DNA of 64,000 nucleotides, from assembly GCA_014324045.1 (NCBI GenBank), contig JACOMY010000010.1:1-64000 (forward strand). The letters are read 5' to 3'. Below the pieces are notes generated by a model. It was given only the letters and a program-made list of their open reading frames with translations. It searched no databases and was not told the origin of the DNA. A program made the position numbers and the translations under genes. This document shows positions 1-64,000 of the stretch, piece by piece. The stretch comes from Rhodospirillales bacterium (GTDB taxonomy: Bacteria; Pseudomonadota; Alphaproteobacteria; Kiloniellales; JACOMY01). Position 1 is the first letter of the stretch; every line of letters begins with the position of its first letter.

Positions 1-65
1 CCGGTCAGCAGGACAGCAGCCGATAGGGCGATGCAGAACCTGGGTAAACTTCTTATCTTGGACAT
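1..65 (-). CDS. 5' end of a small secreted protein gene (cut by window edge)
   Basis: The ATG at 65 opens a frame running off the left edge. The visible residues (MSKIRSLPRFCIALSAAVLL) are a Sec signal peptide with a basic start and a hydrophobic core. They are identical to the start of the intact gene at 1045-1365, so this is a paralogue. Its function is unknown, and the mature part lies outside the window. Confidence 0.6.
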   Translation of the reverse strand, partial: MSKIRSLPRFCIALSAAVLLT

Positions 66-292
66 TGTTCCGTTCCTTTCTCCACTGGTAAACTTACTTT
101 TCTACTGGTAAACTAACTTGCTTTCCTGCCACCTATCGGTTTTTGGGCCGCAAGACTTAAGAGTCCGTATACTCCACAGACACTGTAACTTCAACCTATT
201 CGGTTCCCATCGGGCTGTCAAACAGCAATTCCGCTCTTGTGTCAACCTGCCGCATAGCGGCTGCGGGCAGAGCCCTTCGCCAGCTTCATGCA
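1..292. repeat. Diverged direct repeat, copy 1 (promoter plus signal-peptide segment)
   Basis: This stretch matches 1301-1571 nearly base for base over most of its length. The match covers the first codons of the two paralogous genes and about 220 bp upstream of them. Copy 1 has about 20 extra bases near 90-118 that duplicate a ctactggtaaact element. The two copies fade out together near 292 and 1571. It looks like a segmental duplication that carried regulatory region and signal peptide. Confidence 0.8.
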
Positions 293-867
293 CAGACCGC
301 TTTCCCAGGCAATCCGGCCTTCGGGCAACAGCCTGCGTACCTTCTACCTTAATCATATGCAGCGTCGCACAAGGGCGGGCAAGAAAAAACCGGCTATCGC
401 GGATAAAATCTTTGTGACGCCATGTTAAGCCTTGCGCGTTGGGATTTCCTGGGAGATTTCCGGGCATCGGCAGTTCCTTCCCACAGCGGTCCGGGGCAGC
501 GGCGGCGAGCGCAAAGCTTTGCAAGGCCGTTTGGCCGCGCGCGAAGGGAAAACACGCAATTGCGGCCGCCCCAAGCAGAGAGAGTCTGCAGCATTGAGGA
601 GGTTTTTGGGAGGAGGCTTTGGCATGTCCAGGCAGGCAAAAGAACCTGGACCGGATAGAGTGGCGGCCCTTGCTTCGGCGGGTGCGGGGCCGAGCCGACA
701 CGATGGAAGCCTGCCGGGGAAACCTGCCGGTAATCGAACCTCCGGCGATCTGGCGAAACGAAGCAGGAGACTTGCTTCGGCTTGCCGGCCTCGCCGGACC
801 ACGAAGCCTTGCGGCCGGCCGGGCACTTTAGAGGTCTTAACCTGCCACCGGAACCGCAGCGCAATCA

Positions 868-891
868 GCCGGGCTTCGATCGAGGCCCGGC
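868..891. repeat. Inverted repeat / hairpin
   Basis: GCCGGGC at 868-874 pairs with GCCCGGC at 885-891. The intervening TCGATCGA is itself palindromic, so nearly all 24 bases fold back. There is no T-tract after it on either strand, so it may be a protein site or RNA hairpin rather than a classical terminator. Confidence 0.5.
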
Positions 892-916
892 CCGGGCTGA
901 GCGGTAGTCTCTGGCT

Positions 917-958
917 ATAAGACTGGCTGCTGCGGCTATAATAAGACTGGCTGCTGCG
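917..958. repeat. 18-bp direct repeat
   Basis: The string ATAAGACTGGCTGCTGCG occurs at 917-934 and exactly again at 941-958, each preceded by a GGCTAT-like hexamer. Its role is unknown; slippage or an iterated binding site are both possible. Confidence 0.7.
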
Positions 959-1044
959 CCGGGGCCGGCCCTTTTTCGGTTTCGGCCGCATCCCGGCGCC
1001 TGCCGGCAGTTTTTAGGAAGCTCAGGGCATCGATACCGAATAGC

Positions 1045-1365
1045 CTACTTCCTTTGCTTTTGTTGTTCTTCCCAAGCGATTTCCCAAGCGATTTCCTCAG
1101 CGATATTCGCCAACCATTGGCGTATATCTCGTTCCTCCTCCTCCAGTCTAGCCTTTCTTTCTTCTTCCTTTCTGATATGTTCCGCCAAGGCTTTGAAAGG
1201 CGAAGCAAGTTTATTGAGCTCCGCAAAGAAACCACTGTGCAAATTACTGTGGTTCCCCCAATGGTTCGGCAGATTGTCGTCGTTAGCCGATGCCAAGCCG
1301 CCGGTCAGCAGGACAGCTGCCGATAGGGCGATGCAGAACCTGGGTAAACTTCTTATCTTGGACAT
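1045..1365 (-). CDS. Small secreted charged-helix protein
   Basis: This 106-aa protein starts at the ATG at 1365. An upstream in-frame start (1416) would put 17 polar residues ahead of the signal peptide, so the later ATG is preferred. Residues 1-27 form a Sec signal peptide ending near LASA. The mature part is short and rich in Glu, Lys, Arg, Trp and Ala (roughly 60-106) and is likely one long amphipathic helix or coiled coil. Near the C-terminus a 4-residue unit (EIAW) is duplicated, matched by a 12-bp DNA repeat. I recognise no family. A second gene with the same signal peptide begins at 65. Confidence 0.55.
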   Translation of the reverse strand: MSKIRSLPRFCIALSAAVLLTGGLASANDDNLPNHWGNHSNLHSGFFAELNKLASPFKALAEHIRKEEERKARLEEEERDIRQWLANIAEEIAWEIAWEEQQKQRK

Positions 1366-1571
1366 CGTTCCGTTCCTTTCTCTACTGGTAAACTTACTTG
1401 CTTTCCTGCCATCCACCAGTTTTTGGACCGCAAGCCTTAGAGTCCGTATACTCTACAGACACTGTAACTTCAAGCTATTCGGTTCCCATCAGGCTGTCAA
1501 ACAGCAATTCCGCTTTTGCGTCAACCCGTCGCACACAGGGCTGCGACCGAAGCTCTTCGTCAGCCTCCATG
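1301..1571. repeat. Diverged direct repeat, copy 2
   Basis: This is the partner of 1-292, offset by 1300 bases at its left end. It contains the signal-peptide codons of the gene at 1045-1365 and its upstream region. Substitutions are scattered, so the duplication is not very recent. Confidence 0.8.
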
Positions 1572-1745
1572 GGCCAAAGGGGCCAAGACCGGATCGGTGG
1601 CGGCAAGCGCTCTCACCTAACCCCTCGTTCTAGCGCCTTCGGACCGCATAGGACCACTTCAAAAGACTTTGGCACCCTACAACTCAACCCGATCCGGGCC
1701 GGTCAGTCCTTCGGCCTGAAGGGGTCGAACCCGAAGGGCCCTGCT
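1366..1745. other. Upstream region of the small secreted gene and 3' flank of the ribA-like gene
   Basis: No gene is seen here. The left two thirds are the repeat-copy-2 regulatory region. Near 1710-1732, CCTTCGG and CCGAAGG (minus-strand reading) can form a hairpin downstream of the GTP cyclohydrolase gene. No T-tract follows. Confidence 0.4.
1472..1500 (-). promoter_or_regulatory. Candidate sigma-70-like promoter
   Basis: On the minus strand TTGACA (1495-1500) is followed after 17 bases by TAGCTT (1472-1477). The same arrangement (TTGACA, 17 bases, TAGGTT) is kept in the other repeat copy at 193-221. The -10 is weak. Conservation between copies is the main support. Confidence 0.3.
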
Positions 1746-2867
1746 CTAGAAGCGCGGCGCCCGGCGCCGGGGTTCCGGCTCCAGCATGTGGCCAGCCCGC
1801 TGCAACTTGGTCGTTAGGTAGCCGCGATTGTACTCGTTGACGCTGCCCAGCAGCGGCTCGCGGGCCGTCACTTCGATACCGCAGTCGGCCAAGGCACGCA
1901 GCTTATCCGGATTATTGGTCATCATCGCGACCCTGGAGACGCCCAGCAGGGTCAGCATGCGTCCGGCCGCCCGATAGCTGCGCTCGTCCGCCTCGTAGCC
2001 CAGGACAGCATCCGCTTCCAGCGTGTCGTAACCGAAATTCTGCAAGCGGTAGGCACGCATCTTGCTGCGCAATCCAGTGCCGCGGCCTTCTTGATCGAGG
2101 TAGAGCAAGACGCCGCCGCCGGCCTGCATCATCGCCGCCACAGCGTCGCGCAGCTGCTGGCCGCAGTCACACTTGAGGCTGCCGAAAAGGTCGCCTGTGA
2201 GGCAGGCGGAGTGCAAGCGGAGCAGCACCGGCGCCTGCGGATCGGGTTTGCCCACGACCACAGCCACTTGATCGCGCAGCCCGTCGCCACCCCGGAAGAC
2301 CACGAACTCGACATCGGTCCCCGCTTCCAACGGAACCGGCGCACGGGTGGCGATCCTGAGCGGCGGCATGGCGCCGCTGCGGAAATTCTCGACAGCCTCA
2401 AGCGATACTTGCAGCAGAGACTGCGGCGTACGGCCGGGGCCGGGACGGGCGACCAAGGCGGCGGGCAGCTGGAAACTAAGCTTCACCAACTGCATGGCGG
2501 CACAATCCAGGGCTGAAGCGGGCCGGCTCGGCGGCAAGGGGAAGGGCTTGTTCTCGACGACGAGGCGCTGCAGCGACTCGATGCTGGCGGCCGGGACCTC
2601 AAAGCGCCGGGCACTGTCCGCCTTATATCCCAGCGCCCTAAGGCGCGGCGCCGCCAGCACCAGCCCCAGGTCCCCGGCGCTGCCGCGAAAGGCCTCGATC
2701 AGGCCGGCATCGGCCGTCTCGGCGGCGGCGACAAGGCGCTGCTCGGCGCCGTCGCTCAACAGGACCGGGCGGGCGGCACGTAGCTCGGCAATCGCCCGCT
2801 CCCCCGCCAGCTGCCGCCCGGTGCCCAGGATCCCGGTCCAGATTTCGGCCGCGATGTCATCGCGCAT
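1746..2867 (-). CDS. GTP cyclohydrolase II with a degenerate DHBP-synthase-like N-terminal half
   Basis: The protein has 373 aa. The C-terminal half (about 175-373) has the RibA signature: a zinc-binding SACLTGDLFGSLKCDCG with three cysteines, then the EGRGTGL substrate loop and a TNNPDK motif. The reaction is GTP to 2,5-diamino-6-ribosylamino-pyrimidinone phosphate plus formate. The first 170 residues resemble the DHBP-synthase half of RibBA in layout, but the acidic catalytic motif (DDEDRENEGD in the family) is absent. That half is therefore probably inactive. The start at 2867 has GAGGAG-type SD sequence. It is divergent from the RibD-like reductase gene 53 bp away. With its neighbours it looks like a specialised copy rather than the housekeeping riboflavin enzyme. 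Confidence 0.85.
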   Translation of the reverse strand: MRDDIAAEIWTGILGTGRQLAGERAIAELRAARPVLLSDGAEQRLVAAAETADAGLIEAFRGSAGDLGLVLAAPRLRALGYKADSARRFEVPAASIESLQRLVVENKPFPLPPSRPASALDCAAMQLVKLSFQLPAALVARPGPGRTPQSLLQVSLEAVENFRSGAMPPLRIATRAPVPLEAGTDVEFVVFRGGDGLRDQVAVVVGKPDPQAPVLLRLHSACLTGDLFGSLKCDCGQQLRDAVAAMMQAGGGVLLYLDQEGRGTGLRSKMRAYRLQNFGYDTLEADAVLGYEADERSYRAAGRMLTLLGVSRVAMMTNNPDKLRALADCGIEVTAREPLLGSVNEYNRGYLTTKLQRAGHMLEPEPRRRAPRF

Positions 2868-2920
2868 GCGCTCCCGTCTCCTCGCTGCTATGCTCACAGC
2901 CCCATTCACCGGACAGTGCC

Positions 2921-3736
2921 ATGCTGCCAAGCGACCCTACGATTCCCCTGCCTGCCTGGACCGAAGCGGCTTGGTCCGCAGTGCTGAGTGACGCAACGCG
3001 CCGAAACGATATTAGCCGGGGCGCTACCGACCTAGCGCAGGTGGCAAGCCTTGCAAGGCTCTATCGCCCACTTACCGTCGCCCGTGCCGGGGACCGCGCC
3101 CTTGCCATTGGTCAGCTCGGTCAGTCCCTGGACGGCCGCATAGCAACGCAAAGCGGGCAATCCCACTACATCAACGGCCCGGCTGCCCTGACCCATCTGC
3201 ATGCCCTGCGGGCGCTGGTTCAAGGCGTGGCGATCGGCGTCGGTACAGCCTTGGCCGACGATCCGCAGCTGACGGTCCGCCGCTTGCGAGGGCCCAATCC
3301 CGCCCGGATCGTGATCGATCCCAAAGGCCGGCTTCCGGCCGCTGCGCGCTGCTGGCGCGACGACGGGACGCGCCGGATTCTGGTGCATGGCGGAGCGGCC
3401 AAGCCGCCCGAGGGCGTCGAGAGCCTTACCGTCCCGGCACAGGCCGGCCGCTTGGATCCGAATGCAATCCTGGAAGGCCTGGCCCGGACCGGCCTGAAGC
3501 GCCTGTTGATCGAAGGCGGCGCAACCACGCTGTCCGCCTTTCTGCAGGCGGAGGCCCTCGATCGGCTGCACCTTCTGATCGGCCCCTCGATCATCGGTTC
3601 GGGGAAGCCGGGCCTGCAGCTGCCGGAGATCGCCACCCTCGACCAAGCCCTGCGGCCGAGCGTTCTGGCCACCCCCCTGCCGGGCGGAGACTGTCTTTTC
3701 GACTGCGCGCTGCACCGCGGCCGCCGCAGAATCTAG
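2921..3736 (+). CDS. RibD C-terminal-domain (DHFR-fold) pyrimidine reductase family protein
   Basis: This 271-aa protein resembles the reductase half of RibD/RibG. The recognisable core starts near residue 60 with a QSLDGRIAT segment, followed by GVGTALADDPQLTVR and, near 195, LLIEGGATTLSAFL, the usual NADPH-binding glycine-rich motif. No deaminase zinc motif is present. RibD reductases reduce the ribosyl group of the RibA product. Here the divergent neighbour is a RibA-type enzyme, so it may act on that product. The first 55 residues have no counterpart I recognise. Its 3' end overlaps the convergent methyltransferase gene by 4 bp. Confidence 0.8.
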   Translation: MLPSDPTIPLPAWTEAAWSAVLSDATRRNDISRGATDLAQVASLARLYRPLTVARAGDRALAIGQLGQSLDGRIATQSGQSHYINGPAALTHLHALRALVQGVAIGVGTALADDPQLTVRRLRGPNPARIVIDPKGRLPAAARCWRDDGTRRILVHGGAAKPPEGVESLTVPAQAGRLDPNAILEGLARTGLKRLLIEGGATTLSAFLQAEALDRLHLLIGPSIIGSGKPGLQLPEIATLDQALRPSVLATPLPGGDCLFDCALHRGRRRI

Positions 3737-4611
3737 GCCGCTTCGACCTGGGCCGCGACTTGGGCCGCTTTCGGCCAACTGGCCAGAAGGTCGCCGTGAC
3801 CGATCGAGAGCCGGCGGGTCCCGGCCAAGCGCGTCTGCAGCCAAGCGGACACCGCAGAAGGCGGCAAGAGACCGGTTTCAGCCGCCGCCCCGGCATGGCC
3901 TTCCAACTCGCGCTTCAGCAGCGCAGCCTCCGATCGGGTGACATGGCGCGTGCTGTCGGCCTCCTCGACCGCCGCCCCGGCAGCCCGCAGCATCCGTGAC
4001 AAGAGCTGCTGCGCCTCCGGCCCGGCCGCGATGCCGCCGAGGCCCTTGTCGCTGCGCTGATGCACCTCGAAAGCGGCCGCGACCGCCCCGTCGAGGGGAT
4101 GTTCCGGTTCGGCAAGCAAGCCGCCGCGATAAGTCAGGGCGGCATAGAGAGTCTGGCGCCGCCCTGCCAGAAGAGCGACGAGCGCAGCGATCCAGGCCGG
4201 TGCGGCCAGATCGAACAGCGCCGTCGCCGCTACCAAATCGGCTTCGGCCGATACCGCGTTCAGATCGGTGGAAAGGTCGCAGCGGCGCAAGCAGACCTGG
4301 AAGCGGCGTCCTTCGCGCACCAGGGCGAGGCCCGCATCCGTTTCCACCGCGCGCCCGGCCCAGTGGGTGAGCGCCTGCCTGGCCGCATCGAGGTTCTCCG
4401 CGCTCCGGTCCAGCAAGGTCCACTCCTGCCGTTCGGCGAGATAGGGGGCCAGAGCCCGCAACAGCGCTCCCGACCCGGCGCCGAGATCGCAGACGGCGGT
4501 ACGATCTGCGGACCCGAAACGTCCGTGCAGCCGGCGAAGGAGGTTGGGCGCGCGCGAGCGGCGATCCAGATCCTCGCGCAGAGCCAGCCAGTCCGGCGAG
4601 AAATCGCTCAC
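3733..4611 (-). CDS. Class I SAM-dependent methyltransferase
   Basis: The 292-aa protein has the Rossmann SAM-binding motif I CDLGAGSGALLRAL near residues 41-54. Motif II (TLLDRSAENLDAAR) follows near 64, and an acidic strand-4 region (ADLVAATALFDL) near 125. The substrate cannot be told from sequence. The gene overlaps the upstream glycosyltransferase gene by 4 bp (ATGA), so they are translationally coupled. It belongs to the minus-strand run MDR, PTPS-like, GT4, methyltransferase. This fits a tailoring role on a small molecule, perhaps a pterin. Confidence 0.8.
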   Translation of the reverse strand: MSDFSPDWLALREDLDRRSRAPNLLRRLHGRFGSADRTAVCDLGAGSGALLRALAPYLAERQEWTLLDRSAENLDAARQALTHWAGRAVETDAGLALVREGRRFQVCLRRCDLSTDLNAVSAEADLVAATALFDLAAPAWIAALVALLAGRRQTLYAALTYRGGLLAEPEHPLDGAVAAAFEVHQRSDKGLGGIAAGPEAQQLLSRMLRAAGAAVEEADSTRHVTRSEAALLKRELEGHAGAAAETGLLPPSAVSAWLQTRLAGTRRLSIGHGDLLASWPKAAQVAAQVEAA

Positions 4612-5687
4612 CGCCCGGCAGCCCGCGTCAGCGCCTCACCGACGCGCGCTACCGTATCGGGCCACTGCGGCAGCCGGCGCCCGGCCTGCCAGGCGGCAGC
4701 AGCCTTGCGGCGGCGTAGCGCGCCGTCTTGCAGGAGGCGGCGCAATGCCATCGACAGCGCAGCCGGATCGCCGGGCTCGACAAAGAGTGCGGCGGCTTCC
4801 GGCACGGTGCCGGGCACGGCCCCGCGGGGACAGGCCACGATCGGAAGGCCGTGGCTCATGGCCTCGGCAAAAGCCATGCCGTAGCCTTCGTAGTGCGAGG
4901 GCAATACGAAGAGATCGGCGGTCCTGTAGGCCGCGGCCAGGGTCTCGGGCGGGAGCGCCCCGGCGATCTCCACACGTGCTTCCAAGCCCTGCGCGGCGAT
5001 CAGGGAGCGCACCCGTGCGGCTGCCGCGTCATCGCGGTCGGTGCTGCCGACCAAGCGGCAGCGCCAGGTCAGATCCTTGAGGCTGGCGAGGGCCTCGACC
5101 AGACTGTCCTGCCCCTTGCGCGCCGATAGCGTTGCGACGCACAGCAGAGTCGGCGTTGCTGTATCCCCCACGGCCGGACGGTCCGGCAGCGCAGTGCCGG
5201 GTTCGGCGACGGCGATGGCCTCCCGAGGCACGGCATAGCCGCGCACCAGTTCATGCGCCGTTTCCCTGCTGGTTACCACCACGGCCGCGGCCAAGGCCAA
5301 GGCGCGGGTTTCGCTCTCCCGCAGCTGCGCGGCCCGCCCGGCCGGCAAGCCGGTCTCCAGCGCCAGCGGATGGTGCACCAGCGCCACCCAACGCCCGGCG
5401 AAGGCTTGCAGCAGCGTTCGGGGGAAAACCGCAAAGGCCAGGCCGTCTACAAGCAGAAGCTCGTCTGCGGGCCGCGCCGCGAAGGCGGCTTCGGTCGCAG
5501 CGATGTCCTCCGGCGAGGGAGCGGGGAAAGCGGCCGGCAGGGCGAGGTGCTCTAGGCGCCACGCGCCCCCCTGGGCCGATTCCCGGACCGATTCTTGGGC
5601 CGATCCAGCCAAGAGCGCGCGGGCATAGGCATAGCCTCCGGTGCGGATTTGCAGATCTCCCGGAACGGCGAAACAAGCCTTGGGCAT
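4608..5687 (-). CDS. GT4-family glycosyltransferase
   Basis: A 359-aa GT-B fold glycosyltransferase. The C-terminal domain carries LLCVATLSARKGQDSLVEAL (around 178-197) and the GT4 nucleotide-sugar motif HYEGYGMAFAEAMSHGLPIV (about 262-281), with both Glu of the EX7E pattern. The N-terminal domain has a HHP motif near residue 109. Acceptor and donor are unknown. It lies between the PTPS-like gene (7 bp away) and the methyltransferase gene (overlapping). This suggests glycosylation of the cluster product rather than of LPS. Confidence 0.8.
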   Translation of the reverse strand: MPKACFAVPGDLQIRTGGYAYARALLAGSAQESVRESAQGGAWRLEHLALPAAFPAPSPEDIAATEAAFAARPADELLLVDGLAFAVFPRTLLQAFAGRWVALVHHPLALETGLPAGRAAQLRESETRALALAAAVVVTSRETAHELVRGYAVPREAIAVAEPGTALPDRPAVGDTATPTLLCVATLSARKGQDSLVEALASLKDLTWRCRLVGSTDRDDAAAARVRSLIAAQGLEARVEIAGALPPETLAAAYRTADLFVLPSHYEGYGMAFAEAMSHGLPIVACPRGAVPGTVPEAAALFVEPGDPAALSMALRRLLQDGALRRRKAAAAWQAGRRLPQWPDTVARVGEALTRAAGR

Positions 5688-5694
5688 TGGCGGC

Positions 5695-6099
5695 CTAGGC
5701 GCCGACCTTGCCTTGGTACCAGGCTTTAGCCACGTGCGACTCGTTCAAGGTGACCTTAAGGCTGTCGATGCCTTTGGCCGCCTCACCCAGTTTGCCGGCG
5801 CGGATCTCCGCAGCCATGGCATCGAAGATATACTTGGCCAGGACCTCGGTGGTGGAATCCCGCCCCTTGAAGGGCTCCATCTGGTCCAGATTGTTGTAGG
5901 CCAAGGGCTGGAGGACGCGCTTCAAGGCATCGAGTGCCAGGCCGATGTCGACCACGATCCTGTTCTCGTCCAGCGCTTCGCGGAAGAAGGTCATATCGAC
6001 CACGTAGGTGGCGCCGTGCAGGCGTTGGGCGGGGCCGAAGACCGCACCGGCGAGGCTGTGGGCGATCATGATGTGGTCGCGGACTTCCACGGCGAACAT
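5695..6099 (-). CDS. Divergent PTPS/QueD-family protein with missing catalytic residues
   Basis: This 134-aa protein has T-fold 6-pyruvoyl-tetrahydropterin synthase character. His14 (first zinc ligand) and His28 are kept, as is Glu85 in the STTE pterin-binding motif. The family HGH motif reads HGA here (His to Ala30). The catalytic Cys four residues before His28 is Ala24. The catalytic Asp-His pair is replaced by Ala67-Tyr68. So normal 6-carboxytetrahydropterin synthesis is unlikely, and pterin binding or another reaction is possible. It is followed 7 bp later by the GT4 gene. Confidence 0.8.
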   Translation of the reverse strand: MFAVEVRDHIMIAHSLAGAVFGPAQRLHGATYVVDMTFFREALDENRIVVDIGLALDALKRVLQPLAYNNLDQMEPFKGRDSTTEVLAKYIFDAMAAEIRAGKLGEAAKGIDSLKVTLNESHVAKAWYQGKVGA

Positions 6100-6155
6100 T
6101 GGCTTTCCTTTCAGATTCTCAAGCGGTGGGCAGACTCTTGGCGATCGGCAGGGCG

Positions 6156-7139
6156 TCAGCGGCCGGGGTAGCGGATCACCGGCAGAAAGCCCGCTGCCGA
6201 GGGATCGAGGAGCTGTGCCAGACGGCCGGGCAGCCGTTCGAAGGCAATCTCCTCCCCCAGCAAGCGGTCGAAAGCCGGATCCTGCAGCAAATCCAGGGCC
6301 TTGGCCAGACGCCGCCGATGTGTCCAGCGCCGGGCCATCGCCGCCGGCAACTGACCGACCTGCGATGAACTAAGGCCAAGACGCTTGAAATGGAAGCCGG
6401 CGCCGAGAGGCAGACGGACGTCGCGGGTGCCGTACCAACTGGCCTCGACAATCCGGCCCCCGGCGCCGGCAGCCTCCAGCGCCAGGCGCAGGCCGGCGGG
6501 GCTGGCCGAGGTGTGCAACACCAGGTCGCGATCTCCGGGCGCTGCGCCGGGCAGGGCGAAGGCGGCGCCGAGGGCCCGCGCGGTTTCCGCCCGCTCCGGC
6601 CGTAGATCTACCACGGTGACCTCGGCCCCCGGCAGCTGCGCCGCCAGGCGGGCCAGCAGCATGCCCAGCACGCCGCCGCCGATAATCAGAATGCGTTCGC
6701 CGGGCAGGGCAGCCGCGTCCCAAAGCACATTCAAGGCCGTCTCGATATTGGCGCCCAGCACCGCGCGGCGCGGCGGCAAGCCTTCGGGCAGGGGCACGAC
6801 CGAATCGCCCGGCAGGCACTGAAGTGCCTGATGCGGCGCCAGAGCGAACACCACCCGGCCGACCAGCGCCTCCGGTCCGCTATCGACCCGGCCCACGAAC
6901 TGATAGCCGTACTTCACCGGAAAGGGGAAAGCGCCTTCCTGGAAAGGGGCGCGCATGCGCTGCCATTCGCTCTCCGGCACCTGTCCCCGGTAGACCAGGC
7001 GCTCGGTGCCGCGGGAGAGGCCGGACCAGAGCGCCCGCACGAGAAGCCGGCCGTCCGCAATCGGCTGCAACAACTCGTCGCGGAGCACAGCTTTCCCCGG
7101 AGCGACGTACCATAAAGCAGGTGCCGACAAGGCTTGCAT
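6156..7139 (-). CDS. Zinc-less MDR-family (alcohol dehydrogenase-like) oxidoreductase
   Basis: The 327-aa protein has the medium-chain dehydrogenase layout. An N-terminal GroES-like domain contains SGLSRGTERLVYRG (about 41-54), where zinc enzymes have a catalytic Cys. A Rossmann domain follows with the glycine motif IIGGGVLGMLLARLAA (about 160-175). BchC-like dehydrogenases share the SRGTE string. The ATG at 7139 is preferred because a GGGGGAG ribosome site precedes it; a longer frame adds 27 non-conserved residues. It is the first gene of the minus-strand cluster and diverges from opgH. Confidence 0.75.
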   Translation of the reverse strand: MQALSAPALWYVAPGKAVLRDELLQPIADGRLLVRALWSGLSRGTERLVYRGQVPESEWQRMRAPFQEGAFPFPVKYGYQFVGRVDSGPEALVGRVVFALAPHQALQCLPGDSVVPLPEGLPPRRAVLGANIETALNVLWDAAALPGERILIIGGGVLGMLLARLAAQLPGAEVTVVDLRPERAETARALGAAFALPGAAPGDRDLVLHTSASPAGLRLALEAAGAGGRIVEASWYGTRDVRLPLGAGFHFKRLGLSSSQVGQLPAAMARRWTHRRRLAKALDLLQDPAFDRLLGEEIAFERLPGRLAQLLDPSAAGFLPVIRYPGR

Positions 7140-7267
7140 CGCTTCTCCCCCAATGCAGCTTCGCGAATTTGTCACATAGAGGTTACAAATCCGGGGTTGC
7201 AAACAAAGCCGAGGTTGCAAACTCGGGGAGCCGTTCCGCCCGCATACTTCGTTCCGATAACGGAGCG

Positions 7268-9121
7268 ATGCTCCCAGAACAGGGTTACGCGCAAATGCCG
7301 CCGCAGATCGATACGACGGTTCCCGCCTCTTTCAAGGCCTGGTCAACCCGCGTCAAGCGGGCAGGGTACCCCTATACGCGGCGGCGGCGGCTGGTTTTCG
7401 GACTGAATGCCGCCACCATCGGTCTCTTGATCGCAGCGATGCTTTCGATCCTGAGCAATGGGGGCTGGAGCTGGGCGGAAGGCGTCATGCTGGCGGGCTT
7501 TGCCCTTACCCTGCCTTGGCTCTCGATCGGCTTCTGGAACGCCCTCATCGGTCTGGCGATCCGGCTTTTCGTCAAAGACCCTGTGCGCTATCTGACGCCG
7601 GCCCTGGAACGAGCCGGCGGCGACGATGCCATTGTGTACCGAACGGCACTGGCCATGGCCGTGCGCAACGAGGATGCCAAGACGGTCGTCCGCCGGTTGG
7701 AAGCCATGCAGGCCGCCCTGATCGATCTGGGCACCGGCGACAAGTTCGACCTTCACCTGCTCAGCGACAGCGACCGTCCGGACGCCGTGGCCGCCGAAGA
7801 AGCGGAACTTGCCGCCTGGCAGCAGCGCTCGGCCCAGCCGGAGCGGATCTTCTACCGTCGGCGCAACGATAACAGCGGATTCAAGGCCGGCAACCTGCGC
7901 GAGTTCGTTACCCGCTGCGGCGGCAACTACGACATCTTCATCCCGCTGGATGCCGACAGCTTTCTGTCCGGCAAGGCCATCCTGCGCCTGGTCCGAACCA
8001 TGCAAGCCAGCCCCGAGATCGGCATCTTGCAGAGCCTGGCGATCGGTATGCCGGCCAAAACCTGCTTCGCGCGGGTCTTCCAGTTCGGGATGCGCCACGG
8101 GATGCGTTCCTATACCACCGGCAGCGCCTGGTGGCACGGCGACTGCGGTCCCTATTGGGGCCACAACGCGGCCGTCCGCACCGCCGCCTTCCGCGACCAC
8201 TGCGCCTTGCCGATCCTGCCCGGCAAGCCGCCGCTGGGCGGTCATATCCTGAGCCACGATCAGGTCGAAGCCGCGCTGATGCGGGCCGCCGGCTATGAGG
8301 TTCGGGTCATCTGCGAGGAGGACGAGAGCTGGGAGGAAAACCCGCCCTCCCTTCCCGACTTCATCAAGCGCGACTTACGCTGGTGTCAGGGAAACATGCA
8401 GTACTGGCGCCTGCTGGCACTGCCCGGTCTGAGGCCCGCCAGCCGCGTACAGCTGGCGCTTGCCATTCTCATGTACGCCGGCGCGCCCGGCTGGATGGCC
8501 TTCATCGCCGGCTGGGCGATTCATGCCTGGAGCTTCCCGGATACAAACGGCATCGAGGCTCTGTTTCCGCCGGAGCTCGGTATCCTGCTCTTCCTCACGG
8601 TCACGGCGATCGCGCTGATGCCCAAGATCGCCGGGATCGTCGAACTGCTGCTCAGCCGCCGGTCGTGCAAGCGCTACGGGAACACAGCGCGCGTGCTGAT
8701 CGGGGCCGGAAGCGAGTTGCTCTTCTCCACCCTTCTGGCGCCTATTGTCGCGCTGGCACAGACCCGGTTCCTGCTCGGACTCCTCTGCGGCCGGCGGATC
8801 GCCTGGGATACCCAACGCCGCGAGGGCTACGGTCTCAGCTGGCGCGAAGCCTGGCGCGGTCTGTGGCTGCAAAGCCTGGCCGGCATCGCCCTGCTCACCA
8901 CATTGATCTACACCGCACCGCAACTTCTGCCTTGGGCCGCACCGCTGCTGACGGCCTTCCTAGGGGCAACGCTCTTTGCCGTTTCCACAGCCGCAGCCCT
9001 GCCCAGCAAGCTTTCCTGCCGCTTCGGCCTCTGGGACATTCCGGAGGATCGGATCGCGCCGACGGCACTGCAATCCCTAGCCGAAGCGCCCCCAAGTAGC
9101 AGCTGCCCGAATAGCAGGTAA
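7268..9121 (+). CDS. opgH: Glucans biosynthesis glucosyltransferase H
   Basis: This 617-aa inner-membrane GT2 enzyme synthesises the linear glucan backbone of osmoregulated periplasmic glucans from UDP-glucose. Two TM segments lie near residues 45-110. The catalytic domain follows with SDSDRPD (about 165), PLDADSF (about 230, metal-binding DxD) and a DLRWCQGN acceptor motif near 370. Several TM helices make up the C-terminal third. It is shorter than E. coli OpgH (about 850 aa), as in many alphaproteobacteria. No opgG is beside it. A second in-frame ATG nine codons later is also possible as the start. Confidence 0.88.
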   Translation: MLPEQGYAQMPPQIDTTVPASFKAWSTRVKRAGYPYTRRRRLVFGLNAATIGLLIAAMLSILSNGGWSWAEGVMLAGFALTLPWLSIGFWNALIGLAIRLFVKDPVRYLTPALERAGGDDAIVYRTALAMAVRNEDAKTVVRRLEAMQAALIDLGTGDKFDLHLLSDSDRPDAVAAEEAELAAWQQRSAQPERIFYRRRNDNSGFKAGNLREFVTRCGGNYDIFIPLDADSFLSGKAILRLVRTMQASPEIGILQSLAIGMPAKTCFARVFQFGMRHGMRSYTTGSAWWHGDCGPYWGHNAAVRTAAFRDHCALPILPGKPPLGGHILSHDQVEAALMRAAGYEVRVICEEDESWEENPPSLPDFIKRDLRWCQGNMQYWRLLALPGLRPASRVQLALAILMYAGAPGWMAFIAGWAIHAWSFPDTNGIEALFPPELGILLFLTVTAIALMPKIAGIVELLLSRRSCKRYGNTARVLIGAGSELLFSTLLAPIVALAQTRFLLGLLCGRRIAWDTQRREGYGLSWREAWRGLWLQSLAGIALLTTLIYTAPQLLPWAAPLLTAFLGATLFAVSTAAALPSKLSCRFGLWDIPEDRIAPTALQSLAEAPPSSSCPNSR

Positions 9122-9150
9122 CAGCGGTCTGACATGCAGCTGTCAAATTT

Positions 9151-9163
9151 ACGGCGGCGCCGT
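9151..9163. promoter_or_regulatory. Short palindrome upstream of the BMC operon
   Basis: ACGGCG, one base, CGCCGT forms a perfect 6+1+6 palindrome in the 196-bp gap before the transporter gene. It could be an operator half-site pair for a regulator of the operon, or chance in GC-rich DNA. Confidence 0.3.
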
Positions 9164-9251
9164 TTAAGCCAGACTATCAAGCTAATCCGACCCTCTTGCA
9201 ATGACCGTCGCTTTGGCGCTGCAATGCAGCCTGCTAAGAATCAGTCTGCGA

Positions 9252-9282
9252 GGCTGCTGCCGTTCCAAGGACGGCAGCAGCC
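9252..9282. promoter_or_regulatory. Perfect 12-bp-stem hairpin in the BMC operon leader
   Basis: GGCTGCTGCCGT (9252-9263) pairs perfectly with ACGGCAGCAGCC (9271-9282) around a 7-base loop. It ends 35 bp before the ATG of the binding-protein gene. No T-tract follows. Its position fits the end of opgH transcription, a leader structure, or an operator. Confidence 0.6.
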
Positions 9283-9317
9283 AAACCCGATGGAGAGTCC
9301 GAGAACAGGAGGCAATC

Positions 9318-10454
9318 ATGATCGATCGTAGGACGATGCTTAAGGGGAGCGCCGGTTTGGCCGCTGCCGGCATGTTGGGTATCCCATCGTTTTCGCGTGC
9401 AGAACGCAGCGACGAGTTGAATATTCTCTGCTGGGAAGGCTACAATACCGACGAAGTTCTGGATCCCTTCCGTGCCATGCATCCGGGAGCAAAGGTGCGG
9501 GCCGAGAGCGGTACCTCCGACCCCGATATGATCAACAAGCTGCGCGCCGGAGAGACCAAGGTCTGGGATCTGATCAACGTCAACCAGCCCTGGGCGCAGA
9601 ACCAGCTCTATCCGGAAGGCTTGATCAAGCCCTTGGACAAGGCCCGCTTCGAGCCTTTCTTCGAGACTTTGCTGCCGGAGTTCCGGGGTCCCTACCCCTT
9701 GGCCCTGGATAAGAGCGGCAAGCAGCTGATCGGCATCGTGCAGCGCTTCGGCCCCTTCAGCTTCGTGGTCAACACCGGCAAGATCAGCCGCGCGATGGCC
9801 GAGGATCAGGGCTACAAGCTCTTCCTCGACCCCGGTATGAAGGAGCGTTACGGCGTCCTGACCTACGATAACTGGAACATCATCCACATGTGCATGGTGG
9901 CCGACCTCAATCCCTTCGAAGCGTTGAACGATCCGCAGTTCGCCAAGTTCGATACCGCAGCGAAGGCTATCTTCGGCGGCGCCAAACTGCTGACCGACGA
10001 TCTGGTGGCGATGAACACCGCCCTGATCAACGGCGAGATCGACGCCTACTTCACCGGCGGCACCTACACGGCCTCGCCGGCGCGCTACGACGGCCAGAGT
10101 CAGGTGCGCGGCATAACGCCCAAGTCGGGCCCGGCGGGCGGCAAGGGCGGCGTCGTCTGGGTTGAGGTGACCTCGGCGGTCAACAACCCCGATCCCTCGC
10201 CGCTGGCATCGGATTTCCTGGCGTACGTCCAAGGACCGGAGGCCAGCAAGAAGGTGGCCTTCACCGAGGGAACCTACAACCCGGTGGCCCAGATGGGCAG
10301 CAAGGACGTGCTCGATCTCTTCGACAAAGACGAACTGGATGCCATCCAGTGGGATTCCCTGAACGAGGAGATGGCACGCTCGGCCGACTATCAGATCGTC
10401 GCCTCTTACGACAGGCTGAGCGACATCTACAACGCGGCTCGCCGCGCCAGGTAA
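9318..10454 (+). CDS. PotD-like ABC transporter substrate-binding protein
   Basis: A 378-aa periplasmic binding protein of the spermidine/putrescine (type 2) family. The start at 9318 is set by AGGAGG at 9307-9312 and by the twin-arginine-like signal DRRTMLKG at residues 3-10, followed by a hydrophobic stretch to about 25. Binding-protein features include ILCWEGY at the start of the mature domain and a MNTALINGEIDAYFTGGTY segment late in the protein. It heads the operon of transporter, amino-alcohol enzymes and shell genes. I infer that the ligand is an amino alcohol or related amine. Polyamines remain an alternative. Confidence 0.85.
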   Translation: MIDRRTMLKGSAGLAAAGMLGIPSFSRAERSDELNILCWEGYNTDEVLDPFRAMHPGAKVRAESGTSDPDMINKLRAGETKVWDLINVNQPWAQNQLYPEGLIKPLDKARFEPFFETLLPEFRGPYPLALDKSGKQLIGIVQRFGPFSFVVNTGKISRAMAEDQGYKLFLDPGMKERYGVLTYDNWNIIHMCMVADLNPFEALNDPQFAKFDTAAKAIFGGAKLLTDDLVAMNTALINGEIDAYFTGGTYTASPARYDGQSQVRGITPKSGPAGGKGGVVWVEVTSAVNNPDPSPLASDFLAYVQGPEASKKVAFTEGTYNPVAQMGSKDVLDLFDKDELDAIQWDSLNEEMARSADYQIVASYDRLSDIYNAARRAR

Positions 10455-10518
10455 TCGACCTCCGGGAGGGGCGCACAGGCCCCTCCCGCCTGTCCCCCGC
10501 GTGAGGAGCAGCCCATAG

Positions 10519-11592
10519 ATGGCCTCGCAGACCGTTCTGCGCCTTGAAGGAGTCACCAAGCGCTTCGGCAGCTTCACCGCACTCGACAGCATCACATTGG
10601 ACATCGCCGACGGTGAGTTCCTCACCATCGTCGGTCCCTCGGGCAGCGGCAAGACCACCATGATCCGCCTGCTGGCCGGTATGGACGCGCCCAGCAGCGG
10701 CGAGATCTATTTGTCGGGCAATCGCATCACCCATCTGCCGGCCAACAAGCGGCCGACCTGCATGGTGTTTCAGTCGCTGGCCCTCTTCCCGCACCGCACC
10801 GTGGGGCAGAACATCGAGTTTCCCCTGAAGATCCGCGGCCTCGATCGGGCCGCACGGCGCGCCCGCGCGATGGAGTTGCTGCAGCTGCTGCGCCTGCCGG
10901 CCGGCTACTACGGCAAGGGCGTGATGCAATGCTCCGGCGGCGAGCGGCAGCGCGTGGCGCTGGCCCGGGCGCTGGCCTTCGATCCCGAGATCCTTTTCTT
11001 CGACGAGCCGCTCTCGGCCCTAGACTACCGACTGCGCAAGACCCTGGAGAAGGAGCTGAGAGCGCTCCACCGGCAGACCGGCAAGACCTTCGTCTACATC
11101 ACCCACAGCCTGGAAGAGGCCATGGCGATGTCCGACCGCATCGCCATCATGCGCTCCGGCAGAATCGTTCAAACCGGCACCGCAGCCGAGATCTACAACA
11201 CTCCTAAGGACCGTTTCGTGGCCGAATTCATGGGCGAGGTAAACCTCTTCCCGGTCGAGGGCACCGGCGGCGGGCACTTCAAGGGCCTGGCAGAGCCGCT
11301 TCAGGCCGGCACCGCCACCCTTGCCCTGGATGCCGCTGCGCGCGCCACACTTATGGTCCGGCCGGAGTTCGTCCGCTTCCTCGCCCCGGGAGAGATGGCC
11401 GACTGCAGCCTTGAGGGCGAGCTACACAACGAATTCGCGCTGGGCTCGCGCGTCCAGTACGAGGTCGGCCTGCCGGGCGGCCGGGCGCTCACCGTCGAGA
11501 AGCTGGCCGAGGCGCGCTTCGACGGCAACTACGGCGACCACGTGACCCTGGGCTTCGACCTGGCCCACAGTCATCTGATCCGCGAGGCTTAG
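10519..11592 (+). CDS. PotA-like ABC transporter ATP-binding protein
   Basis: The 357-aa ATPase has Walker A GPSGSGKTT (about 37-45), an ABC signature reading CSGGERQRVALARALA (about 137-152, Cys where Leu is usual), Walker B ILFFDEPLSALD and the switch His in the ITHS motif (about 193-196). The C-terminal 110 residues are a TOBE-like regulatory domain. It energises import with the two permeases immediately downstream. Confidence 0.9.
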   Translation: MASQTVLRLEGVTKRFGSFTALDSITLDIADGEFLTIVGPSGSGKTTMIRLLAGMDAPSSGEIYLSGNRITHLPANKRPTCMVFQSLALFPHRTVGQNIEFPLKIRGLDRAARRARAMELLQLLRLPAGYYGKGVMQCSGGERQRVALARALAFDPEILFFDEPLSALDYRLRKTLEKELRALHRQTGKTFVYITHSLEEAMAMSDRIAIMRSGRIVQTGTAAEIYNTPKDRFVAEFMGEVNLFPVEGTGGGHFKGLAEPLQAGTATLALDAAARATLMVRPEFVRFLAPGEMADCSLEGELHNEFALGSRVQYEVGLPGGRALTVEKLAEARFDGNYGDHVTLGFDLAHSHLIREA

Positions 11593-11599
11593 CGGCACC

Positions 11600-12454
11600 A
11601 TGGAGCGGATAGAGGAACGCCAAGGTTTGCTCTCAGCCTTGCCGGTGCTGATCCTGCTGGGCGCGATCTTCCTGGCGCCGCTGCTTGTGGTGGCCGGCTT
11701 CGCTTTCATGCCGCCCAAGGTCTTCCACCTAGCCCATCTGCCAAGTTTCGAGAACTTCCGGATCTTTTTCGATCAGGGCTACCATGCCCCGCTGCTGCGG
11801 TCGCTGGGCATGGCCGGCGCGGCCACGGTTCTGCTGTTCGTGCTCTGCTATCCGCTGGCCTACGGCATGGCCAAGATCTTCGGGCGTTTCTCCCTGGCGA
11901 TAACCCTTGCCGTCGTAGCAACGCTCTTCGTCTCGGAGAACATTCGCCTCTTCGGCTGGGTCCTCACCCTGATGAAAGGCGGCATGCTGCCGGGCCACCT
12001 TGAGGCCTGGACCGGGCTGGAGATGGACGGTCTGCTCTACAACCTGCCGATCATCGTGCTGGGCCTAACCTACGCCTACTTCCCCTTCATGCTGTTTCCC
12101 CTGGTGCAAGGCATCTCCATGGTGCCGGACGACCTGCGCTTAGCGGCAAGCGATCTGGGTGCCTCGCGCTTGCGCATTTTCCTGGAGATCGATCTGCCGC
12201 TGGCCATGCCGGGCATCGTGGTGGGCAGTCTGCTGACCTTCGTGCTGGCAGCCGGCGCCATGGCGGAATCGAAGCTCTTGGGCGGCCAGGCCGTGATCGT
12301 CATGGCCGACGAGATCGAGACGGCCTTCACCTACGGCCAGAACTGGCCGCTGGGCTCCGCTCTGGCCCTGATCCTGATCCTGATCGTCGGCGGGCTGGCG
12401 ATCCTTGCGCTCTCCAAGATCGATCTGGACGGCATTATGGGGCGAAGAAGTTAG
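11600..12454 (+). CDS. PotB-like ABC transporter permease
   Basis: A 284-aa inner-membrane protein with about six TM helices. It has the cytoplasmic EAA-loop motif AASDLGASRLRIFLEIDLPL (about 184-203) that contacts the ATPase. It lies 7 bp after the ATPase gene and abuts the second permease gene. It is a subunit of the importer feeding the BMC pathway (inference). Confidence 0.9.
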   Translation: MERIEERQGLLSALPVLILLGAIFLAPLLVVAGFAFMPPKVFHLAHLPSFENFRIFFDQGYHAPLLRSLGMAGAATVLLFVLCYPLAYGMAKIFGRFSLAITLAVVATLFVSENIRLFGWVLTLMKGGMLPGHLEAWTGLEMDGLLYNLPIIVLGLTYAYFPFMLFPLVQGISMVPDDLRLAASDLGASRLRIFLEIDLPLAMPGIVVGSLLTFVLAAGAMAESKLLGGQAVIVMADEIETAFTYGQNWPLGSALALILILIVGGLAILALSKIDLDGIMGRRS

Positions 12455-13270
12455 ATGCCGCACAAACCCATTACCCGTGCCGCTCTGCTGGTCTACGGCA
12501 TCCTTACCCTGCTGGTGCTCTACCTGCCGATTGCGGCCATCGCCTTCGCCTCCTTCTCCAAGGCCCGTTACCTCAGCTTTCCGATCGAGCGCTATACAAG
12601 CCAATGGTATGGCAAGGCGCTGGAGTCCTCGACCGTCAGCGATTTGATCGTCACCTCCTTCAAGGTCGCCTTCGCGGTCATGCTGGTCTCGGTCGTAGCC
12701 GGATTTTTCGGCGCGCTCGCCTTTGCGCGCTACCGCTGGCGCTTCCGCGGGGTATTCCAGAAGTTCGTGCTGCTGCCGATCTTCTTCCCGCAGGCGGTCC
12801 TCGGTCTGGCGCTGCTGATGTGGTTCAACGCAATCGGCGTGACCCCGACCTGGCAGACGGCAATCGCCGCCCATCTGGTCTGGATCGCCCCCATCGCCAC
12901 CCTGGTAATCGCCATCCGGGCCTATGGCTTCGACCCGGCCCTGGAAGAGGCGGCCCGGGACATGGGCGCCGGCTATTGGCAGATCCTGCGCGAGATCACC
13001 CTGCCGCTGCTGTGGCCGGGCGTGGTCTCGGCTGGGCTCTTCGCCTTCCTGTTGTCCTGGGGGAATTTCCCCCTATCGCTCTTCACCACCGGCGCCGATC
13101 TGACCCTGCCGGAATGGCTCTACGCCAAGATGGTCAGTGGCTACTCGCCGCTGGTGCCCTCGGTCGGCAGTATGACTCTGGCCCTATCGCTCATCCTGCT
13201 CCTCGCCAGCGCCGCCTGCATCCGGCTGACCGGCCGGCGGCGGCGGCGGGCAAACGGCGGTGAGGGCTAG
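12455..13270 (+). CDS. PotC-like ABC transporter permease
   Basis: A 271-aa inner-membrane protein with six predicted TM helices. Its EAA motif is EAARDMGAGYWQILREITLP (about 166-185). It begins directly after the stop of the first permease gene. The Arg-rich C-terminal end is cytoplasmic. It completes the transporter of binding protein, ATPase and two permeases. Confidence 0.9.
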   Translation: MPHKPITRAALLVYGILTLLVLYLPIAAIAFASFSKARYLSFPIERYTSQWYGKALESSTVSDLIVTSFKVAFAVMLVSVVAGFFGALAFARYRWRFRGVFQKFVLLPIFFPQAVLGLALLMWFNAIGVTPTWQTAIAAHLVWIAPIATLVIAIRAYGFDPALEEAARDMGAGYWQILREITLPLLWPGVVSAGLFAFLLSWGNFPLSLFTTGADLTLPEWLYAKMVSGYSPLVPSVGSMTLALSLILLLASAACIRLTGRRRRRANGGEG

Positions 13271-13338
13271 AGCCCCGATCCAACCCGCGGACCGGCCCAA
13301 AGGGCTATAGCATTGCAAAGAAGGGAGGACCCAAACAG

Positions 13339-14127
13339 ATGCTGACTTCAATCAAGGATCGTTCGGTCATCGTCACCGGCGGCAGCAAGGGAATCGGCAA
13401 AGGCATCGCGCGCGTCTTCGCGCGTCAAGGCGCCAAGGTGATGATCGCCGCGCGCGGCGAGGAGGCCGCCAAGGCGGCGGCCGAGGAATTGAAGACCGAG
13501 GGCTGGACCGTGGATTACCGCCTGACCGACGTTACCGATCTTGCCGCCGTCGAGGCCCTGGTAGCCGACACCGAAGCAGCTTTCGGCGGCCTGGACATCC
13601 TCTGCTCCAACGCCGGCATCTTCCCGCAGGCCAAGATCCTGGAGATGACGCCGGAGGACTGGGACCGCGTCCTGGACACCAACCTGAAGAGCAGCTTCCT
13701 GGCGGTGAAGGCGGCCCTGCCGGCGATGGCGAAGAAGGGCGGCGGACGCATCGTGCTGACCTCTTCCATCACCGGGCCGATCACCGGCTTTCCCGGCTGG
13801 ACCCACTACGGTGCTTCCAAGGCCGGCCAACTAGGCTTCCTCAAGACCGCGGCGATCGAACTGGCCAAGTACAACATCACCATCAACGCGGTCATGCCCG
13901 GCAACATCAAGACCGAAGGACTGGACGGCCTCGGCGAGGACTACCTGGCGACCATGGCGGCCTCAATCCCGCTGAAGCGGCTGGGAGACGTAGAGGACAT
14001 CGGCAATGCCGCGCTCTACTTCGCCTCCGACGAGGCGGGCTACGTCACCGGCCAGACCATCGTCGTCGACGGCGGCCAGATCCTGCCGGAGAGCCTGGAG
14101 GCGCTGGAGGAGGCCCGATCCCCCTGA
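13339..14127 (+). CDS. Short-chain dehydrogenase/reductase (candidate amino-alcohol dehydrogenase)
   Basis: The 262-aa classical SDR has the nucleotide motif TGGSKGIGKGIA (about 13-24), NAG near 89-91, catalytic Ser in the LTSS segment near 142, and Tyr157-x3-Lys161. A GGAGG ribosome site precedes the ATG. In the RMM-type compartment loci of Mycobacterium an SDR oxidises S-1-amino-2-propanol to aminoacetone, and the same position here suggests an equivalent task. The specific substrate is not visible in the sequence. It sits 68 bp after the second permease gene. Confidence 0.85.
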   Translation: MLTSIKDRSVIVTGGSKGIGKGIARVFARQGAKVMIAARGEEAAKAAAEELKTEGWTVDYRLTDVTDLAAVEALVADTEAAFGGLDILCSNAGIFPQAKILEMTPEDWDRVLDTNLKSSFLAVKAALPAMAKKGGGRIVLTSSITGPITGFPGWTHYGASKAGQLGFLKTAAIELAKYNITINAVMPGNIKTEGLDGLGEDYLATMAASIPLKRLGDVEDIGNAALYFASDEAGYVTGQTIVVDGGQILPESLEALEEARSP

Positions 14128-14190
14128 CGATCCCCCATCGGCCCCCGATCCCCCACCGGCCCCCTTTGCAGCCAAACGAAAGCGAAGAGC

Positions 14191-15195
14191 ATGAGCGATG
14201 ACGTTTCGAGCCACGGCGAGCTAGTGGCCCGGCTGGACCGCCTCGCCCAATCGGCCCTGCCCCTCTGGGGCCTGCCGACGCCGGCGGCGGTCACCCTCAT
14301 CAACCTCTCGGAGAACGCGACCTACCGGATTGACCTGCCCGAGGGGCCGCCGAAGATTCTCCGCGTCCATCGCGAGGACTATCACAGCGCTAATGCCATC
14401 CGGTGCGAATTGGCCTGGCTGGAGGCGCTGCAGGCAGACGGCGGCGTCGTCACCCCGCCGGTAGTTCCCGGCCTCGATGGCAGGAAGATCCAGACAAAGC
14501 GCTCGCCGGATCTGGCCCGGCCGCGGCACATGGTGCTGTTCGAGTTCCTGGAGGGCGAGGAGCCGGAGGAGACGCAGGAGCTGGCCGGCCACTTCGAGAT
14601 CCTGGGCGAGATTTCCGCCAAGCTGCACATCCATGCCCGGACCTGGCAGCGCCCCGCCAACTTCGAGCGCTTGACCTGGGACTACGAGCACATGCTGGGC
14701 GCCAATCCCAACTGGGGCGACTGGCGGGAAGCGCCGGCAATGGATGGCGAGGCGCTGAAAATCCTCAGCCGCCAGGACGCGGCGATCCGCAGGCGCCTGG
14801 AGATCTTCGGCAAGGGACCGGAGCGCTACGGTCTGATCCATGCCGATCTGCGGCTAGCGAACCTGCTGCTGCACGGCGCCTCCACCCGCGTCATCGATTT
14901 CGACGACTGCGGCTTCGGCTGGAACCTCTACGACTTCGCGACCGGCGTCTCTTTTTTCGAGGAGAGCCCGGCGGTGCCGGAGCTGGCAGCCTCCTGGGTC
15001 GAGGGCTACCGCAAGCATCTGGACCTGCCGGCCGGGGACGAGGCGGAGATGATGACCTTCGTGGCGTTGCGCCGCATGGTCTTGCTGGCCTGGATCGGCT
15101 CGCATGGCGAAACCGACCTGGCCAAGCAGCACGGCCTGGCCTACACACGCGATTCCTGCGATCTTGCCGAGCGCTACCTATCGTCATTCAATTGA
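14191..15195 (+). CDS. APH/choline-kinase-fold phosphotransferase (candidate amino-alcohol kinase)
   Basis: This 334-aa kinase has the Brenner motif HADLRLANLLL with His217, Asp219 and Asn224. The metal-binding VIDFDDCGFG follows near 235-244. The glycine loop region is ENATYRID near 48. Family members phosphorylate hydroxyls of aminoglycosides, choline, ethanolamine or homoserine. The next gene encodes a phospholyase-type class III aminotransferase. I infer that this enzyme phosphorylates an amino alcohol to make the phospho-ester that the lyase splits. It is not likely to be an antibiotic resistance gene. Confidence 0.85.
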   Translation: MSDDVSSHGELVARLDRLAQSALPLWGLPTPAAVTLINLSENATYRIDLPEGPPKILRVHREDYHSANAIRCELAWLEALQADGGVVTPPVVPGLDGRKIQTKRSPDLARPRHMVLFEFLEGEEPEETQELAGHFEILGEISAKLHIHARTWQRPANFERLTWDYEHMLGANPNWGDWREAPAMDGEALKILSRQDAAIRRRLEIFGKGPERYGLIHADLRLANLLLHGASTRVIDFDDCGFGWNLYDFATGVSFFEESPAVPELAASWVEGYRKHLDLPAGDEAEMMTFVALRRMVLLAWIGSHGETDLAKQHGLAYTRDSCDLAERYLSSFN

Positions 15196-15298
15196 GGTGC
15201 TGTTAATCGGGGTGCTGGCAAAAACCGGCTGCGATCTGTCAAGCGATCGACGCAGAACCCGGTTAGAGTCGGTCAGGCCTATTCGAGGAGCCCGTCTC

Positions 15299-16570
15299 TT
15301 GAGTCTGGAAAAGGAAGACTTTCTGGAGCGGTCCAAGACCTTCTGGAATCCGGCGAAGGTCCAGGACTGGCAAGACATGGAGGTCGATCTGGTGATCGAC
15401 CGCCGCGAGGGCTATTGTCTCTACGACATGGACGGCCGACAGTTGATCGACCTGCATCTGAACGGCGGCACCTACAACCTGGGCCATCGCCATCCGGAAC
15501 TGGTCGAGGTGCTGAACCGCGCCAGCGGTCATTTCGACATGGGGAACCACCACTTCCCCTCCCTGGCCCGCACCGCGCTGGCCGAGGCGATGGCCGCCTG
15601 CACGCCGGGCGATCTCAAGTACACCATCTACGGCTCCGGCGGCGGCGAGGCCATCGACATCGCCATCAAGTCGGCCCGCAACGCCACCCGGAAACGCAAG
15701 ATCGTCTCCATCATCCGCGCCTACCACGGCCACACCGGTCTGGCGGTGAAGGCCGGGGCCGAGCGCTTTACCAAGCTCTTCCTCTCGGAGGACCGCGAGG
15801 GGGAGTTCGTCCAGGTTCCATTCAACGATCTGAACGCCATGGAGGAGGCGCTGAAAGGCCGCGACGTCGCTGCGGTCCTGATGGAGACCATACCGGCAAC
15901 CTACGGCTTCCCCATGCCGCACGAAGGCTATCTGCCGGCGGTCAAGAAGCTCTGCGAAGGCTACGGCGCCCTCTATATCGCCGACGAGGTGCAGACCGGC
16001 CTGATGCGCTGCGGTACCTTGTGGGGCATCGTTCGCTACGGCGTGGAACCCGATATCCTGGTGACCGGCAAGGGCATCTCCGGCGGCCTCTATCCCATCG
16101 CCTGCGTGGCGGTCACGGAAGAGAGCGGCAAGTGGCTGAAGCAGGACGGATTCGGCCACATCTCGACCATGGGCGGGGCGGAGTTGGGCTGCATCGTGGC
16201 TATGAAGGTGCTGGAGATCACCCAGCGCCCGCAGGTGGTCTCCATGGTGCGCTACATCGCCGACTTCATCCGCGCCGGGCTGGATGGGATTCGCGCGCTC
16301 TATCCCGACTTCTTCATCGGTATCCGCCAGCATGGCGTGGTGATGGGCCTGGAGTTCGACCATCCGCAAGGCGCCAAGCCGGTGATGAAGCATCTCTACC
16401 GCAACGGCGTCTGGGCAATTTTCTCGGCCCTCGACCCGCGGGTACTGCAGTTCAAGCCCGGCATTCTGATGTCGCAAGCGATGTGCGAAGAGACCTTGGC
16501 CCGAGTCGAAGTTGCCATCGGCTTGGCCCGCGAAGAGGTCATGGGCAAGGGCTCGCGGAGGAGCCGGTGA
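15299..16570 (+). CDS. Class III aminotransferase-fold PLP enzyme (candidate amino-alcohol-phosphate phospho-lyase)
   Basis: The protein has 423 aa. The TTG at 15299 is chosen because GAGGAG lies at 15285-15290. An ATG 78 bp later would remove conserved residues, and the upstream extension is not conserved in style. The PLP lysine is Lys258 in TGKGISGG. The upstream IADEVQTGLMR holds the Asp that contacts the PLP ring nitrogen. Family members include ethanolamine-phosphate phospho-lyase, which releases phosphate and ammonia to give an aldehyde. With the kinase before it and an aldehyde dehydrogenase after it, this is the likeliest role. Ordinary transamination is the alternative. Its stop overlaps the ALDH GTG start (GTGA). 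Confidence 0.82.
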   Translation: MSLEKEDFLERSKTFWNPAKVQDWQDMEVDLVIDRREGYCLYDMDGRQLIDLHLNGGTYNLGHRHPELVEVLNRASGHFDMGNHHFPSLARTALAEAMAACTPGDLKYTIYGSGGGEAIDIAIKSARNATRKRKIVSIIRAYHGHTGLAVKAGAERFTKLFLSEDREGEFVQVPFNDLNAMEEALKGRDVAAVLMETIPATYGFPMPHEGYLPAVKKLCEGYGALYIADEVQTGLMRCGTLWGIVRYGVEPDILVTGKGISGGLYPIACVAVTEESGKWLKQDGFGHISTMGGAELGCIVAMKVLEITQRPQVVSMVRYIADFIRAGLDGIRALYPDFFIGIRQHGVVMGLEFDHPQGAKPVMKHLYRNGVWAIFSALDPRVLQFKPGILMSQAMCEETLARVEVAIGLAREEVMGKGSRRSR

Positions 16571-18177
16571 CGGACGCCCAGATCAGGCCCCTCATCGACA
16601 TCGACGGCAGTGCTGCGGCGCTGACCTCCAAGGCTGGCATGCTGCTGGAGCAGGCGCGCTGGGCCGCCCAAATCTTCCAGCGCTACGACCGCGGGAGTAC
16701 GCTCTCGATCGCCGAGGCCGTAGCCCGCGTGGCGCATGGCAAGGCCGCCGAATTCGCCGAACGCACCGTGGCCGAGACCGGTTTCGGCGTCGCCGCCCAC
16801 AAGCGCCTGAAGAACGAACTCTCCAGCCTGCCGCTGGTCGAGCACTACCGCAGCCACGACTTCGTCAATCCGGCGGTCAACGAGGCCCAGAAGATCGTCT
16901 CCATCCCGCGGCCGGCCGGCGTGATCTTCGCCCTGGCACCCTCGACTAACCCCATCGCCACAGTCTACTTCAAGATCCTCTCGGCCCTGATGACCCGCAA
17001 TGCCATCATCGTGAGCCCGCACCCGGCCGCCGCCGAGACCTCGCTGGAGGCGATCCGCTGTCTGGCCAGGGCCGCCGAGGCCGCTGGCGCCCCTCCCGCC
17101 GCGGTCCAGGGCGTGACCGAGCCCAGCCTGCCGCTGATCGAGCAGTTCATGCGTTCCGAGAAGACCGATGTGATCCTGGCGACCGGTGGCAGCGCCATGG
17201 TGCGCGCCGCCTATGCCTCAGGCAACCCGGCGATCGGCGTGGGCCCGGGCAACGCGCCGGTCTTCGTCGACGCCTCCGCCGACTTGACCGCCGCCGCCCG
17301 CCACATCGTCGAGAGCAAGTCCTTCGACAACTCGGTCCTCTGCACCAACGAATCCGTGCTGATCACCCTACCCCAGGCCGAAGCCGGCCTGCTGCGCGAG
17401 ATGAAGAAGGCTGGCGCCCACCTCTGCTCTGAGGCCGAGACAGCGGCCCTGCGCCGGCTGCTTTTTCACGAGCGCGGCTTCAACGTCGAGACGCTGGGCC
17501 GCGACGCCGACTGGATCGCCGGGCAGGCCGGGATCAAGGTTCCGCCCAAGACCAGGATCTTGGTGACGCCCATTACCCTGATTGGGCACAACGAGCCGCT
17601 GTCGCGTGAAAAGCTCTGCCCGGTGTTGAGCCTCTATCTGGCCCGCAACAAGGCGCAAGCCCTGACCCAAGCGCGCCAGCTGCTGCGCTTCGGCGGGGCC
17701 GGACATTCGGCGGCGATCCACTCGCGCGATCAGCAGACCGTCCTGGACTACGCCGCGGCGGTCGAGGTCTACCGCGTGGCGGTGAATGCACCCTGCAGCC
17801 AGGGCGCGGCCGGCTTCGCCACCCATCTCGCACCCAGCTTCACCATCGGCACCGGCTTCTACGGCCGCTCTTCCATCGGCGAGAACATCGGGCCGCAGCA
17901 CCTAGTCAGCTGGACCGAGGTCGCTTGGAACCGCGACAGCAACGAGGTCCTGGATCTGCAGGCTCTGACCCGCCTGCATCACCCCGGCCCGCTGCCGGAA
18001 GCGCCCAGCGACGGTGTGCCCGGCAAGACCGGAGCCGAGGGCCGGGCGCCGCCGCCGGCAGCCCCCAATCATCGAGGCAACAGCCATCGCGACGACAGTT
18101 TGCGCGAGGAGATTCGGCGAATCGTCGCCGAGGAACTGCGCGCGGCCATGAAGGGCCGATCCCATGGCCGAACTTAG
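16567..18177 (+). CDS. BMC-associated aldehyde dehydrogenase with C-terminal encapsulation-peptide-like tail
   Basis: The 536-aa protein starts at GTG 16567 after GGAGGAG (16557-16563). The open frame continues far upstream, but only in the shadow of the aminotransferase gene. The catalytic Cys is Cys259 in DNSVLCTNE, as in PduP/EutE-type CoA-acylating ALDHs, so the product is probably an acyl-CoA. The catalytic domain ends near 470. It is followed by a Pro/Gly/Ala-rich linker (about 471-508) and an amphipathic helix LREEIRRIVAEELRAAM near 512-528. This linker-plus-helix layout is typical of cargo targeted to the shell. Its 3' end overlaps the first shell gene by 14 bp. Confidence 0.9.
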   Translation: MTDAQIRPLIDIDGSAAALTSKAGMLLEQARWAAQIFQRYDRGSTLSIAEAVARVAHGKAAEFAERTVAETGFGVAAHKRLKNELSSLPLVEHYRSHDFVNPAVNEAQKIVSIPRPAGVIFALAPSTNPIATVYFKILSALMTRNAIIVSPHPAAAETSLEAIRCLARAAEAAGAPPAAVQGVTEPSLPLIEQFMRSEKTDVILATGGSAMVRAAYASGNPAIGVGPGNAPVFVDASADLTAAARHIVESKSFDNSVLCTNESVLITLPQAEAGLLREMKKAGAHLCSEAETAALRRLLFHERGFNVETLGRDADWIAGQAGIKVPPKTRILVTPITLIGHNEPLSREKLCPVLSLYLARNKAQALTQARQLLRFGGAGHSAAIHSRDQQTVLDYAAAVEVYRVAVNAPCSQGAAGFATHLAPSFTIGTGFYGRSSIGENIGPQHLVSWTEVAWNRDSNEVLDLQALTRLHHPGPLPEAPSDGVPGKTGAEGRAPPPAAPNHRGNSHRDDSLREEIRRIVAEELRAAMKGRSHGRT

Positions 18178-18799
18178 ATCCTTTCTCTTCCTCGACCGCT
18201 TGCAGCCGCAGACGCTCTGCTACATGGCCAGCTGGATGCGCGGAAACCTGCCGCGCGCCAACGTCGCGGCCCAGATCGTCGAGATCGCGCCCGGCCTGGA
18301 CATCGAGGCCCTGACCGACGCCGCCCTCAAGCATGCCGAGGTGCAAGCCGGCATCCTGGCGGTCGAGCGGCAGTTCGGCTATCTGGAGTTCCATTCGCGC
18401 TCCACCTCGCTGCTGAAGGCCTCGGCCGAGGCGGTTCTGGACCGCCTAGGCGCCCGCGCGCAAGACGCCATCCCGCCCAAAATCCTGGCCTCCAAGGTGG
18501 TAACCCGGGTCGATCGCCAGCATGCCTTCCTGATCAACCGCAACAAGCTGGGCTCGCTGCTGCTGGGCGGGGATTCGCTCTATCTGATGGAGGTGCAGCC
18601 GGCCTCCTACGCGGTGATCGCCGCCAACGAAGCCGAGAAAGCAGCCAACATCAAGCTGATCGACTACCGCATGATCGGCGCCAGCGGCCGGGTCTATCTG
18701 GCCGGCCGCGAAGACGAAATCCGGAACGCCCGCGACGCCGCCGAGGCGGCTCTGTCCACCTCCCTGGCCGCCTCCTTGGCTGACTTGGGCAGGCGCTAG
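18164..18799 (+). CDS. BMC shell protein, tandem BMC domain (BMC-T), first paralogue
   Basis: A 211-aa protein with two BMC folds (about 5-95 and 105-205). The first has AVERQFGYLEFHSRS near 66-80. The second has ANEAEKAANIKLIDY and IGASGRVYLAG near 150-185. Such trimers make pseudo-hexameric facet tiles, often with a large gated pore. It starts inside the end of the ALDH gene, so the two are coupled. It is related to the protein at 19804-20478 but clearly diverged from it. Confidence 0.88.
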   Translation: MAELRSFLFLDRLQPQTLCYMASWMRGNLPRANVAAQIVEIAPGLDIEALTDAALKHAEVQAGILAVERQFGYLEFHSRSTSLLKASAEAVLDRLGARAQDAIPPKILASKVVTRVDRQHAFLINRNKLGSLLLGGDSLYLMEVQPASYAVIAANEAEKAANIKLIDYRMIGASGRVYLAGREDEIRNARDAAEAALSTSLAASLADLGRR

Positions 18800-18809
18800 G
18801 ACCGGGCGC

Positions 18810-19229
18810 ATGGACCGGGAGATCCGCAGCCTGATCCGCGAAGTCCTGGCCGAAGAGCTTGCGAAGCTCGGCGGCCGCGGCGCCAGGCCGCCGGGCGAGG
18901 AGCAGGTCAGCATCGCGAACGACCGGGACCTGGCCGCATTCGTGCAGCGCTTGCTGGAGATGAGCCGCGACGGCGAGACCCGCGCGGCCATCGAGCAGGG
19001 CCGGCTGGTCTTCCGCCTGGTCCGCGCCGAGCGTACTGCGGCCCAAGCGCCGGCCCGGCGCAACCCCAGCAGTCAGCGGATCGACAGGGGCTTCGTCTCC
19101 GAGCGCCAGGTGGACGCGCTGCCGCCAGGCACCAGCCTGTTGCAGGTCGGCAAGGCCGTACGCTTCACCCCGCTGGGCCGCGACCGCCTGCGCCAGCGCG
19201 GGATCGCAATCGAAAGGATCGAGCGATGA
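18810..19229 (+). CDS. Uncharacterised BMC-locus protein with N-terminal encapsulation-peptide-like helix
   Basis: A 139-aa protein. Residues 5-20 (IRSLIREVLAEELAKL) form an amphipathic helix very like the tail of the ALDH. A Gly/Pro linker follows near 21-33. A middle helical part (about 35-75) precedes an Ala/Pro/Arg-rich stretch. The C-terminus has VRFTPLGRDRLRQRGI (about 117-132), a pattern reminiscent of C-terminal segments in other BMC accessory proteins. There is no enzyme motif. A role as scaffold or adaptor between cargo and shell is plausible but unproven. Its stop overlaps the BMC-P start (ATGA), so the stoichiometry may be coupled. Confidence 0.75.
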   Translation: MDREIRSLIREVLAEELAKLGGRGARPPGEEQVSIANDRDLAAFVQRLLEMSRDGETRAAIEQGRLVFRLVRAERTAAQAPARRNPSSQRIDRGFVSERQVDALPPGTSLLQVGKAVRFTPLGRDRLRQRGIAIERIER

Positions 19230-19468
19230 TCAAGGGACGCGTGGCCGGCCGGGTCTGGTCGACCCGGCGCATCGGGAGCCTGCCGCAAGGCGCGCTGCTG
19301 GAGGTCGAGTTGGAGAACGGCAGCCGCCTGATCGCCTTCGACCCCCTGGGCTGCGGCAACGGCGAGGCCGTGCTGATCACCCAGGGCTCGGTCGCCGCCG
19401 CCTTCTTCGAGAAGGCCAAAGCCCCGGTCGATGCCCTGATCGTCGGCGCCATCGACGAAACGGCATAG
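19226..19468 (+). CDS. BMC vertex protein (BMC-P, EutN/CcmL family)
   Basis: An 80-aa protein with the EutN/CcmL pattern: GRVAGRVWSTRR at the start, LLEVEL, then AFDPLGCGNGEAVLITQGS (about 39-57) and a terminal VDALIVGAID strand. Pentamers of this family cap the vertices of the icosahedral shell. One such gene per locus is the minimum for a closed compartment. It overlaps the upstream gene by 4 bp. Confidence 0.92.
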   Translation: MIKGRVAGRVWSTRRIGSLPQGALLEVELENGSRLIAFDPLGCGNGEAVLITQGSVAAAFFEKAKAPVDALIVGAIDETA

Positions 19469-19517
19469 CGCTATCCGCCAAGACTGACTACCCGAGCTGA
19501 CTACAAGGAGCAAAGCA

Positions 19518-19799
19518 ATGGCCAGCCAAGCAATCGGAATGATCGAGACCAAAGGCTATGTGGCCGCGCTGGCCGCAGCCGACGCCATGGTCAAGGCCGC
19601 CAACGTCATCATCGTGGCCCGCGAAGAGGTCGGCGACGGCCTGGTCTCGGTGGTGATTCGCGGCGATGTCGGTGCGGTCAAGGCCGCGACCGAGGCCGGC
19701 GTCGAGGTAGCCGGACAGGTGGGCGAGCTGGTCTCGGTCCACGTGATCCCGCGCCCGCACCCGGACCTCGCCAAGTTCTTCGCCGCCGCCGCAGACTAG
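19518..19799 (+). CDS. BMC shell hexamer protein (BMC-H, Pfam BMC)
   Basis: A 93-aa canonical single BMC domain: [20 protein letters not shown] at the start, [20 protein letters not shown] in the middle, and a VIPRPHPDL tail. It is the bulk facet protein. An AAGGAG ribosome site precedes the ATG. It is the only BMC-H in the locus, so all single-domain hexamers would be of one type. Confidence 0.95.
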
Positions 19800-19803
19800 C
19801 GTC

Positions 19804-20478
19804 ATGGCCGGGGCGAGGAGCGTTCGCAAGACCGCCGCTACGACCGCGGTGGCGGCGCTGCGGGTCTATCTGCCGATCGAAGACTTGCAGCCGCAGTTCG
19901 CGGCCTATCTCTCGACGCCCTTGCGGGCGCGCGGCTATCCCCCGCAGGAGGGTGAGCACAGCCTGATCGTCGAGGTCGCCCCGGCGCTGGCCATCCACCG
20001 CGTGGCCGATCTGGCGCTGAAGGCCGGCGGCGACCTGGAGCCGGGTATCCTTTTCACCGAGCGGCAGTTCGGCGTGCTGGAGCTGCACAGCGCCGACAAG
20101 GCCGAGCTGCAGGCGGCCGGCGACGCGGTGCTGGCCGGCATCGGTGCCAAGGCCGGCGATCAGCTGCGCCCGGCTACGCTGTTCACCGACATCATCGAGG
20201 ATCTGACCGACCGCCACGCCATCATCTTGAACCGCACACGCGAAGCCTCGATGATCCTGCCGGGACAATCCTTGCTGGTCTACGAGATGGCGCCTGCCCT
20301 CTTCGCCGCGGTGGCCGCCAACGAGGCCGAGAAGGCCGCTGAGGAGATCACCCTGGTCGACCTGCAGACGATCGGCGCCTCGGGACGGGTCTTCCTGGCC
20401 GGCAAGCCAGCCGCCCTGGCCAAGGCCCAGGCCCGCATCGCCGCCACCCTGGAGGCGGTCGAGGGCCGCAGCGGATAG
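19804..20478 (+). CDS. BMC shell protein, tandem BMC domain (BMC-T), second paralogue
   Basis: A 224-aa tandem BMC protein. The first 15 or so residues are a basic/Ala-rich extension. Domain 1 includes FTERQFGVLELHSAD (about 83-97). Domain 2 has ANEAEKAAEEITLVD and IGASGRVFLAG, matching the paralogue at 18164-18799. Two different BMC-T proteins suggest two facet tiles, perhaps with distinct pores for substrate and cofactor. It is the last gene of the operon. Confidence 0.9.
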   Translation: MAGARSVRKTAATTAVAALRVYLPIEDLQPQFAAYLSTPLRARGYPPQEGEHSLIVEVAPALAIHRVADLALKAGGDLEPGILFTERQFGVLELHSADKAELQAAGDAVLAGIGAKAGDQLRPATLFTDIIEDLTDRHAIILNRTREASMILPGQSLLVYEMAPALFAAVAANEAEKAAEEITLVDLQTIGASGRVFLAGKPAALAKAQARIAATLEAVEGRSG

Positions 20479-21009
20479 GGGCCTAAGGAAAACGCACGAC
20501 CGGAAAAACGCACGACGGGCGGATCGAACCGCCGGCGATACTTTGCCGGCCGGGATGAATGGCCACTGCGGCTGGACAATTTCGCCGCCAAGTCCGGACG
20601 AGTAAGCGACGATGGGCCGGGGCACAGAAGCTGGCTTCGCACGAATCGTCCGCTTTCGCCCAGATTCGGCAGTTTGGCGGGGACGGTTTTCGGGGGTGCG
20701 GAAAGTTTGGAAAATCCGAGCGTTCCGCAGCCTTCGTTTTGCCGGCAAAAAGACCCCCCCGAAAGAGAGCATCCTGAAAAAGGCATCCTTGTGCGGGACG
20801 GCTGCAAGGGTCCTTCGAGGGATGGCGGTAGCGGTCCCAGCTACGGCAGGTGCCGCAGCCCATCGTCCCGCCGTTCTCCAGCTAGCCGGCGATGTGGCCG
20901 CCGGCGCCGCGGCGGTTACGGCATGGCCCGCGCCATAGACCGCCCCCCGATACTGCCTTCACCATTTGTTTTGCCGTTATTGTAAATTCTCGCATAGCCG
21001 CCGTCCTTC
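20479..21009. other. Region between the BMC operon and the convergent flavoprotein gene
   Basis: Open frames occur on both strands, but no domain, start signal or conserved protein pattern was recognised. Near 20486-20515 a short string (GGAAAACGCACGAC, then GGAAAAACGCACGAC) is directly repeated. This is followed by GC-rich inverted stretches (CGGGCGG...CCGCC and GCCGGC pairs, 20515-20555) that may end transcription. No T-tract is present. It may contain decayed sequence. Confidence 0.4.
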
Positions 21010-23415
21010 CTACATCCCGCTCTTGTAGAGGCAAGGCGCACAGACCTTGGCAGCAACCGTCTTCCCGAGGATCTGTAGGCCCAGGCCGGTCCCTTCCGCC
21101 GCCAAGGCCGGTTCCACGAAGCCCATGGCCAGATTCTTGCCGACGCGGTGGCCCCAGGCGGCGGACGTCACCGTGCCGACGACGCGGCCGGCCTGCAGCA
21201 AGGAGTCGCCGGGCTGGGCCGGGGCTTCGCCACTCAGGATTTCGAGGGTGACGAAGCGTTTGCGGGGGCCGGCGGCTCGCCGGGCCAGCAGGGCCTCGCG
21301 GCCGATGAAGTCGCCTGCCGGGCGGACGAAGCGCTCAAGGCCGCTTTCGTAGGGGTCGAACTCTGTGATCAGGTCGGCCTTCCAGTGGCGATAGCCCTTC
21401 TCCAGGCGCATGGAGTCGGTGGCATAGAGGCCGAAGGGCCTCATGCCGTGCGGCTGCCCGGCCTGCCACAGCAGATCGAAGACGGCGGCGAGCCGGGCGT
21501 TGGGGACATGCAGCTCCCAGGCCAGTTCGCCGGAGTAGGAGACCGAGAGGGCCACCGCCTCGGCGCCGGCGATCTCCACCCTGCGGGCCGAGAGCCAAGG
21601 GAAGGCCTCCCTGGACCAGTCGCAGTGCGGCAGGGCCTCGGTGAGCACCTGGCGGGACAGCGGGCCGGCGACGACCAGGGCGGTCATGCTATCGGTCAGG
21701 CTCTCGATGCGGATGGCGCCACCGCCGGGCAGATGCTCCTGCAGCCAATCGCGGTCATGATACTCGGCAGCGGCGGCCGAGCCGTACCAGAAGCGCCCCT
21801 CCGCCAGCTTGGCCAGGGTGGCTTCGGCCTTCACATTGCCCTGGCGGTTCAGCAGGTAGCAGAGGCCGACCTTGCCGACCCGCGCCGGCACCCGCGAGCA
21901 GGTCATCCGGCACAGCCACTCCTCCAGACCGGGACCGGCGAGCTCGTAGCGGTTGAAGCCGGAGACCTCCATGATGCCGACGCCGGTCCGGACCGCCGCC
22001 ACCTCGGCGGCAACGACGTCGAATGTGTTGGTGAAGCGGAAGGAAAGCCGTTCCTCGAAGTCCGGCGTGGGCTTGAAGAAGGTCGCCCGCTCCCAGCCGT
22101 TGACCGTGCCGAAGTCCGCGCCCAGTTCCGCCAAACGCCCGGTCAGCGGCGTGGTCTTGGCCGGCCGGCCGGCCGGCCGATGCTCGTGCGGCAGATGGAA
22201 GCGGAATTCGTTCCGGTAGTCCTCGACCGCCTTCAGGGTCGTGTAGCCGACATCGGCATGGCGGGTGAAGCGGCGCGGGTCGAGGCACCAGGTGTCGTAG
22301 CAGGCCTCGCCCTGGGCAAGGATCTGCGCCAGCAGCCAGCCGTGCCCGCCGCCCTCGCCCAAGCCGGCGCGCAGCCCGGTGATGCAGTAGGCATTGCGTT
22401 TGCCGGGGATGGGGCCGACCAGCGGCAGGCCGTCGGGAGTGTAGGTGATCGGGCCGTTGATCACCGTGTGGATGCCGGCCCCGGTCAGGCCGGGCAGGCG
22501 CCGGAACGCCCCCTCCATCACGCCGATCACGCGGTCGAGGTCGTCGGGGCAAAGCGCCATGGTGAAACCGGGATCGATTCCCTCCAGGCCCCAGGTGCGG
22601 CAATCCTGCTCGTAGAAGCCGACCAGCAGACCCTGCTTCTCCTGCCGGCAGTAGAAGTCGTCGGTGGGGCAGCGGATCAACGGCACCCGGAAGTCCAGCG
22701 CCTCGATCTCCGCCATGGGCTCGGTCAGGAGGTATTGGTGCTCCATGGAGACCACCGGCAACTGGCTGCCCATCATGGCCGCCACCTCGTTGCAGCGGTA
22801 GCCGCCGGCATTGACCACCTTCTCGCAGCGGATGTCACCCTTCCCGGTACGGACCGTCCAGCTGAAGTCCGGATGCTGGGTCAGGCCGGTGACCGGGGTG
22901 AAGCGATAGACCTTCGCGCCGGCCTTGCGGGCGCGCCGCACCAGGGCCTGGCAGAGTTGGGCCGGGTCGATGTCGCCATCCAACGGGTCCCAAAGCGCCC
23001 CCAGCAGAGTGTCCGTGGCGATCAAGGGATGCCGCTGCGCGCACTCCCCGGCGTCGAGCAGTTCGAAATCGACGCCCATGCCCTTGGCCAGCGAGATGAA
23101 GTGACGATAGCCGTCGATGTGATCCTGGGTCGAGGCCAGGCGCAGGCCGCCGGTGGCATGGTGATAGTTGATCGGATAGTCCGGGTCGTCGGCCAATTCC
23201 TTGTAGAGGCGGATCGAATGACTCTTCAGCCCCACCATGGTCTGGGTCGGCCCGAAGTTGGTGACCTGCGCCGCCGAGTGCCAAGTGGTGCCGGAGGTCA
23301 GCTCGTCCCGTTCCAGCAGCACGCAGTCGGTTATGCCCTCTTGGGTCAGGTGATAGAGCGTCGAGCAGCCGCCGATGCCCCCACCGATCACCACCACATC
23401 GGTCTGTGTTTTCAT
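21010..23415 (-). CDS. Dimethylglycine/sarcosine dehydrogenase-like flavoprotein with GcvT domain
   Basis: An 801-aa fusion. The N-terminal DAO domain has the FAD motif VVIGGGIGGCSTLYHL (residues 8-23). A TSGTTWHSA segment near 41-49 contains the His that carries covalent FAD in dimethylglycine dehydrogenase. The C-terminal part (from about 440) is a GcvT/aminomethyltransferase-type folate domain. Enzymes of this family oxidatively demethylate N-methyl amino acids or amines and pass the one-carbon unit to tetrahydrofolate. The exact substrate is open. The gene is convergent with the BMC operon and divergent from the MttB-like gene, pointing to a methylated-amine module. Confidence 0.85.
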   Translation of the reverse strand: MKTQTDVVVIGGGIGGCSTLYHLTQEGITDCVLLERDELTSGTTWHSAAQVTNFGPTQTMVGLKSHSIRLYKELADDPDYPINYHHATGGLRLASTQDHIDGYRHFISLAKGMGVDFELLDAGECAQRHPLIATDTLLGALWDPLDGDIDPAQLCQALVRRARKAGAKVYRFTPVTGLTQHPDFSWTVRTGKGDIRCEKVVNAGGYRCNEVAAMMGSQLPVVSMEHQYLLTEPMAEIEALDFRVPLIRCPTDDFYCRQEKQGLLVGFYEQDCRTWGLEGIDPGFTMALCPDDLDRVIGVMEGAFRRLPGLTGAGIHTVINGPITYTPDGLPLVGPIPGKRNAYCITGLRAGLGEGGGHGWLLAQILAQGEACYDTWCLDPRRFTRHADVGYTTLKAVEDYRNEFRFHLPHEHRPAGRPAKTTPLTGRLAELGADFGTVNGWERATFFKPTPDFEERLSFRFTNTFDVVAAEVAAVRTGVGIMEVSGFNRYELAGPGLEEWLCRMTCSRVPARVGKVGLCYLLNRQGNVKAEATLAKLAEGRFWYGSAAAAEYHDRDWLQEHLPGGGAIRIESLTDSMTALVVAGPLSRQVLTEALPHCDWSREAFPWLSARRVEIAGAEAVALSVSYSGELAWELHVPNARLAAVFDLLWQAGQPHGMRPFGLYATDSMRLEKGYRHWKADLITEFDPYESGLERFVRPAGDFIGREALLARRAAGPRKRFVTLEILSGEAPAQPGDSLLQAGRVVGTVTSAAWGHRVGKNLAMGFVEPALAAEGTGLGLQILGKTVAAKVCAPCLYKSGM

Positions 23416-23619
23416 CGCCCCGTCCTATAAATCTTCCTGCGCGCCGCACGCACCCATCCCACGTCCGGCCACTCTGGCGCGCGGGTTCCCTACTCGCCAG
23501 CGCGATCGCGCCGCTTCAGCCTCTCTGAAGGGGGTGTTCCGAAATCCTGAAGCGATGGGTTTCCATTGCCCCGGCGCCCGCTTCGGTGCCGAATCCCTCA
23601 AGTGTAAGGAGGACTCCCA

Positions 23620-25167
23620 ATGCCGAAACAAGAGCCGGGAACAAAGCGCTCCAGCGGCGGTCGTGCCAGGCGGGTCGCTGCGCGCCGTGCGGTCGAGGCC
23701 GAGGTCAATCCCTGCCCGCCCGGCCAGCCTGGCGGGCGCTACCGCCCGCTCAGCGAGCCGGACACGGCCGCGATCCTCGATAGCGCCCTGCGTATCCTGG
23801 CCGAGATCGGATTGGGCACGGTGCCGCAAGTCCTAGCCGAGCGGGCGCTGGAGGCAGGCGCTCAGTTGAGCGGCAGCGGGCGGCTCTGCTTCCCCCGCCC
23901 CCTGGTGGAGGACATCGTCGCCGGCGCCGCCAAGGGCCTCGTCCTGCACGGCCGCGATCCCAAGCACGACATCGAGATTGGCGGCAAGCGCGTCTACTTC
24001 GGCACCGGCGGCGCGGCGGTGCAGACGCTCGACCTCGACAGCGGCCGCTATCGGGCCTCCACCTTGCGCGACCTCTACGACTTTACCCGTCTGATCGACA
24101 GGCTGGAGAATGTCAGCTGGTTTACCCGCTGCTGCATCGCCACCGACGTGGCCGATCCCTTCGATCTGGACGTGAACACGGCCTATGCCCTGCTGGCCGG
24201 CACCAACAAGCCGCTCGGCACCGCCTTCACCCTGGCCGCCCATGTCGAGCCCATCGTCCAGCTCTTCGACTTAGCCCTCGGCGGCGAGGGCCGCTTCCGG
24301 GCGCGTCCCTTCTGCAAGGCACACATCTCGCCGGTGATCTCGCCGCTGCGCTATGGCGAGGATGCGGTCGCAGTGGCGCTGGCCTGCATCCGCTACGGCG
24401 TACCGATCAACGCCATCATTGCTGCACAGTCCGGCGCCACCGCGCCCGCCCCTCCGGCCGGCATGCTGGCCCAGACCACGGCCGAGACTCTTGCCGCGCT
24501 CATCATGGTGAACCTCTTTGCGCCGGGCTATCCCATGATTTTCTCCAACTGGCCCCTGGTCATCGATCTGCGCAGCGGCGCCTTCTCCGGCGGCGGCGGC
24601 GAGGTGTCGGTGATGAACGCGGCCTCAGCGCAGATCTCCAATCACCTGGGCCTGCCCTCGGGCGTCGCCTGCTCCATGTCGGACGCCAAGGCGGTAGACG
24701 CCCAGATGGGCGCGGAGAAGGCTTTGGCAGCGCTGGCCGCCGGCCTGGCCGGCGCCAACATGATCTATGAGTCCTCCGGCATGATGGCGAGCCTGCTGGG
24801 CGTCTCCTTCGAGGCCTTCGTCGCCGACGACGAGATGCTGTCCCACGCCTATCGCGCCATCCGCGGCATCGAGGTGAACGAAGAGACCCTGGGCTTCGAG
24901 GCGATCCGCGAGACGGTCACCGGCGAGGGCCACTTCCTAGGCTCGCCGCACACCATGGCGGCGATGCAGCGCGACTACTACTACCCGAAGCTGGCCGACC
25001 GCGATTCCCCGGCGGTCTGGGACGAGGCCGGCGCTCCCGACCTCTGGTCCAGAGCCAAGGAGAAGGCGCGCGAGGTTCTTGCCAACCACCGCCCGACCTA
25101 TATCCAGCCGGCAGCCGATCGGCAGATTCGCGATCGCTTCAACATCCTCCTTCCCGCCTCCGTTTAG
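23620..25167 (+). CDS. MttB-family (trimethylamine/quaternary amine) methyltransferase, non-pyrrolysine
   Basis: A 515-aa protein of the MttB superfamily. Archaeal MttB reads an internal TAG as pyrrolysine; here the frame has no internal stop. It is therefore of the non-Pyl type, some of which demethylate glycine betaine or related quaternary amines onto a corrinoid protein. Recognisable parts include YFGTGGAAVQTLD (about 126-138), CKAHISPVISPL (about 231-242) and a glycine-rich FSGGGGEVSVMNAA (about 323-336). AAGGAGG precedes the ATG. No corrinoid protein gene is adjacent, so its partner lies elsewhere or the enzyme uses another acceptor. Confidence 0.85.
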   Translation: MPKQEPGTKRSSGGRARRVAARRAVEAEVNPCPPGQPGGRYRPLSEPDTAAILDSALRILAEIGLGTVPQVLAERALEAGAQLSGSGRLCFPRPLVEDIVAGAAKGLVLHGRDPKHDIEIGGKRVYFGTGGAAVQTLDLDSGRYRASTLRDLYDFTRLIDRLENVSWFTRCCIATDVADPFDLDVNTAYALLAGTNKPLGTAFTLAAHVEPIVQLFDLALGGEGRFRARPFCKAHISPVISPLRYGEDAVAVALACIRYGVPINAIIAAQSGATAPAPPAGMLAQTTAETLAALIMVNLFAPGYPMIFSNWPLVIDLRSGAFSGGGGEVSVMNAASAQISNHLGLPSGVACSMSDAKAVDAQMGAEKALAALAAGLAGANMIYESSGMMASLLGVSFEAFVADDEMLSHAYRAIRGIEVNEETLGFEAIRETVTGEGHFLGSPHTMAAMQRDYYYPKLADRDSPAVWDEAGAPDLWSRAKEKAREVLANHRPTYIQPAADRQIRDRFNILLPASV

Positions 25168-25217
25168 GCTATCCGCCCGCTGAGCCGCAGTGCATCTGCA
25201 ATTGACGCCATCCAGAG

Positions 25218-26240
25218 CTAATCCCCCACTGCTATGACCTCCGGCATCGTCGGCGCCAGCGCGGCGAAGCGCGGCAGTACCTGTGCGGCCAGCAGGCAGC
25301 GGCAGTCTGCGGCCAAGCGCTCCGGCAGACGCGCGAGTTCGCCGTCGCGCGCAATCAGGTAGATGCTGCGTGAGACGGTCGGGAAGGGTGAGGGGAAGAC
25401 CTCAAGTCCGGGCAGAAAGCGTTCGGCATCGATCAGGTTCAGGGGCGTGGCCAGGGTCCAGCCATCGGCCTGTGCGACCATGGCGAAGACCGAGCGCGAG
25501 GACTCGAAGGCATAGCGCCGCTCGACCTCCAGCTTCAGGCGCTTCAGGTGCTGGGCCACCAAGCGTCCGATCGGCATAGCCTCGGAGTACTGCACGAAGG
25601 GACGCGCGGCCAGCTGCCGGCGCAGATCCCGCTTGGCGTCGAATAGCCCCTTGGCAGCAACCAAGACCAAGGATTCCCACAGCAACGGCGAGGCACGATA
25701 GGCCTTGGCATTGGCCGGCAGGCTGGCGGAGATCGCAATATCTGCTTCGCGCCGTTCCAACTTTTCTGTAGCCCGGTCGGAGCGGCCGCTATAGGTCTCG
25801 ACGAAGCAATTGCGGAAGGAGTCCTGAAGACTGAGTACCAGCGTCGGCGTCAAGGTCGCATCCAGGTCGTCGATCACGGCAAGCGACAGCCTCGGCAAGA
25901 CAGCGAGGTTGCGCTCGGCCAGTTCGGCCTGAGCCTCTGAGACCGCATCCAAAATGCGATGGGCGTGAAGGCGCAGGATCTGTCCGGCCGGGGTCAGGCT
26001 GACCGGACGCGAGCGCCGGTCGAAGAGCTTAGCCCCCACCGCCTGCTCCAACGCGGTGATCTGCTGGGAAACACCGGACGGACTGCCGCCGATCTGTGCC
26101 GCCGCACTACCGACGGAGCCCGTCTCTTCCAAGGCCACGAAGACGCGCAGCCCGCGCAAGGTCAGTTCGGGACTGACCTTAGTGTATGCATGCGCTGCTG
26201 GGATTTGCGCGTGCGCTGCCGGGATCGGAGCGTCAGACAT
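25218..26240 (-). CDS. LysR-family transcriptional regulator
   Basis: The 340-aa regulator has an N-terminal winged HTH (about 28-85) with SVGSAAAQIGGSPSGVSQQI followed by LEQAVGAKLFDRRSRPVSLT. A periplasmic-binding-like effector domain occupies about 110-310. The first 27 residues form an unusual extension with a repeated PAAHA unit, mirrored by a repeat in the DNA. It is convergent with the MttB-like gene. It may control that gene, the flavoprotein gene or the BMC operon, since no other regulator is nearby. Confidence 0.85.
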   Translation of the reverse strand: MSDAPIPAAHAQIPAAHAYTKVSPELTLRGLRVFVALEETGSVGSAAAQIGGSPSGVSQQITALEQAVGAKLFDRRSRPVSLTPAGQILRLHAHRILDAVSEAQAELAERNLAVLPRLSLAVIDDLDATLTPTLVLSLQDSFRNCFVETYSGRSDRATEKLERREADIAISASLPANAKAYRASPLLWESLVLVAAKGLFDAKRDLRRQLAARPFVQYSEAMPIGRLVAQHLKRLKLEVERRYAFESSRSVFAMVAQADGWTLATPLNLIDAERFLPGLEVFPSPFPTVSRSIYLIARDGELARLPERLAADCRCLLAAQVLPRFAALAPTMPEVIAVGD

Positions 26241-26480
26241 GGCTCAGAGAGGACTTCATAGTGGGCCATCGTCGCCCGCCGACATCGGGGCCGCAAGCCC
26301 ATGCCTTAGCGATTGCCCCAAGGCGCGGGTCAGCTCGGTCTCGGCGGCCTGGCAGCAGCCGACAGATCCGCTGACTTTTCGGCAAACGACCACGTTCTTG
26401 CCATGGTGCCTTGCGGGCGCCGCATTCGCGACTAGTTTCCTGACAACTGCGCTGCGAAAACCATAGGAAAAGGACCGCCG

Positions 26481-28676
26481 ATGCTCGGCCTCAAGGCTCT
26501 TGTCGCATTGATGATTCTATCGCTCCTTGCCGGCCCCAGCCTGGCAGCACAGTCGGAAACGGCTGGGACCGAGCGTGTACAAGTGCGGCTCTTGAGCGAT
26601 CGAGCCGGCGTAGTGCCGGGAAAAGCCTTCACATTGGCCCTGGAGCAGAACATCGTTCCCGGCTGGCATACCTATTGGCTGAACCCGGGCGACAGCGGCC
26701 TGCCGACGGAAATCGACTGGCAGCTGCCGGAGGGCGCGCGGGCGGGCCCAATCCTCTGGCCCCATCCCCATCGCTTCGATGTCGGACCGATCACCAACTA
26801 CGGTTTCTCCGACCGAGTGGCGCTCTTGAGCGAGATCGTCCCGCCAGAGAACCTACAGCCGGGCGACAGCTTCCCGATCCGCGCCCAAGTCCGCTGGCTG
26901 GTCTGCGAGGAGATCTGCATTCCCGAAGAGGCGGAGTTAGCGCTAACCTTGCCAGCGGTCGCCACGCTGGGCGAGGCCGTCCAGCATCCCGCCTTGGAGG
27001 CCGCGCGCAGCGACATCCCGGTCGCCAGCCCCTGGGCAAGTGTAACACGGCAAGCCGGCGAGCGGGTGGAACTGCACCTGGATCTGCCGCCCGCGACCTT
27101 GGATTCTGTGATAGAGGCGGCCTTCTTCCCGGATGCTTGGGGACAGATCCTCCACTCCGGCGAACAGAGGCTGTGGACGGGGCAGTCCGGACTGGTGCTG
27201 TCACTGGAGCCCGACACCGGCTTCGATCCCAGCCGGACTCCGCTGCGCGGGGTCTTGGTCCTGACCGAACGGCTGGCCGACGGCAGCGAGAGCCATCGAG
27301 CGCTCACGCTAGAGGCCAAGATCGAGCAGGGGGCCATGTCGACAGCCACCGCAACCGAAGCCGGCGGGACCTTGAGCGCCTTGCCCCTCGGCACCGCCGC
27401 GCGCTTCTCCGATGTCGGCTTCTTACCGGCCCTGCTCTTCGCGCTACTCGGCGGGATCGTTCTGAATCTCATGCCTTGCGTCTTCCCGGTGCTCTCGATC
27501 AAGATCCTCTCGCTCAGCCAACAGCTGGGCGGCGACCGACGGCACATGCGCCGGCACGGCTTCGTCTACACCTTAGGTGTCCTGGTCAGCTTCGCAGCGG
27601 TCGGCGGCTTGCTGCTCAGCCTGCGAGCGGGCGGCGAGGCGCTGGGCTGGGGCTTCCAATTCCAGTCGCCGACCTTCGTCCTGCTGATGGCCCTGCTGTT
27701 CTTCGCCCTGGGGCTGATGCTGAGCGGCGTCTTTAGCTTGGGCAGCGCACTGATCGGTATCGGCGCCGGATTGGGCGACAAACCCGGTCTCTCCGGCAGC
27801 TTCTTCACCGGCGTGCTGGCGACCTTGGCCGCCACGCCCTGCACAGCGCCCTTCATGGGCGCGGCGATCGGCTTCGCCGTGACGGCAAGCCCGCCGCTGG
27901 CCATGGCGGTCTTCCTGTCCCTGGGCCTGGGGTTGGCCCTGCCCTACCTGCTGCTCACCCTGATGCCACAGGCCCTGCGCTGGCTGCCGAAGCCGGGGGC
28001 CTGGATGGAGCGGCTGAAGCAACTGCTTGCCTTCCCTCTGTTCGGGGCCGCGATCTGGCTGGTCTGGGTGCTGGCGCTGCAAAGCGGTGCCGACGGCGTG
28101 TTGGCGGTGCTGGCCGCCATGCTGGTGCTGGCCTTCGCCGCCTGGCTGTTTCAGGCGACGCGCGGACTGAAGAGGACCGGCCGGCTTGCCGCCACAGCCA
28201 GTGCCGTTTTATTGCTGTTGGCGAGCGTCTTCGCCGCACCTGGCCTGCTACCCGCACGCACCACGGCGGTCGCCAGCGCCGTGAGCGACGGCTCGATCGA
28301 GAGCAAGCCCTTCAGTCCGGAAAGGGTGGCCGCGCTGCGCGCCGAGGGGCAACCGGTCTTCGTGAACTTCACCGCAGCCTGGTGCATTACCTGCCTGGTC
28401 AACGAAGAGATCGCCTTCAGAGACGAAGAGGTCGCCCGGGCCTTTGCCGACGCCGAGGTCACCTACCTCAAGGCCGACTGGACCAATCGAGATCCCGTGA
28501 TCGCCGAGGCCTTGGCCGCCTATGGCCGTTCCGGCGTACCGCTCTATCTTTTGTATCCAGCAGGCGGCGGCGAAGCTGCCGTGCTACCCCAGATCCTAAC
28601 CGTCGGCGGCGTTTTGGAGGCCCTGCAGGCGGCCAGCAACAGACCGCCGCTGCGGCAGGCCGGTGCGATGCAATAG
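26481..28676 (+). CDS. DsbD/ScsB-family thiol:disulfide interchange protein
   Basis: A 731-aa inner-membrane protein. A signal peptide (1-22) is followed by a periplasmic DsbD-alpha-like domain with a CEEIC cysteine pair near 139-143. About eight TM helices (roughly 310-600) contain conserved Cys residues (NLMPCVFPVLSIKI and ATPCTAPFMGAAIGF). The C-terminal thioredoxin domain has WCITC near 634-638. It carries electrons from cytoplasmic thioredoxin to periplasmic thiols. AAAGGA precedes the ATG. The secreted redoxin gene follows 19 bp after the stop and may be a client. Confidence 0.9.
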   Translation: MLGLKALVALMILSLLAGPSLAAQSETAGTERVQVRLLSDRAGVVPGKAFTLALEQNIVPGWHTYWLNPGDSGLPTEIDWQLPEGARAGPILWPHPHRFDVGPITNYGFSDRVALLSEIVPPENLQPGDSFPIRAQVRWLVCEEICIPEEAELALTLPAVATLGEAVQHPALEAARSDIPVASPWASVTRQAGERVELHLDLPPATLDSVIEAAFFPDAWGQILHSGEQRLWTGQSGLVLSLEPDTGFDPSRTPLRGVLVLTERLADGSESHRALTLEAKIEQGAMSTATATEAGGTLSALPLGTAARFSDVGFLPALLFALLGGIVLNLMPCVFPVLSIKILSLSQQLGGDRRHMRRHGFVYTLGVLVSFAAVGGLLLSLRAGGEALGWGFQFQSPTFVLLMALLFFALGLMLSGVFSLGSALIGIGAGLGDKPGLSGSFFTGVLATLAATPCTAPFMGAAIGFAVTASPPLAMAVFLSLGLGLALPYLLLTLMPQALRWLPKPGAWMERLKQLLAFPLFGAAIWLVWVLALQSGADGVLAVLAAMLVLAFAAWLFQATRGLKRTGRLAATASAVLLLLASVFAAPGLLPARTTAVASAVSDGSIESKPFSPERVAALRAEGQPVFVNFTAAWCITCLVNEEIAFRDEEVARAFADAEVTYLKADWTNRDPVIAEALAAYGRSGVPLYLLYPAGGGEAAVLPQILTVGGVLEALQAASNRPPLRQAGAMQ

Positions 28677-28695
28677 CAAGAAGGAGTTACGTGTC

Positions 28696-29316
28696 ATGTC
28701 CAAGCTGATGCGCTTCGCCGCCGCTGCGGCATTCTCCCTCGTTTCCTTGACCGGTCTCGACGCCGCCCCCGCCGTGAATCAGCCGGCACCCGGTTTCACG
28801 GCGACGACGGCCAAGGGCGAGACCCTCAGCCTGGAGGACCTGGCCGGCAAGACCGTCATCCTGGAGTGGACCAACCACCTATGCCCCTTCGTCGGTAAGC
28901 ACTACGGCTCCGGCAACATGCAGGCTCTGCAGCAGGAGATGACGGAGAAGGACATCGTCTGGCTGCAGGTAATCTCCTCCGCGCCCGGCAAGCAGGGCTA
29001 TGTCGAGGGCCCGGAAGCCATCGTGCTGAATAAAGGGCGCAGCGCACGGCCGAGCGGCACGCTGCTGGACCCGGCCGGCACCTTGGGCCGGGCCTATGCC
29101 GCGCTTGTGACGCCGCAGATGTATATCATCGATCCGCAGGGAAGCTTGCTCTACACGGGCGGGATCGACTCCATCCCCTCGGCCAATCCGGCCGACATTC
29201 CCAGTGCCACCAACTATGTCCGCGAGGCTATGACGGCCATCGAAGCCGGCAAGCCCGTACCCAACCCCGTCACCCGCGCTTACGGCTGCACGGTCAAATA
29301 TGCGCCTTCTTCCTGA
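28696..29316 (+). CDS. Secreted thioredoxin-fold/redoxin (AhpC-TSA-like) protein
   Basis: A 206-aa protein with a signal peptide (1-22) and a redoxin domain. It has a single peroxidatic-type Cys in HLCPFVGKHYGSGNMQ (near 60-75) and a terminal Cys in YGCTVKY. The ATG at 28696 is chosen because AAGGAG precedes it. It is cotranscribed with the DsbD-like gene, which probably keeps it reduced in the periplasm. It may be a peroxiredoxin or a thiol carrier; no partner is visible. Confidence 0.82.
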   Translation: MSKLMRFAAAAAFSLVSLTGLDAAPAVNQPAPGFTATTAKGETLSLEDLAGKTVILEWTNHLCPFVGKHYGSGNMQALQQEMTEKDIVWLQVISSAPGKQGYVEGPEAIVLNKGRSARPSGTLLDPAGTLGRAYAALVTPQMYIIDPQGSLLYTGGIDSIPSANPADIPSATNYVREAMTAIEAGKPVPNPVTRAYGCTVKYAPSS

Positions 29317-29417
29317 AGGCCCGGCCCGATCCAAAGACGCCGTCGGCATTGCCGACAGGAAAGTGCAAGCTGCCGCCTCAAGGGTGCCGCCGGTATGGCC
29401 GGCCTCCCGGCAGGGCC

Positions 29418-30353
29418 TCACCTTAAGCCCAGAAGGACCATCGGATCGGCATCGGGATCCTCGAACAGCGGTGCCAGGCGGTAGTCCACCTCCGTAGACG
29501 GCACAAAGGGTGTGCGCCCGCCTTCGTACAAGTGCGTGAGTTCGCCCAGGTAGATCTCCTCGCCGATCAGGTAGCAATCGACTCGGATATGCCGAAAGGC
29601 CTGGGCCAGGTTCCGTGCAACGGCCAGCAAGCGCCCAAGATTGGCAGGGGGGAGTACCTCGTCCCGGTGGAGGGGGAGCTTAGTACAGAAGCCCAGCCAC
29701 ACCCAGTCGATACTGTAGAAGGCTTGCGCGTGCGTTCCGAAGCGGTCGAGGTCCACCTGAATCAGCTTCGGTTCGCCGAAGAAGCAGAAAAGCTTATAGT
29801 CCTGCGGGATTCTGCCGTCGGCGTCGATCAGCAGTTCCTCGACGATGACCTTACGGTCCAGATGGCGGTAGTTGGGCTCGCGCGTCGAGCGATAGTGACT
29901 GCTGTGCAGCATACGGACGATGCGGTCTCTATCCAGGCTGCCTCCGCGATGTAGGACCACCTCGCCACTACTATGCGTCCCCTTGATCGCGCAGGGCACC
30001 GGGAAGTCGAAAGCCGCGATTTCTTCCCTACTGCGCAGCACGCCGTAGGTCGCCGGGAGCTTCAGACTAGGTTCGATGCCTTTGACGTAGATCTTGGCCA
30101 ACGCCTTGTCCGTGACGAAGGCCTTAAGTACAGCATCGCGCTTCTCGAAAAGAATCTTGATCGAGTAATCGGAGAAGCGCTGCGGCTTGTCTGTCCTGGG
30201 CCAGCGCCTACCCTCCCAGAGCACCATGAACTTTAGATAGAGTTCGTCGCGCCGTCCGGGTGCAAAAACCCGAGCTAACAGGTCAACCAGATCGCGGGCA
30301 AGGAAGATCGCCCGCTTTCGGCTCTTGATCTTGAAGCGTTCGAGCGGTGACAT
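29418..30353 (-). CDS. TupA-like ATP-grasp protein
   Basis: A 311-aa protein resembling the TupA-like ATP-grasp family. The ATP-grasp core has CAIKGTHSSGEVVLHRG (about 116-132), VIVEELL (about 163-169) and a YKLFCFFGEPKLIQVDLDRF segment near 179-198. Such proteins lie in teichuronopeptide and capsule or exopolysaccharide loci and are thought to ligate amino acids to sugars. Here it stands alone between unrelated genes. A GTG two codons earlier is an alternative start. Confidence 0.75.
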   Translation of the reverse strand: MSPLERFKIKSRKRAIFLARDLVDLLARVFAPGRRDELYLKFMVLWEGRRWPRTDKPQRFSDYSIKILFEKRDAVLKAFVTDKALAKIYVKGIEPSLKLPATYGVLRSREEIAAFDFPVPCAIKGTHSSGEVVLHRGGSLDRDRIVRMLHSSHYRSTREPNYRHLDRKVIVEELLIDADGRIPQDYKLFCFFGEPKLIQVDLDRFGTHAQAFYSIDWVWLGFCTKLPLHRDEVLPPANLGRLLAVARNLAQAFRHIRVDCYLIGEEIYLGELTHLYEGGRTPFVPSTEVDYRLAPLFEDPDADPMVLLGLR

Positions 30354-30565
30354 AGGCACCTTGCCTCCGGCGGATTAACATCCAGGATGCGCCGGCAGCC
30401 TAGCAGAGCAAGCCGCAACCGTCGCGAGAATATAGCATAGGACGACGGCAAGGGCTCAATTCGGCACCATCGCTTGCGGTCGGCGACGGGCCGCCTTTAC
30501 CGGTGCTTTGCCGTGGTACAGCGTCGGCCTTGCGGTCATGCCACGGCAGGGCTGAAGTGACTGCC

Positions 30566-31468
30566 ATGGAAAAGAACGAGAGCCTTGGCTACTTCTTGGG
30601 GTTTGTTGGCGTTCTGGCCTTCAGCCTGACCCTCCCGGCGACGCGTGTCGCGGTGACCGTCATGCCACCGGCCATGGTCGGGCTGGGCCGTGCGCTGGTC
30701 GCCGCCGCTGCAGCCGCGCTGTTCTTGGCTGTCCTTCGGCCGCGCCGGCCGCGGGGACGCCAGTGGGCGAGCCTGGCGGTCGTGGCCGCTGGGGTCGTCT
30801 TCGGCTTCCCCTTCCTCAGCGCCTGGGCCATGCAGCAGCTGCCGTCCAGCCACGGCGCCATCGTTCTGGCCTTGCTGCCCTTGGCAACAGCGCTGTTCGG
30901 AGCGCTGCGCGGCGGGGAGCGGCCGTCGATGGCCTTCTGGCTGGTCTCCATCCTTGGCAGTCTCGTCGTCATCGCCTTCGCTCTCAGCCGCGGAGCCGGC
31001 AGTCTGCAGCTTGCCGATCTCGCTTTGGTCGCCGCGGTCCTCTCGGCCAGTCTCGGCTATGCGGAGGGCGCGCGTCTGACCCAAAGCCTGGGCGGCTGGC
31101 AGGTTATCTCCTGGGCGTTGGTGCTGTCCTGCCCCCTCCTGCTTCCACCGGTTCTGCTCACCTTCGACCAGGTGCCTTGGAGCCAACTGGATTGGCGAAT
31201 CTGGCTCTCTTTCCTCTATGTCGCCCTCGTCAGCCAGTACTTGGCCTTCTTCGCCTGGTATCTCGGCATGGCCTTAGGCGGTGTGGCCAAGGTCGGCCAG
31301 CTGCAGCTGTTGCAGACCTTCCTGACCTTGGGCTTCTCTTGGCTCCTTTTGGGCGAGGTCATCGATCTGGAGACGCTGCTCTTCGCACTCGCGGTCTTTA
31401 TCTGTGTCGCCTGGAGCAAACAGTTGAAGGTCACCCGTCCGACGGCTCCGCCACATTCTCAGCGATAA
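30566..31468 (+). CDS. EamA/DMT-family transporter
   Basis: A 300-aa membrane protein with about ten TM helices in two EamA repeats. The first repeat begins YFLGFVGVLAFSLTLPATR and the second around residue 155. Family members export metabolites such as amino acids. The substrate is unknown. The ATG at 30566 is preferred over 30503, which would add 21 non-membrane residues. Confidence 0.8.
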   Translation: MEKNESLGYFLGFVGVLAFSLTLPATRVAVTVMPPAMVGLGRALVAAAAAALFLAVLRPRRPRGRQWASLAVVAAGVVFGFPFLSAWAMQQLPSSHGAIVLALLPLATALFGALRGGERPSMAFWLVSILGSLVVIAFALSRGAGSLQLADLALVAAVLSASLGYAEGARLTQSLGGWQVISWALVLSCPLLLPPVLLTFDQVPWSQLDWRIWLSFLYVALVSQYLAFFAWYLGMALGGVAKVGQLQLLQTFLTLGFSWLLLGEVIDLETLLFALAVFICVAWSKQLKVTRPTAPPHSQR

Positions 31469-31622
31469 GCGCAGCATCTTCGGCGCACAGGAACCGGCCC
31501 CGGGCCAACCTTAGGCAGACGCAAGACTGGGCGTCGGGTTCCGGCTTGACATACTCTTCTGCGACAGGCTGTCGGCGGGAGAGCACGCTGCGATGCAGGT
31601 CAACCAGGAGGGTCTCGTGCAA
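31431..31622 (-). CDS. Possible small protein or gene remnant
   Basis: A 63-aa frame opposite the end of the EamA gene. The coding-like sequence continues upstream (minus strand) to a stop near 31683 without an ATG, and the only start is TTG. No family was recognised and no good ribosome site is present. It may be the tail of a decayed gene. Confidence 0.25.
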   Translation of the reverse strand: MHETLLVDLHRSVLSRRQPVAEEYVKPEPDAQSCVCLRLARGRFLCAEDAALIAENVAEPSDG

Positions 31623-31745
31623 TTGAAAGATCAGCCCGATCTGGTGCAGCCTGTCGAAGTCATGGCCTGGGTCATCTGCCTAAGATCGAGCGCCACCACG
31701 GCAACAAAGTGGCGTTTTGCCAGACAACCCAAGTGTTAGCCCCTA

Positions 31746-32375
31746 TCACAGCTGCGGCAGCCCCGGATGGCGATAGGCGTGCCAAAGGAAACGCGCCGCG
31801 GCGGAGCGGTGCGGGCGCCAGGCCTCGGCCAAGGCCCGCAGGCTCTTGTCGTCGGGCCGCTCGGCCAGGCCCATCATCCGCTGGGCGGCGACCTGCAGGG
31901 CCAGGTCGCCCGCCGGCATAATGTCCGGACGATCGAGGGAGAAAAGCAGATAGATTTCCGCCGACCAGCGCCCAATGCCCTTGGCCGCGGTCAAATGCGC
32001 GATCGCTGCCTCGTCCTCCATCTCGGCCAAGGCGGCAAGGTCGAGGCGGCGACTGCGCAGATCCTCCGCCAGGGCGCGCGCGTAGCGCATCTTGGCCCGC
32101 GACAAACCGGCGGCGATCAGATCCGTATCGGCCAGTCTGAGAAAGGCGGCCGGCGTCGCCCGCGGCAGCCGTTCCTTCAAACGCAGGAGAATCGCCGCCG
32201 CAGAGGCGGCCGAGACCTGCTGTGCCACGATGATACGCAGCAAGCCGGGAAAGCCGGCCGGACTCTTGCGGCGCGGCGGCAATCCGCAGTCGGCCACGGC
32301 CTTGGCCAGATGGCGGTCGCGCGCGGCGAGCAAGGTCAGGGGCGCTTCCAGCGCCAGATCGGGAGGCTTTGCCAT
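31746..32375 (-). CDS. DNA-3-methyladenine glycosylase II-like (HhH-GPD) base-excision enzyme
   Basis: A 209-aa protein with the HhH-GPD motif: IIVAQQVSAASAAAI (about 47-61), hairpin LTAAKGIGRWSAEIYLLF (about 131-148) and catalytic Asp in MPAGDLALQ (about 157). It removes alkylated purines. The ATG at 32375 is used because the longer frame would run into the divergent gluQ gene. The spacing of 49 bp suggests a shared promoter region. Confidence 0.85.
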   Translation of the reverse strand: MAKPPDLALEAPLTLLAARDRHLAKAVADCGLPPRRKSPAGFPGLLRIIVAQQVSAASAAAILLRLKERLPRATPAAFLRLADTDLIAAGLSRAKMRYARALAEDLRSRRLDLAALAEMEDEAAIAHLTAAKGIGRWSAEIYLLFSLDRPDIMPAGDLALQVAAQRMMGLAERPDDKSLRALAEAWRPHRSAAARFLWHAYRHPGLPQL

Positions 32376-32424
32376 GACGCCTCTGCCATAGCGAAACCCG
32401 GCGCCGGACGATAGCCTCGTGCGC

Positions 32425-33282
32425 ATGACCGAGAGCCAGGCCACTGCGGCGACGCGAGAGACCACCCGCTTCGCCCCCTCCCCCAGCGGCCGATTGCACT
32501 TGGGCCACGCCTACGCCGCCCTCTTCGCCGCCCGCGCCGCCGGCGGCGGCCGCTTTCTATTGCGTATCGAAGATCTGGACCGGGTGCGCGCCCGCCCGGC
32601 CTTCGAAGCGGCGATTTTCGAGGATCTGGCTTGGCTGGGCCTCGACTGGCCGCTACCGGTCCTGCGGCAATCGGAGCGCGGTGTAGCCTATGCAGCGGCC
32701 CTGGAGCGTCTCAAGGCCGAGGGCTTGCTCTACCCCTGCTTCTGCACCCGCGCTCAAATCCGCCAAGAGATCACCGCCGCCGGTCAGGCCCCGCACGGCC
32801 CCGAAGGTCCGCTCTATCCGGGCACCTGCCGCCGCCTCGCCCCTCACGACATAGAACGCCGCCTTGAACGTGCAGAACAGCCGGCCTGGCGCCTTGATCT
32901 CGCAAGGGCCCACGGCCGCCATCCGAACCTCACCTGGTTCGACCGCGACGCCGGCCAGCAAGAAGCCAGACCGGAAATCCTCGGCGACGTCGTGCTCGGC
33001 CGCAAGGATGGGGGCGCCAGCTATCACCTGGCCGTAGTACTCGACGATGCCTTCCAAGGGGTCAGCCTCGTCACCCGCGGGCGGGATCTCTTCGCCGCTA
33101 GCCACCTCCACCGTCTGCTCCAGGCCCTGTTGGACCTACCAGTCCCGGAATGGTGGCACCACCGCCTGATAGAGGATGTGCAGGGCCAACGCCTGGCCAA
33201 ACGCAACGCCGCTTTAAGCCTGAAACACCTGCGCGAAAGCGGTTGGACGACCGCCCGGGTCTGGGAGACACTCAAGGTTTAG
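32425..33282 (+). CDS. gluQ: Glutamyl-queuosine tRNA(Asp) synthetase
   Basis: A 285-aa truncated GluRS-like enzyme that attaches glutamate to queuosine in tRNA(Asp). It has FAPSPSGRLHLGHAYAAL (about 16-33, HIGH-type) and the LLRIEDLD motif. Zinc-ligand cysteines lie in YPCFCTR and GTCRR, and a degenerate KMSKS-like KRNAA lies near 258. No anticodon-binding domain follows, as expected. A GTG two codons upstream is an alternative start. Confidence 0.9.
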   Translation: MTESQATAATRETTRFAPSPSGRLHLGHAYAALFAARAAGGGRFLLRIEDLDRVRARPAFEAAIFEDLAWLGLDWPLPVLRQSERGVAYAAALERLKAEGLLYPCFCTRAQIRQEITAAGQAPHGPEGPLYPGTCRRLAPHDIERRLERAEQPAWRLDLARAHGRHPNLTWFDRDAGQQEARPEILGDVVLGRKDGGASYHLAVVLDDAFQGVSLVTRGRDLFAASHLHRLLQALLDLPVPEWWHHRLIEDVQGQRLAKRNAALSLKHLRESGWTTARVWETLKV

Positions 33283-33307
33283 AACATCATCCTTTCAGGC
33301 TGTAACG

Positions 33308-33373
33308 GTACCGGCCCACTCCCCCGCCCGGCCACCCACGCAAGTCTTCTGTTGGGTGGGCAGAAGCCGGTAC
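33308..33373. terminator. Large inverted repeat between convergent genes
   Basis: GTACCGGC (33308-33315) pairs with GCCGGTAC (33366-33373), and CCACCC (33332-33337) with GGGTGG (33354-33359). It sits between the ends of gluQ and accC and may act as a bidirectional terminator. T-tracts are weak. Confidence 0.45.
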
Positions 33374-33392
33374 AGCTTGGGCGGAAGACCCT

Positions 33393-34739
33393 CTAGCCCT
33401 CAAGCCCGGCCAGGAACTTCTCCAGCCAGTGAATGTTATAGTGGCCGTTCATGAAGGCCGGGGTGACTGCCAAGCGCTGGTGCAGCGGGATGGTGGTCTC
33501 TATGCCGTCAATCACGTATTCTTCCAAGGTCCGGCGCAGGCGCATGATGCAATCCTCGCGGGTCAACCCGTGGACCACCAGCTTCGCTACCAGGCTGTCG
33601 TAGTGCGGCGGCACGCTGTAGCCAGCGTAGAGGCCGCTGTCGACCCGGACCCCGACGCCACCCGGCGCATGATAAGCCTTCACCCGGCCCGGAGAAGGCA
33701 CGAATGTACGCCAATGCTCAGCATTGATCCGGCATTCCATAGCGTGCCCCATGTAGGCGATGTCCTCTTGCGCTACCGAGAGTGTGCTGCCAGCGGCCGC
33801 ACGAATCTGCTCGCGCACCAGATCGACGCCGGTGATCATTTCGGTGACCGGGTGTTCTACCTGTAGACGGGTGTTCATCTCGATGAAGAAGAACTCGCCT
33901 TCCTCATAGAGGAACTCGATGGTTCCGACCGAGCGATAACCCAGCTTCTTCATGGCCTCGACCGCGGTGCGGCCAATCTCGTCGCACTGCGTGTCGTTCA
34001 GGGCCGGAGAGGGTGCCTCTTCCAAGACCTTCTGGTGGCGGCGCTGCAGCGAGCAGTCGCGCTCGCCCAAATGCACAATGTTGCCATGCCCGTCGGCCAG
34101 GATCTGCACCTCGATGTGTCGCGGCTGGCCGAGGTAGCGCTCCATATAGACCTGATCGTTGTCGAAGGCCGCGCGCGCCTCGTTGCGAGCCATGCGGAAG
34201 GCCTCCGGCAAAGCGGCTTCGTCCGCAGCAATCTTCATGCCGCGACCGCCGCCGCCGGCCGCCGCCTTGATTAGTAGCGGAAAACCGATGTTGGCCGATA
34301 ACGCCAGAGCTTCCTTTTCGCTGGAGACAGCACCGTCGGAGCCGGGTACCACCGGCAGCCCCAGCTCGCGCGCAGCTCCCCTGGCCGCTACCTTGTCGCC
34401 CATTAGGGCGATGTGTTGCGGCTTGGGACCAATGAAGGTGATGCCGTGTTCTTCCACCATAGAGGCGAAGGTGGCGTTCTCCGAGAGGAAGCCTACGCCT
34501 GGGTGAATCGCATCCGCACCGGTGATGGTCGCCGCCGAGATGATCGCCGGGATGCTCAGATAGCTGTCGCGGCTGGGCGGCGGGCCTATGCAGACACTCT
34601 CGTCGGCGAGACGGACATGCATGGCCTCCGCATCGGCGGTCGAGTGCACAGCTACGGTCTTAATGCCCATCTCGTGGCAAGCGCGGTGGATACGAAGCGC
34701 GATCTCGCCGCGGTTGGCGATCAAGATTTTCTCGAACAC
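33393..34739 (-). CDS. accC: Acetyl-CoA carboxylase, biotin carboxylase subunit
   Basis: A 448-aa ATP-grasp enzyme that carboxylates biotin on AccB. It starts MFEKILIANRGEIALRI, with the glycine-rich AAAGGGGRGMK (about 159-169) and the catalytic HVEVQ/EMNTRLQVEHPVTE motifs (HIEVQILAD here, about 208). The length is normal. It lies 44 bp after accB in an aroQ-accB-accC operon, an order common in proteobacteria. Confidence 0.96.
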   Translation of the reverse strand: MFEKILIANRGEIALRIHRACHEMGIKTVAVHSTADAEAMHVRLADESVCIGPPPSRDSYLSIPAIISAATITGADAIHPGVGFLSENATFASMVEEHGITFIGPKPQHIALMGDKVAARGAARELGLPVVPGSDGAVSSEKEALALSANIGFPLLIKAAAGGGGRGMKIAADEAALPEAFRMARNEARAAFDNDQVYMERYLGQPRHIEVQILADGHGNIVHLGERDCSLQRRHQKVLEEAPSPALNDTQCDEIGRTAVEAMKKLGYRSVGTIEFLYEEGEFFFIEMNTRLQVEHPVTEMITGVDLVREQIRAAAGSTLSVAQEDIAYMGHAMECRINAEHWRTFVPSPGRVKAYHAPGGVGVRVDSGLYAGYSVPPHYDSLVAKLVVHGLTREDCIMRLRRTLEEYVIDGIETTIPLHQRLAVTPAFMNGHYNIHWLEKFLAGLEG

Positions 34740-34783
34740 GAGGCTACCCCTATGGAGATCCCTGTACTCGCTCTCGAGCGCGA

Positions 34784-35260
34784 TCAGGCGACCACGACCA
34801 AGGCCTCGCCGTATTCCACTGGCTGGCCATCTCGCACCAGGACCTCCTTGACCGTGCCAGCGCGCGGACTTGGCAGGTTGTTCATGACCTTCATGGCCTC
34901 GATGATCACCAGGGTCTGCCCTCCCCTCACTTGGTCACCGACCTTGACGAAGGGCGGCGATCCAGGTTCGGGAGCGATATAGACCGTCCCCACCATGGGG
35001 GAGGTGACAGCGTCTGCTATTCCTTCCGGCTCTGCTGCGGCAGGGGACGTGCCCTCCACGGCCACCACGACAGCCGGTTCCGACGCCAAGACAGGCGGCG
35101 CAGCAAAGCCAGTATGGGATACAGTGCCGTTCTGGCGCGAAAGCTTGACGCGACGTTCGCCGTCTTCGATCTCGATCTCGGTCAAGCCGTTCTCATTCAG
35201 CAGATCCGCCAGGCGCCGGACCTGCTTTTCGTCGATGTCGAGCTTATTCCCCAATGCCAT
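34784..35260 (-). CDS. accB: Biotin carboxyl carrier protein of acetyl-CoA carboxylase
   Basis: A 158-aa carrier. The N-terminal part is helical, followed by a Pro/Ala linker (about 50-85). The biotinyl domain (about 86-158) has the biotin-accepting Lys124 in EAMKVMN. The ATG at 35260 overlaps the end of aroQ by 17 bp and its ribosome site (GGAGGATC) lies inside aroQ, implying coupled translation. A longer frame lacks conserved residues. Confidence 0.95.
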
Positions 35261-35714
35261 CGGCGGAGGATCCTTTCGCAAAATGCTGGGCGAGCGCCTG
35301 CAGGGCAAAGCGATAGCCCTGAGCACCGAGCCCGCAAATCACTCCCATGGCCACGGGAGACACAAAGGACTTGTGGCGGAACGCCTCTCTGGCGTGAACG
35401 TTCGAGAGATGCACCTCCACCAAAGGCAGATCCACCACCCGGATCGCGTCCATTATGGCGAGCGAAGTATGCGTGTAGGCACCCGGATTCATCACCAGTC
35501 CGTGATGCCGTCCCATGGCTTCGTGGATCAGTTCAATCAACCGACCTTCGTAGTTGGACTGCGCGCAGGCAACATCAAGCCCCAACGCTTCCCCTTCTTC
35601 ACGACAAAGCCCGTCGATATCGGCCAGAGTCTGGTGTCCGTAAACTGCGGGCTCCCGTCGGCCGAGTAGGTTGAGGTTAGGCCCGTTTAGCACCAGCACC
35701 GAGGGCTTGGCCAT
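35244..35714 (-). CDS. aroQ: Type II 3-dehydroquinate dehydratase
   Basis: A 156-aa shikimate-pathway enzyme. It starts [17 protein letters not shown] with the lid Arg, catalytic Tyr in VYG near 26, and [10 protein letters not shown] (about 75-84). [15 protein letters not shown] (about 104-118) has the catalytic His region. The chosen ATG at 35714 has an AGGAGG-like site. It is first in the aroQ-accB-accC operon. Confidence 0.95.
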
Positions 35715-35834
35715 GGGCAGAAACCTCCTAACTTCCCGCCAATCTAGATGGACATACGAACATACCATAGAGCTTTCGCGCTGCGAAGGCCCTCACCCGC
35801 CACCTGTCTCGATCGGGCGGCACTTCGCTTGCCG

Positions 35835-36605
35835 CTAGTTGGCTTCGATCCGTGCCCGCTCTTCGGCTACGATGGCGGAGATTTCGGCAGCCGGAACAGC
35901 GCCAGGCAGGAAGTTCTCCCCGATCACGATCGCCGGGGTCCCCTGCACACCGAGCGCGACTGCCAGCTGATGTGTGCGGACCAACTGCTCGGTCACGGCA
36001 TCGCTTCCCATATCGATCTGTAGCTGCTCCCAATCCACATCCACCGCCTCGGCGGCCCTGCGGACCGTTTCGGGATTGGCCGGACCGCGGATCGCCATCA
36101 AGGCTTGATGGAAGCGAGCATACTTGCCCTGCCTGGCCGACGCGAGCGCGGCGCGCGCGGCGAACTCGGAATCCTCACCGAAAATCGGCCACTCCTTGGC
36201 GATATAGCGGATGTTGCCGTCCTGCGCGAGCAACCCGAAGATCTCCGGCGTCATGCGCTTACAATAGGAACAATTGTAATCGAAGAACTCGACGATCGTC
36301 ACATCGCCATCGGGATTGCCGGCGACTGGAGAGCCGGGGTCTTCGTAGATCGCGGCCTTGGATTCGGCAATGATGGACTGGCGGGCCGAGACCGAGGCCT
36401 GTTCCTCGCGGTGCCGCAACTCTTCGATGGCTTCCAGAATGACCTCCGGATGCTCCAGAATGTAGGCTCGAATCAGGCGTCCGATCTCCTCTTCTTCCGC
36501 CGACGTGAAGTCCGCCTCCTCGGCACGGGCCAAGCCGGGCAGCAGCAGGAGTGAGATCAAAAAGCCGACGAGTGGGGCACGGAGGCACTGAGGTGAGGTC
36601 TGCAT
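35835..36605 (-). CDS. DsbA-family periplasmic disulfide oxidoreductase
   Basis: A 256-aa protein with a signal peptide (1-28) and a helical spacer rich in Glu (about 34-75). A thioredoxin-fold domain has Cys112-Ser-Tyr-Cys115 and the cis-Pro loop GVQGTPAIVIG near 216-226. The long N-terminal linker is like Com1/BdbD types. It likely introduces or shuffles disulfides in exported proteins. It lies 38 bp after the M48 protease gene. Confidence 0.85.
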   Translation of the reverse strand: MQTSPQCLRAPLVGFLISLLLLPGLARAEEADFTSAEEEEIGRLIRAYILEHPEVILEAIEELRHREEQASVSARQSIIAESKAAIYEDPGSPVAGNPDGDVTIVEFFDYNCSYCKRMTPEIFGLLAQDGNIRYIAKEWPIFGEDSEFAARAALASARQGKYARFHQALMAIRGPANPETVRRAAEAVDVDWEQLQIDMGSDAVTEQLVRTHQLAVALGVQGTPAIVIGENFLPGAVPAAEISAIVAEERARIEAN

Positions 36606-36643
36606 AGTCTTGGAGTCCAATTCGTACTAAGGGGAAAGGATCG

Positions 36644-38011
36644 TCAGCGGCTGGCACGCAGGCGCCGTTCAGCTTCGTTATAGACGTCTTGGGCTTGCTG
36701 TGCGTCGGAGGAGCCTGCCGGCAAGAGATCAAGTGCACGCCTGGCTTCGATACCGGCACGCCGATTATCGCCACGTCCCAACCAGTATTCGCTGAGCGCC
36801 AGATGCACCTTCGCGCTCTCGCCCATGCGACTCAAGGGGGCCGCGATTAGGCGCCAGGCAAAAGGATTGTCGGGCTCGCTCGCCAAGACCTGCTCCAGGT
36901 TCTCAACCGCCTTGTGGTCGAGATCGGGCCGGTTCAACTCAATCTGGGCGCGGGCCAAAAGCTGTCTGATCTGGCTGGCGTTTGGCAAGGCGGCAACTGC
37001 CTGTTCAAGGGGTAGCAGAGCTTCATCGACGCGGCCGCGCTCGAACAGCATCTGCCCCTTGAGTTCCAGGTAGAAAGGGTCGTTCGGAGCGCCGGCCAAA
37101 AGCTGATCGATGCCTCTGATCGCATCCTCCAGGCGCCCCAAGCGATAGGCTAACAGGGTCCGGGCATAGCGGGCCGGCTCTCCTTGGTCGCTGTCGGGGT
37201 AGGTACTCGCCACCATAACCGTTGGCTCCAGGAAGCCGATCACCTTGGCCCTCGCCCGTTCGAAGCGGGCACGATCGGCGGCGGAGACGCTGGAGCTATT
37301 CTTGTATGGCGACAACTCCACTTGATTCTCTAGGAAGGTAATGCGCTCGCGCGTCAAGGGGTGAGTCGAGAGATAGGGGTCCTGGTTTGTAGCCAACAGG
37401 ACCTCTTGTCCTTTCAGTTGGTTCATGAAGCTGAGTAGGCCGGCTGGAGACAGACCGGCCGACTTGAGGTATTGCACGGCCGCTTGGTCTGCCGCTTGCT
37501 CATGGCTGCGGCTGTAGGACAGCAGGCCCTTGATGGCCAAATCTTGGCTGCCGAAGATGACGGCACTGGCCACATCGCTCCGCCCAGAGGCGATTGCACC
37601 CAAGATGCCGACGGCATAGGCCAGTATGGATTTCGTACTGGCGTCCTCCACAGCCAGCTTGCGCTGTGCCAGATGGCCGCCAGCGATATGGCCGCTTTCG
37701 TGGGCGATCACGCCCAGCAGGGCCTCCGGGCTGCCGACCCTCGCCAGAAGGCCGGTATGAAAGAAGAGCTTCTGTCCGCCAGCCACAAAGGCATTGAGGC
37801 TTCGGTCCTGAACCAGATAGACATCTATGGCCTCGGGGTCGAGGCGCGCGGCGCGAAAGATCGGATAGGCCAGATCGCGAATGATATCTTCGATCTCAGT
37901 GTCGCGTACGAAGAACAACTGCCGGCCCTGCGCAAGCACCGGCTGCATCCAAACGGCAAAAACTGCCGAGAAAAGACAGAGGATGACGGTGAAACGGATG
38001 CTGCACGGCAT
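36644..38011 (-). CDS. M48-family metalloprotease with TPR domain (BepA-like)
   Basis: A 455-aa protein starting at the ATG at 38011, with signal peptide 1-28. The zinc motif is H104-E105-SG-H108 (AHESGHIAGG). The third ligand is in a HEQAADQAA segment near 163. The C-terminal half (about 285-455) is built of TPR-like helical repeats. BepA-type proteases monitor outer-membrane protein assembly. An upstream frame extension of 83 codons lacks conservation and runs under the divergent gene. Confidence 0.88.
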   Translation of the reverse strand: MPCSIRFTVILCLFSAVFAVWMQPVLAQGRQLFFVRDTEIEDIIRDLAYPIFRAARLDPEAIDVYLVQDRSLNAFVAGGQKLFFHTGLLARVGSPEALLGVIAHESGHIAGGHLAQRKLAVEDASTKSILAYAVGILGAIASGRSDVASAVIFGSQDLAIKGLLSYSRSHEQAADQAAVQYLKSAGLSPAGLLSFMNQLKGQEVLLATNQDPYLSTHPLTRERITFLENQVELSPYKNSSSVSAADRARFERARAKVIGFLEPTVMVASTYPDSDQGEPARYARTLLAYRLGRLEDAIRGIDQLLAGAPNDPFYLELKGQMLFERGRVDEALLPLEQAVAALPNASQIRQLLARAQIELNRPDLDHKAVENLEQVLASEPDNPFAWRLIAAPLSRMGESAKVHLALSEYWLGRGDNRRAGIEARRALDLLPAGSSDAQQAQDVYNEAERRLRASR

Positions 38012-38126
38012 GAACGTCGGCCCGAATGCTTCTTCACTCGCTGCTGATTCGGACCTTACTGGCAAGTTCTTAGTGGGGCAATGCGGCAGCGAGAGGATAG
38101 AAAGGCGGCGACGCGCACAAGGACGT

Positions 38127-39731
38127 GTGCTGCAGAACCCACTGTCTCTGGGCGCTGCCTCCAAGGCATGCGCGGCATTGCTGACCGCCGGTCTTATGCT
38201 GTCGGCCTGCAGCGGCAACGACGATCTGCGCATCGAACCGGTCCCGGGTTTCGACGGCATAGTCGCTACAGGAGAACCTACCGCCGCGCTGGTCGGGCGT
38301 GAGGTCCTGGCCTACGGCGGCACCGTCGCCGACGCTGCGGTCGCGGTCTCCTTCGCGCTGTCGGTAGCCTATCCCTCCCGCGTGTCGCTTGGCGGAGGCG
38401 GTATCTGCCTGCTGCACTATCGCGAAGGCCAGATCGCCGAAGCGCTCTCTTTCCTGCCCTTCAGCGCATCCAGCGGTGGCGTGCCGCCGGGCCTGACCCG
38501 CGGTTTGGAAGCGCTGCATGCCCGCTACGGCTACCTGAAGTGGCAGAGCTTGGTGGCGCCGGCCGAATTCTTGGCTCGCTTCGGATTCAAGACCAGCCGT
38601 GCGCTGACCGTAGACCTGATTGCCGCCCAAGGACTGTTGCGGCAAGATCCTGCCGCCGCCGCTCTTTTCCTGCCGGGGGGCCAACCCTTGGCATCGGGCA
38701 CAAACCTGCAGCAGCCAATGCTAGCCCGCACGCTTGCCGGAATCAGGGCGGAAGGGGCCTCGCTCTTCCTAACCGGTCCCACCGGACCGACTTTCGCCAA
38801 GGAGTCGACGGCAGCCGGGCTGCGTCTGGACGAGTCCGAATTGCGCAACCGCGTGCCGGAGTACCTGGCGCCGCTGCGCTTGGAAATCGGATCCGACTAT
38901 CTCTACGTCACGCCGCCACCGGCCAGCAATGGTGTGGTCACCGCGGAGATCTTCCGCATTTTGAGCAAAGCCGCGGACTATGAAGACGAAGACGCGCCCG
39001 GACGCCGCCATCACCTCTTCCTCGAGGCCTCGGCGCAGGGCTTCGCCAACCGTGGCGGCTGGCTGGGCGCCAACGGTCTGCCCAACACCGCGCTTACCCA
39101 GCTTTTCGACGAGGATGCGCTGAACGCCCGCCTGGCCGGTTTGGGCAACACCCAGCACAAACCCGCCACCAACCTGGTTCCACGGCCGCGCGAAGTGGTC
39201 GAGCCGTTGGCCGGCACCGCTTTCGTGATCGGCGATCGTTACGGCAATGCGCTGGCCTGCAGCATGACCAACAACGGCCTTTTCGGCGCCGGTCGCCTGG
39301 CACCCACCAGCGGCATCCTGATGGCCGCCCCGCCGCCGGACAACCTGGCGGTCTCTCCGGTGGCAGCCTTGGTCACCAGCATCGGAACCGAGCGCGCCCG
39401 CCTGGCCGCCGGGGCGTCCGGCGGCGCTGCCGGTGCCACTGCTTTGGCCCGCTTCCTGGTCGACGTGATCGAGCGCGACATAAGCCTCAGCCAGGCGCTG
39501 CAGCAAGTCCGCGTGCATCACAACGGCCTCCCTGACATCGCCTTCGTCGAAGAGCGCCTGGATGCAGACAGCGAGCAGATCCTGGTCGAGCTAGGTCATC
39601 GCCTGCAAGCAGTACCGAATCTGGGCGAGGTGCAGGCCTGGTACTGTCCCGAGGGCATCCTGCAAGCCCCGCAGTCCTGCGGGGTGGAGGCCGACCCACG
39701 CGGATTCGGCCTCTCGACCACCTCACCCTAA
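38127..39731 (+). CDS. Gamma-glutamyltransferase-like lipoprotein, nucleophile apparently missing
   Basis: A roughly 534-aa protein with GGT-fold sequence. A lipobox LSAC puts the lipidated Cys at residue 28 if the GTG at 38127 is the start. A GTG at 38073 is also possible; no ATG is available. The large-subunit region has GGTVADAAVAVSFALSVAYP and a PSRVSLGGGG loop. Where GGT has the autocleavage Thr-Thr-His-Tyr, this protein has G363-T364-A-F followed by VIGDRYGNALACSMTNN. The first Thr is thus Gly. It may be an inactive paralogue or a binding protein, or use T364. Confidence 0.7.
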   Translation: MLQNPLSLGAASKACAALLTAGLMLSACSGNDDLRIEPVPGFDGIVATGEPTAALVGREVLAYGGTVADAAVAVSFALSVAYPSRVSLGGGGICLLHYREGQIAEALSFLPFSASSGGVPPGLTRGLEALHARYGYLKWQSLVAPAEFLARFGFKTSRALTVDLIAAQGLLRQDPAAAALFLPGGQPLASGTNLQQPMLARTLAGIRAEGASLFLTGPTGPTFAKESTAAGLRLDESELRNRVPEYLAPLRLEIGSDYLYVTPPPASNGVVTAEIFRILSKAADYEDEDAPGRRHHLFLEASAQGFANRGGWLGANGLPNTALTQLFDEDALNARLAGLGNTQHKPATNLVPRPREVVEPLAGTAFVIGDRYGNALACSMTNNGLFGAGRLAPTSGILMAAPPPDNLAVSPVAALVTSIGTERARLAAGASGGAAGATALARFLVDVIERDISLSQALQQVRVHHNGLPDIAFVEERLDADSEQILVELGHRLQAVPNLGEVQAWYCPEGILQAPQSCGVEADPRGFGLSTTSP

Positions 39732-39747
39732 GCCGGAAGCAAAGCCA

Positions 39748-40842
39748 ATGGTCTTGAAGATCGCCGCGCGAGCCGCCGTCGAGACCTTTCGCGCCATGGA
39801 TGTCTTGGCCGCCGCCAATGCGCTGGAGGTCGGACAACCGGCAGCCGCACCGCCGGCCGACGTAGCGGCTGCGGCCAAGCTTGCTTGGCCGACGGTCGCA
39901 TCGGCTACACTGACACGCTCGGCATCCCCGCATCGCCGAAAGCTATTGGGAGCGCTACGGTCTCTCCCTCGATCCCAGGCGCGTGGCAGTGACAGCAGGA
40001 TCTTCTGCGGGCTTCCTGCTGACTTTCCTGACTGCCTTCGGGCCGGGCGACCGGGTCGCCCTTGCCGCTCCCGGCGCTATCCGGCCTACCGCAACTTCTT
40101 GAGCGCCCTAGGCTTGAAAGCGGTGTTTCTGCCAACTACGGCAGCAGATCGCTACCAACCCTCGGCCAGACAGATCGCCGACTATCCCGAGCCGCCCTGG
40201 ACGGGCTGATCGTCGCCAGCCCTTCCAATCCCACCGGCACCATGCTCCCAGCCGAGGCACTGGCGGCCTTGGCGGAGGTCTGCCAAGACCGAAGTATTCG
40301 CCTCATCTCCGATGAAATCTATCACCGCATCACCTACGGCACTGAAGCGACGAGCCTTGCCGGGCGGAAGGAGGTGATCGTGGCCAACTCCTTCTCCAAG
40401 TACTATTGCATGGCGGGCTGGTGCTGTTGGAGGACCTGGTACGGCCGGTGGAACGCTTGGGGCAAAGCCTCTGCATCTCGGCCTCGGAGATCTCGCAGCA
40501 CGCCAGCCTCGCCGCCTTCGAGGAACGTGCAGCCTTGGACCGGATCGTCGAAGGCTATGCCGAGAACCACCGCTTCTGCTCGAAGGGCTGCAGAAACTGG
40601 GCCTGGCCGGCTTTCTGCCCAGCGACAGCGCCTTCTATCTCTGCCTGGACATCTACCACCTGACCAACGACAGCGCGTCGCTCTGCCAGACGCTGCTGGA
40701 AAAGGTTGGGATCGCCCTGACCTCCGATCCGGAGTTCGAACCCTTCGAAGGCAAGCGCAGCCTGCACCTCACCTTCGCTGGCGCGCGCGACACCATAGAA
40801 AACGCACTGGAGCGGCTGGGCGATTGGCTTGAGCAGCGCTAG
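39748..40842 (+). pseudogene. Broken class I/II aminotransferase
   Basis: Aminotransferase sequence is spread over all three frames. AAARAAVETFRAMDVL starts in one frame. IAESYWERYGLSLDPRRVAV and VTAGSSAGFLLTFLTAF (PLP region) are in a second; SNPTGTMLPAEAL and ISDEIYHRITYG with NSFSKYYCMAGW (PLP Lys) return to another. The tail LHLTFAGARDTIENALERL is in yet another frame. A 2-base insertion near 40076 and several deletions are visible. It is a clear decaying gene, not a single sequencing error. Confidence 0.85.
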
Positions 40843-40845
40843 CCG

Positions 40846-41458
40846 ATGCTAGCGCGCTGGCGACGCTACGCGGCGCTGTGTCTACACCTAGCCTTGCTGC
40901 TGCTGATCGTGCTGCCTTTCCGCTGGATTTTGCTACACTTGGCTCTACCAGTGTCAGTTACGCTACTCATGGTCATCCGCCTCCTGGATGGGCATGGCTG
41001 GACCCACAGTTGGACCGACCTGCAGCAGATCCACCCCTATTTAGCGGTGGCCGTCGGCGCCGCCGAGAACAATCGCTTCGGCCAGCATCGCGGCATCGAC
41101 TAGGCGCCATCCGCGACGCCCAGCAGGAAGTCGCCAGCGGCCGCAGAGACGCCAGTACGATCTCGCAACAGACAGCAAAGAACCTGCTGCTCTGGCCTGA
41201 TCGGGCTCGCATTCGTAAAGTCCTGGAACTGATCTACATCACCCGGATCGAAGCATTCTATCCGAAGCGTCGCATCATGGAAGCCTAACGATATTATTTC
41301 AACATTTTCCGCCAAGAACCTGACCCGCAGGCAAGCTGCGATCCCTGCCGAACCCGCTGGCCCGCAACCCCAGCGCGACCAACGGCATCTATGCCAACCG
41401 GATCGAAGACCGCATGGCGAAGCTGGGCGGCTTGCTTGACTGCCTACGGCCCTCCTAA
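40846..41458 (+). pseudogene. mtgA: Broken monofunctional peptidoglycan transglycosylase
   Basis: An N-terminal TM segment (LALLLLIVLPFRW) leads to AAENNRFGQHRGID in one frame. The frame then shifts, and the next has ASTISQQTAKNLLLW and IEAFYPKRRIMEA, classic GT51 motifs. After another stop, AKNLTRRQAA and a terminal NRIEDRMAKLGGLLD are found in further frames. Several indels separate them. It starts 4 bp after the aminotransferase remnant, and the two probably died together. Confidence 0.85.
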
Positions 41459-41461
41459 ACA

Positions 41462-41690
41462 TCACCCTATCTTCTTGTAGAGATAGAAGCGCGAGATCCC
41501 CGGGTGCTCGGCTGCGCGCTTCTCGTTGCCGCCGTTGACGGCGAGCGCAGCGAAACACTCTTGGCCAAGGCGGATGTTCTTGTGACCGACCGGCCACCGC
41601 AAGCCTCAAGCCTGACACGATCTTCAAGTCCCTCACCGGCTTCGGGTTCAGCGGCCAAAGGGTGAAATGTGGCAGATTGGAACAACACTT
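41462..41690 (-). pseudogene. Remnant of an NtrC-like regulator C-terminus
   Basis: On the minus strand GGNEKRAAEHPGISRFYLYK has the Fis-type HTH pattern seen at the end of sigma-54 activators. Upstream, in another frame, WPLNPKPVRDLKIV resembles the WPGNVRELxNV motif of the AAA+ domain. The rest of the gene is gone. The match is by pattern only. Confidence 0.5.
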
Positions 41691-41783
41691 TTCTGCCTTC
41701 CAAGCCTTCTTTCAGGCCTATGTCACGCCTGCCTATGCTCTAGCCCGGCGCGCACGGAGCGCTCATCAGAGGAGCAAGAAGAC

Positions 41784-42956
41784 ATGACGAAACCCCTGGA
41801 CGGCATCAAGGTCCTGGACTTTACCACGCTGCTACCCGGCCCCATGGCCGGCCTGATCCTGGCCGAGGGCGGGGCCGAAGTGATCAAGATCGAGCGCACC
41901 GAGGGCGAGGAGATGCGCCGCTACCAGCCACCCTGGGGCAAGGAGGCCGTGACCTTCACCATGTTGAACCGGGGTAAGAAGAGCCTGGCACTGAACCTGA
42001 AGAACCCGGTCCAGCGCGCGCGTCTGCTGCCGCTGGTTGGCGAAAGTGACGTTGTACTGGAGCAGTTCCGTCCAGGCGTGATGGATCGCCTCGGCCTGGG
42101 CTACGAAGTGCTCAAAGCGATCAACCCCGGTCTGATCTACTGTGCCATCACCGGCTATGGCGCAACCGGCCCCAAGCGCTCCGCCGCCGGCCACGATCTA
42201 AACTACGTGGGCGATGCCGGCCTACTGTCGCTGAGCCACGGCACGCCGGAGGCGCCGGTGCTACCGCCGGCACTGATCGCCGACATCGCCGGCGGCACCT
42301 ACCCGGCGGTGATGAACATTCTGCTGGCCCTGCTGCAGCGCCAACACACGGGCGAAGGTGCCTTCCTCGACATTGCCATGACCGACGGCCTCTTTACCTT
42401 CCAGTACTGGGCGCTGGGCGAAGGCCTCAGCACCGGCCAGTGGCCTAAGCCCGGTGGCGGACTGGTGACCGGCGGTACGCCGCGCTATCAGCTCTATCCC
42501 ACCGCCGACGGCCGCCTGATGGCCGCCGCGCCGCTGGAGGAGAAGTTTTGGACTGCCTTCTGCCAGGCCATCGCCCTGCCGGAGGTATGGCGCGACGACG
42601 CCAAGGATCCCAAGGGCACCAAGCGCGCGGTGGCCGAGATCGTAGCCAGCAAGAGCGCCTTAGACTGGGCGCCGATCCTGGCCGAAGCCGACTGCTGCTG
42701 CACCATCATGCAGACCACAGAGGAGGCCCTGGCCGACCCCCACTTCGCCGCCCGCGGCCTCTTCGCCAACCGCTTGGTGAACGAGGCCGGTGCGGAGATG
42801 CCGGCACTGCCGGTTCCGCTAGCCCCAGTCTTCCGCGGCGACGATGAGGCCCGCAGCGCCCCGGCCTTGGGCGCCGACAACGACGAGATCCTTAAAGGAA
42901 AGCCATCTACGTCATGGACTTCGCCTCGCTCGAAGCGCCCCGCCTCATCGATCTAG
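41784..42956 (+). CDS. CaiB/BaiF-family CoA transferase
   Basis: A 390-aa protein starting MTKPLDGIKVLDFTTLLPGP, with a GAGGAGC ribosome site. Class III CoA transferase features include the GAEVIKIERTEG nucleotide region and GHDLNYVGDAG near 169 with the catalytic Asp. The last ~18 residues after LGADNDEILKG are not family-like. They are read out of frame through the remains of a quinone oxidoreductase gene, so the natural stop appears lost by deletion. It is likely functional, as the tail is peripheral. The CoA donor and acceptor are unknown. Confidence 0.85.
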   Translation: MTKPLDGIKVLDFTTLLPGPMAGLILAEGGAEVIKIERTEGEEMRRYQPPWGKEAVTFTMLNRGKKSLALNLKNPVQRARLLPLVGESDVVLEQFRPGVMDRLGLGYEVLKAINPGLIYCAITGYGATGPKRSAAGHDLNYVGDAGLLSLSHGTPEAPVLPPALIADIAGGTYPAVMNILLALLQRQHTGEGAFLDIAMTDGLFTFQYWALGEGLSTGQWPKPGGGLVTGGTPRYQLYPTADGRLMAAAPLEEKFWTAFCQAIALPEVWRDDAKDPKGTKRAVAEIVASKSALDWAPILAEADCCCTIMQTTEEALADPHFAARGLFANRLVNEAGAEMPALPVPLAPVFRGDDEARSAPALGADNDEILKGKPSTSWTSPRSKRPASSI

Positions 42957-43190
42957 AGGAACTGCAATCGGGCCCCGGCGAGGTCTCGATAGCGGTGGCG
43001 TCCCGCGACGTGAACTTCCCCGACGTCCTGGTAGTCGAAGGCGGAGATCTTCGCGCATGCCGCCATCAGGGCGCCTGAAACCGTACATTAGCCGCGGTTT
43101 CTCTTACCGGAGGCTTCGGCAGCCTTTACCCCGCTACGCAACGGCGGCGCCGAAGGCAAGGTCGTCTTGGTCATGGAGCCAGCCCCTTGA
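42899..43190 (+). pseudogene. Remnant of an NADPH:quinone oxidoreductase (MDR)
   Basis: KAIYVMDFASLEAPRLIDLE and a following VNFPDVLVVEGG match the N-terminus of zinc-less quinone oxidoreductases. After a stop, RFLLPEASAAF and GGAEGKVVLVMEP match the C-terminus. About 250 internal residues are missing. It overlaps the altered end of the CoA-transferase gene. Confidence 0.75.
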
Positions 43191-43254
43191 GCGACGGCAG
43201 CCACCCGATCTGGAAGGCCCGATATCTGGAAGGAACGACTGCGCGCCCAGCGCA

Positions 43255-44154
43255 TCATCCCGTGATGGCGATTTTGGTGACCGGCACACCATGACCGTAG
43301 CCGTCGGGCTTCCAACGTGCAAAGGTTTCGACTAAGGGGGCCTCAGGATAAAGACCGTAGACTGGCACGCCGGCGGCATGAGCGATGTGCAGCGGCCCGG
43401 TGCTGGAGCTCAAAATCTGACCGGCGCCGGCTAGATAGGCGATCAAGTGACGGACACTGTCGAAACCCTCGACCAAACCAACCCCCGATTCCTGCAAAAT
43501 ACCGCTGTCCTGAAGCGCTTGCCGCCGCGCCTGCGCATCGACGCCCTGCACCAAAAAGTCTAAACTATCCCCCGCCTTGCGGTGGTCGGACAGCCAGGCG
43601 AGATAGTCCGCCACCGGCCAATTCTTGGCCGACCCGCCGCTGGAGAGAACCGCAACCCAGTCCGGCGAAGGCCGCGGCGCCTGCCAGTCGGCTGGCACCC
43701 GCAAGGCCGGCAAGGGGCGAAAGACCGGCGCTTCTCCTCCAGCCCAAGCGATCAGGCCGCGGACCAGATCCAGATTATAGGCCATCTCGCTCTTGGCCAC
43801 GCGGCTGCGCCGCTGGCGCAGACCTTTATCGTAATGCAGGTAGGAGGGCAGTTTCGAGTAGGGACCGAAGCGCCTGCGCAAACGCAAGTGCCGAAAGGCC
43901 TCCATCGTGATCTTGCTGTCGTAGAGCGCCAAGCCCCAAGTGTCTCGGTCTAGACCGGCCGGCGGTGTCTGGCCGGCAACCCAGACCTCTCGGTACAGGC
44001 CGTTTGCGAGCCCCCAGAAGGCAACATCGCGAGCATAGGAGGAGCAGTGCAATGTAACGTCGAAGCCAGCCTGCTGCACCAAGGCTGCAGCCGGCAAACT
44101 CAGCACCAGATCGCCCAAGCGATCACACCTAGAGACTAGGACCTTTTCGATCAT
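43255..44154 (-). CDS. GT9-family (ADP-heptose:LPS heptosyltransferase-like) glycosyltransferase
   Basis: A 299-aa GT-B protein. It has KVLVSRCDRLGDLVLSLPAA at the start and SSSTGPLHIAHAAGVPVYGL near 253-272, the donor-binding motif of heptosyltransferases. The ATG at 44154 is used; a longer frame adds 29 unlike residues. It probably adds a sugar to the LPS core, but no LPS genes adjoin. Confidence 0.82.
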   Translation of the reverse strand: MIEKVLVSRCDRLGDLVLSLPAAALVQQAGFDVTLHCSSYARDVAFWGLANGLYREVWVAGQTPPAGLDRDTWGLALYDSKITMEAFRHLRLRRRFGPYSKLPSYLHYDKGLRQRRSRVAKSEMAYNLDLVRGLIAWAGGEAPVFRPLPALRVPADWQAPRPSPDWVAVLSSGGSAKNWPVADYLAWLSDHRKAGDSLDFLVQGVDAQARRQALQDSGILQESGVGLVEGFDSVRHLIAYLAGAGQILSSSTGPLHIAHAAGVPVYGLYPEAPLVETFARWKPDGYGHGVPVTKIAITG

Positions 44155-44239
44155 TCGCACTCCATCTTCGTCGAGAAACACAGCAGACTTGCCGCCAGCA
44201 CTCAAGAGCCCTGGCGCCGTCCAAGAGGAGACACAAAGC

Positions 44240-45442
44240 ATGGATGCCTACATCTGCGACTATATCCGCACACCGATCGGCCGCTACGGCGGCGCGCTGG
44301 CCGGGGTCCGCACCGACGATTTGGCAGCCCTGCCCCTGAGGGCACTGGTCGAGCGCAATCCCGGCATCGACTGGGCGGCTCTGGACGACGTCATCTACGG
44401 CTGCGCCAATCAAGCCGGTGAGGACAACCGCAACATCGCCCGCATGGCCTCACTGCTGGCCGGGCTGCCGGAGAATGTGCCCGGCAGCACCGTGAACCGC
44501 CTCTGCGGTTCCGGCCTCGACGCGCTGGGGACGGCGGCGCGCGCCATTCGCGCCGGCGAGGCCGAGGTTGTCGTGGCCGGCGGTGCCGAGAGCATGAGCC
44601 GCGCCCCCTTCGTCATGGGCAAGGCCGAGACCGCCTTCTCACGCAAGGCTGAGGTCTTCGACACCACTCTCGGCTGGCGCTTCGTCAATCCGCTGATGAA
44701 GCGGCAGTATGGCATCGATTCCATGCCGGAGACGGCAGAAAATGTGGCGGAGGACTATCGGATCTCGCGGGCCGACCAAGACGCCTTCGCCCTACGCTCG
44801 CAGCAGCGCGCGACGGCCGCCCAGGTCTCCGGCCGTCTGGCCAAGGAGATCACGCCAGTCACCGTCCCACAACACAAGGGCGAACCCAAGGTGGTCTTGC
44901 AAGACGAGCATCCGCGCGCCGACGTCACCTTGGAGAGCCTGCCCAAGCTGCCCACTCCCTTCCGCGAAGGCGGCAGCGTGACGGCCGGCAATGCCTCGGG
45001 CGTCAACGACGGAGCGGCGGCCATCCTGGTTGCCAACGAGGCAGCCGCGAAGCGCTTCGGTCTCACGCCCAAAGCGCGGATCGTCGGTATGGCCACCGCC
45101 GGCGTGGCCCCGCGCGTCATGGGCATGGGTCCATATCCGGCCAGTGAAAAGCTCCTCCGACGTTTGGGCCTCTCAATCTCCGAGATCGACGTGATCGAAT
45201 TGAACGAGGCCTTCGCCGCTCAGGCACTTGCCTGTCTCCGCCAACTGGGCCTACCCGATGACGCCGAGCAGGTGAACCCCAACGGCGGCGCCATCTCATT
45301 GGGCCACCCTTTGGGTATGTCCGGTACCCGACTGGCATTGACCGCCACGCAGGAGCTGCAGGAACAAGGCGCCCGTTACGCCCTCTGCACCATGTGCATC
45401 GGCGTCGGCCAAGGCATCGCCTTGATGCTGGAACGGGTCTAG
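44240..45442 (+). CDS. pcaF: Acetyl-CoA acyltransferase, probably 3-oxoadipyl-CoA thiolase
   Basis: A 400-aa thiolase. The nucleophile is Cys89 in [10 protein letters not shown], followed by [13 protein letters not shown]. The [14 protein letters not shown] His motif and the final [10 protein letters not shown] Cys lie at the C-terminus. Length and the start [12 protein letters not shown] fit PcaF/PaaJ, which cleave 3-oxoadipyl-CoA to succinyl-CoA and acetyl-CoA. No other aromatic catabolism gene is adjacent, so a general thiolase role remains possible. A GAGGAG ribosome site precedes the ATG. Confidence 0.85.
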
Positions 45443-45831
45443 CCGACCCCGGCGCGGAAGCGCGCGGCTAAGGGACCGACGGCGGCCCGAAAATTGAGAC
45501 CGTCGTCTAGCCAGAGGCTATGGCGCGCTTGGCCTTGGGCGGCTGGAGCAAGGCCCACGCGCTGCACCGTGCATCGCTTCAAGAGCAACAGAGAGGATAG
45601 AAACCGCCACCCGATCCACCGGTACGGCCCGGATCTTCCGCTACGACGTGGCAGGTTCGAACGACGATGGCTTCCCTTCCGAGATCCACAGCGTCTGTCA
45701 GGGCGACCATGTCTCGGTGCACGATTGGAATTAAGAGACTAATACTTACTTAGTGGTTTCCGTACGCCCTCTTGGTAGCTGAGCACCCGCCTGAGACTGG
45801 GCGGCGTCGGCCTACTCTCAAACAAGGAAAG
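45443..45831. other. Intergenic region with a small coding-like remnant
   Basis: No intact gene. At about 45600-45734 (+) a frame without a proper start encodes ARIFRYDVAGSNDDGFPSEI then HSVCQGDHVSVHDWN and a stop; it looks like the end of an unidentified gene. Upstream sequence, 45480-45600, has no recognisable coding content. Confidence 0.4.
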
Positions 45832-46323
45832 CTACTCCGATCCGATCGGCGCGTCGGGATCGATAGGCACGTCAGTCTCTTCCTTGGCGGTGCGGATCAC
45901 CTGAATGGTTTGCACCGTGACAACATGCGGCGCCGAAGTCAGCTGCTGGGTCAGTTCGTTCTCATGCTGTGTGTTGCGCGCCACGAAGCGCAGCACGAAA
46001 TCGTGCGAACCGCGAGCCATATGGCATTCACGCACTTCCGGCCAGGCGCCCATGTCTTCTTCGAAGGCCTGCAAGACCATCTCGGACTGACTGTCCAGCC
46101 CGACCAAGGCAAAGAAGGAGACCTCATAGCCCAGTGCAGCACCATTCATCTTCGCATGGTAGCCCTGAATCAGACCGCTTTGCTCCAGGGTCCGCAGACG
46201 GCGCAAGCAGGATGGAGCTGAGATGCCCGCGTTGCGCGCCAGGTCGACGTTGGTCATCCGGCCATCACGTTGCAAATCGGAGAGAATTTGTAGGTCGACG
46301 TGATCGAGTTTGCTGCGCCGCAT
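45832..46323 (-). CDS. Lrp/AsnC-family transcriptional regulator
   Basis: A 163-aa regulator. The N-terminal HTH (about 7-55) includes LDHVDLQILSDLQRDGRMTN and NAGISAPSCLRRLRTLEQSG. The C-terminal RAM ligand-sensing domain runs from about 65 to 145. The acidic tail is a little longer than in E. coli Lrp. It likely senses an amino acid. Divergent from it lies the broken ELM1-like gene. Confidence 0.9.
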   Translation of the reverse strand: MRRSKLDHVDLQILSDLQRDGRMTNVDLARNAGISAPSCLRRLRTLEQSGLIQGYHAKMNGAALGYEVSFFALVGLDSQSEMVLQAFEEDMGAWPEVRECHMARGSHDFVLRFVARNTQHENELTQQLTSAPHVVTVQTIQVIRTAKEETDVPIDPDAPIGSE

Positions 46324-46508
46324 AACCCTCCTTTCCGAATCTGCAACAGGCCGCTCGCAGTTTCACGCAGCTTTATTTCAATGTCTTCCCGACCGGCAAC
46401 GAGGATCTTACCCACCCCACTGTGGCGAGGCGGCGCGGCAGGTCACAAATCCGGCGCCTGGCAGGCTTTCCTTGCCCACAGGGAACCAACAGCGGCAGAC
46501 TCCAGTCT

Positions 46509-47030
46509 ATGTGCGCCCCAGGCGCCGCTGCGCTGGGCGGTGTCGGATCACAAGGTTGGGAACGTCGTTCAGGCTGTAGTTTCGGCTGAAGCGCTGGGCT
46601 TGGAGCCGCGCCTGACGCCGATCCGCAACCGCCTGCTCTGGTCCTTGGCGGCCACCACGTCTCTGCCCAGCTGGTCTCTAGCTATTGACAGAGAAACAAT
46701 CCCTACTATGCCATAGTGGAGCAGGCTGGGGCTGCCATTGTTACGGAAGACTCGGTCAACAGGTCCAACAGGTCCGAGGCGGCAGCCGCCGGCCTACCGG
46801 TCTTGGTGGTCCAGCTGGAAGGGGGATCGGCTAAGTTCACGCGCTTCAACGACGAAATGCGTCGCGCCGGCTTCACCCGCGCTTACGAAGGGCACCTGAC
46901 ACTTTGGAAACCGCCGACCTTCAACGAGATGCCGGCCTTGGCGGTGCAAGTAGCGGCCTTGCTCTCCTTTTCTACAGCTGCCGGCAAAGCCGGGCTCTTC
47001 GGTGCGGCAGAGGGAGGATCGCATGACTGA
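46509..47030 (+). pseudogene. Broken ELM1-family (mitochondrial fission ELM1-like) protein
   Basis: The N-terminal piece is WAVSDHKVGNVVQAV then AEALGLEPRLTPIRNRLLW. After a large deletion the C-terminal piece follows in another frame: YYAIVEQAGAAIVTEDSVN, then GLPVLVVQLEGGSAKFTRFN. The family is a GT-B-like bacterial protein of unknown function. The ATG at 46509 is one base out of frame with the first piece. The stop overlaps the VOC gene start. Confidence 0.7.
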
Positions 47031-47466
47031 GGATACGCACATCCCTCCGCTGGACCTGGGACTGACGCATGTCGCCCTCAAATGCAGCAATCTAAAGCAG
47101 ACTGCGGCCTTCTACGCCCGCTTTGCGGCGATGACGCTAGTCCACGAACGGGAGGAAGACGGAGTCCGTGTCGGCTGGCTCGCCGACGGGACGCGGCCCT
47201 TCTGCATCGTCTTCCTGGAAGACGGCGCAGTCGGTCCGCCGCTCGGTCCCTTTGCACACTTGGGCGTCGCCGTCGAAAGCCGTCAGCGGGTCGATGCCCT
47301 GATCGATCAGGCACGCGCCGACGGGGTGGCGGTCGAGGGTCCCTTCGACTATCCGCCGCCGGTCGGCTATGGCGCCTTTCTCTACGACCCGGACGGCCAC
47401 ACTCTAGAGATCTCGCACGGCCAGACCGTCGCCTACACCCTCCGACAGCGCTTCGAGGCGCTGTGA
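47023..47466 (+). CDS. VOC-superfamily (glyoxalase/dioxygenase-fold) protein
   Basis: A 147-aa protein with two beta-alpha-beta3 modules: LTHVALKCSNLKQTAAFYA near 13-31 (first metal His), FAHLGVAVES near 78-87, and YDPDGHTLEISHG near 119-131 (final Glu ligand). Substrate unknown. AGGGAGGA precedes the ATG. Flanked on both sides by broken genes with which it overlaps or nearly abuts, so it is the survivor of an operon. Confidence 0.8.
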   Translation: MTEDTHIPPLDLGLTHVALKCSNLKQTAAFYARFAAMTLVHEREEDGVRVGWLADGTRPFCIVFLEDGAVGPPLGPFAHLGVAVESRQRVDALIDQARADGVAVEGPFDYPPPVGYGAFLYDPDGHTLEISHGQTVAYTLRQRFEAL

Positions 47467-47468
47467 GC

Positions 47469-47968
47469 ATGCAGCGCGCCAAGCCTGAAGACTGGTATCG
47501 CGTACAATGGCTAGTCAATGGAGTCACCCTGATCGACGAACCGGACGTACCGCCCTACTACCGCTGCAACATCCGGTACCGGCGCGGACGCGACCGCGAT
47601 CTGCTGGTTGACAGCGGCATGGGCGTGGGTAGTCTGCGGTGCTGACCGCTGGTCGGCGAGAAGCCGCTGCTGGCGGTGGCCAACCACACCCATTTCGACT
47701 ACATCGGCTGCCATCACGAGTTCGAAACCCGCCTCGTCGCTGCATCGCCCTCTTAGAGGCAGAGACCGAGATTCTCTTCTCCGGCGACATCGTTTATGAT
47801 GGGCTGCTGGCCGATGACTTCTGTCACTTTAACCTAGAGGACTACGCGGCGTCCTTGGAACGCCTGCTTACGTTCCCGATCACCGTCATGCACGGCGGGC
47901 ATTCCCCCAGCTTCAACGGGACAGACCTCGATACCCTGATCCGCGAGTGGCTAAAAGCTCACGGCTAG
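47469..47968 (+). pseudogene. Broken metallo-beta-lactamase-fold hydrolase
   Basis: The N-terminal part YRVQWLVNGVTLIDEPDVPP and LLVDSGMGVG ends in a TGA near 47643. The following NHTHFDYIGCHHEFE is a degraded HxHxDH zinc motif in the same frame. EILFSGDIVYDG and VMHGGHSPSFN (later metal ligands) lie in another frame, with a deletion between. Its stop is inside the 53-bp tandem duplication. Confidence 0.8.
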
Positions 47969-48050
47969 GCCTGTTGCGTCAAGGAGAGCGCCTTCAAGAG
48001 TGGCTAAAAGCTCACGGCTAGGCCTGTTGCGTCAAGGAGAGCGCCTTCAA
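47945..48050. repeat. Exact 53-bp tandem duplication
   Basis: 47945-47997 and 47998-48050 are identical, beginning GAGTGGCTAAAAGCTC. The unit contains the stop of the metallo-beta-lactamase remnant and, on the other strand, the last codons of the ATP12 gene. Exact identity means it is recent, or an assembly artefact. Confidence 0.9.
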
Positions 48051-48725
48051 GAAGCGCTCTGCGCTCTCCAGGTCGGCGAGACGGGCGGCACGCAGCCGCG
48101 TGGCCTCGGCGTCTTCGCCCCACTGCTCCAGCTGGAAGCTTTCGTCCAATTCCGAAGCCTCGAAGATACCAGCCGCATCCAAAAACCCCTCCATCAACGC
48201 CAACCCCAAGATCAAGGAGCCGGTGACGCTCACCGCATGCGACAGGCCGGTGAGGGCAAATTCTTCCAGCCCTTCGACCAGATTGAAGAAGGCCTCCACG
48301 CTCTGTTCCGGTTGCTCGACCGACAGGATGCTGCTGGTGACCGCCAAAGGCGCATCGTAGCGCCGCTGCGCCCAATCCAAGAGCGGCTGCCAGAGGGCCT
48401 GCTGACGCTGGCGCAGCGCCTCCGGACGCTCGGCCCGATAGCACAGCAAATCGTTGCTGGCGTAGGTCGCCGTCGCTTCGACGATCTCATGCCGCTTGGC
48501 AGCAGTGAGATCTAGGGCGGTAAAGCTCAACTGCGTCATTGGCATGCTATGCGGTTTGATCTCGGCGTCCTGCGCTTGCCACTCCCCCGCCACCGAAGCC
48601 GCGAGCGACACGGTCGGCAAACAGAGGACCGCCTTGGCCGGGGTGCGCACGGCACGACCGTCCAAGAGAACCAGATGCCCACCGTCTTCCGCCGCCGTTG
48701 CGACCGTTCTGTAAAAGCGTTTCAT
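48018..48725 (-). CDS. ATP12-family F1-ATPase assembly chaperone
   Basis: A 235-aa protein of the ATP12 chaperone family, starting MKRFYRTV and DGGHLVLLDGRAVRTPAKA. SMPMTQLSFTALD (about 60-72) and ATYASNDLLCYRAERPEAL (about 85-103) follow. It helps assemble the alpha subunit of F1. The family is typical of alphaproteobacteria and mitochondria. The gene ends in the second copy of the tandem duplication, where its stop is intact. Confidence 0.9.
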   Translation of the reverse strand: MKRFYRTVATAAEDGGHLVLLDGRAVRTPAKAVLCLPTVSLAASVAGEWQAQDAEIKPHSMPMTQLSFTALDLTAAKRHEIVEATATYASNDLLCYRAERPEALRQRQQALWQPLLDWAQRRYDAPLAVTSSILSVEQPEQSVEAFFNLVEGLEEFALTGLSHAVSVTGSLILGLALMEGFLDAAGIFEASELDESFQLEQWGEDAEATRLRAARLADLESAERFLKALSLTQQA

Positions 48726-48728
48726 AGC

Positions 48729-49202
48729 CTAGTGATCGCTTCCCGAAGATCGACCCGATACCTTCAACGGCATCGCCGACGCCTTGCTCGGCGGCATCGA
48801 CGCCGTCACCCAACAGCGTCCCAACCTCTTCCGCGCCTTCGGACACAGTCCCGGCAGAACCGCCGGCCTTGACTGCCCAATGATCGACAAAGTATTTTGT
48901 TCCACTCTTCTTATCGATACGGCAGGATCGTCCAAGGAATCGGTAACTCGTACCGGCGCCACCAGTGAAAAGAGGCCGATGCCTAGCCCGCAGGTGTCGA
49001 CGAACGCATCGATGGTCTCTTTCAGAATGTCACCAGCCAAAACCAACAACAAGATCGAGTCCAGAGAGAAGTCAAACGAATGGGCACGCGAGGTTCCGCA
49101 CTCGGTCTCGATCAGCGTCTTAAGGTCTTCCACTGGCAAACGGATCAAGGCTACGTAGCCGATAACCAGCACCGCGACCATTACGGCAAAGAGACCAATC
49201 AA
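48729..49202 (-). pseudogene. Small membrane-anchored protein, probably frameshifted
   Basis: The open frame of 157 aa begins with a TM segment (MIGLFAVMVAVLVIGYVALI). Downstream, another frame has more protein-like sequence: FLGRSCRIDKKSGTKYFVDH, then SEGAEEVGTLLGDGVDAAEQ and GVGDAVEGIGSIFG. This suggests a shift near 48950-48990. No family is recognised. It lies between rlu and atp12. Confidence 0.4.
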
Positions 49203-49272
49203 GGGCCGTTTTCGGCAACCTTATCTTTTCGCTTCCTAAGCCGGGAACGCTCGTTGACCGCCCGAAGCGGCT

Positions 49273-50259
49273 TCAGCCACCGCGCAGTTCCAACTGCTTA
49301 AGCGCGTCTGCAACGCCGTCCAACCTCAATCCCAATGCCTGGCAAGCCTCCTGGAAAGCCGGAGGCGGTGGCGCCGCGACGCGCAGGGTCGTGCCATCTT
49401 CGGGGTGTGGCACCGCCAATTCCGCCGCATGTAGCATGAGGCCGGACAGGGTGCCCGTAGGATTTTTTCCTGCGCCGTACTTCAGATCGCCGAGAATGGG
49501 ATGACGGATCGCAGCCAGATGCGCGCGGATCTGGTGTGTGCGGCCGGTCAGCGGAGCCAAGACCAGCAGACTGGCCTTGCCACCTGCCTTGTCGGCAAGC
49601 GCAAAGAGGGTTTCCGCATCCTGTCCCTCTGCGTCGGTGTAGATGCGCTGGCGGCCGGCAGCTCCCCTCTTCGCCAGCGGTGCCGCAATGCGACCGGCCT
49701 GTTGCTTGGGCACGCCCTGAACCAGGGCGTAATAGAGTTTGCGGGCCGTTCGACCCTTGAAGGACGCTGCAAGGCTGCGCGCCGCATCGGCCCGCTTGGC
49801 GAGCAACAATACACCGCTGGTGTCACGGTCCAGACGATGCACCAGTCGCGGTGCGATCTCTCCGCTCACCAGTCCCGCCGCCAAGCGATCAATCGACTGC
49901 ATCTGACCGCTGCCACCTTGAACGGCGAGCCCGGCCGGCTTGTTCAGCGCCAGCACCCAGTCGTCTTCGAAGAGGATGGCCTCACGCAGCGCCTCCACCA
50001 GGGCGCCACCGGGGTGCGGACGCGGCATCGATTTCGGATCGCCATCGCTGAGCTGTGGCGGAAGACGCACGCTCTGCCCCACATGCAAGCGGAAATCGGC
50101 CTTCACGCGCTTACCCTCGACCCGGATCTGGCCGCTGCGCAACAAGCGCTGCAGCAGGGATTGGGGGACCACCGGAAATGCACGCCGAAGCCACCGGTCC
50201 AAACGCTGGCCGGACTGGTCTTCCGCAACGTTCACGACCCGCACGCGTCCGCCCGTCAT
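49273..50259 (-). CDS. RluC/RluD-family pseudouridine synthase
   Basis: A 328-aa protein with an N-terminal S4 RNA-binding domain (RLDRWLRRAF, LLRSGQIRVEGKRVK, about 17-56). The catalytic domain has the nucleophile Asp in LVHRLDRDTSGVLLLAK near 139-155, and GRTHQIRAHLA near 240. It converts specific uridines of 23S rRNA; the 955/2504/2580 site enzyme RluC is the nearest guess. Upstream is crcB. Confidence 0.88.
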   Translation of the reverse strand: MTGGRVRVVNVAEDQSGQRLDRWLRRAFPVVPQSLLQRLLRSGQIRVEGKRVKADFRLHVGQSVRLPPQLSDGDPKSMPRPHPGGALVEALREAILFEDDWVLALNKPAGLAVQGGSGQMQSIDRLAAGLVSGEIAPRLVHRLDRDTSGVLLLAKRADAARSLAASFKGRTARKLYYALVQGVPKQQAGRIAAPLAKRGAAGRQRIYTDAEGQDAETLFALADKAGGKASLLVLAPLTGRTHQIRAHLAAIRHPILGDLKYGAGKNPTGTLSGLMLHAAELAVPHPEDGTTLRVAAPPPPAFQEACQALGLRLDGVADALKQLELRGG

Positions 50260-50635
50260 TCACCGAGTCTCCGCCACCGAGATCGGGGGAACGATGCTCT
50301 CTTGACTCCCCTGTGCCGCTGTTTGATCTCAGCTTGCAGCACCATGCTACACCTTATCTAGTAGATCTTGGAGATACGGCCCTCCCTAGGGAATTGCCGA
50401 GTACGAAGGAGGGCCTGATAGAAAATCGAAGACGGGATGGCACAATGGCGCAGGACAGCCGACACCGTCGGCGCCAAGAAACCGCATGGTCGCGATATTT
50501 CAGATCACTTGAAGATTCTCCTAGGCTAAAGGATCGCCGGGGCGGTCGCAACCAGCGGTTAACCCATCGTGATTTTCAATCTGGCCACCGTATCGTGCCG
50601 CGCTCTGAGTCAAGAAGCAAAGTCTCAAGCCTGAC
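50260..50635. other. Region between crcB and the pseudouridine synthase gene
   Basis: No gene is recognised. A hairpin can form between GGCCCTCC (50378-50385) and GGAGGGCC (50408-50415). A plus-strand frame from about 50390 to 50720 is basic and runs into crcB antisense; it lacks any known motif and is not called. Confidence 0.4.
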
Positions 50636-51034
50636 TCAGAAGCCCTGTAACGCCGGACGCAGCAGCCACATCATCAGGAAAACTCCGCCCACGCAGAGGA
50701 TGACGGACGAGACCGCATAGACCGCCGCTAAAAGGTGCTGGTTCCGCTCGAACAGAAGGACCATCTCCAGGGAGAAGGTGGAGAAAGTGGTGAAGCCGCC
50801 CAAGAGGCCCGTGGTTAGGAAGGCCTGAACCGCCGGGTCTCGTACTTCGAAGCGGAGCATCAAGGCAATGAAGCTGCCCATAAGGAGGGCGCCTAAGATG
50901 TTGGTGGTGAAGGTTCCCCACGGAAAGCCGCTGCCGAACCAATGTGTCATCGCAATGCCCAGCAGGTATCGAAAGCTAGCGCCGACAGCGCCGCCAGCAG
51001 CAATCGCCGCCAAGGTTGCGAAGTGAATGTGCAT
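50636..51034 (-). CDS. crcB: Fluoride channel CrcB/Fluc
   Basis: A 132-aa protein with four TM helices that exports fluoride as a dual-topology dimer. It has GGAVGASFRYLLG near 15-27 and TTGLLGGFTTFSTFSLE near 73-89, the conserved pore motif. The ATG at 51034 is used; the longer frame adds 63 soluble residues. No fluoride riboswitch pattern is seen upstream. Confidence 0.92.
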   Translation of the reverse strand: MHIHFATLAAIAAGGAVGASFRYLLGIAMTHWFGSGFPWGTFTTNILGALLMGSFIALMLRFEVRDPAVQAFLTTGLLGGFTTFSTFSLEMVLLFERNQHLLAAVYAVSSVILCVGGVFLMMWLLRPALQGF

Positions 51035-51209
51035 TGGCCGCCCTTCGTCTTCGCGACTGTCGCCTTGTGCCCTCAATCCGTAACCGGGGAGCGAAGCGAA
51101 ACCGGGCACTATCTCTAACCGCCCCGCAGCATCGGCGCGAGGGCAGGCAGCCTGTACAAGCGCCGCAGGAAGACGCGGACCCCAATATTCCGATAGGACC
51201 CACCTTCGA

Positions 51210-51896
51210 TCAGGTGGCAGCACGCTCTCCGACGCCGGCCAACCAATTCAGGCAGTGGTCCACGTCCATCAGATAGACGCCAATGCGGCCCAGCTCCTTC
51301 AAACCTTCTTCCTCGGCATTGGAGACAGCATCGCTGGCGAGGACCAGACGAAAATCGCGGGCGCCGCCTTCGTAGAGTGTGGCCCGTCCGCTGGTAGAAA
51401 AATTGAAACCGCAGATGACGAGCGTGGTGACGCCAAGCTGCTTCAAATGGGCTTCGAGGCCGGTGCCGTGGAAGGTACCCCAACGCGGTCGATACATCGC
51501 CCACTCCCGGCTTGCCAACTCCTGAAACTCGCCTGCCAAGAGGGCCTCCGGCGTCAGGCGCGGTGCGCCCTCAGGCGCGACGTCCGGGGCCAACTCGGCG
51601 CCCTTGGTACCGGGCATCAGGACGCGCAGGCCTTCTTCCACCATGTGGCGTCGGCTGATATCGACGTTCGATCCGTCGGGACGATAGAGGCGCACGCAAT
51701 GCACAATCGGCAAATCGTACTCGCGAAAGCCCTGAACCAGCCGCTTCACCGCCGGCCGCGCCGTCTGCATGCCCTTCGTTCTCAAGGGGGAGTCGGGCTG
51801 TAGGAAGTCCACCTGCGCGTTGATCGTCAACAAGGCAGCACCGCTGCGCTGTGGTGCTGTATAATCCTGATAATCCTGCTCCGGACCCGGTTCCAT
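51210..51896 (-). CDS. Isochorismatase-like (cysteine hydrolase fold) protein with altered triad
   Basis: A 228-aa protein. Asp30 in LLTINAQVDF is the usual catalytic Asp. The Lys position reads Arg136 (YRPRWGTFHGTGL), and the Cys position in the VICGFNFSTSG segment is Ser169. Two of three triad residues therefore differ. It may hydrolyse nothing, act like EntB isochorismatase (which lacks the Cys), or have a different chemistry. AAGGAG precedes the ATG at 51896. It sits between rarA and crcB. Confidence 0.8.
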   Translation of the reverse strand: MEPGPEQDYQDYTAPQRSGAALLTINAQVDFLQPDSPLRTKGMQTARPAVKRLVQGFREYDLPIVHCVRLYRPDGSNVDISRRHMVEEGLRVLMPGTKGAELAPDVAPEGAPRLTPEALLAGEFQELASREWAMYRPRWGTFHGTGLEAHLKQLGVTTLVICGFNFSTSGRATLYEGGARDFRLVLASDAVSNAEEEGLKELGRIGVYLMDVDHCLNWLAGVGERAAT

Positions 51897-52018
51897 GATG
51901 GCTCCTTGAGTTCTTGGAGAAAGGGCGTTCAAGCGCCTTTAGGAATACGCTAGAGATCTGTATCGCTACAAGCGATGGAGCCTCATGGCAGCTGCATTCA
52001 TGTTGCAAGCCCTTGGTC

Positions 52019-53314
52019 TCAAGTGTCTTCGCCGCGGCTGTCCCGCAGCCGCTGCCAATAAGCCAGCCGCTTGCCTAGGTCACGCTCAAAGCCGCGCTCC
52101 ACCGGGCAATAGAGTTGCTGACGGGAAAGTCCTTCGGGGAAGTAATCTTGGCCCGAAAAGGACTCCGGCTGGTCGTGATCGTAGGCATAGTCCTTGCCGT
52201 AGCCCAAATCTTTCATCAATCGGGGCGGCGCGTTGAGACTATGCGCGGGCGGTGCCAGAGATCCGGTCGCCTTGGCGAGCTTACGGGCCGCCCCATAGGC
52301 CTTGTAGGCGGCATTGGACTTGGGTGCGCAGCCCAGATAGATTATCGCCTGCGCCAGTGCCAGCTCTCCCTCCGGGCTACCGAGGCGCTCATAGGTCTCC
52401 CAGGCGGTCATGGTGTGAACGGCGGCATCGGGGTCGGCGAGTCCAACATCCTCAATCGCAAAGCGCAGCAATCGCCGCGCAATGTAGCGTGGATCTTCGC
52501 CGCCCTCCAGCATGCGCGCCAGCCAATAGAGTGCTGCATCGCAGTCCGACCCGCGCAGCGACTTGTGCAGCGCTGAAATCAGATTGTAATGGCTTTCCCG
52601 GTTCTTGTCGTAGAGCGGTGCACGCTTCTGGATCGCCTTCAGCAGGGCGGCCTCGTCCAGTGGCCCCTCGCTCTTCAGCGCGAAGAGCGCCTCTGCCAGA
52701 TTGAGGAGATGACGCCCATCGCCATCCGCCATGGCTAAAATCTGTCTGCGCGCGCCAGGTGTCAGCGGCAGCCTGCGCCCTTCCTCCGTCTCGGCACGCT
52801 CCAGAATCGCGGTCAAGGTGACTTGCTCCAAGCGGCGCAACACCAAGACCTGGCAGCGCGACAGCAGCGCGGCGTTGAGCTCGAAGGAAGGATTCTCCGT
52901 CGTGGCGCCAACCAACACCACTGTTCCATCCTCAACGTAGGGCAGGAAGCCGTCCTGCTGCGCCCGGTTGAAGCGATGGATCTCGTCGATGAACAGCAGG
53001 GTCCCCTGACCGCCGGCGCGGCGCTGCTTGGCGCGCTCAAAGATCTTGCGCAGATCGGCCACGCCAGAGAAGACGGCGGAGAGCGGCTCGAAGGCCAAGT
53101 CCGAGACCTCGGCCAACAAGCGCGCGATGGTGGTCTTGCCGCACCCAGGCGGCCCCCACAGGACGATAGAGGTCAGGCGCCTAGCCGAAATCATGCGTCC
53201 GAGCGGGGCGTCTTCCGCAAGGAGGTGATCTTGCCCCACAACCTCCGCCAAGTGCGTCGGCCGCAAACGATCAGCCAGCGGCCTAGGTGCAAGCTTGTCG
53301 AAGAGACCGGCCAC
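52019..53314 (-). CDS. rarA: Replication-associated recombination protein A
   Basis: A 431-aa AAA+ ATPase (MgsA). It has Walker A WGPPGCGKTT with Lys60, Walker B LLFIDEIHRFNRAQQD near 107-122 and sensor 1 GATTENPSF near 134-142. The C-terminal tetramerisation region is ending in RLRDSRGEDT. It acts at stalled replication forks. It starts 7 bp after degP. Confidence 0.95.
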   Translation of the reverse strand: MAGLFDKLAPRPLADRLRPTHLAEVVGQDHLLAEDAPLGRMISARRLTSIVLWGPPGCGKTTIARLLAEVSDLAFEPLSAVFSGVADLRKIFERAKQRRAGGQGTLLFIDEIHRFNRAQQDGFLPYVEDGTVVLVGATTENPSFELNAALLSRCQVLVLRRLEQVTLTAILERAETEEGRRLPLTPGARRQILAMADGDGRHLLNLAEALFALKSEGPLDEAALLKAIQKRAPLYDKNRESHYNLISALHKSLRGSDCDAALYWLARMLEGGEDPRYIARRLLRFAIEDVGLADPDAAVHTMTAWETYERLGSPEGELALAQAIIYLGCAPKSNAAYKAYGAARKLAKATGSLAPPAHSLNAPPRLMKDLGYGKDYAYDHDQPESFSGQDYFPEGLSRQQLYCPVERGFERDLGKRLAYWQRLRDSRGEDT

Positions 53315-53321
53315 CGCGCGG

Positions 53322-54767
53322 CTATCGGGTCACGTCGATACGGCGCAGCGCGCCGTCGCGCTCAATCACGACTAGCCAACGCTTGACCGGCTCGTCCAGC
53401 TGCCTTTCCAGCGCATCTGCATCGACGATCTCGGTCCCGTTTAGCTCTCGGACGATGTCTCCCGGCCGGAGGCCGAAGCGGCGAGCCGTCGATTTACTTG
53501 GGACCTCTAACACTATAACACCGTCCCAGACATCTTCCAAGCCGTATCGCCGCGCCATTGCCGGCGAAACGTTGCCCACCACGGCCCCGGAAAGCGGTTG
53601 CTTGCCGCGCAGCCGCCGCGGCGCGAGGTCCGGTTCGTCGGGCGGCAGGACCAACCGTATGGTGAATGTTAAAGTTTTCCCTTTTCGGTACACTTCAAGG
53701 TAAGCTTGCTTGTTGACACCGACGGTCGCCAAGCGGAAGCGCAGCGCGCGCTCATCCAACACACGATAGCCATCAATCGCGAGAATCACATCGCCGGGTT
53801 TGAGCCCGGCCTTGGCTCCGGGGCCTTGCGGGTGCAAACGCTCCACCACCACCCCACCCGGCCGATCGAGACGCAACGAGCGGGCAAGTTCGGCCGTCAC
53901 CGTACTGCCGGTGAAGCCATGCCAGGGCCGTACTACTTCGTCACCCTCCTCGGCCGAGTCGATCACAGTTCGGATCATGTTGGAGGGAATGGCGAAGCCG
54001 ATGCCGACCGATCCGCCGCTGCGGGAATAGATTGCCGTGTTGATGCCGACCAGCCGCCCGTCCGTGGTCACCAAGGCACCGCCCGAGTTACCTGGATTGA
54101 TCGCCGCATCGGTCTGGATGAAGAAGCTGTAGTCGGAGATACCGACCTGCGTTCGGGCCAAGGCGGAGACGATCCCAAGAGTCACGGTCTGTCCGACCCC
54201 GAAGGGATTGCCGACCGCCATCACCAAGTCGCCGACCTCAAGATCGTCGGAGTCGCCAAGGCCGAGAAAAGGGAGATCTTCATCGACCTCCACTTTCAGG
54301 ATCGCAAGATCGGTGCTCTCGTCGGTCAACACCACCTCGGCTGGGAACTGCCGAAGATCGGCCAGGGCCACCGTGACCTCTGAGGCCCCGCGAATGACAT
54401 GATTGTTAGTAACGATCAGCCCGTTCGCCGAGACCACAACGCCGGATCCCAGGGCCATGCTGGAGGGCTGCCGCCGACCGAAGCCGGGTCCGAAATCGCG
54501 GCCGAAGAACTCACGCAGGATGGGATCGTCGAAGAGCGGCGAGCGTTCAGTCCGCGGGGCCGTAGTATAGACATTCACCACGGCCGGCGCGGCCAGCTTG
54601 GCCACCGGTGCGAAGGTCAGCGTGACCTCCGCCATGGAGTCAGGCACCCGGATTTCCTGGGCCTGTCCTCTGCTGGCAGTCAGAATGATGAGGGCAACCA
54701 AGAGACAAGCGATGAGGCGAAGCCCGATAGCAGTCTCGTCAAGAGGCCTTGCTATGCCCTTCCTCAT
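53322..54767 (-). CDS. Do-family serine protease (DegP/HtrA)
   Basis: A 481-aa periplasmic protease-chaperone. A signal segment (about 15-37) leads to the trypsin-like domain with His123, Asp153 and Ser228 (NPGNSGGAL). Two PDZ domains follow (about 295-385 and 395-475). It degrades or refolds damaged envelope proteins. It lies 17 bp after rplQ, an order common in alphaproteobacteria. Confidence 0.93.
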   Translation of the reverse strand: MRKGIARPLDETAIGLRLIACLLVALIILTASRGQAQEIRVPDSMAEVTLTFAPVAKLAAPAVVNVYTTAPRTERSPLFDDPILREFFGRDFGPGFGRRQPSSMALGSGVVVSANGLIVTNNHVIRGASEVTVALADLRQFPAEVVLTDESTDLAILKVEVDEDLPFLGLGDSDDLEVGDLVMAVGNPFGVGQTVTLGIVSALARTQVGISDYSFFIQTDAAINPGNSGGALVTTDGRLVGINTAIYSRSGGSVGIGFAIPSNMIRTVIDSAEEGDEVVRPWHGFTGSTVTAELARSLRLDRPGGVVVERLHPQGPGAKAGLKPGDVILAIDGYRVLDERALRFRLATVGVNKQAYLEVYRKGKTLTFTIRLVLPPDEPDLAPRRLRGKQPLSGAVVGNVSPAMARRYGLEDVWDGVIVLEVPSKSTARRFGLRPGDIVRELNGTEIVDADALERQLDEPVKRWLVVIERDGALRRIDVTR

Positions 54768-54784
54768 GACTTTGTTGTCTGCCC

Positions 54785-55219
54785 TTAGGCGGCGGGAAGG
54801 CCCACGTCCTCCGTCTCTTCAGCCTCAGGCTTAGGACCGGAATTGAGGCCTTTGACTTCGGGGTCGCGATCGACCAGCTCGATAAAAGCCATCGGAGCCA
54901 TGTCTCCGTGGCGGAAACCCGCCTTCAACACGCGGGTGTAGCCACCCTGGCGGTTCTTGTAGCGCTTAGCCAAAACATCGAAGAGCTTCCCCGTGAGGGT
55001 GGTGTCGCGCAGAACGGAAAGGGCCTGACGGCGGGCGTGCAGGTCGCCTCGCTTGCTTAGGGTGATCAGCTTCTCGACCATCGGGCGCAGTTCCTTCGCC
55101 TTCGGCAAGGTTGTCTTGATCTGCTCGTGCTTCAGCAAAGATGCCGCCATGTTGGCGAAGAGTGCCTTGCGGTGAGAGGCGGTCCGGCTGAGCTTACGCC
55201 CTGACTTACCATGACGCAT
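54785..55219 (-). CDS. rplQ: 50S ribosomal protein L17
   Basis: A 144-aa protein starting [20 protein letters not shown], the invariant L17 opening. The last 20 residues are an acidic extension typical of alphaproteobacteria. It is the last gene of the alpha operon, 140 bp after rpoA. Confidence 0.97.
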
Positions 55220-55359
55220 ATGGGCTCCCTTTCCTTATCTTCTGGTCTCACACACTAGACCGATCAGGTCAAAGCCGAGACCACATGGAAATCCCGGGAA
55301 CTTCGGCATCGCAGGCGATCGCCGGCCGCTTGAAAACGGAAAGCTGGAACGCTTTCGCA

Positions 55360-56376
55360 CTAGTAGGGCTCTTCCAGCTTCTTCGCCATCTCTTCAATAT
55401 TGTTGGGCGGCCAGCTGTTGATATCCATGCTAAGGTGCAAACCCATTTGGCTCAAGACCTCCTTGATCTCATTCAAGGACTTCCGGCCGAAGTTCGGGGT
55501 GCGCAACATCTCGGCCTCGGTCTTCTGGACTAGGTCACCGATGTAGACGATGTTGTCGTTCTTCAGGCAGTTAGCTGAACGGACCGACAGCTCAAGCTCG
55601 TCCACCTTGCGCAGCAGGTTGCGATTGAAGGGAATTTCCGAAGTCTCTTCACGAATCTCGCGGGTCTGTGGCTCCTCGAAAGTGATGAAGAGACGCAACT
55701 GATCCTGGAGGATGCGCGCCGCCAGAGCAACAGCTTCTTTTGGAGAGATCGCACCGTTGGTTTCCAGGTCCATGGTCAGCTTGTCGTAGTCGGTCACCTG
55801 ACCGACACGACTATTCTCGACCTTGTAGGCAACCTTGCGTACCGGCGAGAAGACAGCGTCTATCGGGATCAAGCCGATAGGGGCGTCCTCCGGCCTGTTC
55901 TGGGAGCTGGGCACGTAGCCCTTACCGGCCGATACGGTCATCTCCATGTCGAGGCGCGCCCCATCGTCCAGGGTGCAGAGCACCAAGAGGGGATTCATGA
56001 TCTCAATGTCATGCGGCGTCTCGATCATCTTAGCGGTAACTTCGCCCGGCCCTTCGGCCCACAGACGCATGCGTTTCGGCCCTTCGCCGTACATGCGCAG
56101 CGCAATCTGCTTGATGTTCAGGACCATATCCGTCACGTCTTCGCGGACACCCGGGATTGAGGAGAACTCGTGCAACACGCCGTCGATCTGCACCGCAGTA
56201 ACGGCGGCCCCCTGAAGTGAGGACAAAAGCACGCGGCGCAAGGCATTGCCCAGGGTCAAGCCAAAACCGCGCTCCAAAGGCTCGGCAACGACCTTGGCCA
56301 AAAGCTGCGGGTCGTTGCCCGGCTGCACCTCCAGCTTGTTCGGCTTGATCAGCTCAGTCCAATTGGTCTGCAACAC
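55360..56376 (-). CDS. rpoA: RNA polymerase alpha subunit
   Basis: A 338-aa protein. The N-terminal assembly domain (to about 235) is followed by the C-terminal DNA-binding domain with [19 protein letters not shown] near 271-289. It appears to use a GTG start at 56376, with AAAGG upstream, keeping the usual [10 protein letters not shown] beginning. Confidence 0.97.
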
Positions 56377-56499
56377 GTCAAAACCTTTCTTCTGTTGGCG
56401 GCGTCAATGAAATCACGCCACAAAATCCAATCTCTCTAGCCGCAAGACTCTGATCGACCGAAGCAGCCCGCCGGACGTCTGAAAGCGTAGGAGCGGCAG

Positions 56500-56892
56500 T
56501 TAAACGCGGCGGCGCTTCGGCGGGCGGCAGCCGTTGTGCGGGATTGGCGTGACATCGCGGATTGCCGTGATCTGAAAGCCCACGGACTGCAGCGCGCGCA
56601 GCGCCGATTCGCGTCCCGACCCAGGACCTTTTACGTTGACCTCCAGAGTGCGCATGCCGTGCTCCTGCGCTTTGCGTCCGGCATCTTCGGCCGCGACTTG
56701 GGCAGCATAGGGCGTCGATTTACGTGAGCCCTTGAAACCCTGCGAGCCAGCTGACGACCAAGAGATGGCATTTCCTTGCACGTCTGTGATGGTAATGGTG
56801 GTATTGTTGAAGTTGGCGTTCACATGCGCGACGCCGGAACTGATGTTCTTCTTTTCTCGGCGACGAACGCGTGTCTGGGCTGGCTTGGCCAT
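56500..56892 (-). CDS. rpsK: 30S ribosomal protein S11
   Basis: A 130-aa protein with [20 protein letters not shown] and the terminal [15 protein letters not shown], the conserved S11 end. It forms part of the mRNA exit platform and lies in the rpsM-rpsK-rpoA-rplQ block. Confidence 0.97.
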
Positions 56893-56929
56893 GCTATCCT
56901 AATCCTCGATCCTACTGACGGCTGAGCCG

Positions 56930-57298
56930 CTACTTCTTCTTGCTGGCAATCGGCTTGGCCGGACCCTTGCGGGTCCGCGCGTTGGTATGAGTTCGCTGGC
57001 CGCGAACCGGCAGCCCCTTGCGGTGGCGAAGGCCACGATAGCAACCGAGGTCCATCAGACGCTTGATATTCATAGCGACATCGCGTCGCATGTCACCTTC
57101 GACTAGGTAGTCCCGATCAATGGTTTCGCGAATCTGCACCACCTCATCGTCAGTTAATTGATTGACGCGGCGCTCTTGGGCGATCCCGACCTTGTCGCAA
57201 ATTTCCTGGGCCTTCTGCGGCCCGATTCCATGAATGTAACGCAACGCGATCATCACCCGTTTTTGGGTTGGAATGTTTACACCTGCAATACGAGCCAT
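56930..57298 (-). CDS. rpsM: 30S ribosomal protein S13
   Basis: A 122-aa protein beginning [20 protein letters not shown], with the [20 protein letters not shown] motif near the end. It contacts the P-site tRNA and 50S subunit. It is separated from adk by 284 bp, in which no rpmJ or other gene is seen. Confidence 0.97.
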
Positions 57299-57582
57299 CT
57301 GGCCATTCTCCTCGCACGAAGTCCACGCAGAAGCCCCGAATCCTCGAAGCCTCGTCCGGTCTCACTCGCCGGGCCGTTGCCGTTCCCCACCCGCAAAGAA
57401 AACGGCCCATGCACTAATGAACCGTCCAATACAACTTGCCCGGACGCCACAGCGCCGCAAAGTGCGAATCATAGGCCGAAGCACACGCCTGTAAATACAA
57501 AAGCCTGATCTTCGAAATCATTGCAGCCCCGCACTCGGCTGTTAGCTCACAATCACCCCTCTAGGATCGAAGGTGTAGAACC

Positions 57583-58152
57583 TTACCGATCAAGGATGGC
57601 AGCAATCGCTGCCATCACTTCGTTAATCTTCCGCCGTCCGTTCACAACATGCAAAAGGCCTTTCTCCCCATAGTATGAGATGATCGGGGCAGTTTGCGCG
57701 TGATAGATACTGAGACGCTTCTTCAAGGTCTCGACATTGTCGTCGCTGCGGGCACCGTCGCTTTCCTTTGCACGGGCCTCGATACGCTTATAGATTTCCT
57801 CATCGGGAACACGCACCTCAAATACTGCATGCAGAAACATATTGTGGTGCTGCAGCATCTGATCAAGGCCCTCAGCCTGCGGAACCGTTCGCGGGAAACC
57901 ATCCAAGATTACACCTTTTGCACAGTCGGGCTGCGCCATGCGGTGCGCGATCATCTCCAGCATCAAGGCGTCCGGCATCAACTTACCTTGGCCCATGATG
58001 GCCTTCGCCTCTTGACCCAAGGCGCTACATGAGGCGACTTCAGCACGCAGCATATCTCCCGTCGACAACTGCTTCAGACTGCGGGTCTCTTCCAAGATCT
58101 GCGCCTGGGTGCCCTTCCCGGCGCCAGGAGGGCCTAAGAGAATGATGTTCAT
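57583..58152 (-). CDS. adk: Adenylate kinase, short-LID form
   Basis: A 189-aa enzyme interconverting ATP, ADP and AMP. The P-loop GPPGAGKGTQA is at 7-17, DGFPRT near 85-90 and the short LID region about 118-150. It lacks the zinc/long LID insertion, as in other alphaproteobacteria. It follows secY in the spc operon. Confidence 0.96.
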   Translation of the reverse strand: MNIILLGPPGAGKGTQAQILEETRSLKQLSTGDMLRAEVASCSALGQEAKAIMGQGKLMPDALMLEMIAHRMAQPDCAKGVILDGFPRTVPQAEGLDQMLQHHNMFLHAVFEVRVPDEEIYKRIEARAKESDGARSDDNVETLKKRLSIYHAQTAPIISYYGEKGLLHVVNGRRKINEVMAAIAAILDR

Positions 58153-58201
58153 GGTGGTGCTCCGTCCTGACTCTGAGCCAACGTCCCTCCCAAAAGTTGG
58201 C

Positions 58202-59563
58202 TCAGCGCCGACCTTTCAACCGCGATTTCTTGATGAGACCTTCGTACTGTTGCGCCAGCAGATGCGAGTGAATCTGGCCAACCGTATCCATCGTCACTGA
58301 CACAATGATCAGCAGACTGGTGCCACCGAAGTAGAGCGGCACCGTCGGGTACTCGAGACGGATGAACTCCGGCAGCAAGCAAACCGCCGCCAAGTAGAGC
58401 GATCCCACAGCCACCAAGCGATTGGTGACGTACTGGATGTAATCCGCCGTGTTCTTGCCCGGCCGCAGCCCCGGTACGAAACCACCGTACTTACGCAGAT
58501 TTTCCGCAGTGTCGTTCGGATTGAAGACGATCGAAGTATAGAAAAAGGCGAAGAAGGTGATCATCGCCGCGTAGAGCAGCATGTAGAGCGGCTGCCCCGG
58601 ACCCAGATAGGAGGTCACATAGGAGAGCCACCCCGGACCGCCTTGGCCTGAGAAGTTGGCAACCGTCAGCGGCATCAGCAACAGCGAAGATGCGAAGATC
58701 GGAGGAATGACGCCCGATGGATTGAGCCTGAGCGGCAGATGAGAGGACTCGCCCCCGAACATGCGGTTGCCCATCTGACGCTTAGGATATTGCACCACGA
58801 TGCGCCGCTGCGCGCGCTCCATAAAGACCACAAAGGCGACCACGCCGACCGACATCAAGATGATGCCCAAAGTCACTAGGCTGGAGCCAACCGGAGAAGA
58901 GGAGAAACCGCCGCTGCCACCCAGTTCGAAGAGCTGCGCGATGGCCAGAGGCATGTTAGCGACGATGCCGGAAAAGATTATGAGCGAGATTCCGTTACCC
59001 ACGCCGCGCTGGGTGATTTGCTCGCCCAGCCACATCAAAAAGATAGTGCCGCCGGTCAAGGTGATAACGGTGGAAAGGCGGAAGAAAAGCCCCGGATCGA
59101 TTACAACGCTACCCAACTCGCTGGTGGTGGCCTCAAGTCCTACGGCTATACCGTAAGCTTGGGCTGCAGCTAGAACCACGGTGCCGTATCTAGTGTACTG
59201 ATTAATCTTCTTGCGGCCAGACTCACCCTCTTTCTTAAGGGCGGATAGCTTCGGTGACACTGCCGTCATCAACTGCATGATAATTGCAGCCGAGATGTAG
59301 GGCATGATGTTGAGCGCAAAGATCGTCATGCGCTCCAAGGCACCGCCCGAGAAGAGATTAAACATCCCCAACACGCCGCCCGAGACCTGATTGTAGACGT
59401 TCTCAAAAGCGACGGTATCGATTCCGGGGATGGGAATATAGGTGCCAAGCCGGTAAACAACGAGTGCTGCGAGAGTAAAGAGCAGCCGTTGCTTCAACTC
59501 CGTGGCCTTACCGAAGGCCGAGAAGCTGAAATTAGCGGCGAGTTGTTCTGCGGCGGATGCCAT
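58202..59563 (-). CDS. secY: Protein translocase subunit SecY
   Basis: A 453-aa inner-membrane protein with ten TM helices forming the Sec channel. It begins ELKQRLLFTLAALVVYRLGT and has the plug region GGALERMTIFALNIMPYISA. It lies between rplO and adk. Confidence 0.97.
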   Translation of the reverse strand: MASAAEQLAANFSFSAFGKATELKQRLLFTLAALVVYRLGTYIPIPGIDTVAFENVYNQVSGGVLGMFNLFSGGALERMTIFALNIMPYISAAIIMQLMTAVSPKLSALKKEGESGRKKINQYTRYGTVVLAAAQAYGIAVGLEATTSELGSVVIDPGLFFRLSTVITLTGGTIFLMWLGEQITQRGVGNGISLIIFSGIVANMPLAIAQLFELGGSGGFSSSPVGSSLVTLGIILMSVGVVAFVVFMERAQRRIVVQYPKRQMGNRMFGGESSHLPLRLNPSGVIPPIFASSLLLMPLTVANFSGQGGPGWLSYVTSYLGPGQPLYMLLYAAMITFFAFFYTSIVFNPNDTAENLRKYGGFVPGLRPGKNTADYIQYVTNRLVAVGSLYLAAVCLLPEFIRLEYPTVPLYFGGTSLLIIVSVTMDTVGQIHSHLLAQQYEGLIKKSRLKGRR

Positions 59564-59691
59564 GACCTTTCCTCAATTGCACCGGTAAGACAAGGACGTA
59601 GAGACTACGGCCTCTCTCGCGCAACGTCGACCGTCAATAAATCCTCGTCCCAAGCAGGATGCAAGGGACAAAAGGAGACATCGAAAACTCC

Positions 59692-60210
59692 TTAGTCGGC
59701 CGGATCGGCAGCTGCCTCTTCGATCTCGCCAGCCGCGGCCTTCGCGGCCTTCTTGTGCACCAGTGTCACGCTGCCACCGGCGGCCTCGACAGCCTTGACG
59801 GAGGAAGCGGTTGCTCCGGTTACCACCAAGTCCAACTTCGCACTCAAGCTGCCAGTCGCCAAGAGCCGCACACCATCACGCGACCGCTTGAAGAGGCCAG
59901 CCTTCACCATGGCGGTGGCATCGATTGACTGACCCCCATCCAGACGTCCGACATCGACTGCACGCTGCAGGCGCACCAAAGTCACCTCGACATAGCGCGC
60001 CCGGAAGGGCTTATTAAAGCCGCGTTTTGGTATGCGCATATGGATCGGCATCTGACCGCCCTCGAATCCATTTATCGAGGAACCACTTCGCGACTTCGCA
60101 CCCTTCTGACCGCGGCTAGAGGTCTTACCCATGCCGGAACCAAGGCCACGACCGACGCGCTGGCGCGGACGACGCGCGCCGACATTATCTGCAATCTCGT
60201 TAAGGCGCAT
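59692..60210 (-). CDS. rplO: 50S ribosomal protein L15
   Basis: A 172-aa protein starting MRLNEIADNVGARRPRQRVG, with GKTSSRGQKGAKSRSG near 30-45 and PKRGFNK. The Ala/Glu-rich C-terminal tail exceeds E. coli L15 (144 aa), as is usual in this class. Confidence 0.97.
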   Translation of the reverse strand: MRLNEIADNVGARRPRQRVGRGLGSGMGKTSSRGQKGAKSRSGSSINGFEGGQMPIHMRIPKRGFNKPFRARYVEVTLVRLQRAVDVGRLDGGQSIDATAMVKAGLFKRSRDGVRLLATGSLSAKLDLVVTGATASSVKAVEAAGGSVTLVHKKAAKAAAGEIEEAAADPAD

Positions 60211-60271
60211 TTTTCACCCTTAAACCTCCAAAGCAACCAGCTCAGCATAAATCTGACCGCCAGGTGCCGTC

Positions 60272-60466
60272 CTACTTATCCTCGACGCGGACCAAGTGAT
60301 AGACCTTGTTAATCATGCCGCGTACGGCGGGGGTATCTTCCACCTCGCGGCTACGGCCGATCTTGTAGAGTCCCAGACCGCGCAAGGTATCGTGCTGATC
60401 CTGCGTCCGACTGATCGGACTCTTGATCTGCGTCACCGTGAGCGTTTTCTTCTTGACCTCAGCCAT
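60272..60466 (-). CDS. rpmD: 50S ribosomal protein L30
   Basis: A 64-aa protein starting [18 protein letters not shown], with [20 protein letters not shown]. The ATG at 60466 overlaps the rpsE end by 8 bp; an upstream in-frame start is unlikely. Confidence 0.95.
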
Positions 60467-61034
60467 TGGCCTGCTCCTGACTCGCGGTACCTTCGCCACG
60501 GCGTCCTAGCACCTCGGCCACCTTCAGGCCGCGGCGCTGCGCCGCCATGCGCGGGCTGGCACAGTTCTTCAGCCCGGCAAAGGTCGCTTTGATCATGTTA
60601 TGCGGGTTCTGCGTGCCCAGCGATTTGGCGACCACGTCCTGCACGCCCAATGCCTCGAAGACCGCGCGCATGGGCCCACCAGCGATGATGCCGGTGCCTG
60701 GTTCGGCACTGCGCATGATCACTCGGCCAGCACCATAGTGGCCAGCAATGTCGTGATGCAAGGTCCGGCCCTCGCGCAGTGGCACGCGGACCATGCCGCA
60801 CTTAGCCTGCTCGGTTGCCTTACGAATGGCTTCCGGAACCTCGCGTGCCTTACCGTGACCGTGTCCGACGCGGCCCTTGCCATCGCCGACCACCACGATT
60901 GCAGCGAAACCAAATCGCCGACCGCCCTTCACAACCTTGGCGACGCGGTTAATACCGACCAGCTTTTCGATCAGTTCCGGCTCTTCATTGTCGCGCTCGC
61001 GGGATCTGCGGTCCTCTCGCGGTGCTCGTGCCAT
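60459..61034 (-). CDS. rpsE: 30S ribosomal protein S5
   Basis: A 191-aa protein with a dsRNA-binding-like N-domain: [19 protein letters not shown] near 25-43. [20 protein letters not shown] follows, then [20 protein letters not shown]. It guards decoding accuracy. The C-terminal tail is charged. Confidence 0.97.
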
Positions 61035-61055
61035 ATCTCTTCCGGTCCCGATCCG

Positions 61056-61418
61056 TTAGAATTCTAGGCCGCCCTCGCGGGCGCCATCGGCCAGTGCCTT
61101 GACGCGGCCGTGATAGGGGTAGCGGCCGCGATCAAACACAACTTTGTCGACACCGACCGCCTTCGCACACTCGGCAAGCAATTTCCCAACGGCGCCGGCC
61201 GCTTCCTTGTTGCTGCCCTTACCGTGTTCAGCCCTGAAGCTCCTATCCAGGGTCGAGGCGGTGGCCAGAGTCACGCCCTTGGTGTCGTCGATGACCTGCG
61301 CATAGATGTGCTGCGAAGACCGAAAAACCGACAGCCGAGGACGGCCTCCGGCACACTGCCACAAGCGAAAGCGCGAGCGCTGGGCACGCCGCGCTTGAAG
61401 TTTTTTGTTACTCAGCAT
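61056..61418 (-). CDS. rplR: 50S ribosomal protein L18
   Basis: A 120-aa 5S rRNA-binding protein with [18 protein letters not shown] near 29-46 and the terminal [20 protein letters not shown]. It lies between rpsE and rplF in the spc order. Confidence 0.97.
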
Positions 61419-61422
61419 AACC

Positions 61423-61959
61423 TTACTTCTTCTTGCCTTCTTTGCGGCGGATCTGTTCTGTCGAATACCTGATGCCTTTACCTTTGTAAGGCTCGGGCGG
61501 ACGATAGCCGCGAATCTTAGCGCAAACTTGACCGACTACCTGCTTGTCGGCACCGGTCACCGTGATCGTGGTCGGCTTCTGGCACTTGATCGAGATGCCG
61601 TCCGGGATCGGGAATTGCACGTCGCGGCTGAAGCCGATCTGCATGTTCAAGATGTTGTCGTCCTGGACATCCGCACGGTAGCCAACGCCAGTGATCTCCA
61701 GGATCTTGGTAAAACCTTTCGACACTCCAATCACCATATTATTGATGTTGGCGCGAGTGGTGCCCCACAACGCCTGTGCCTTGGTCGTCTCGTTCACCGG
61801 ACGCACGATGATCTCGCCGTTCTCGCGTGTGACCTCGACTTCCTCCGGAAGGGGATAGTCGAACTGGCCGAGCTTTCCCTTGATCGAAATCTGGCCATCG
61901 GCGATAGCAACGTCCACTCCGGTAGGGACAGAGACGGGATTCTTACCGACGCGTGACAT
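61423..61959 (-). CDS. rplF: 50S ribosomal protein L6
   Basis: A 178-aa protein starting [17 protein letters not shown] at ATG 61959 (a GTG directly before it is not needed). It has the [20 protein letters not shown] repeat and the terminal [18 protein letters not shown]. It lies 4 bp upstream of rplR. Confidence 0.97.
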
Positions 61960-61982
61960 CACTCCTCCTTCTGCCGTCGGCC

Positions 61983-62378
61983 TTAGTAGACCCGACAGAG
62001 GATCTCGCCGCCCACATTCTGCGCCCGAGCCTCGTGATCCGAAAGGACACCGCGAGGCGTCGAGAGGATCTGGATTCCCAGACCGTTGTAGAAGCGCGGC
62101 AGATCCGCAATCTTCGAATAGACGCGCCGTCCCGGCTTAGAGACACGCGCAATCTCGCGAATAACGGGCGAACCTTCGTGATACTTCAGTTCAATCTCCA
62201 TCATTGAACGGGGGCCGTCCTGAAAAAAACTAAAGTCGCGAATGAAGCCTTCACGCTTCAGCACCTCCAGCACGTTGGCATGCAGCTTGGAAGCCGGTGC
62301 AACAATCTTGCTTCGACCGATGCGCTGCTCGTTGCGAATGCGGGTCAGCATATCCCCAAGGGGATCATTCAAAGCCAT
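61983..62378 (-). CDS. rpsH: 30S ribosomal protein S8
   Basis: A 131-aa protein starting MALNDPLGDMLTRIRNEQRI; the start at 62378 matches the family, and a longer frame adds 11 unlike residues. It ends STPRGVLSDHEARAQNVGGE and LCRVY. It binds 16S rRNA and in enterics represses the spc operon. Confidence 0.97.
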   Translation of the reverse strand: MALNDPLGDMLTRIRNEQRIGRSKIVAPASKLHANVLEVLKREGFIRDFSFFQDGPRSMMEIELKYHEGSPVIREIARVSKPGRRVYSKIADLPRFYNGLGIQILSTPRGVLSDHEARAQNVGGEILCRVY

Positions 62379-62404
62379 GGTCCGGGCCACTCCCTTCCCT
62401 AAAC

Positions 62405-62710
62405 TTACCAACTTGACTTAGTGACGCCGGGGATCAGTCCCTGCGACGCTAACTCGCGCAGCGTGATACGCGAGAGTGCGAACTTGCGATAGTACCCCCG
62501 CGGCCGTCCGGAGACGACACAGCGGTTGCGAATGCGAACCTTGGAGCCGTTGCGCGGTAACTCGGCCAACTTCAGGTAAGCCTGAAAACGATCCTCCGGC
62601 GAGGCCTCGCGGTCGCGAGCCACTTTCATTAGACGATGCCGGCGCCTTTCGCAGATCTTGACTAACTTGCGCCGATGCTTGTTTTTCTCGACTGCAGACT
62701 TTTTTGCCAT
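62405..62710 (-). CDS. rpsN: 30S ribosomal protein S14
   Basis: A 101-aa protein of the zinc-free long type, with [20 protein letters not shown] near 53-72 and the [20 protein letters not shown] tail. It lacks the CxxC pairs of the short form. Confidence 0.97.
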
Positions 62711-62722
62711 CCACTCGTCCCC

Positions 62723-63274
62723 TTAACCTTGCTGGCCTTGGAACGGCATGTCGAAAGCCCGCAACAGGTCGCGCGCCCCGTCATCCGTCTTGGCCGTAGT
62801 GCAAATCACGATGTCCATGCCGCGGATTGTATCGACCTTGTCATAGTCGATTTCAGCGAAGACAATCTGCTCCTTCAAACCCATCGCGTAGTTACCGCGG
62901 CCGTCGAATGCCTTGGCCGGAATGCCGCGGAAGTCGCGGACGCGCGGCAACGCTATCGTCACAAAACGATCGAGAAACTCGTACATCTGCGCCCGGCGCA
63001 AGGTCACCTTGCAGCCGATCGGCATCCCCTCACGCAGCTTGAAGCCGGCGATCGAGCGGCGGGCTCGGGTAACGACCGGCTTCTGACCGGCGATCAGGGC
63101 CATCTCACCCACGGCCGCCTGCAGCTTCTTGCTATCTTGCACAGCTTCGCCGACACCCATGTTAAGCACTATCTTCTCGATCTTCGGAACCTCATGGAGG
63201 TTCTTGTAGAAACCGTCGGCCATAAGCTTCGGCCGAATTTCGATCTCGTATCGCTCTTGGAAGCGAGGCTTCAT
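62723..63274 (-). CDS. rplE: 50S ribosomal protein L5
   Basis: A 183-aa protein with [20 protein letters not shown] near 28-47, [19 protein letters not shown] and the terminal [20 protein letters not shown]. It binds 5S rRNA and the P-site tRNA. Confidence 0.97.
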
Positions 63275-63291
63275 CGTCTTGTCCTTCCCCG

Positions 63292-63606
63292 CTAACTATC
63301 GATCACCACGCCGGACCGACGTGCGATACGAATCTTTCGGCCATCCTTGTCTGTGCAAAAGCCAATGCGGGTCGGCCGGTCGCTCTCGGGATCGAGCAGG
63401 GCCACGTTGGAGAGATGGATCGGCGATTCGCGCTCAATAACCCCGCCCAGGTCGCGTGGGGTCTGGCGCTGATGGCGCCTTACCACGTTCACACCGGCAA
63501 CCACCACCCGACACTCGCTCGGCAGTACACGCATAACTTCGCCACGCACGCCTTTGTCCTTGCCGCTGGTGACGACCACTTGGTCGCCTTTCTTAATCTT
63601 AGCCAT
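63292..63606 (-). CDS. rplX: 50S ribosomal protein L24
   Basis: A 104-aa protein with a KOW motif: [20 protein letters not shown] (5-24), then [15 protein letters not shown]. It starts assembly of the 50S subunit and lies 25 bp after rplN. Confidence 0.97.
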
Positions 63607-63631
63607 CGTCTTCTCGTACGGCCTTCACGCG

Positions 63632-64000
63632 TTAGAGAACTTCCGGCGCCAAGGACACGATCTTCATGTAGCGCCGGGCGCGCAATTCGCGCGTCACAGG
63701 GCCGAAGATGCGTGTGCCGATTGGCTCGCCCTGCTTGTTCATCAGCACCACGGCGTTGCGATCAAAACGGATCACGCTGCCGTCGTTGCGCTTGATGTCC
63801 TTGGCGGTCCTCACCACTACGGCACGGTGCACATCGCCCTTCTTCACGCGACCGCGAGGAACGGCTTCTTTGACCGAGATCACGATGATGTCGCCGATGC
63901 CAGCATACTTGCGCTTCGACCCACCAAGCACCTTAATGCACTGGACACGGCGCGCACCGGAGTTGTCAGCAACATCTAGATTACTTTGCATCTGGATCAT
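63632..64000 (-). CDS. rplN: 50S ribosomal protein L14
   Basis: A complete 122-aa protein whose ATG is exactly the last codon of the window. It starts [20 protein letters not shown] and ends [15 protein letters not shown], as in the family. It is the first spc gene in the window; upstream genes lie outside. Confidence 0.97.

Follow-up and report, generated by a model that had tools for sequence, protein, structure and literature searches.

What is known of the attachment of an enzyme core to its shell comes mostly from Pdu compartments and beta-carboxysomes. PduM of the Pdu compartment has at its N-terminus a working signal sequence (ssPduM), which is directed to the core and associates with it; without PduM, shell and core come partly apart, and PduM itself did not associate strongly with the shell (PMC12108088, PMC9132943). 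As of 2025, no sequence homologues of PduM were known outside Pdu compartments (PMC12108088). EutQ deprived of residues 1–100, a stretch that includes a module which recurs below, loses its interaction with EutM in pull-downs (PMC4827028). A proposed binding site for encapsulation peptides (EPs) is the groove where BMC-H hexamers meet, and the A63R substitution in PduA abolishes binding of PduL (PMC11157265); EPs also form condensates and bundles, the latter proposed to be trimeric (Nat Commun 2025, PMC12339742). RMM1 loci group the genes for an SDR, an APH-type kinase, a class III PLP enzyme and an ALDH with shell genes (PMC4207490).

The locus described here lies in an alphaproteobacterial window, by which we mean the whole 64,000-nucleotide stretch analysed. 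Its region 13339–20478 forms a compact, operon-like block of genes for an SDR, an APH-fold kinase, a class III PLP enzyme, an ALDH, shell proteins and a 139-aa protein that matches no family (Table 1). The ALDH gene is followed by genes for a CcmP-like BMC-T, the 139-aa protein, a EutN/CcmL-type pentamer, a BMC-H and a second CcmP-like BMC-T. SDR, APH kinase, class III PLP enzyme, ALDH and shell proteins thus occur together, and by gene content the locus is an RMM1/AAUM-type amino-alcohol microcompartment. It shares with the RMM1/AAUM of Mycobacterium and Rhodococcus the combination of these enzyme genes with shell genes (PMC4207490); the host here is an alphaproteobacterium, and the shell genes comprise one BMC-H and two double-stacked BMC-T. 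Acetylating ALDHs are the best PDB matches of the ALDH, and its homologues begin at the place equivalent to the GTG at 16567. By homology, the pathway would start with an amino alcohol and end with an acyl-CoA, presumably by way of phosphorylation and then PLP-dependent phospho-elimination to the aldehyde. We take PDB 6ef6, the best match of the kinase, to be the (S)-1-amino-2-propanol kinase of M. smegmatis, and from homologues only we infer 1-amino-2-propanol/aminoacetone as the substrate. Directly upstream lies a four-gene ABC importer (window 9201–13270), polyamine-type by eye, which may import the substrate. Beside the shell genes (window 21010–25167), a dimethylglycine-dehydrogenase-like protein (DAO + GCV_T) and a protein that is MttB-like by eye suggest methylated-amine catabolism close to the compartment.

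Table 1. Features of the locus (positions in the window).
Feature	Position	Strand	Evidence and remarks
SDR	13339..14127	+	EP-type tag not found
APH-fold kinase	14191..15195	+	Best PDB match 6ef6, 1.9e-96; EP-type tag not found
Class III PLP enzyme	15104..16570	+	Start codon uncertain; EP-type tag not found
Acylating-type ALDH, 536 aa, GTG start	16567..18177	+	Pfam Aldedh; NCBIfam AdhE/EutE-like
ALDH linker, disordered, non-conserved, residues 468-508	17968..18090	+	AlphaFold2 pLDDT about 33-51
ALDH C-terminal EP-like helix LREEIRRIVAEELRAAM	18100..18150	+	Conservation, reciprocal profile match, model
BMC-T, double-stacked (CcmP-like), first copy	18164..18799	+	Pfam BMC; NCBIfam CcmP 3.9e-60
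139-aa protein, putative PduM-like structural linker	18810..19229	+	Relatives in loci; model architecture
N-terminal EP-like helix EIRSLIREVLAEELAKL of 139-aa protein	18819..18869	+	Profile matches, AlphaFold2 model
Middle beta-alpha-alpha-beta domain, residues 30-70	18897..19019	+	pLDDT above 90; no profile match
C-terminal module (C-module), residues 92-136	19083..19217	+	hhalign with decoys: PduM C-terminus, EutT/EutQ N-termini
BMC-P pentamer (EutN/CcmL)	19226..19468	+	Pfam EutN_CcmL 8e-21; start overlaps 139-aa stop codon (ATGA)
BMC-H	19518..19799	+	Residue 63 (19704-19706) is Glu; Ala in PduA
BMC-T, double-stacked, second copy	19804..20478	+	NCBIfam CcmP 1.4e-52

The preliminary description had pointed to one helix at the C-terminus of the ALDH and another at the N-terminus of the 139-aa protein, and both sequences are present there. 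The ALDH tail has a predicted helix at 18091–18162, modelled by AlphaFold2 as residues 509–532 at a modest pLDDT of about 54–66, behind a linker rich in Pro, Gly and Ala. The fraction of sequences with the majority residue is 0.37 in the linker, 0.66 in the helix and 0.71 in the core of the enzyme. This helix is conserved in 93 loci, with three positions (R, E and L) kept in 90–93 of the 93 and one Arg position in all of them. The 139-aa protein begins MDREIRSLIREVLAEELAKL and is modelled with a helix at residues 2–20, followed by a low-confidence linker; R6, R10, E15 and E16 recur in 77–84 of 92 sequences, R6 and R10 in 82 each.

The two helices resemble each other in both directions of comparison. 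Scored with a 17-position profile of the 76 unique helices of the 139-aa family, from which the window sequence was left out, the ALDH tail reaches 17.1 and comes first among the 34 other proteins of the window; the next best score is 2.0, among 12,105 17-mers of the 33 remaining proteins. The reciprocal ALDH-tail profile gives the 139-aa N-terminus 2.9, behind the ALDH alone, with the next window protein at −4.4. These values and the recurrence across loci bear out the shared helix pattern noted at the outset. Full shuffles reach the two observed scores in 2 and 72 of 20,000 trials, and shuffles that keep the hydrophobic/polar pattern do so in 83 and 592 of 20,000 (0.4% and 3%), so the hydrophobic pattern explains part of the likeness and not all of it. 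With both profiles, the SDR, APH, PLP, BMC-P, BMC-H and BMC-T proteins stay below 8 in every locus scanned, and the absence of a tag from the APH-fold and PLP enzymes, as first described for the window, is true in every one of these loci. Across the 4,321 ORFs in the loci that are 120 aa or longer, the only scores of at least 10 outside the two families belong to a fragment of ALDH, to two minus-strand ORFs, taken to be antisense noise, and to two proteins that are fusion relatives of the 139-aa protein. By these profiles, only the ALDH (at its C-terminus) and the 139-aa protein (at its N-terminus) carry EPs in this locus, and the two predicted EPs are amphipathic helices of one kind, conserved together and joined to their proteins by non-conserved linkers.

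Related loci were gathered by one contig scan with the first BMC-T as query, which retained the best 80 of 299 candidates, a cut that favours close relatives. Among these best 80 of 299, a blastp relative of the 139-aa protein occurs in 80 of 80, and the ALDH tail and the 139-aa N-terminal helix occur together in essentially all. The sources are Alpha- and Gammaproteobacteria, Actinobacteria and one Spirochaetaceae MAG. In one locus (L101) a candidate helix, RSVTREVLADLLPD, lies near the N-terminus of the 139-aa relative, and in another (L061) the ALDH is interrupted by Ns. The viral contigs scanned with the 139-aa protein contained no relatives. Three loci (L036, L038 and L039) come from MAGs that bear the labels Gammaproteobacteria, Sulfurimonas and Candidatus Neomarinimicrobiota, yet for the most part they are 97–99.9% identical over many kb, as if a single organism had been binned under three names. 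A 2021 catalog attributed RMM2 outliers in Epsilonproteobacteria and Marinimicrobia to phage transfer; those outliers are possibly the same records. Two MAGs titled Bifidobacterium breve (L071 and L079) also have the locus, on contigs 85% identical to each other, and their labels look wrong.

That both helices are EP-type tags, as the preliminary description had proposed, is well supported by their terminal position, hypervariable linkers, deep conservation and likeness to the EPs of the Pdu system. Models and conservation agree on a terminal amphipathic helix of 15–20 residues, attached through a flexible linker with little conservation. The helix profile, trained on the 139-aa family only and without Pdu sequences, was applied to an unrelated 19-kb pdu region from another proteobacterium, where it ranks the N-termini of PduP (10.6) and PduD (7.8), both established EPs, as the top two, with the next score at 2.9; inside PduE and inside PduM, too, it scores the N-terminus highest. 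The profile is not universal, since the N-terminus of EutE does not stand out with it in the E. coli eut operon. The EPs of PduP and PduD are the same kind of amphipathic helix as the two in the window. PduP has Glu at 7 and Arg at 11, whereas the window-type helices mostly have Arg at both equivalent positions in a hand alignment; we had considered Arg at the PduP-E7 position as family-specific, a notion weakened by PduD, which also has Arg there. When the EP part was compared by hhalign, the ALDH tail came out best (4e-4), followed by a reversed-PduM control (9.5e-4) and then by PduD, PduP and PduE, and the closeness of that control to known EPs counts against our best explanation. So does the case of PduE, whose EP-like N-terminus may not target cargo (PMC12108088).

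Our AlphaFold2 model of the 139-aa protein (mean pLDDT 87) resolves a conserved core component of three parts, an EP helix, a middle domain and a C-module of about 45 residues with the order beta-alpha-beta-alpha-beta (about 87–136). The C-module has the motif 'vsE..v...TPLArD..R.rgI.IER', which is common to PduM, EutT and EutQ. Against decoys drawn from all families of this locus and from the proteins of one pdu and one eut operon, its best hhalign match is the PduM family (E 2e-6), followed by EutT, with E 1.4e-5 and 4e-4 for small EutT and EutQ alignments, these E-values being pairwise rather than database-wide and the comparison families narrow. The middle domain has no detectable homology to PduM (E 0.075, not above decoys). 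Across 60 members of the family, L41, F68, T120, P121 and L122 never vary; these members have no conserved Cys, no His column above 29 of 60 and no catalytic-looking set, and the lack of Cys and His conservation argues against an enzyme role. Foldseek of the model against the PDB returned nothing at E ≤ 0.001. A resemblance to Cas1, seen in repeated Foldseek matches of about 60–70 columns at a TM of about 0.3, was treated as small-fold resemblance, and PDB sequence searches with the 139-aa alignments gave apparent chance matches such as a cytochrome construct and histones. In one genus (L018, at 819–1698, L019 and L020), an insert that is NTF2/SnoaL-like by eye separates middle domain and C-module, suggesting that the parts of the protein are modular.

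In these features the 139-aa protein looks like a distant cousin of PduM. Both families have an N-terminal EP helix, a similar C-terminal module and a gene directly upstream of the pentamer gene: pduM directly precedes pduN, ending 3 nt before it, and the 139-aa gene directly precedes the BMC-P gene, with an overlap of 4 nt in 56 of the 81 loci measured. Among the 139-aa proteins, no Pfam family except PF15953 (PDU_like) recurs widely, and its scores are weak (15 of 60 members at E ≤ 1, best E 0.0018). The window protein itself does not match it and falls short of the Pfam gathering cut-off for the PduM family. A homologous C-terminal module was found; gathering score and middle region both failed to connect the two families, and we do not claim the protein as a PduM family member. 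Unlike PduM (PF15953), it has a middle region of its own, without detectable homology, and belongs to a different type of organelle. The N-terminal regions of EutQ and EutT have a related stretch with the TP.AR motif; in contrast to the 139-aa protein, the module there is N-terminal and fused to another domain, with no EP helix before it.

Taken together, we consider it fairly probable that this is an RMM1/AAUM metabolosome with two EP-bearing proteins, the ALDH and the 139-aa protein, in which the latter couples core to shell much as PduM does. The helices of the two proteins would bundle with each other, dock on the same groove of the BMC-H facet, or both, and thereby recruit the 139-aa protein to the ALDH core; it is reasonable to infer, with the preliminary description, that one shell or scaffold surface would bind both. 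The C-module would then make a second contact, with a shell protein, so that the 139-aa protein would tie core and shell together, the part played by PduM in the Pdu compartment. The kinase, the PLP enzyme and the SDR would piggy-back into the compartment or act outside. The C-module common to PduM, EutT and EutQ, which the preliminary description had overlooked, makes the 139-aa protein a probable shell–core linker and not just a second tagged cargo. The case for shell binding by the module depends chiefly on EutQ, which gives the weakest match of the three, since PduM did not associate strongly with the shell.

Another account of the 139-aa protein makes it a second tagged cargo or a regulator, such as a protein that binds a small molecule or assists an enzyme, with the C-module a catalytic or ligand-binding accessory in place of a shell contact. 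EutT and EutQ have enzyme annotations (cobalamin adenosyltransferase and acetate kinase, respectively) and each has the related module at its N-terminus, and the NTF2/SnoaL-like insert indicates that the scaffold can bear a further domain. We nevertheless regard this account as unlikely, given the lack of a conserved Cys/His or catalytic-looking set across the 60 members, the synteny with the pentamer gene and the structural protein PduM as best match of the C-module. That the likeness of the helices is convergence between two ordinary amphipathic helices with no shared partner is highly improbable: the pattern-preserving shuffles that reach the observed scores speak for it, whereas the deep conservation of specific residues (R, E and L in the ALDH; R6, R10, E15 and E16 in the 139-aa protein) beside variable linkers, and the recovery of PduP and PduD by the helix profile, speak against it.

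The shell side bears on a further reading, that the helices are oligomerisation helices which mainly bind each other and make no shell contact, shell coupling being achieved by another contact. It draws on the EP bundles and condensates described above (PMC12339742), and on BMC-H residue 63, where 90 of 91 loci of the window type have Glu, at the very place where A63R kills PduL binding in PduA (PMC11157265). PduA and EutM have Ala here, and the other Pdu/Eut-type BMC-H sequences inspected have Ala or Val, as read by eye; the groove thus differs from that of PduA. Against this reading, the groove positions 23, 27, 56 and 60 are small, as in PduA, and Glu63 could be a partner for the EP arginines, which are nearly invariant; such a salt bridge is possible, and there is no covariation between arginines and Glu63 to measure because neither side varies. 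On balance, we judge shell-free oligomerisation quite improbable, and keep to the reading in which the 139-aa protein couples core to shell. A bolder version of that coupling, offered tentatively and as doubtful, would make the C-module a general shell-contact domain across Pdu, Eut and RMM compartments, the 139-aa family the first PduM-type linker outside Pdu, and the EP arginines and Glu63 a charge-retuned EP/shell pair.

If true, a PduM-like linker in RMM/AAUM compartments, built with a module that also occurs in EutT and EutQ, would turn shell–core coupling into a more general and testable principle. The two natural EPs, one C-terminal and one N-terminal, together with the change in the BMC-H groove, may provide material for work on cargo targeting.
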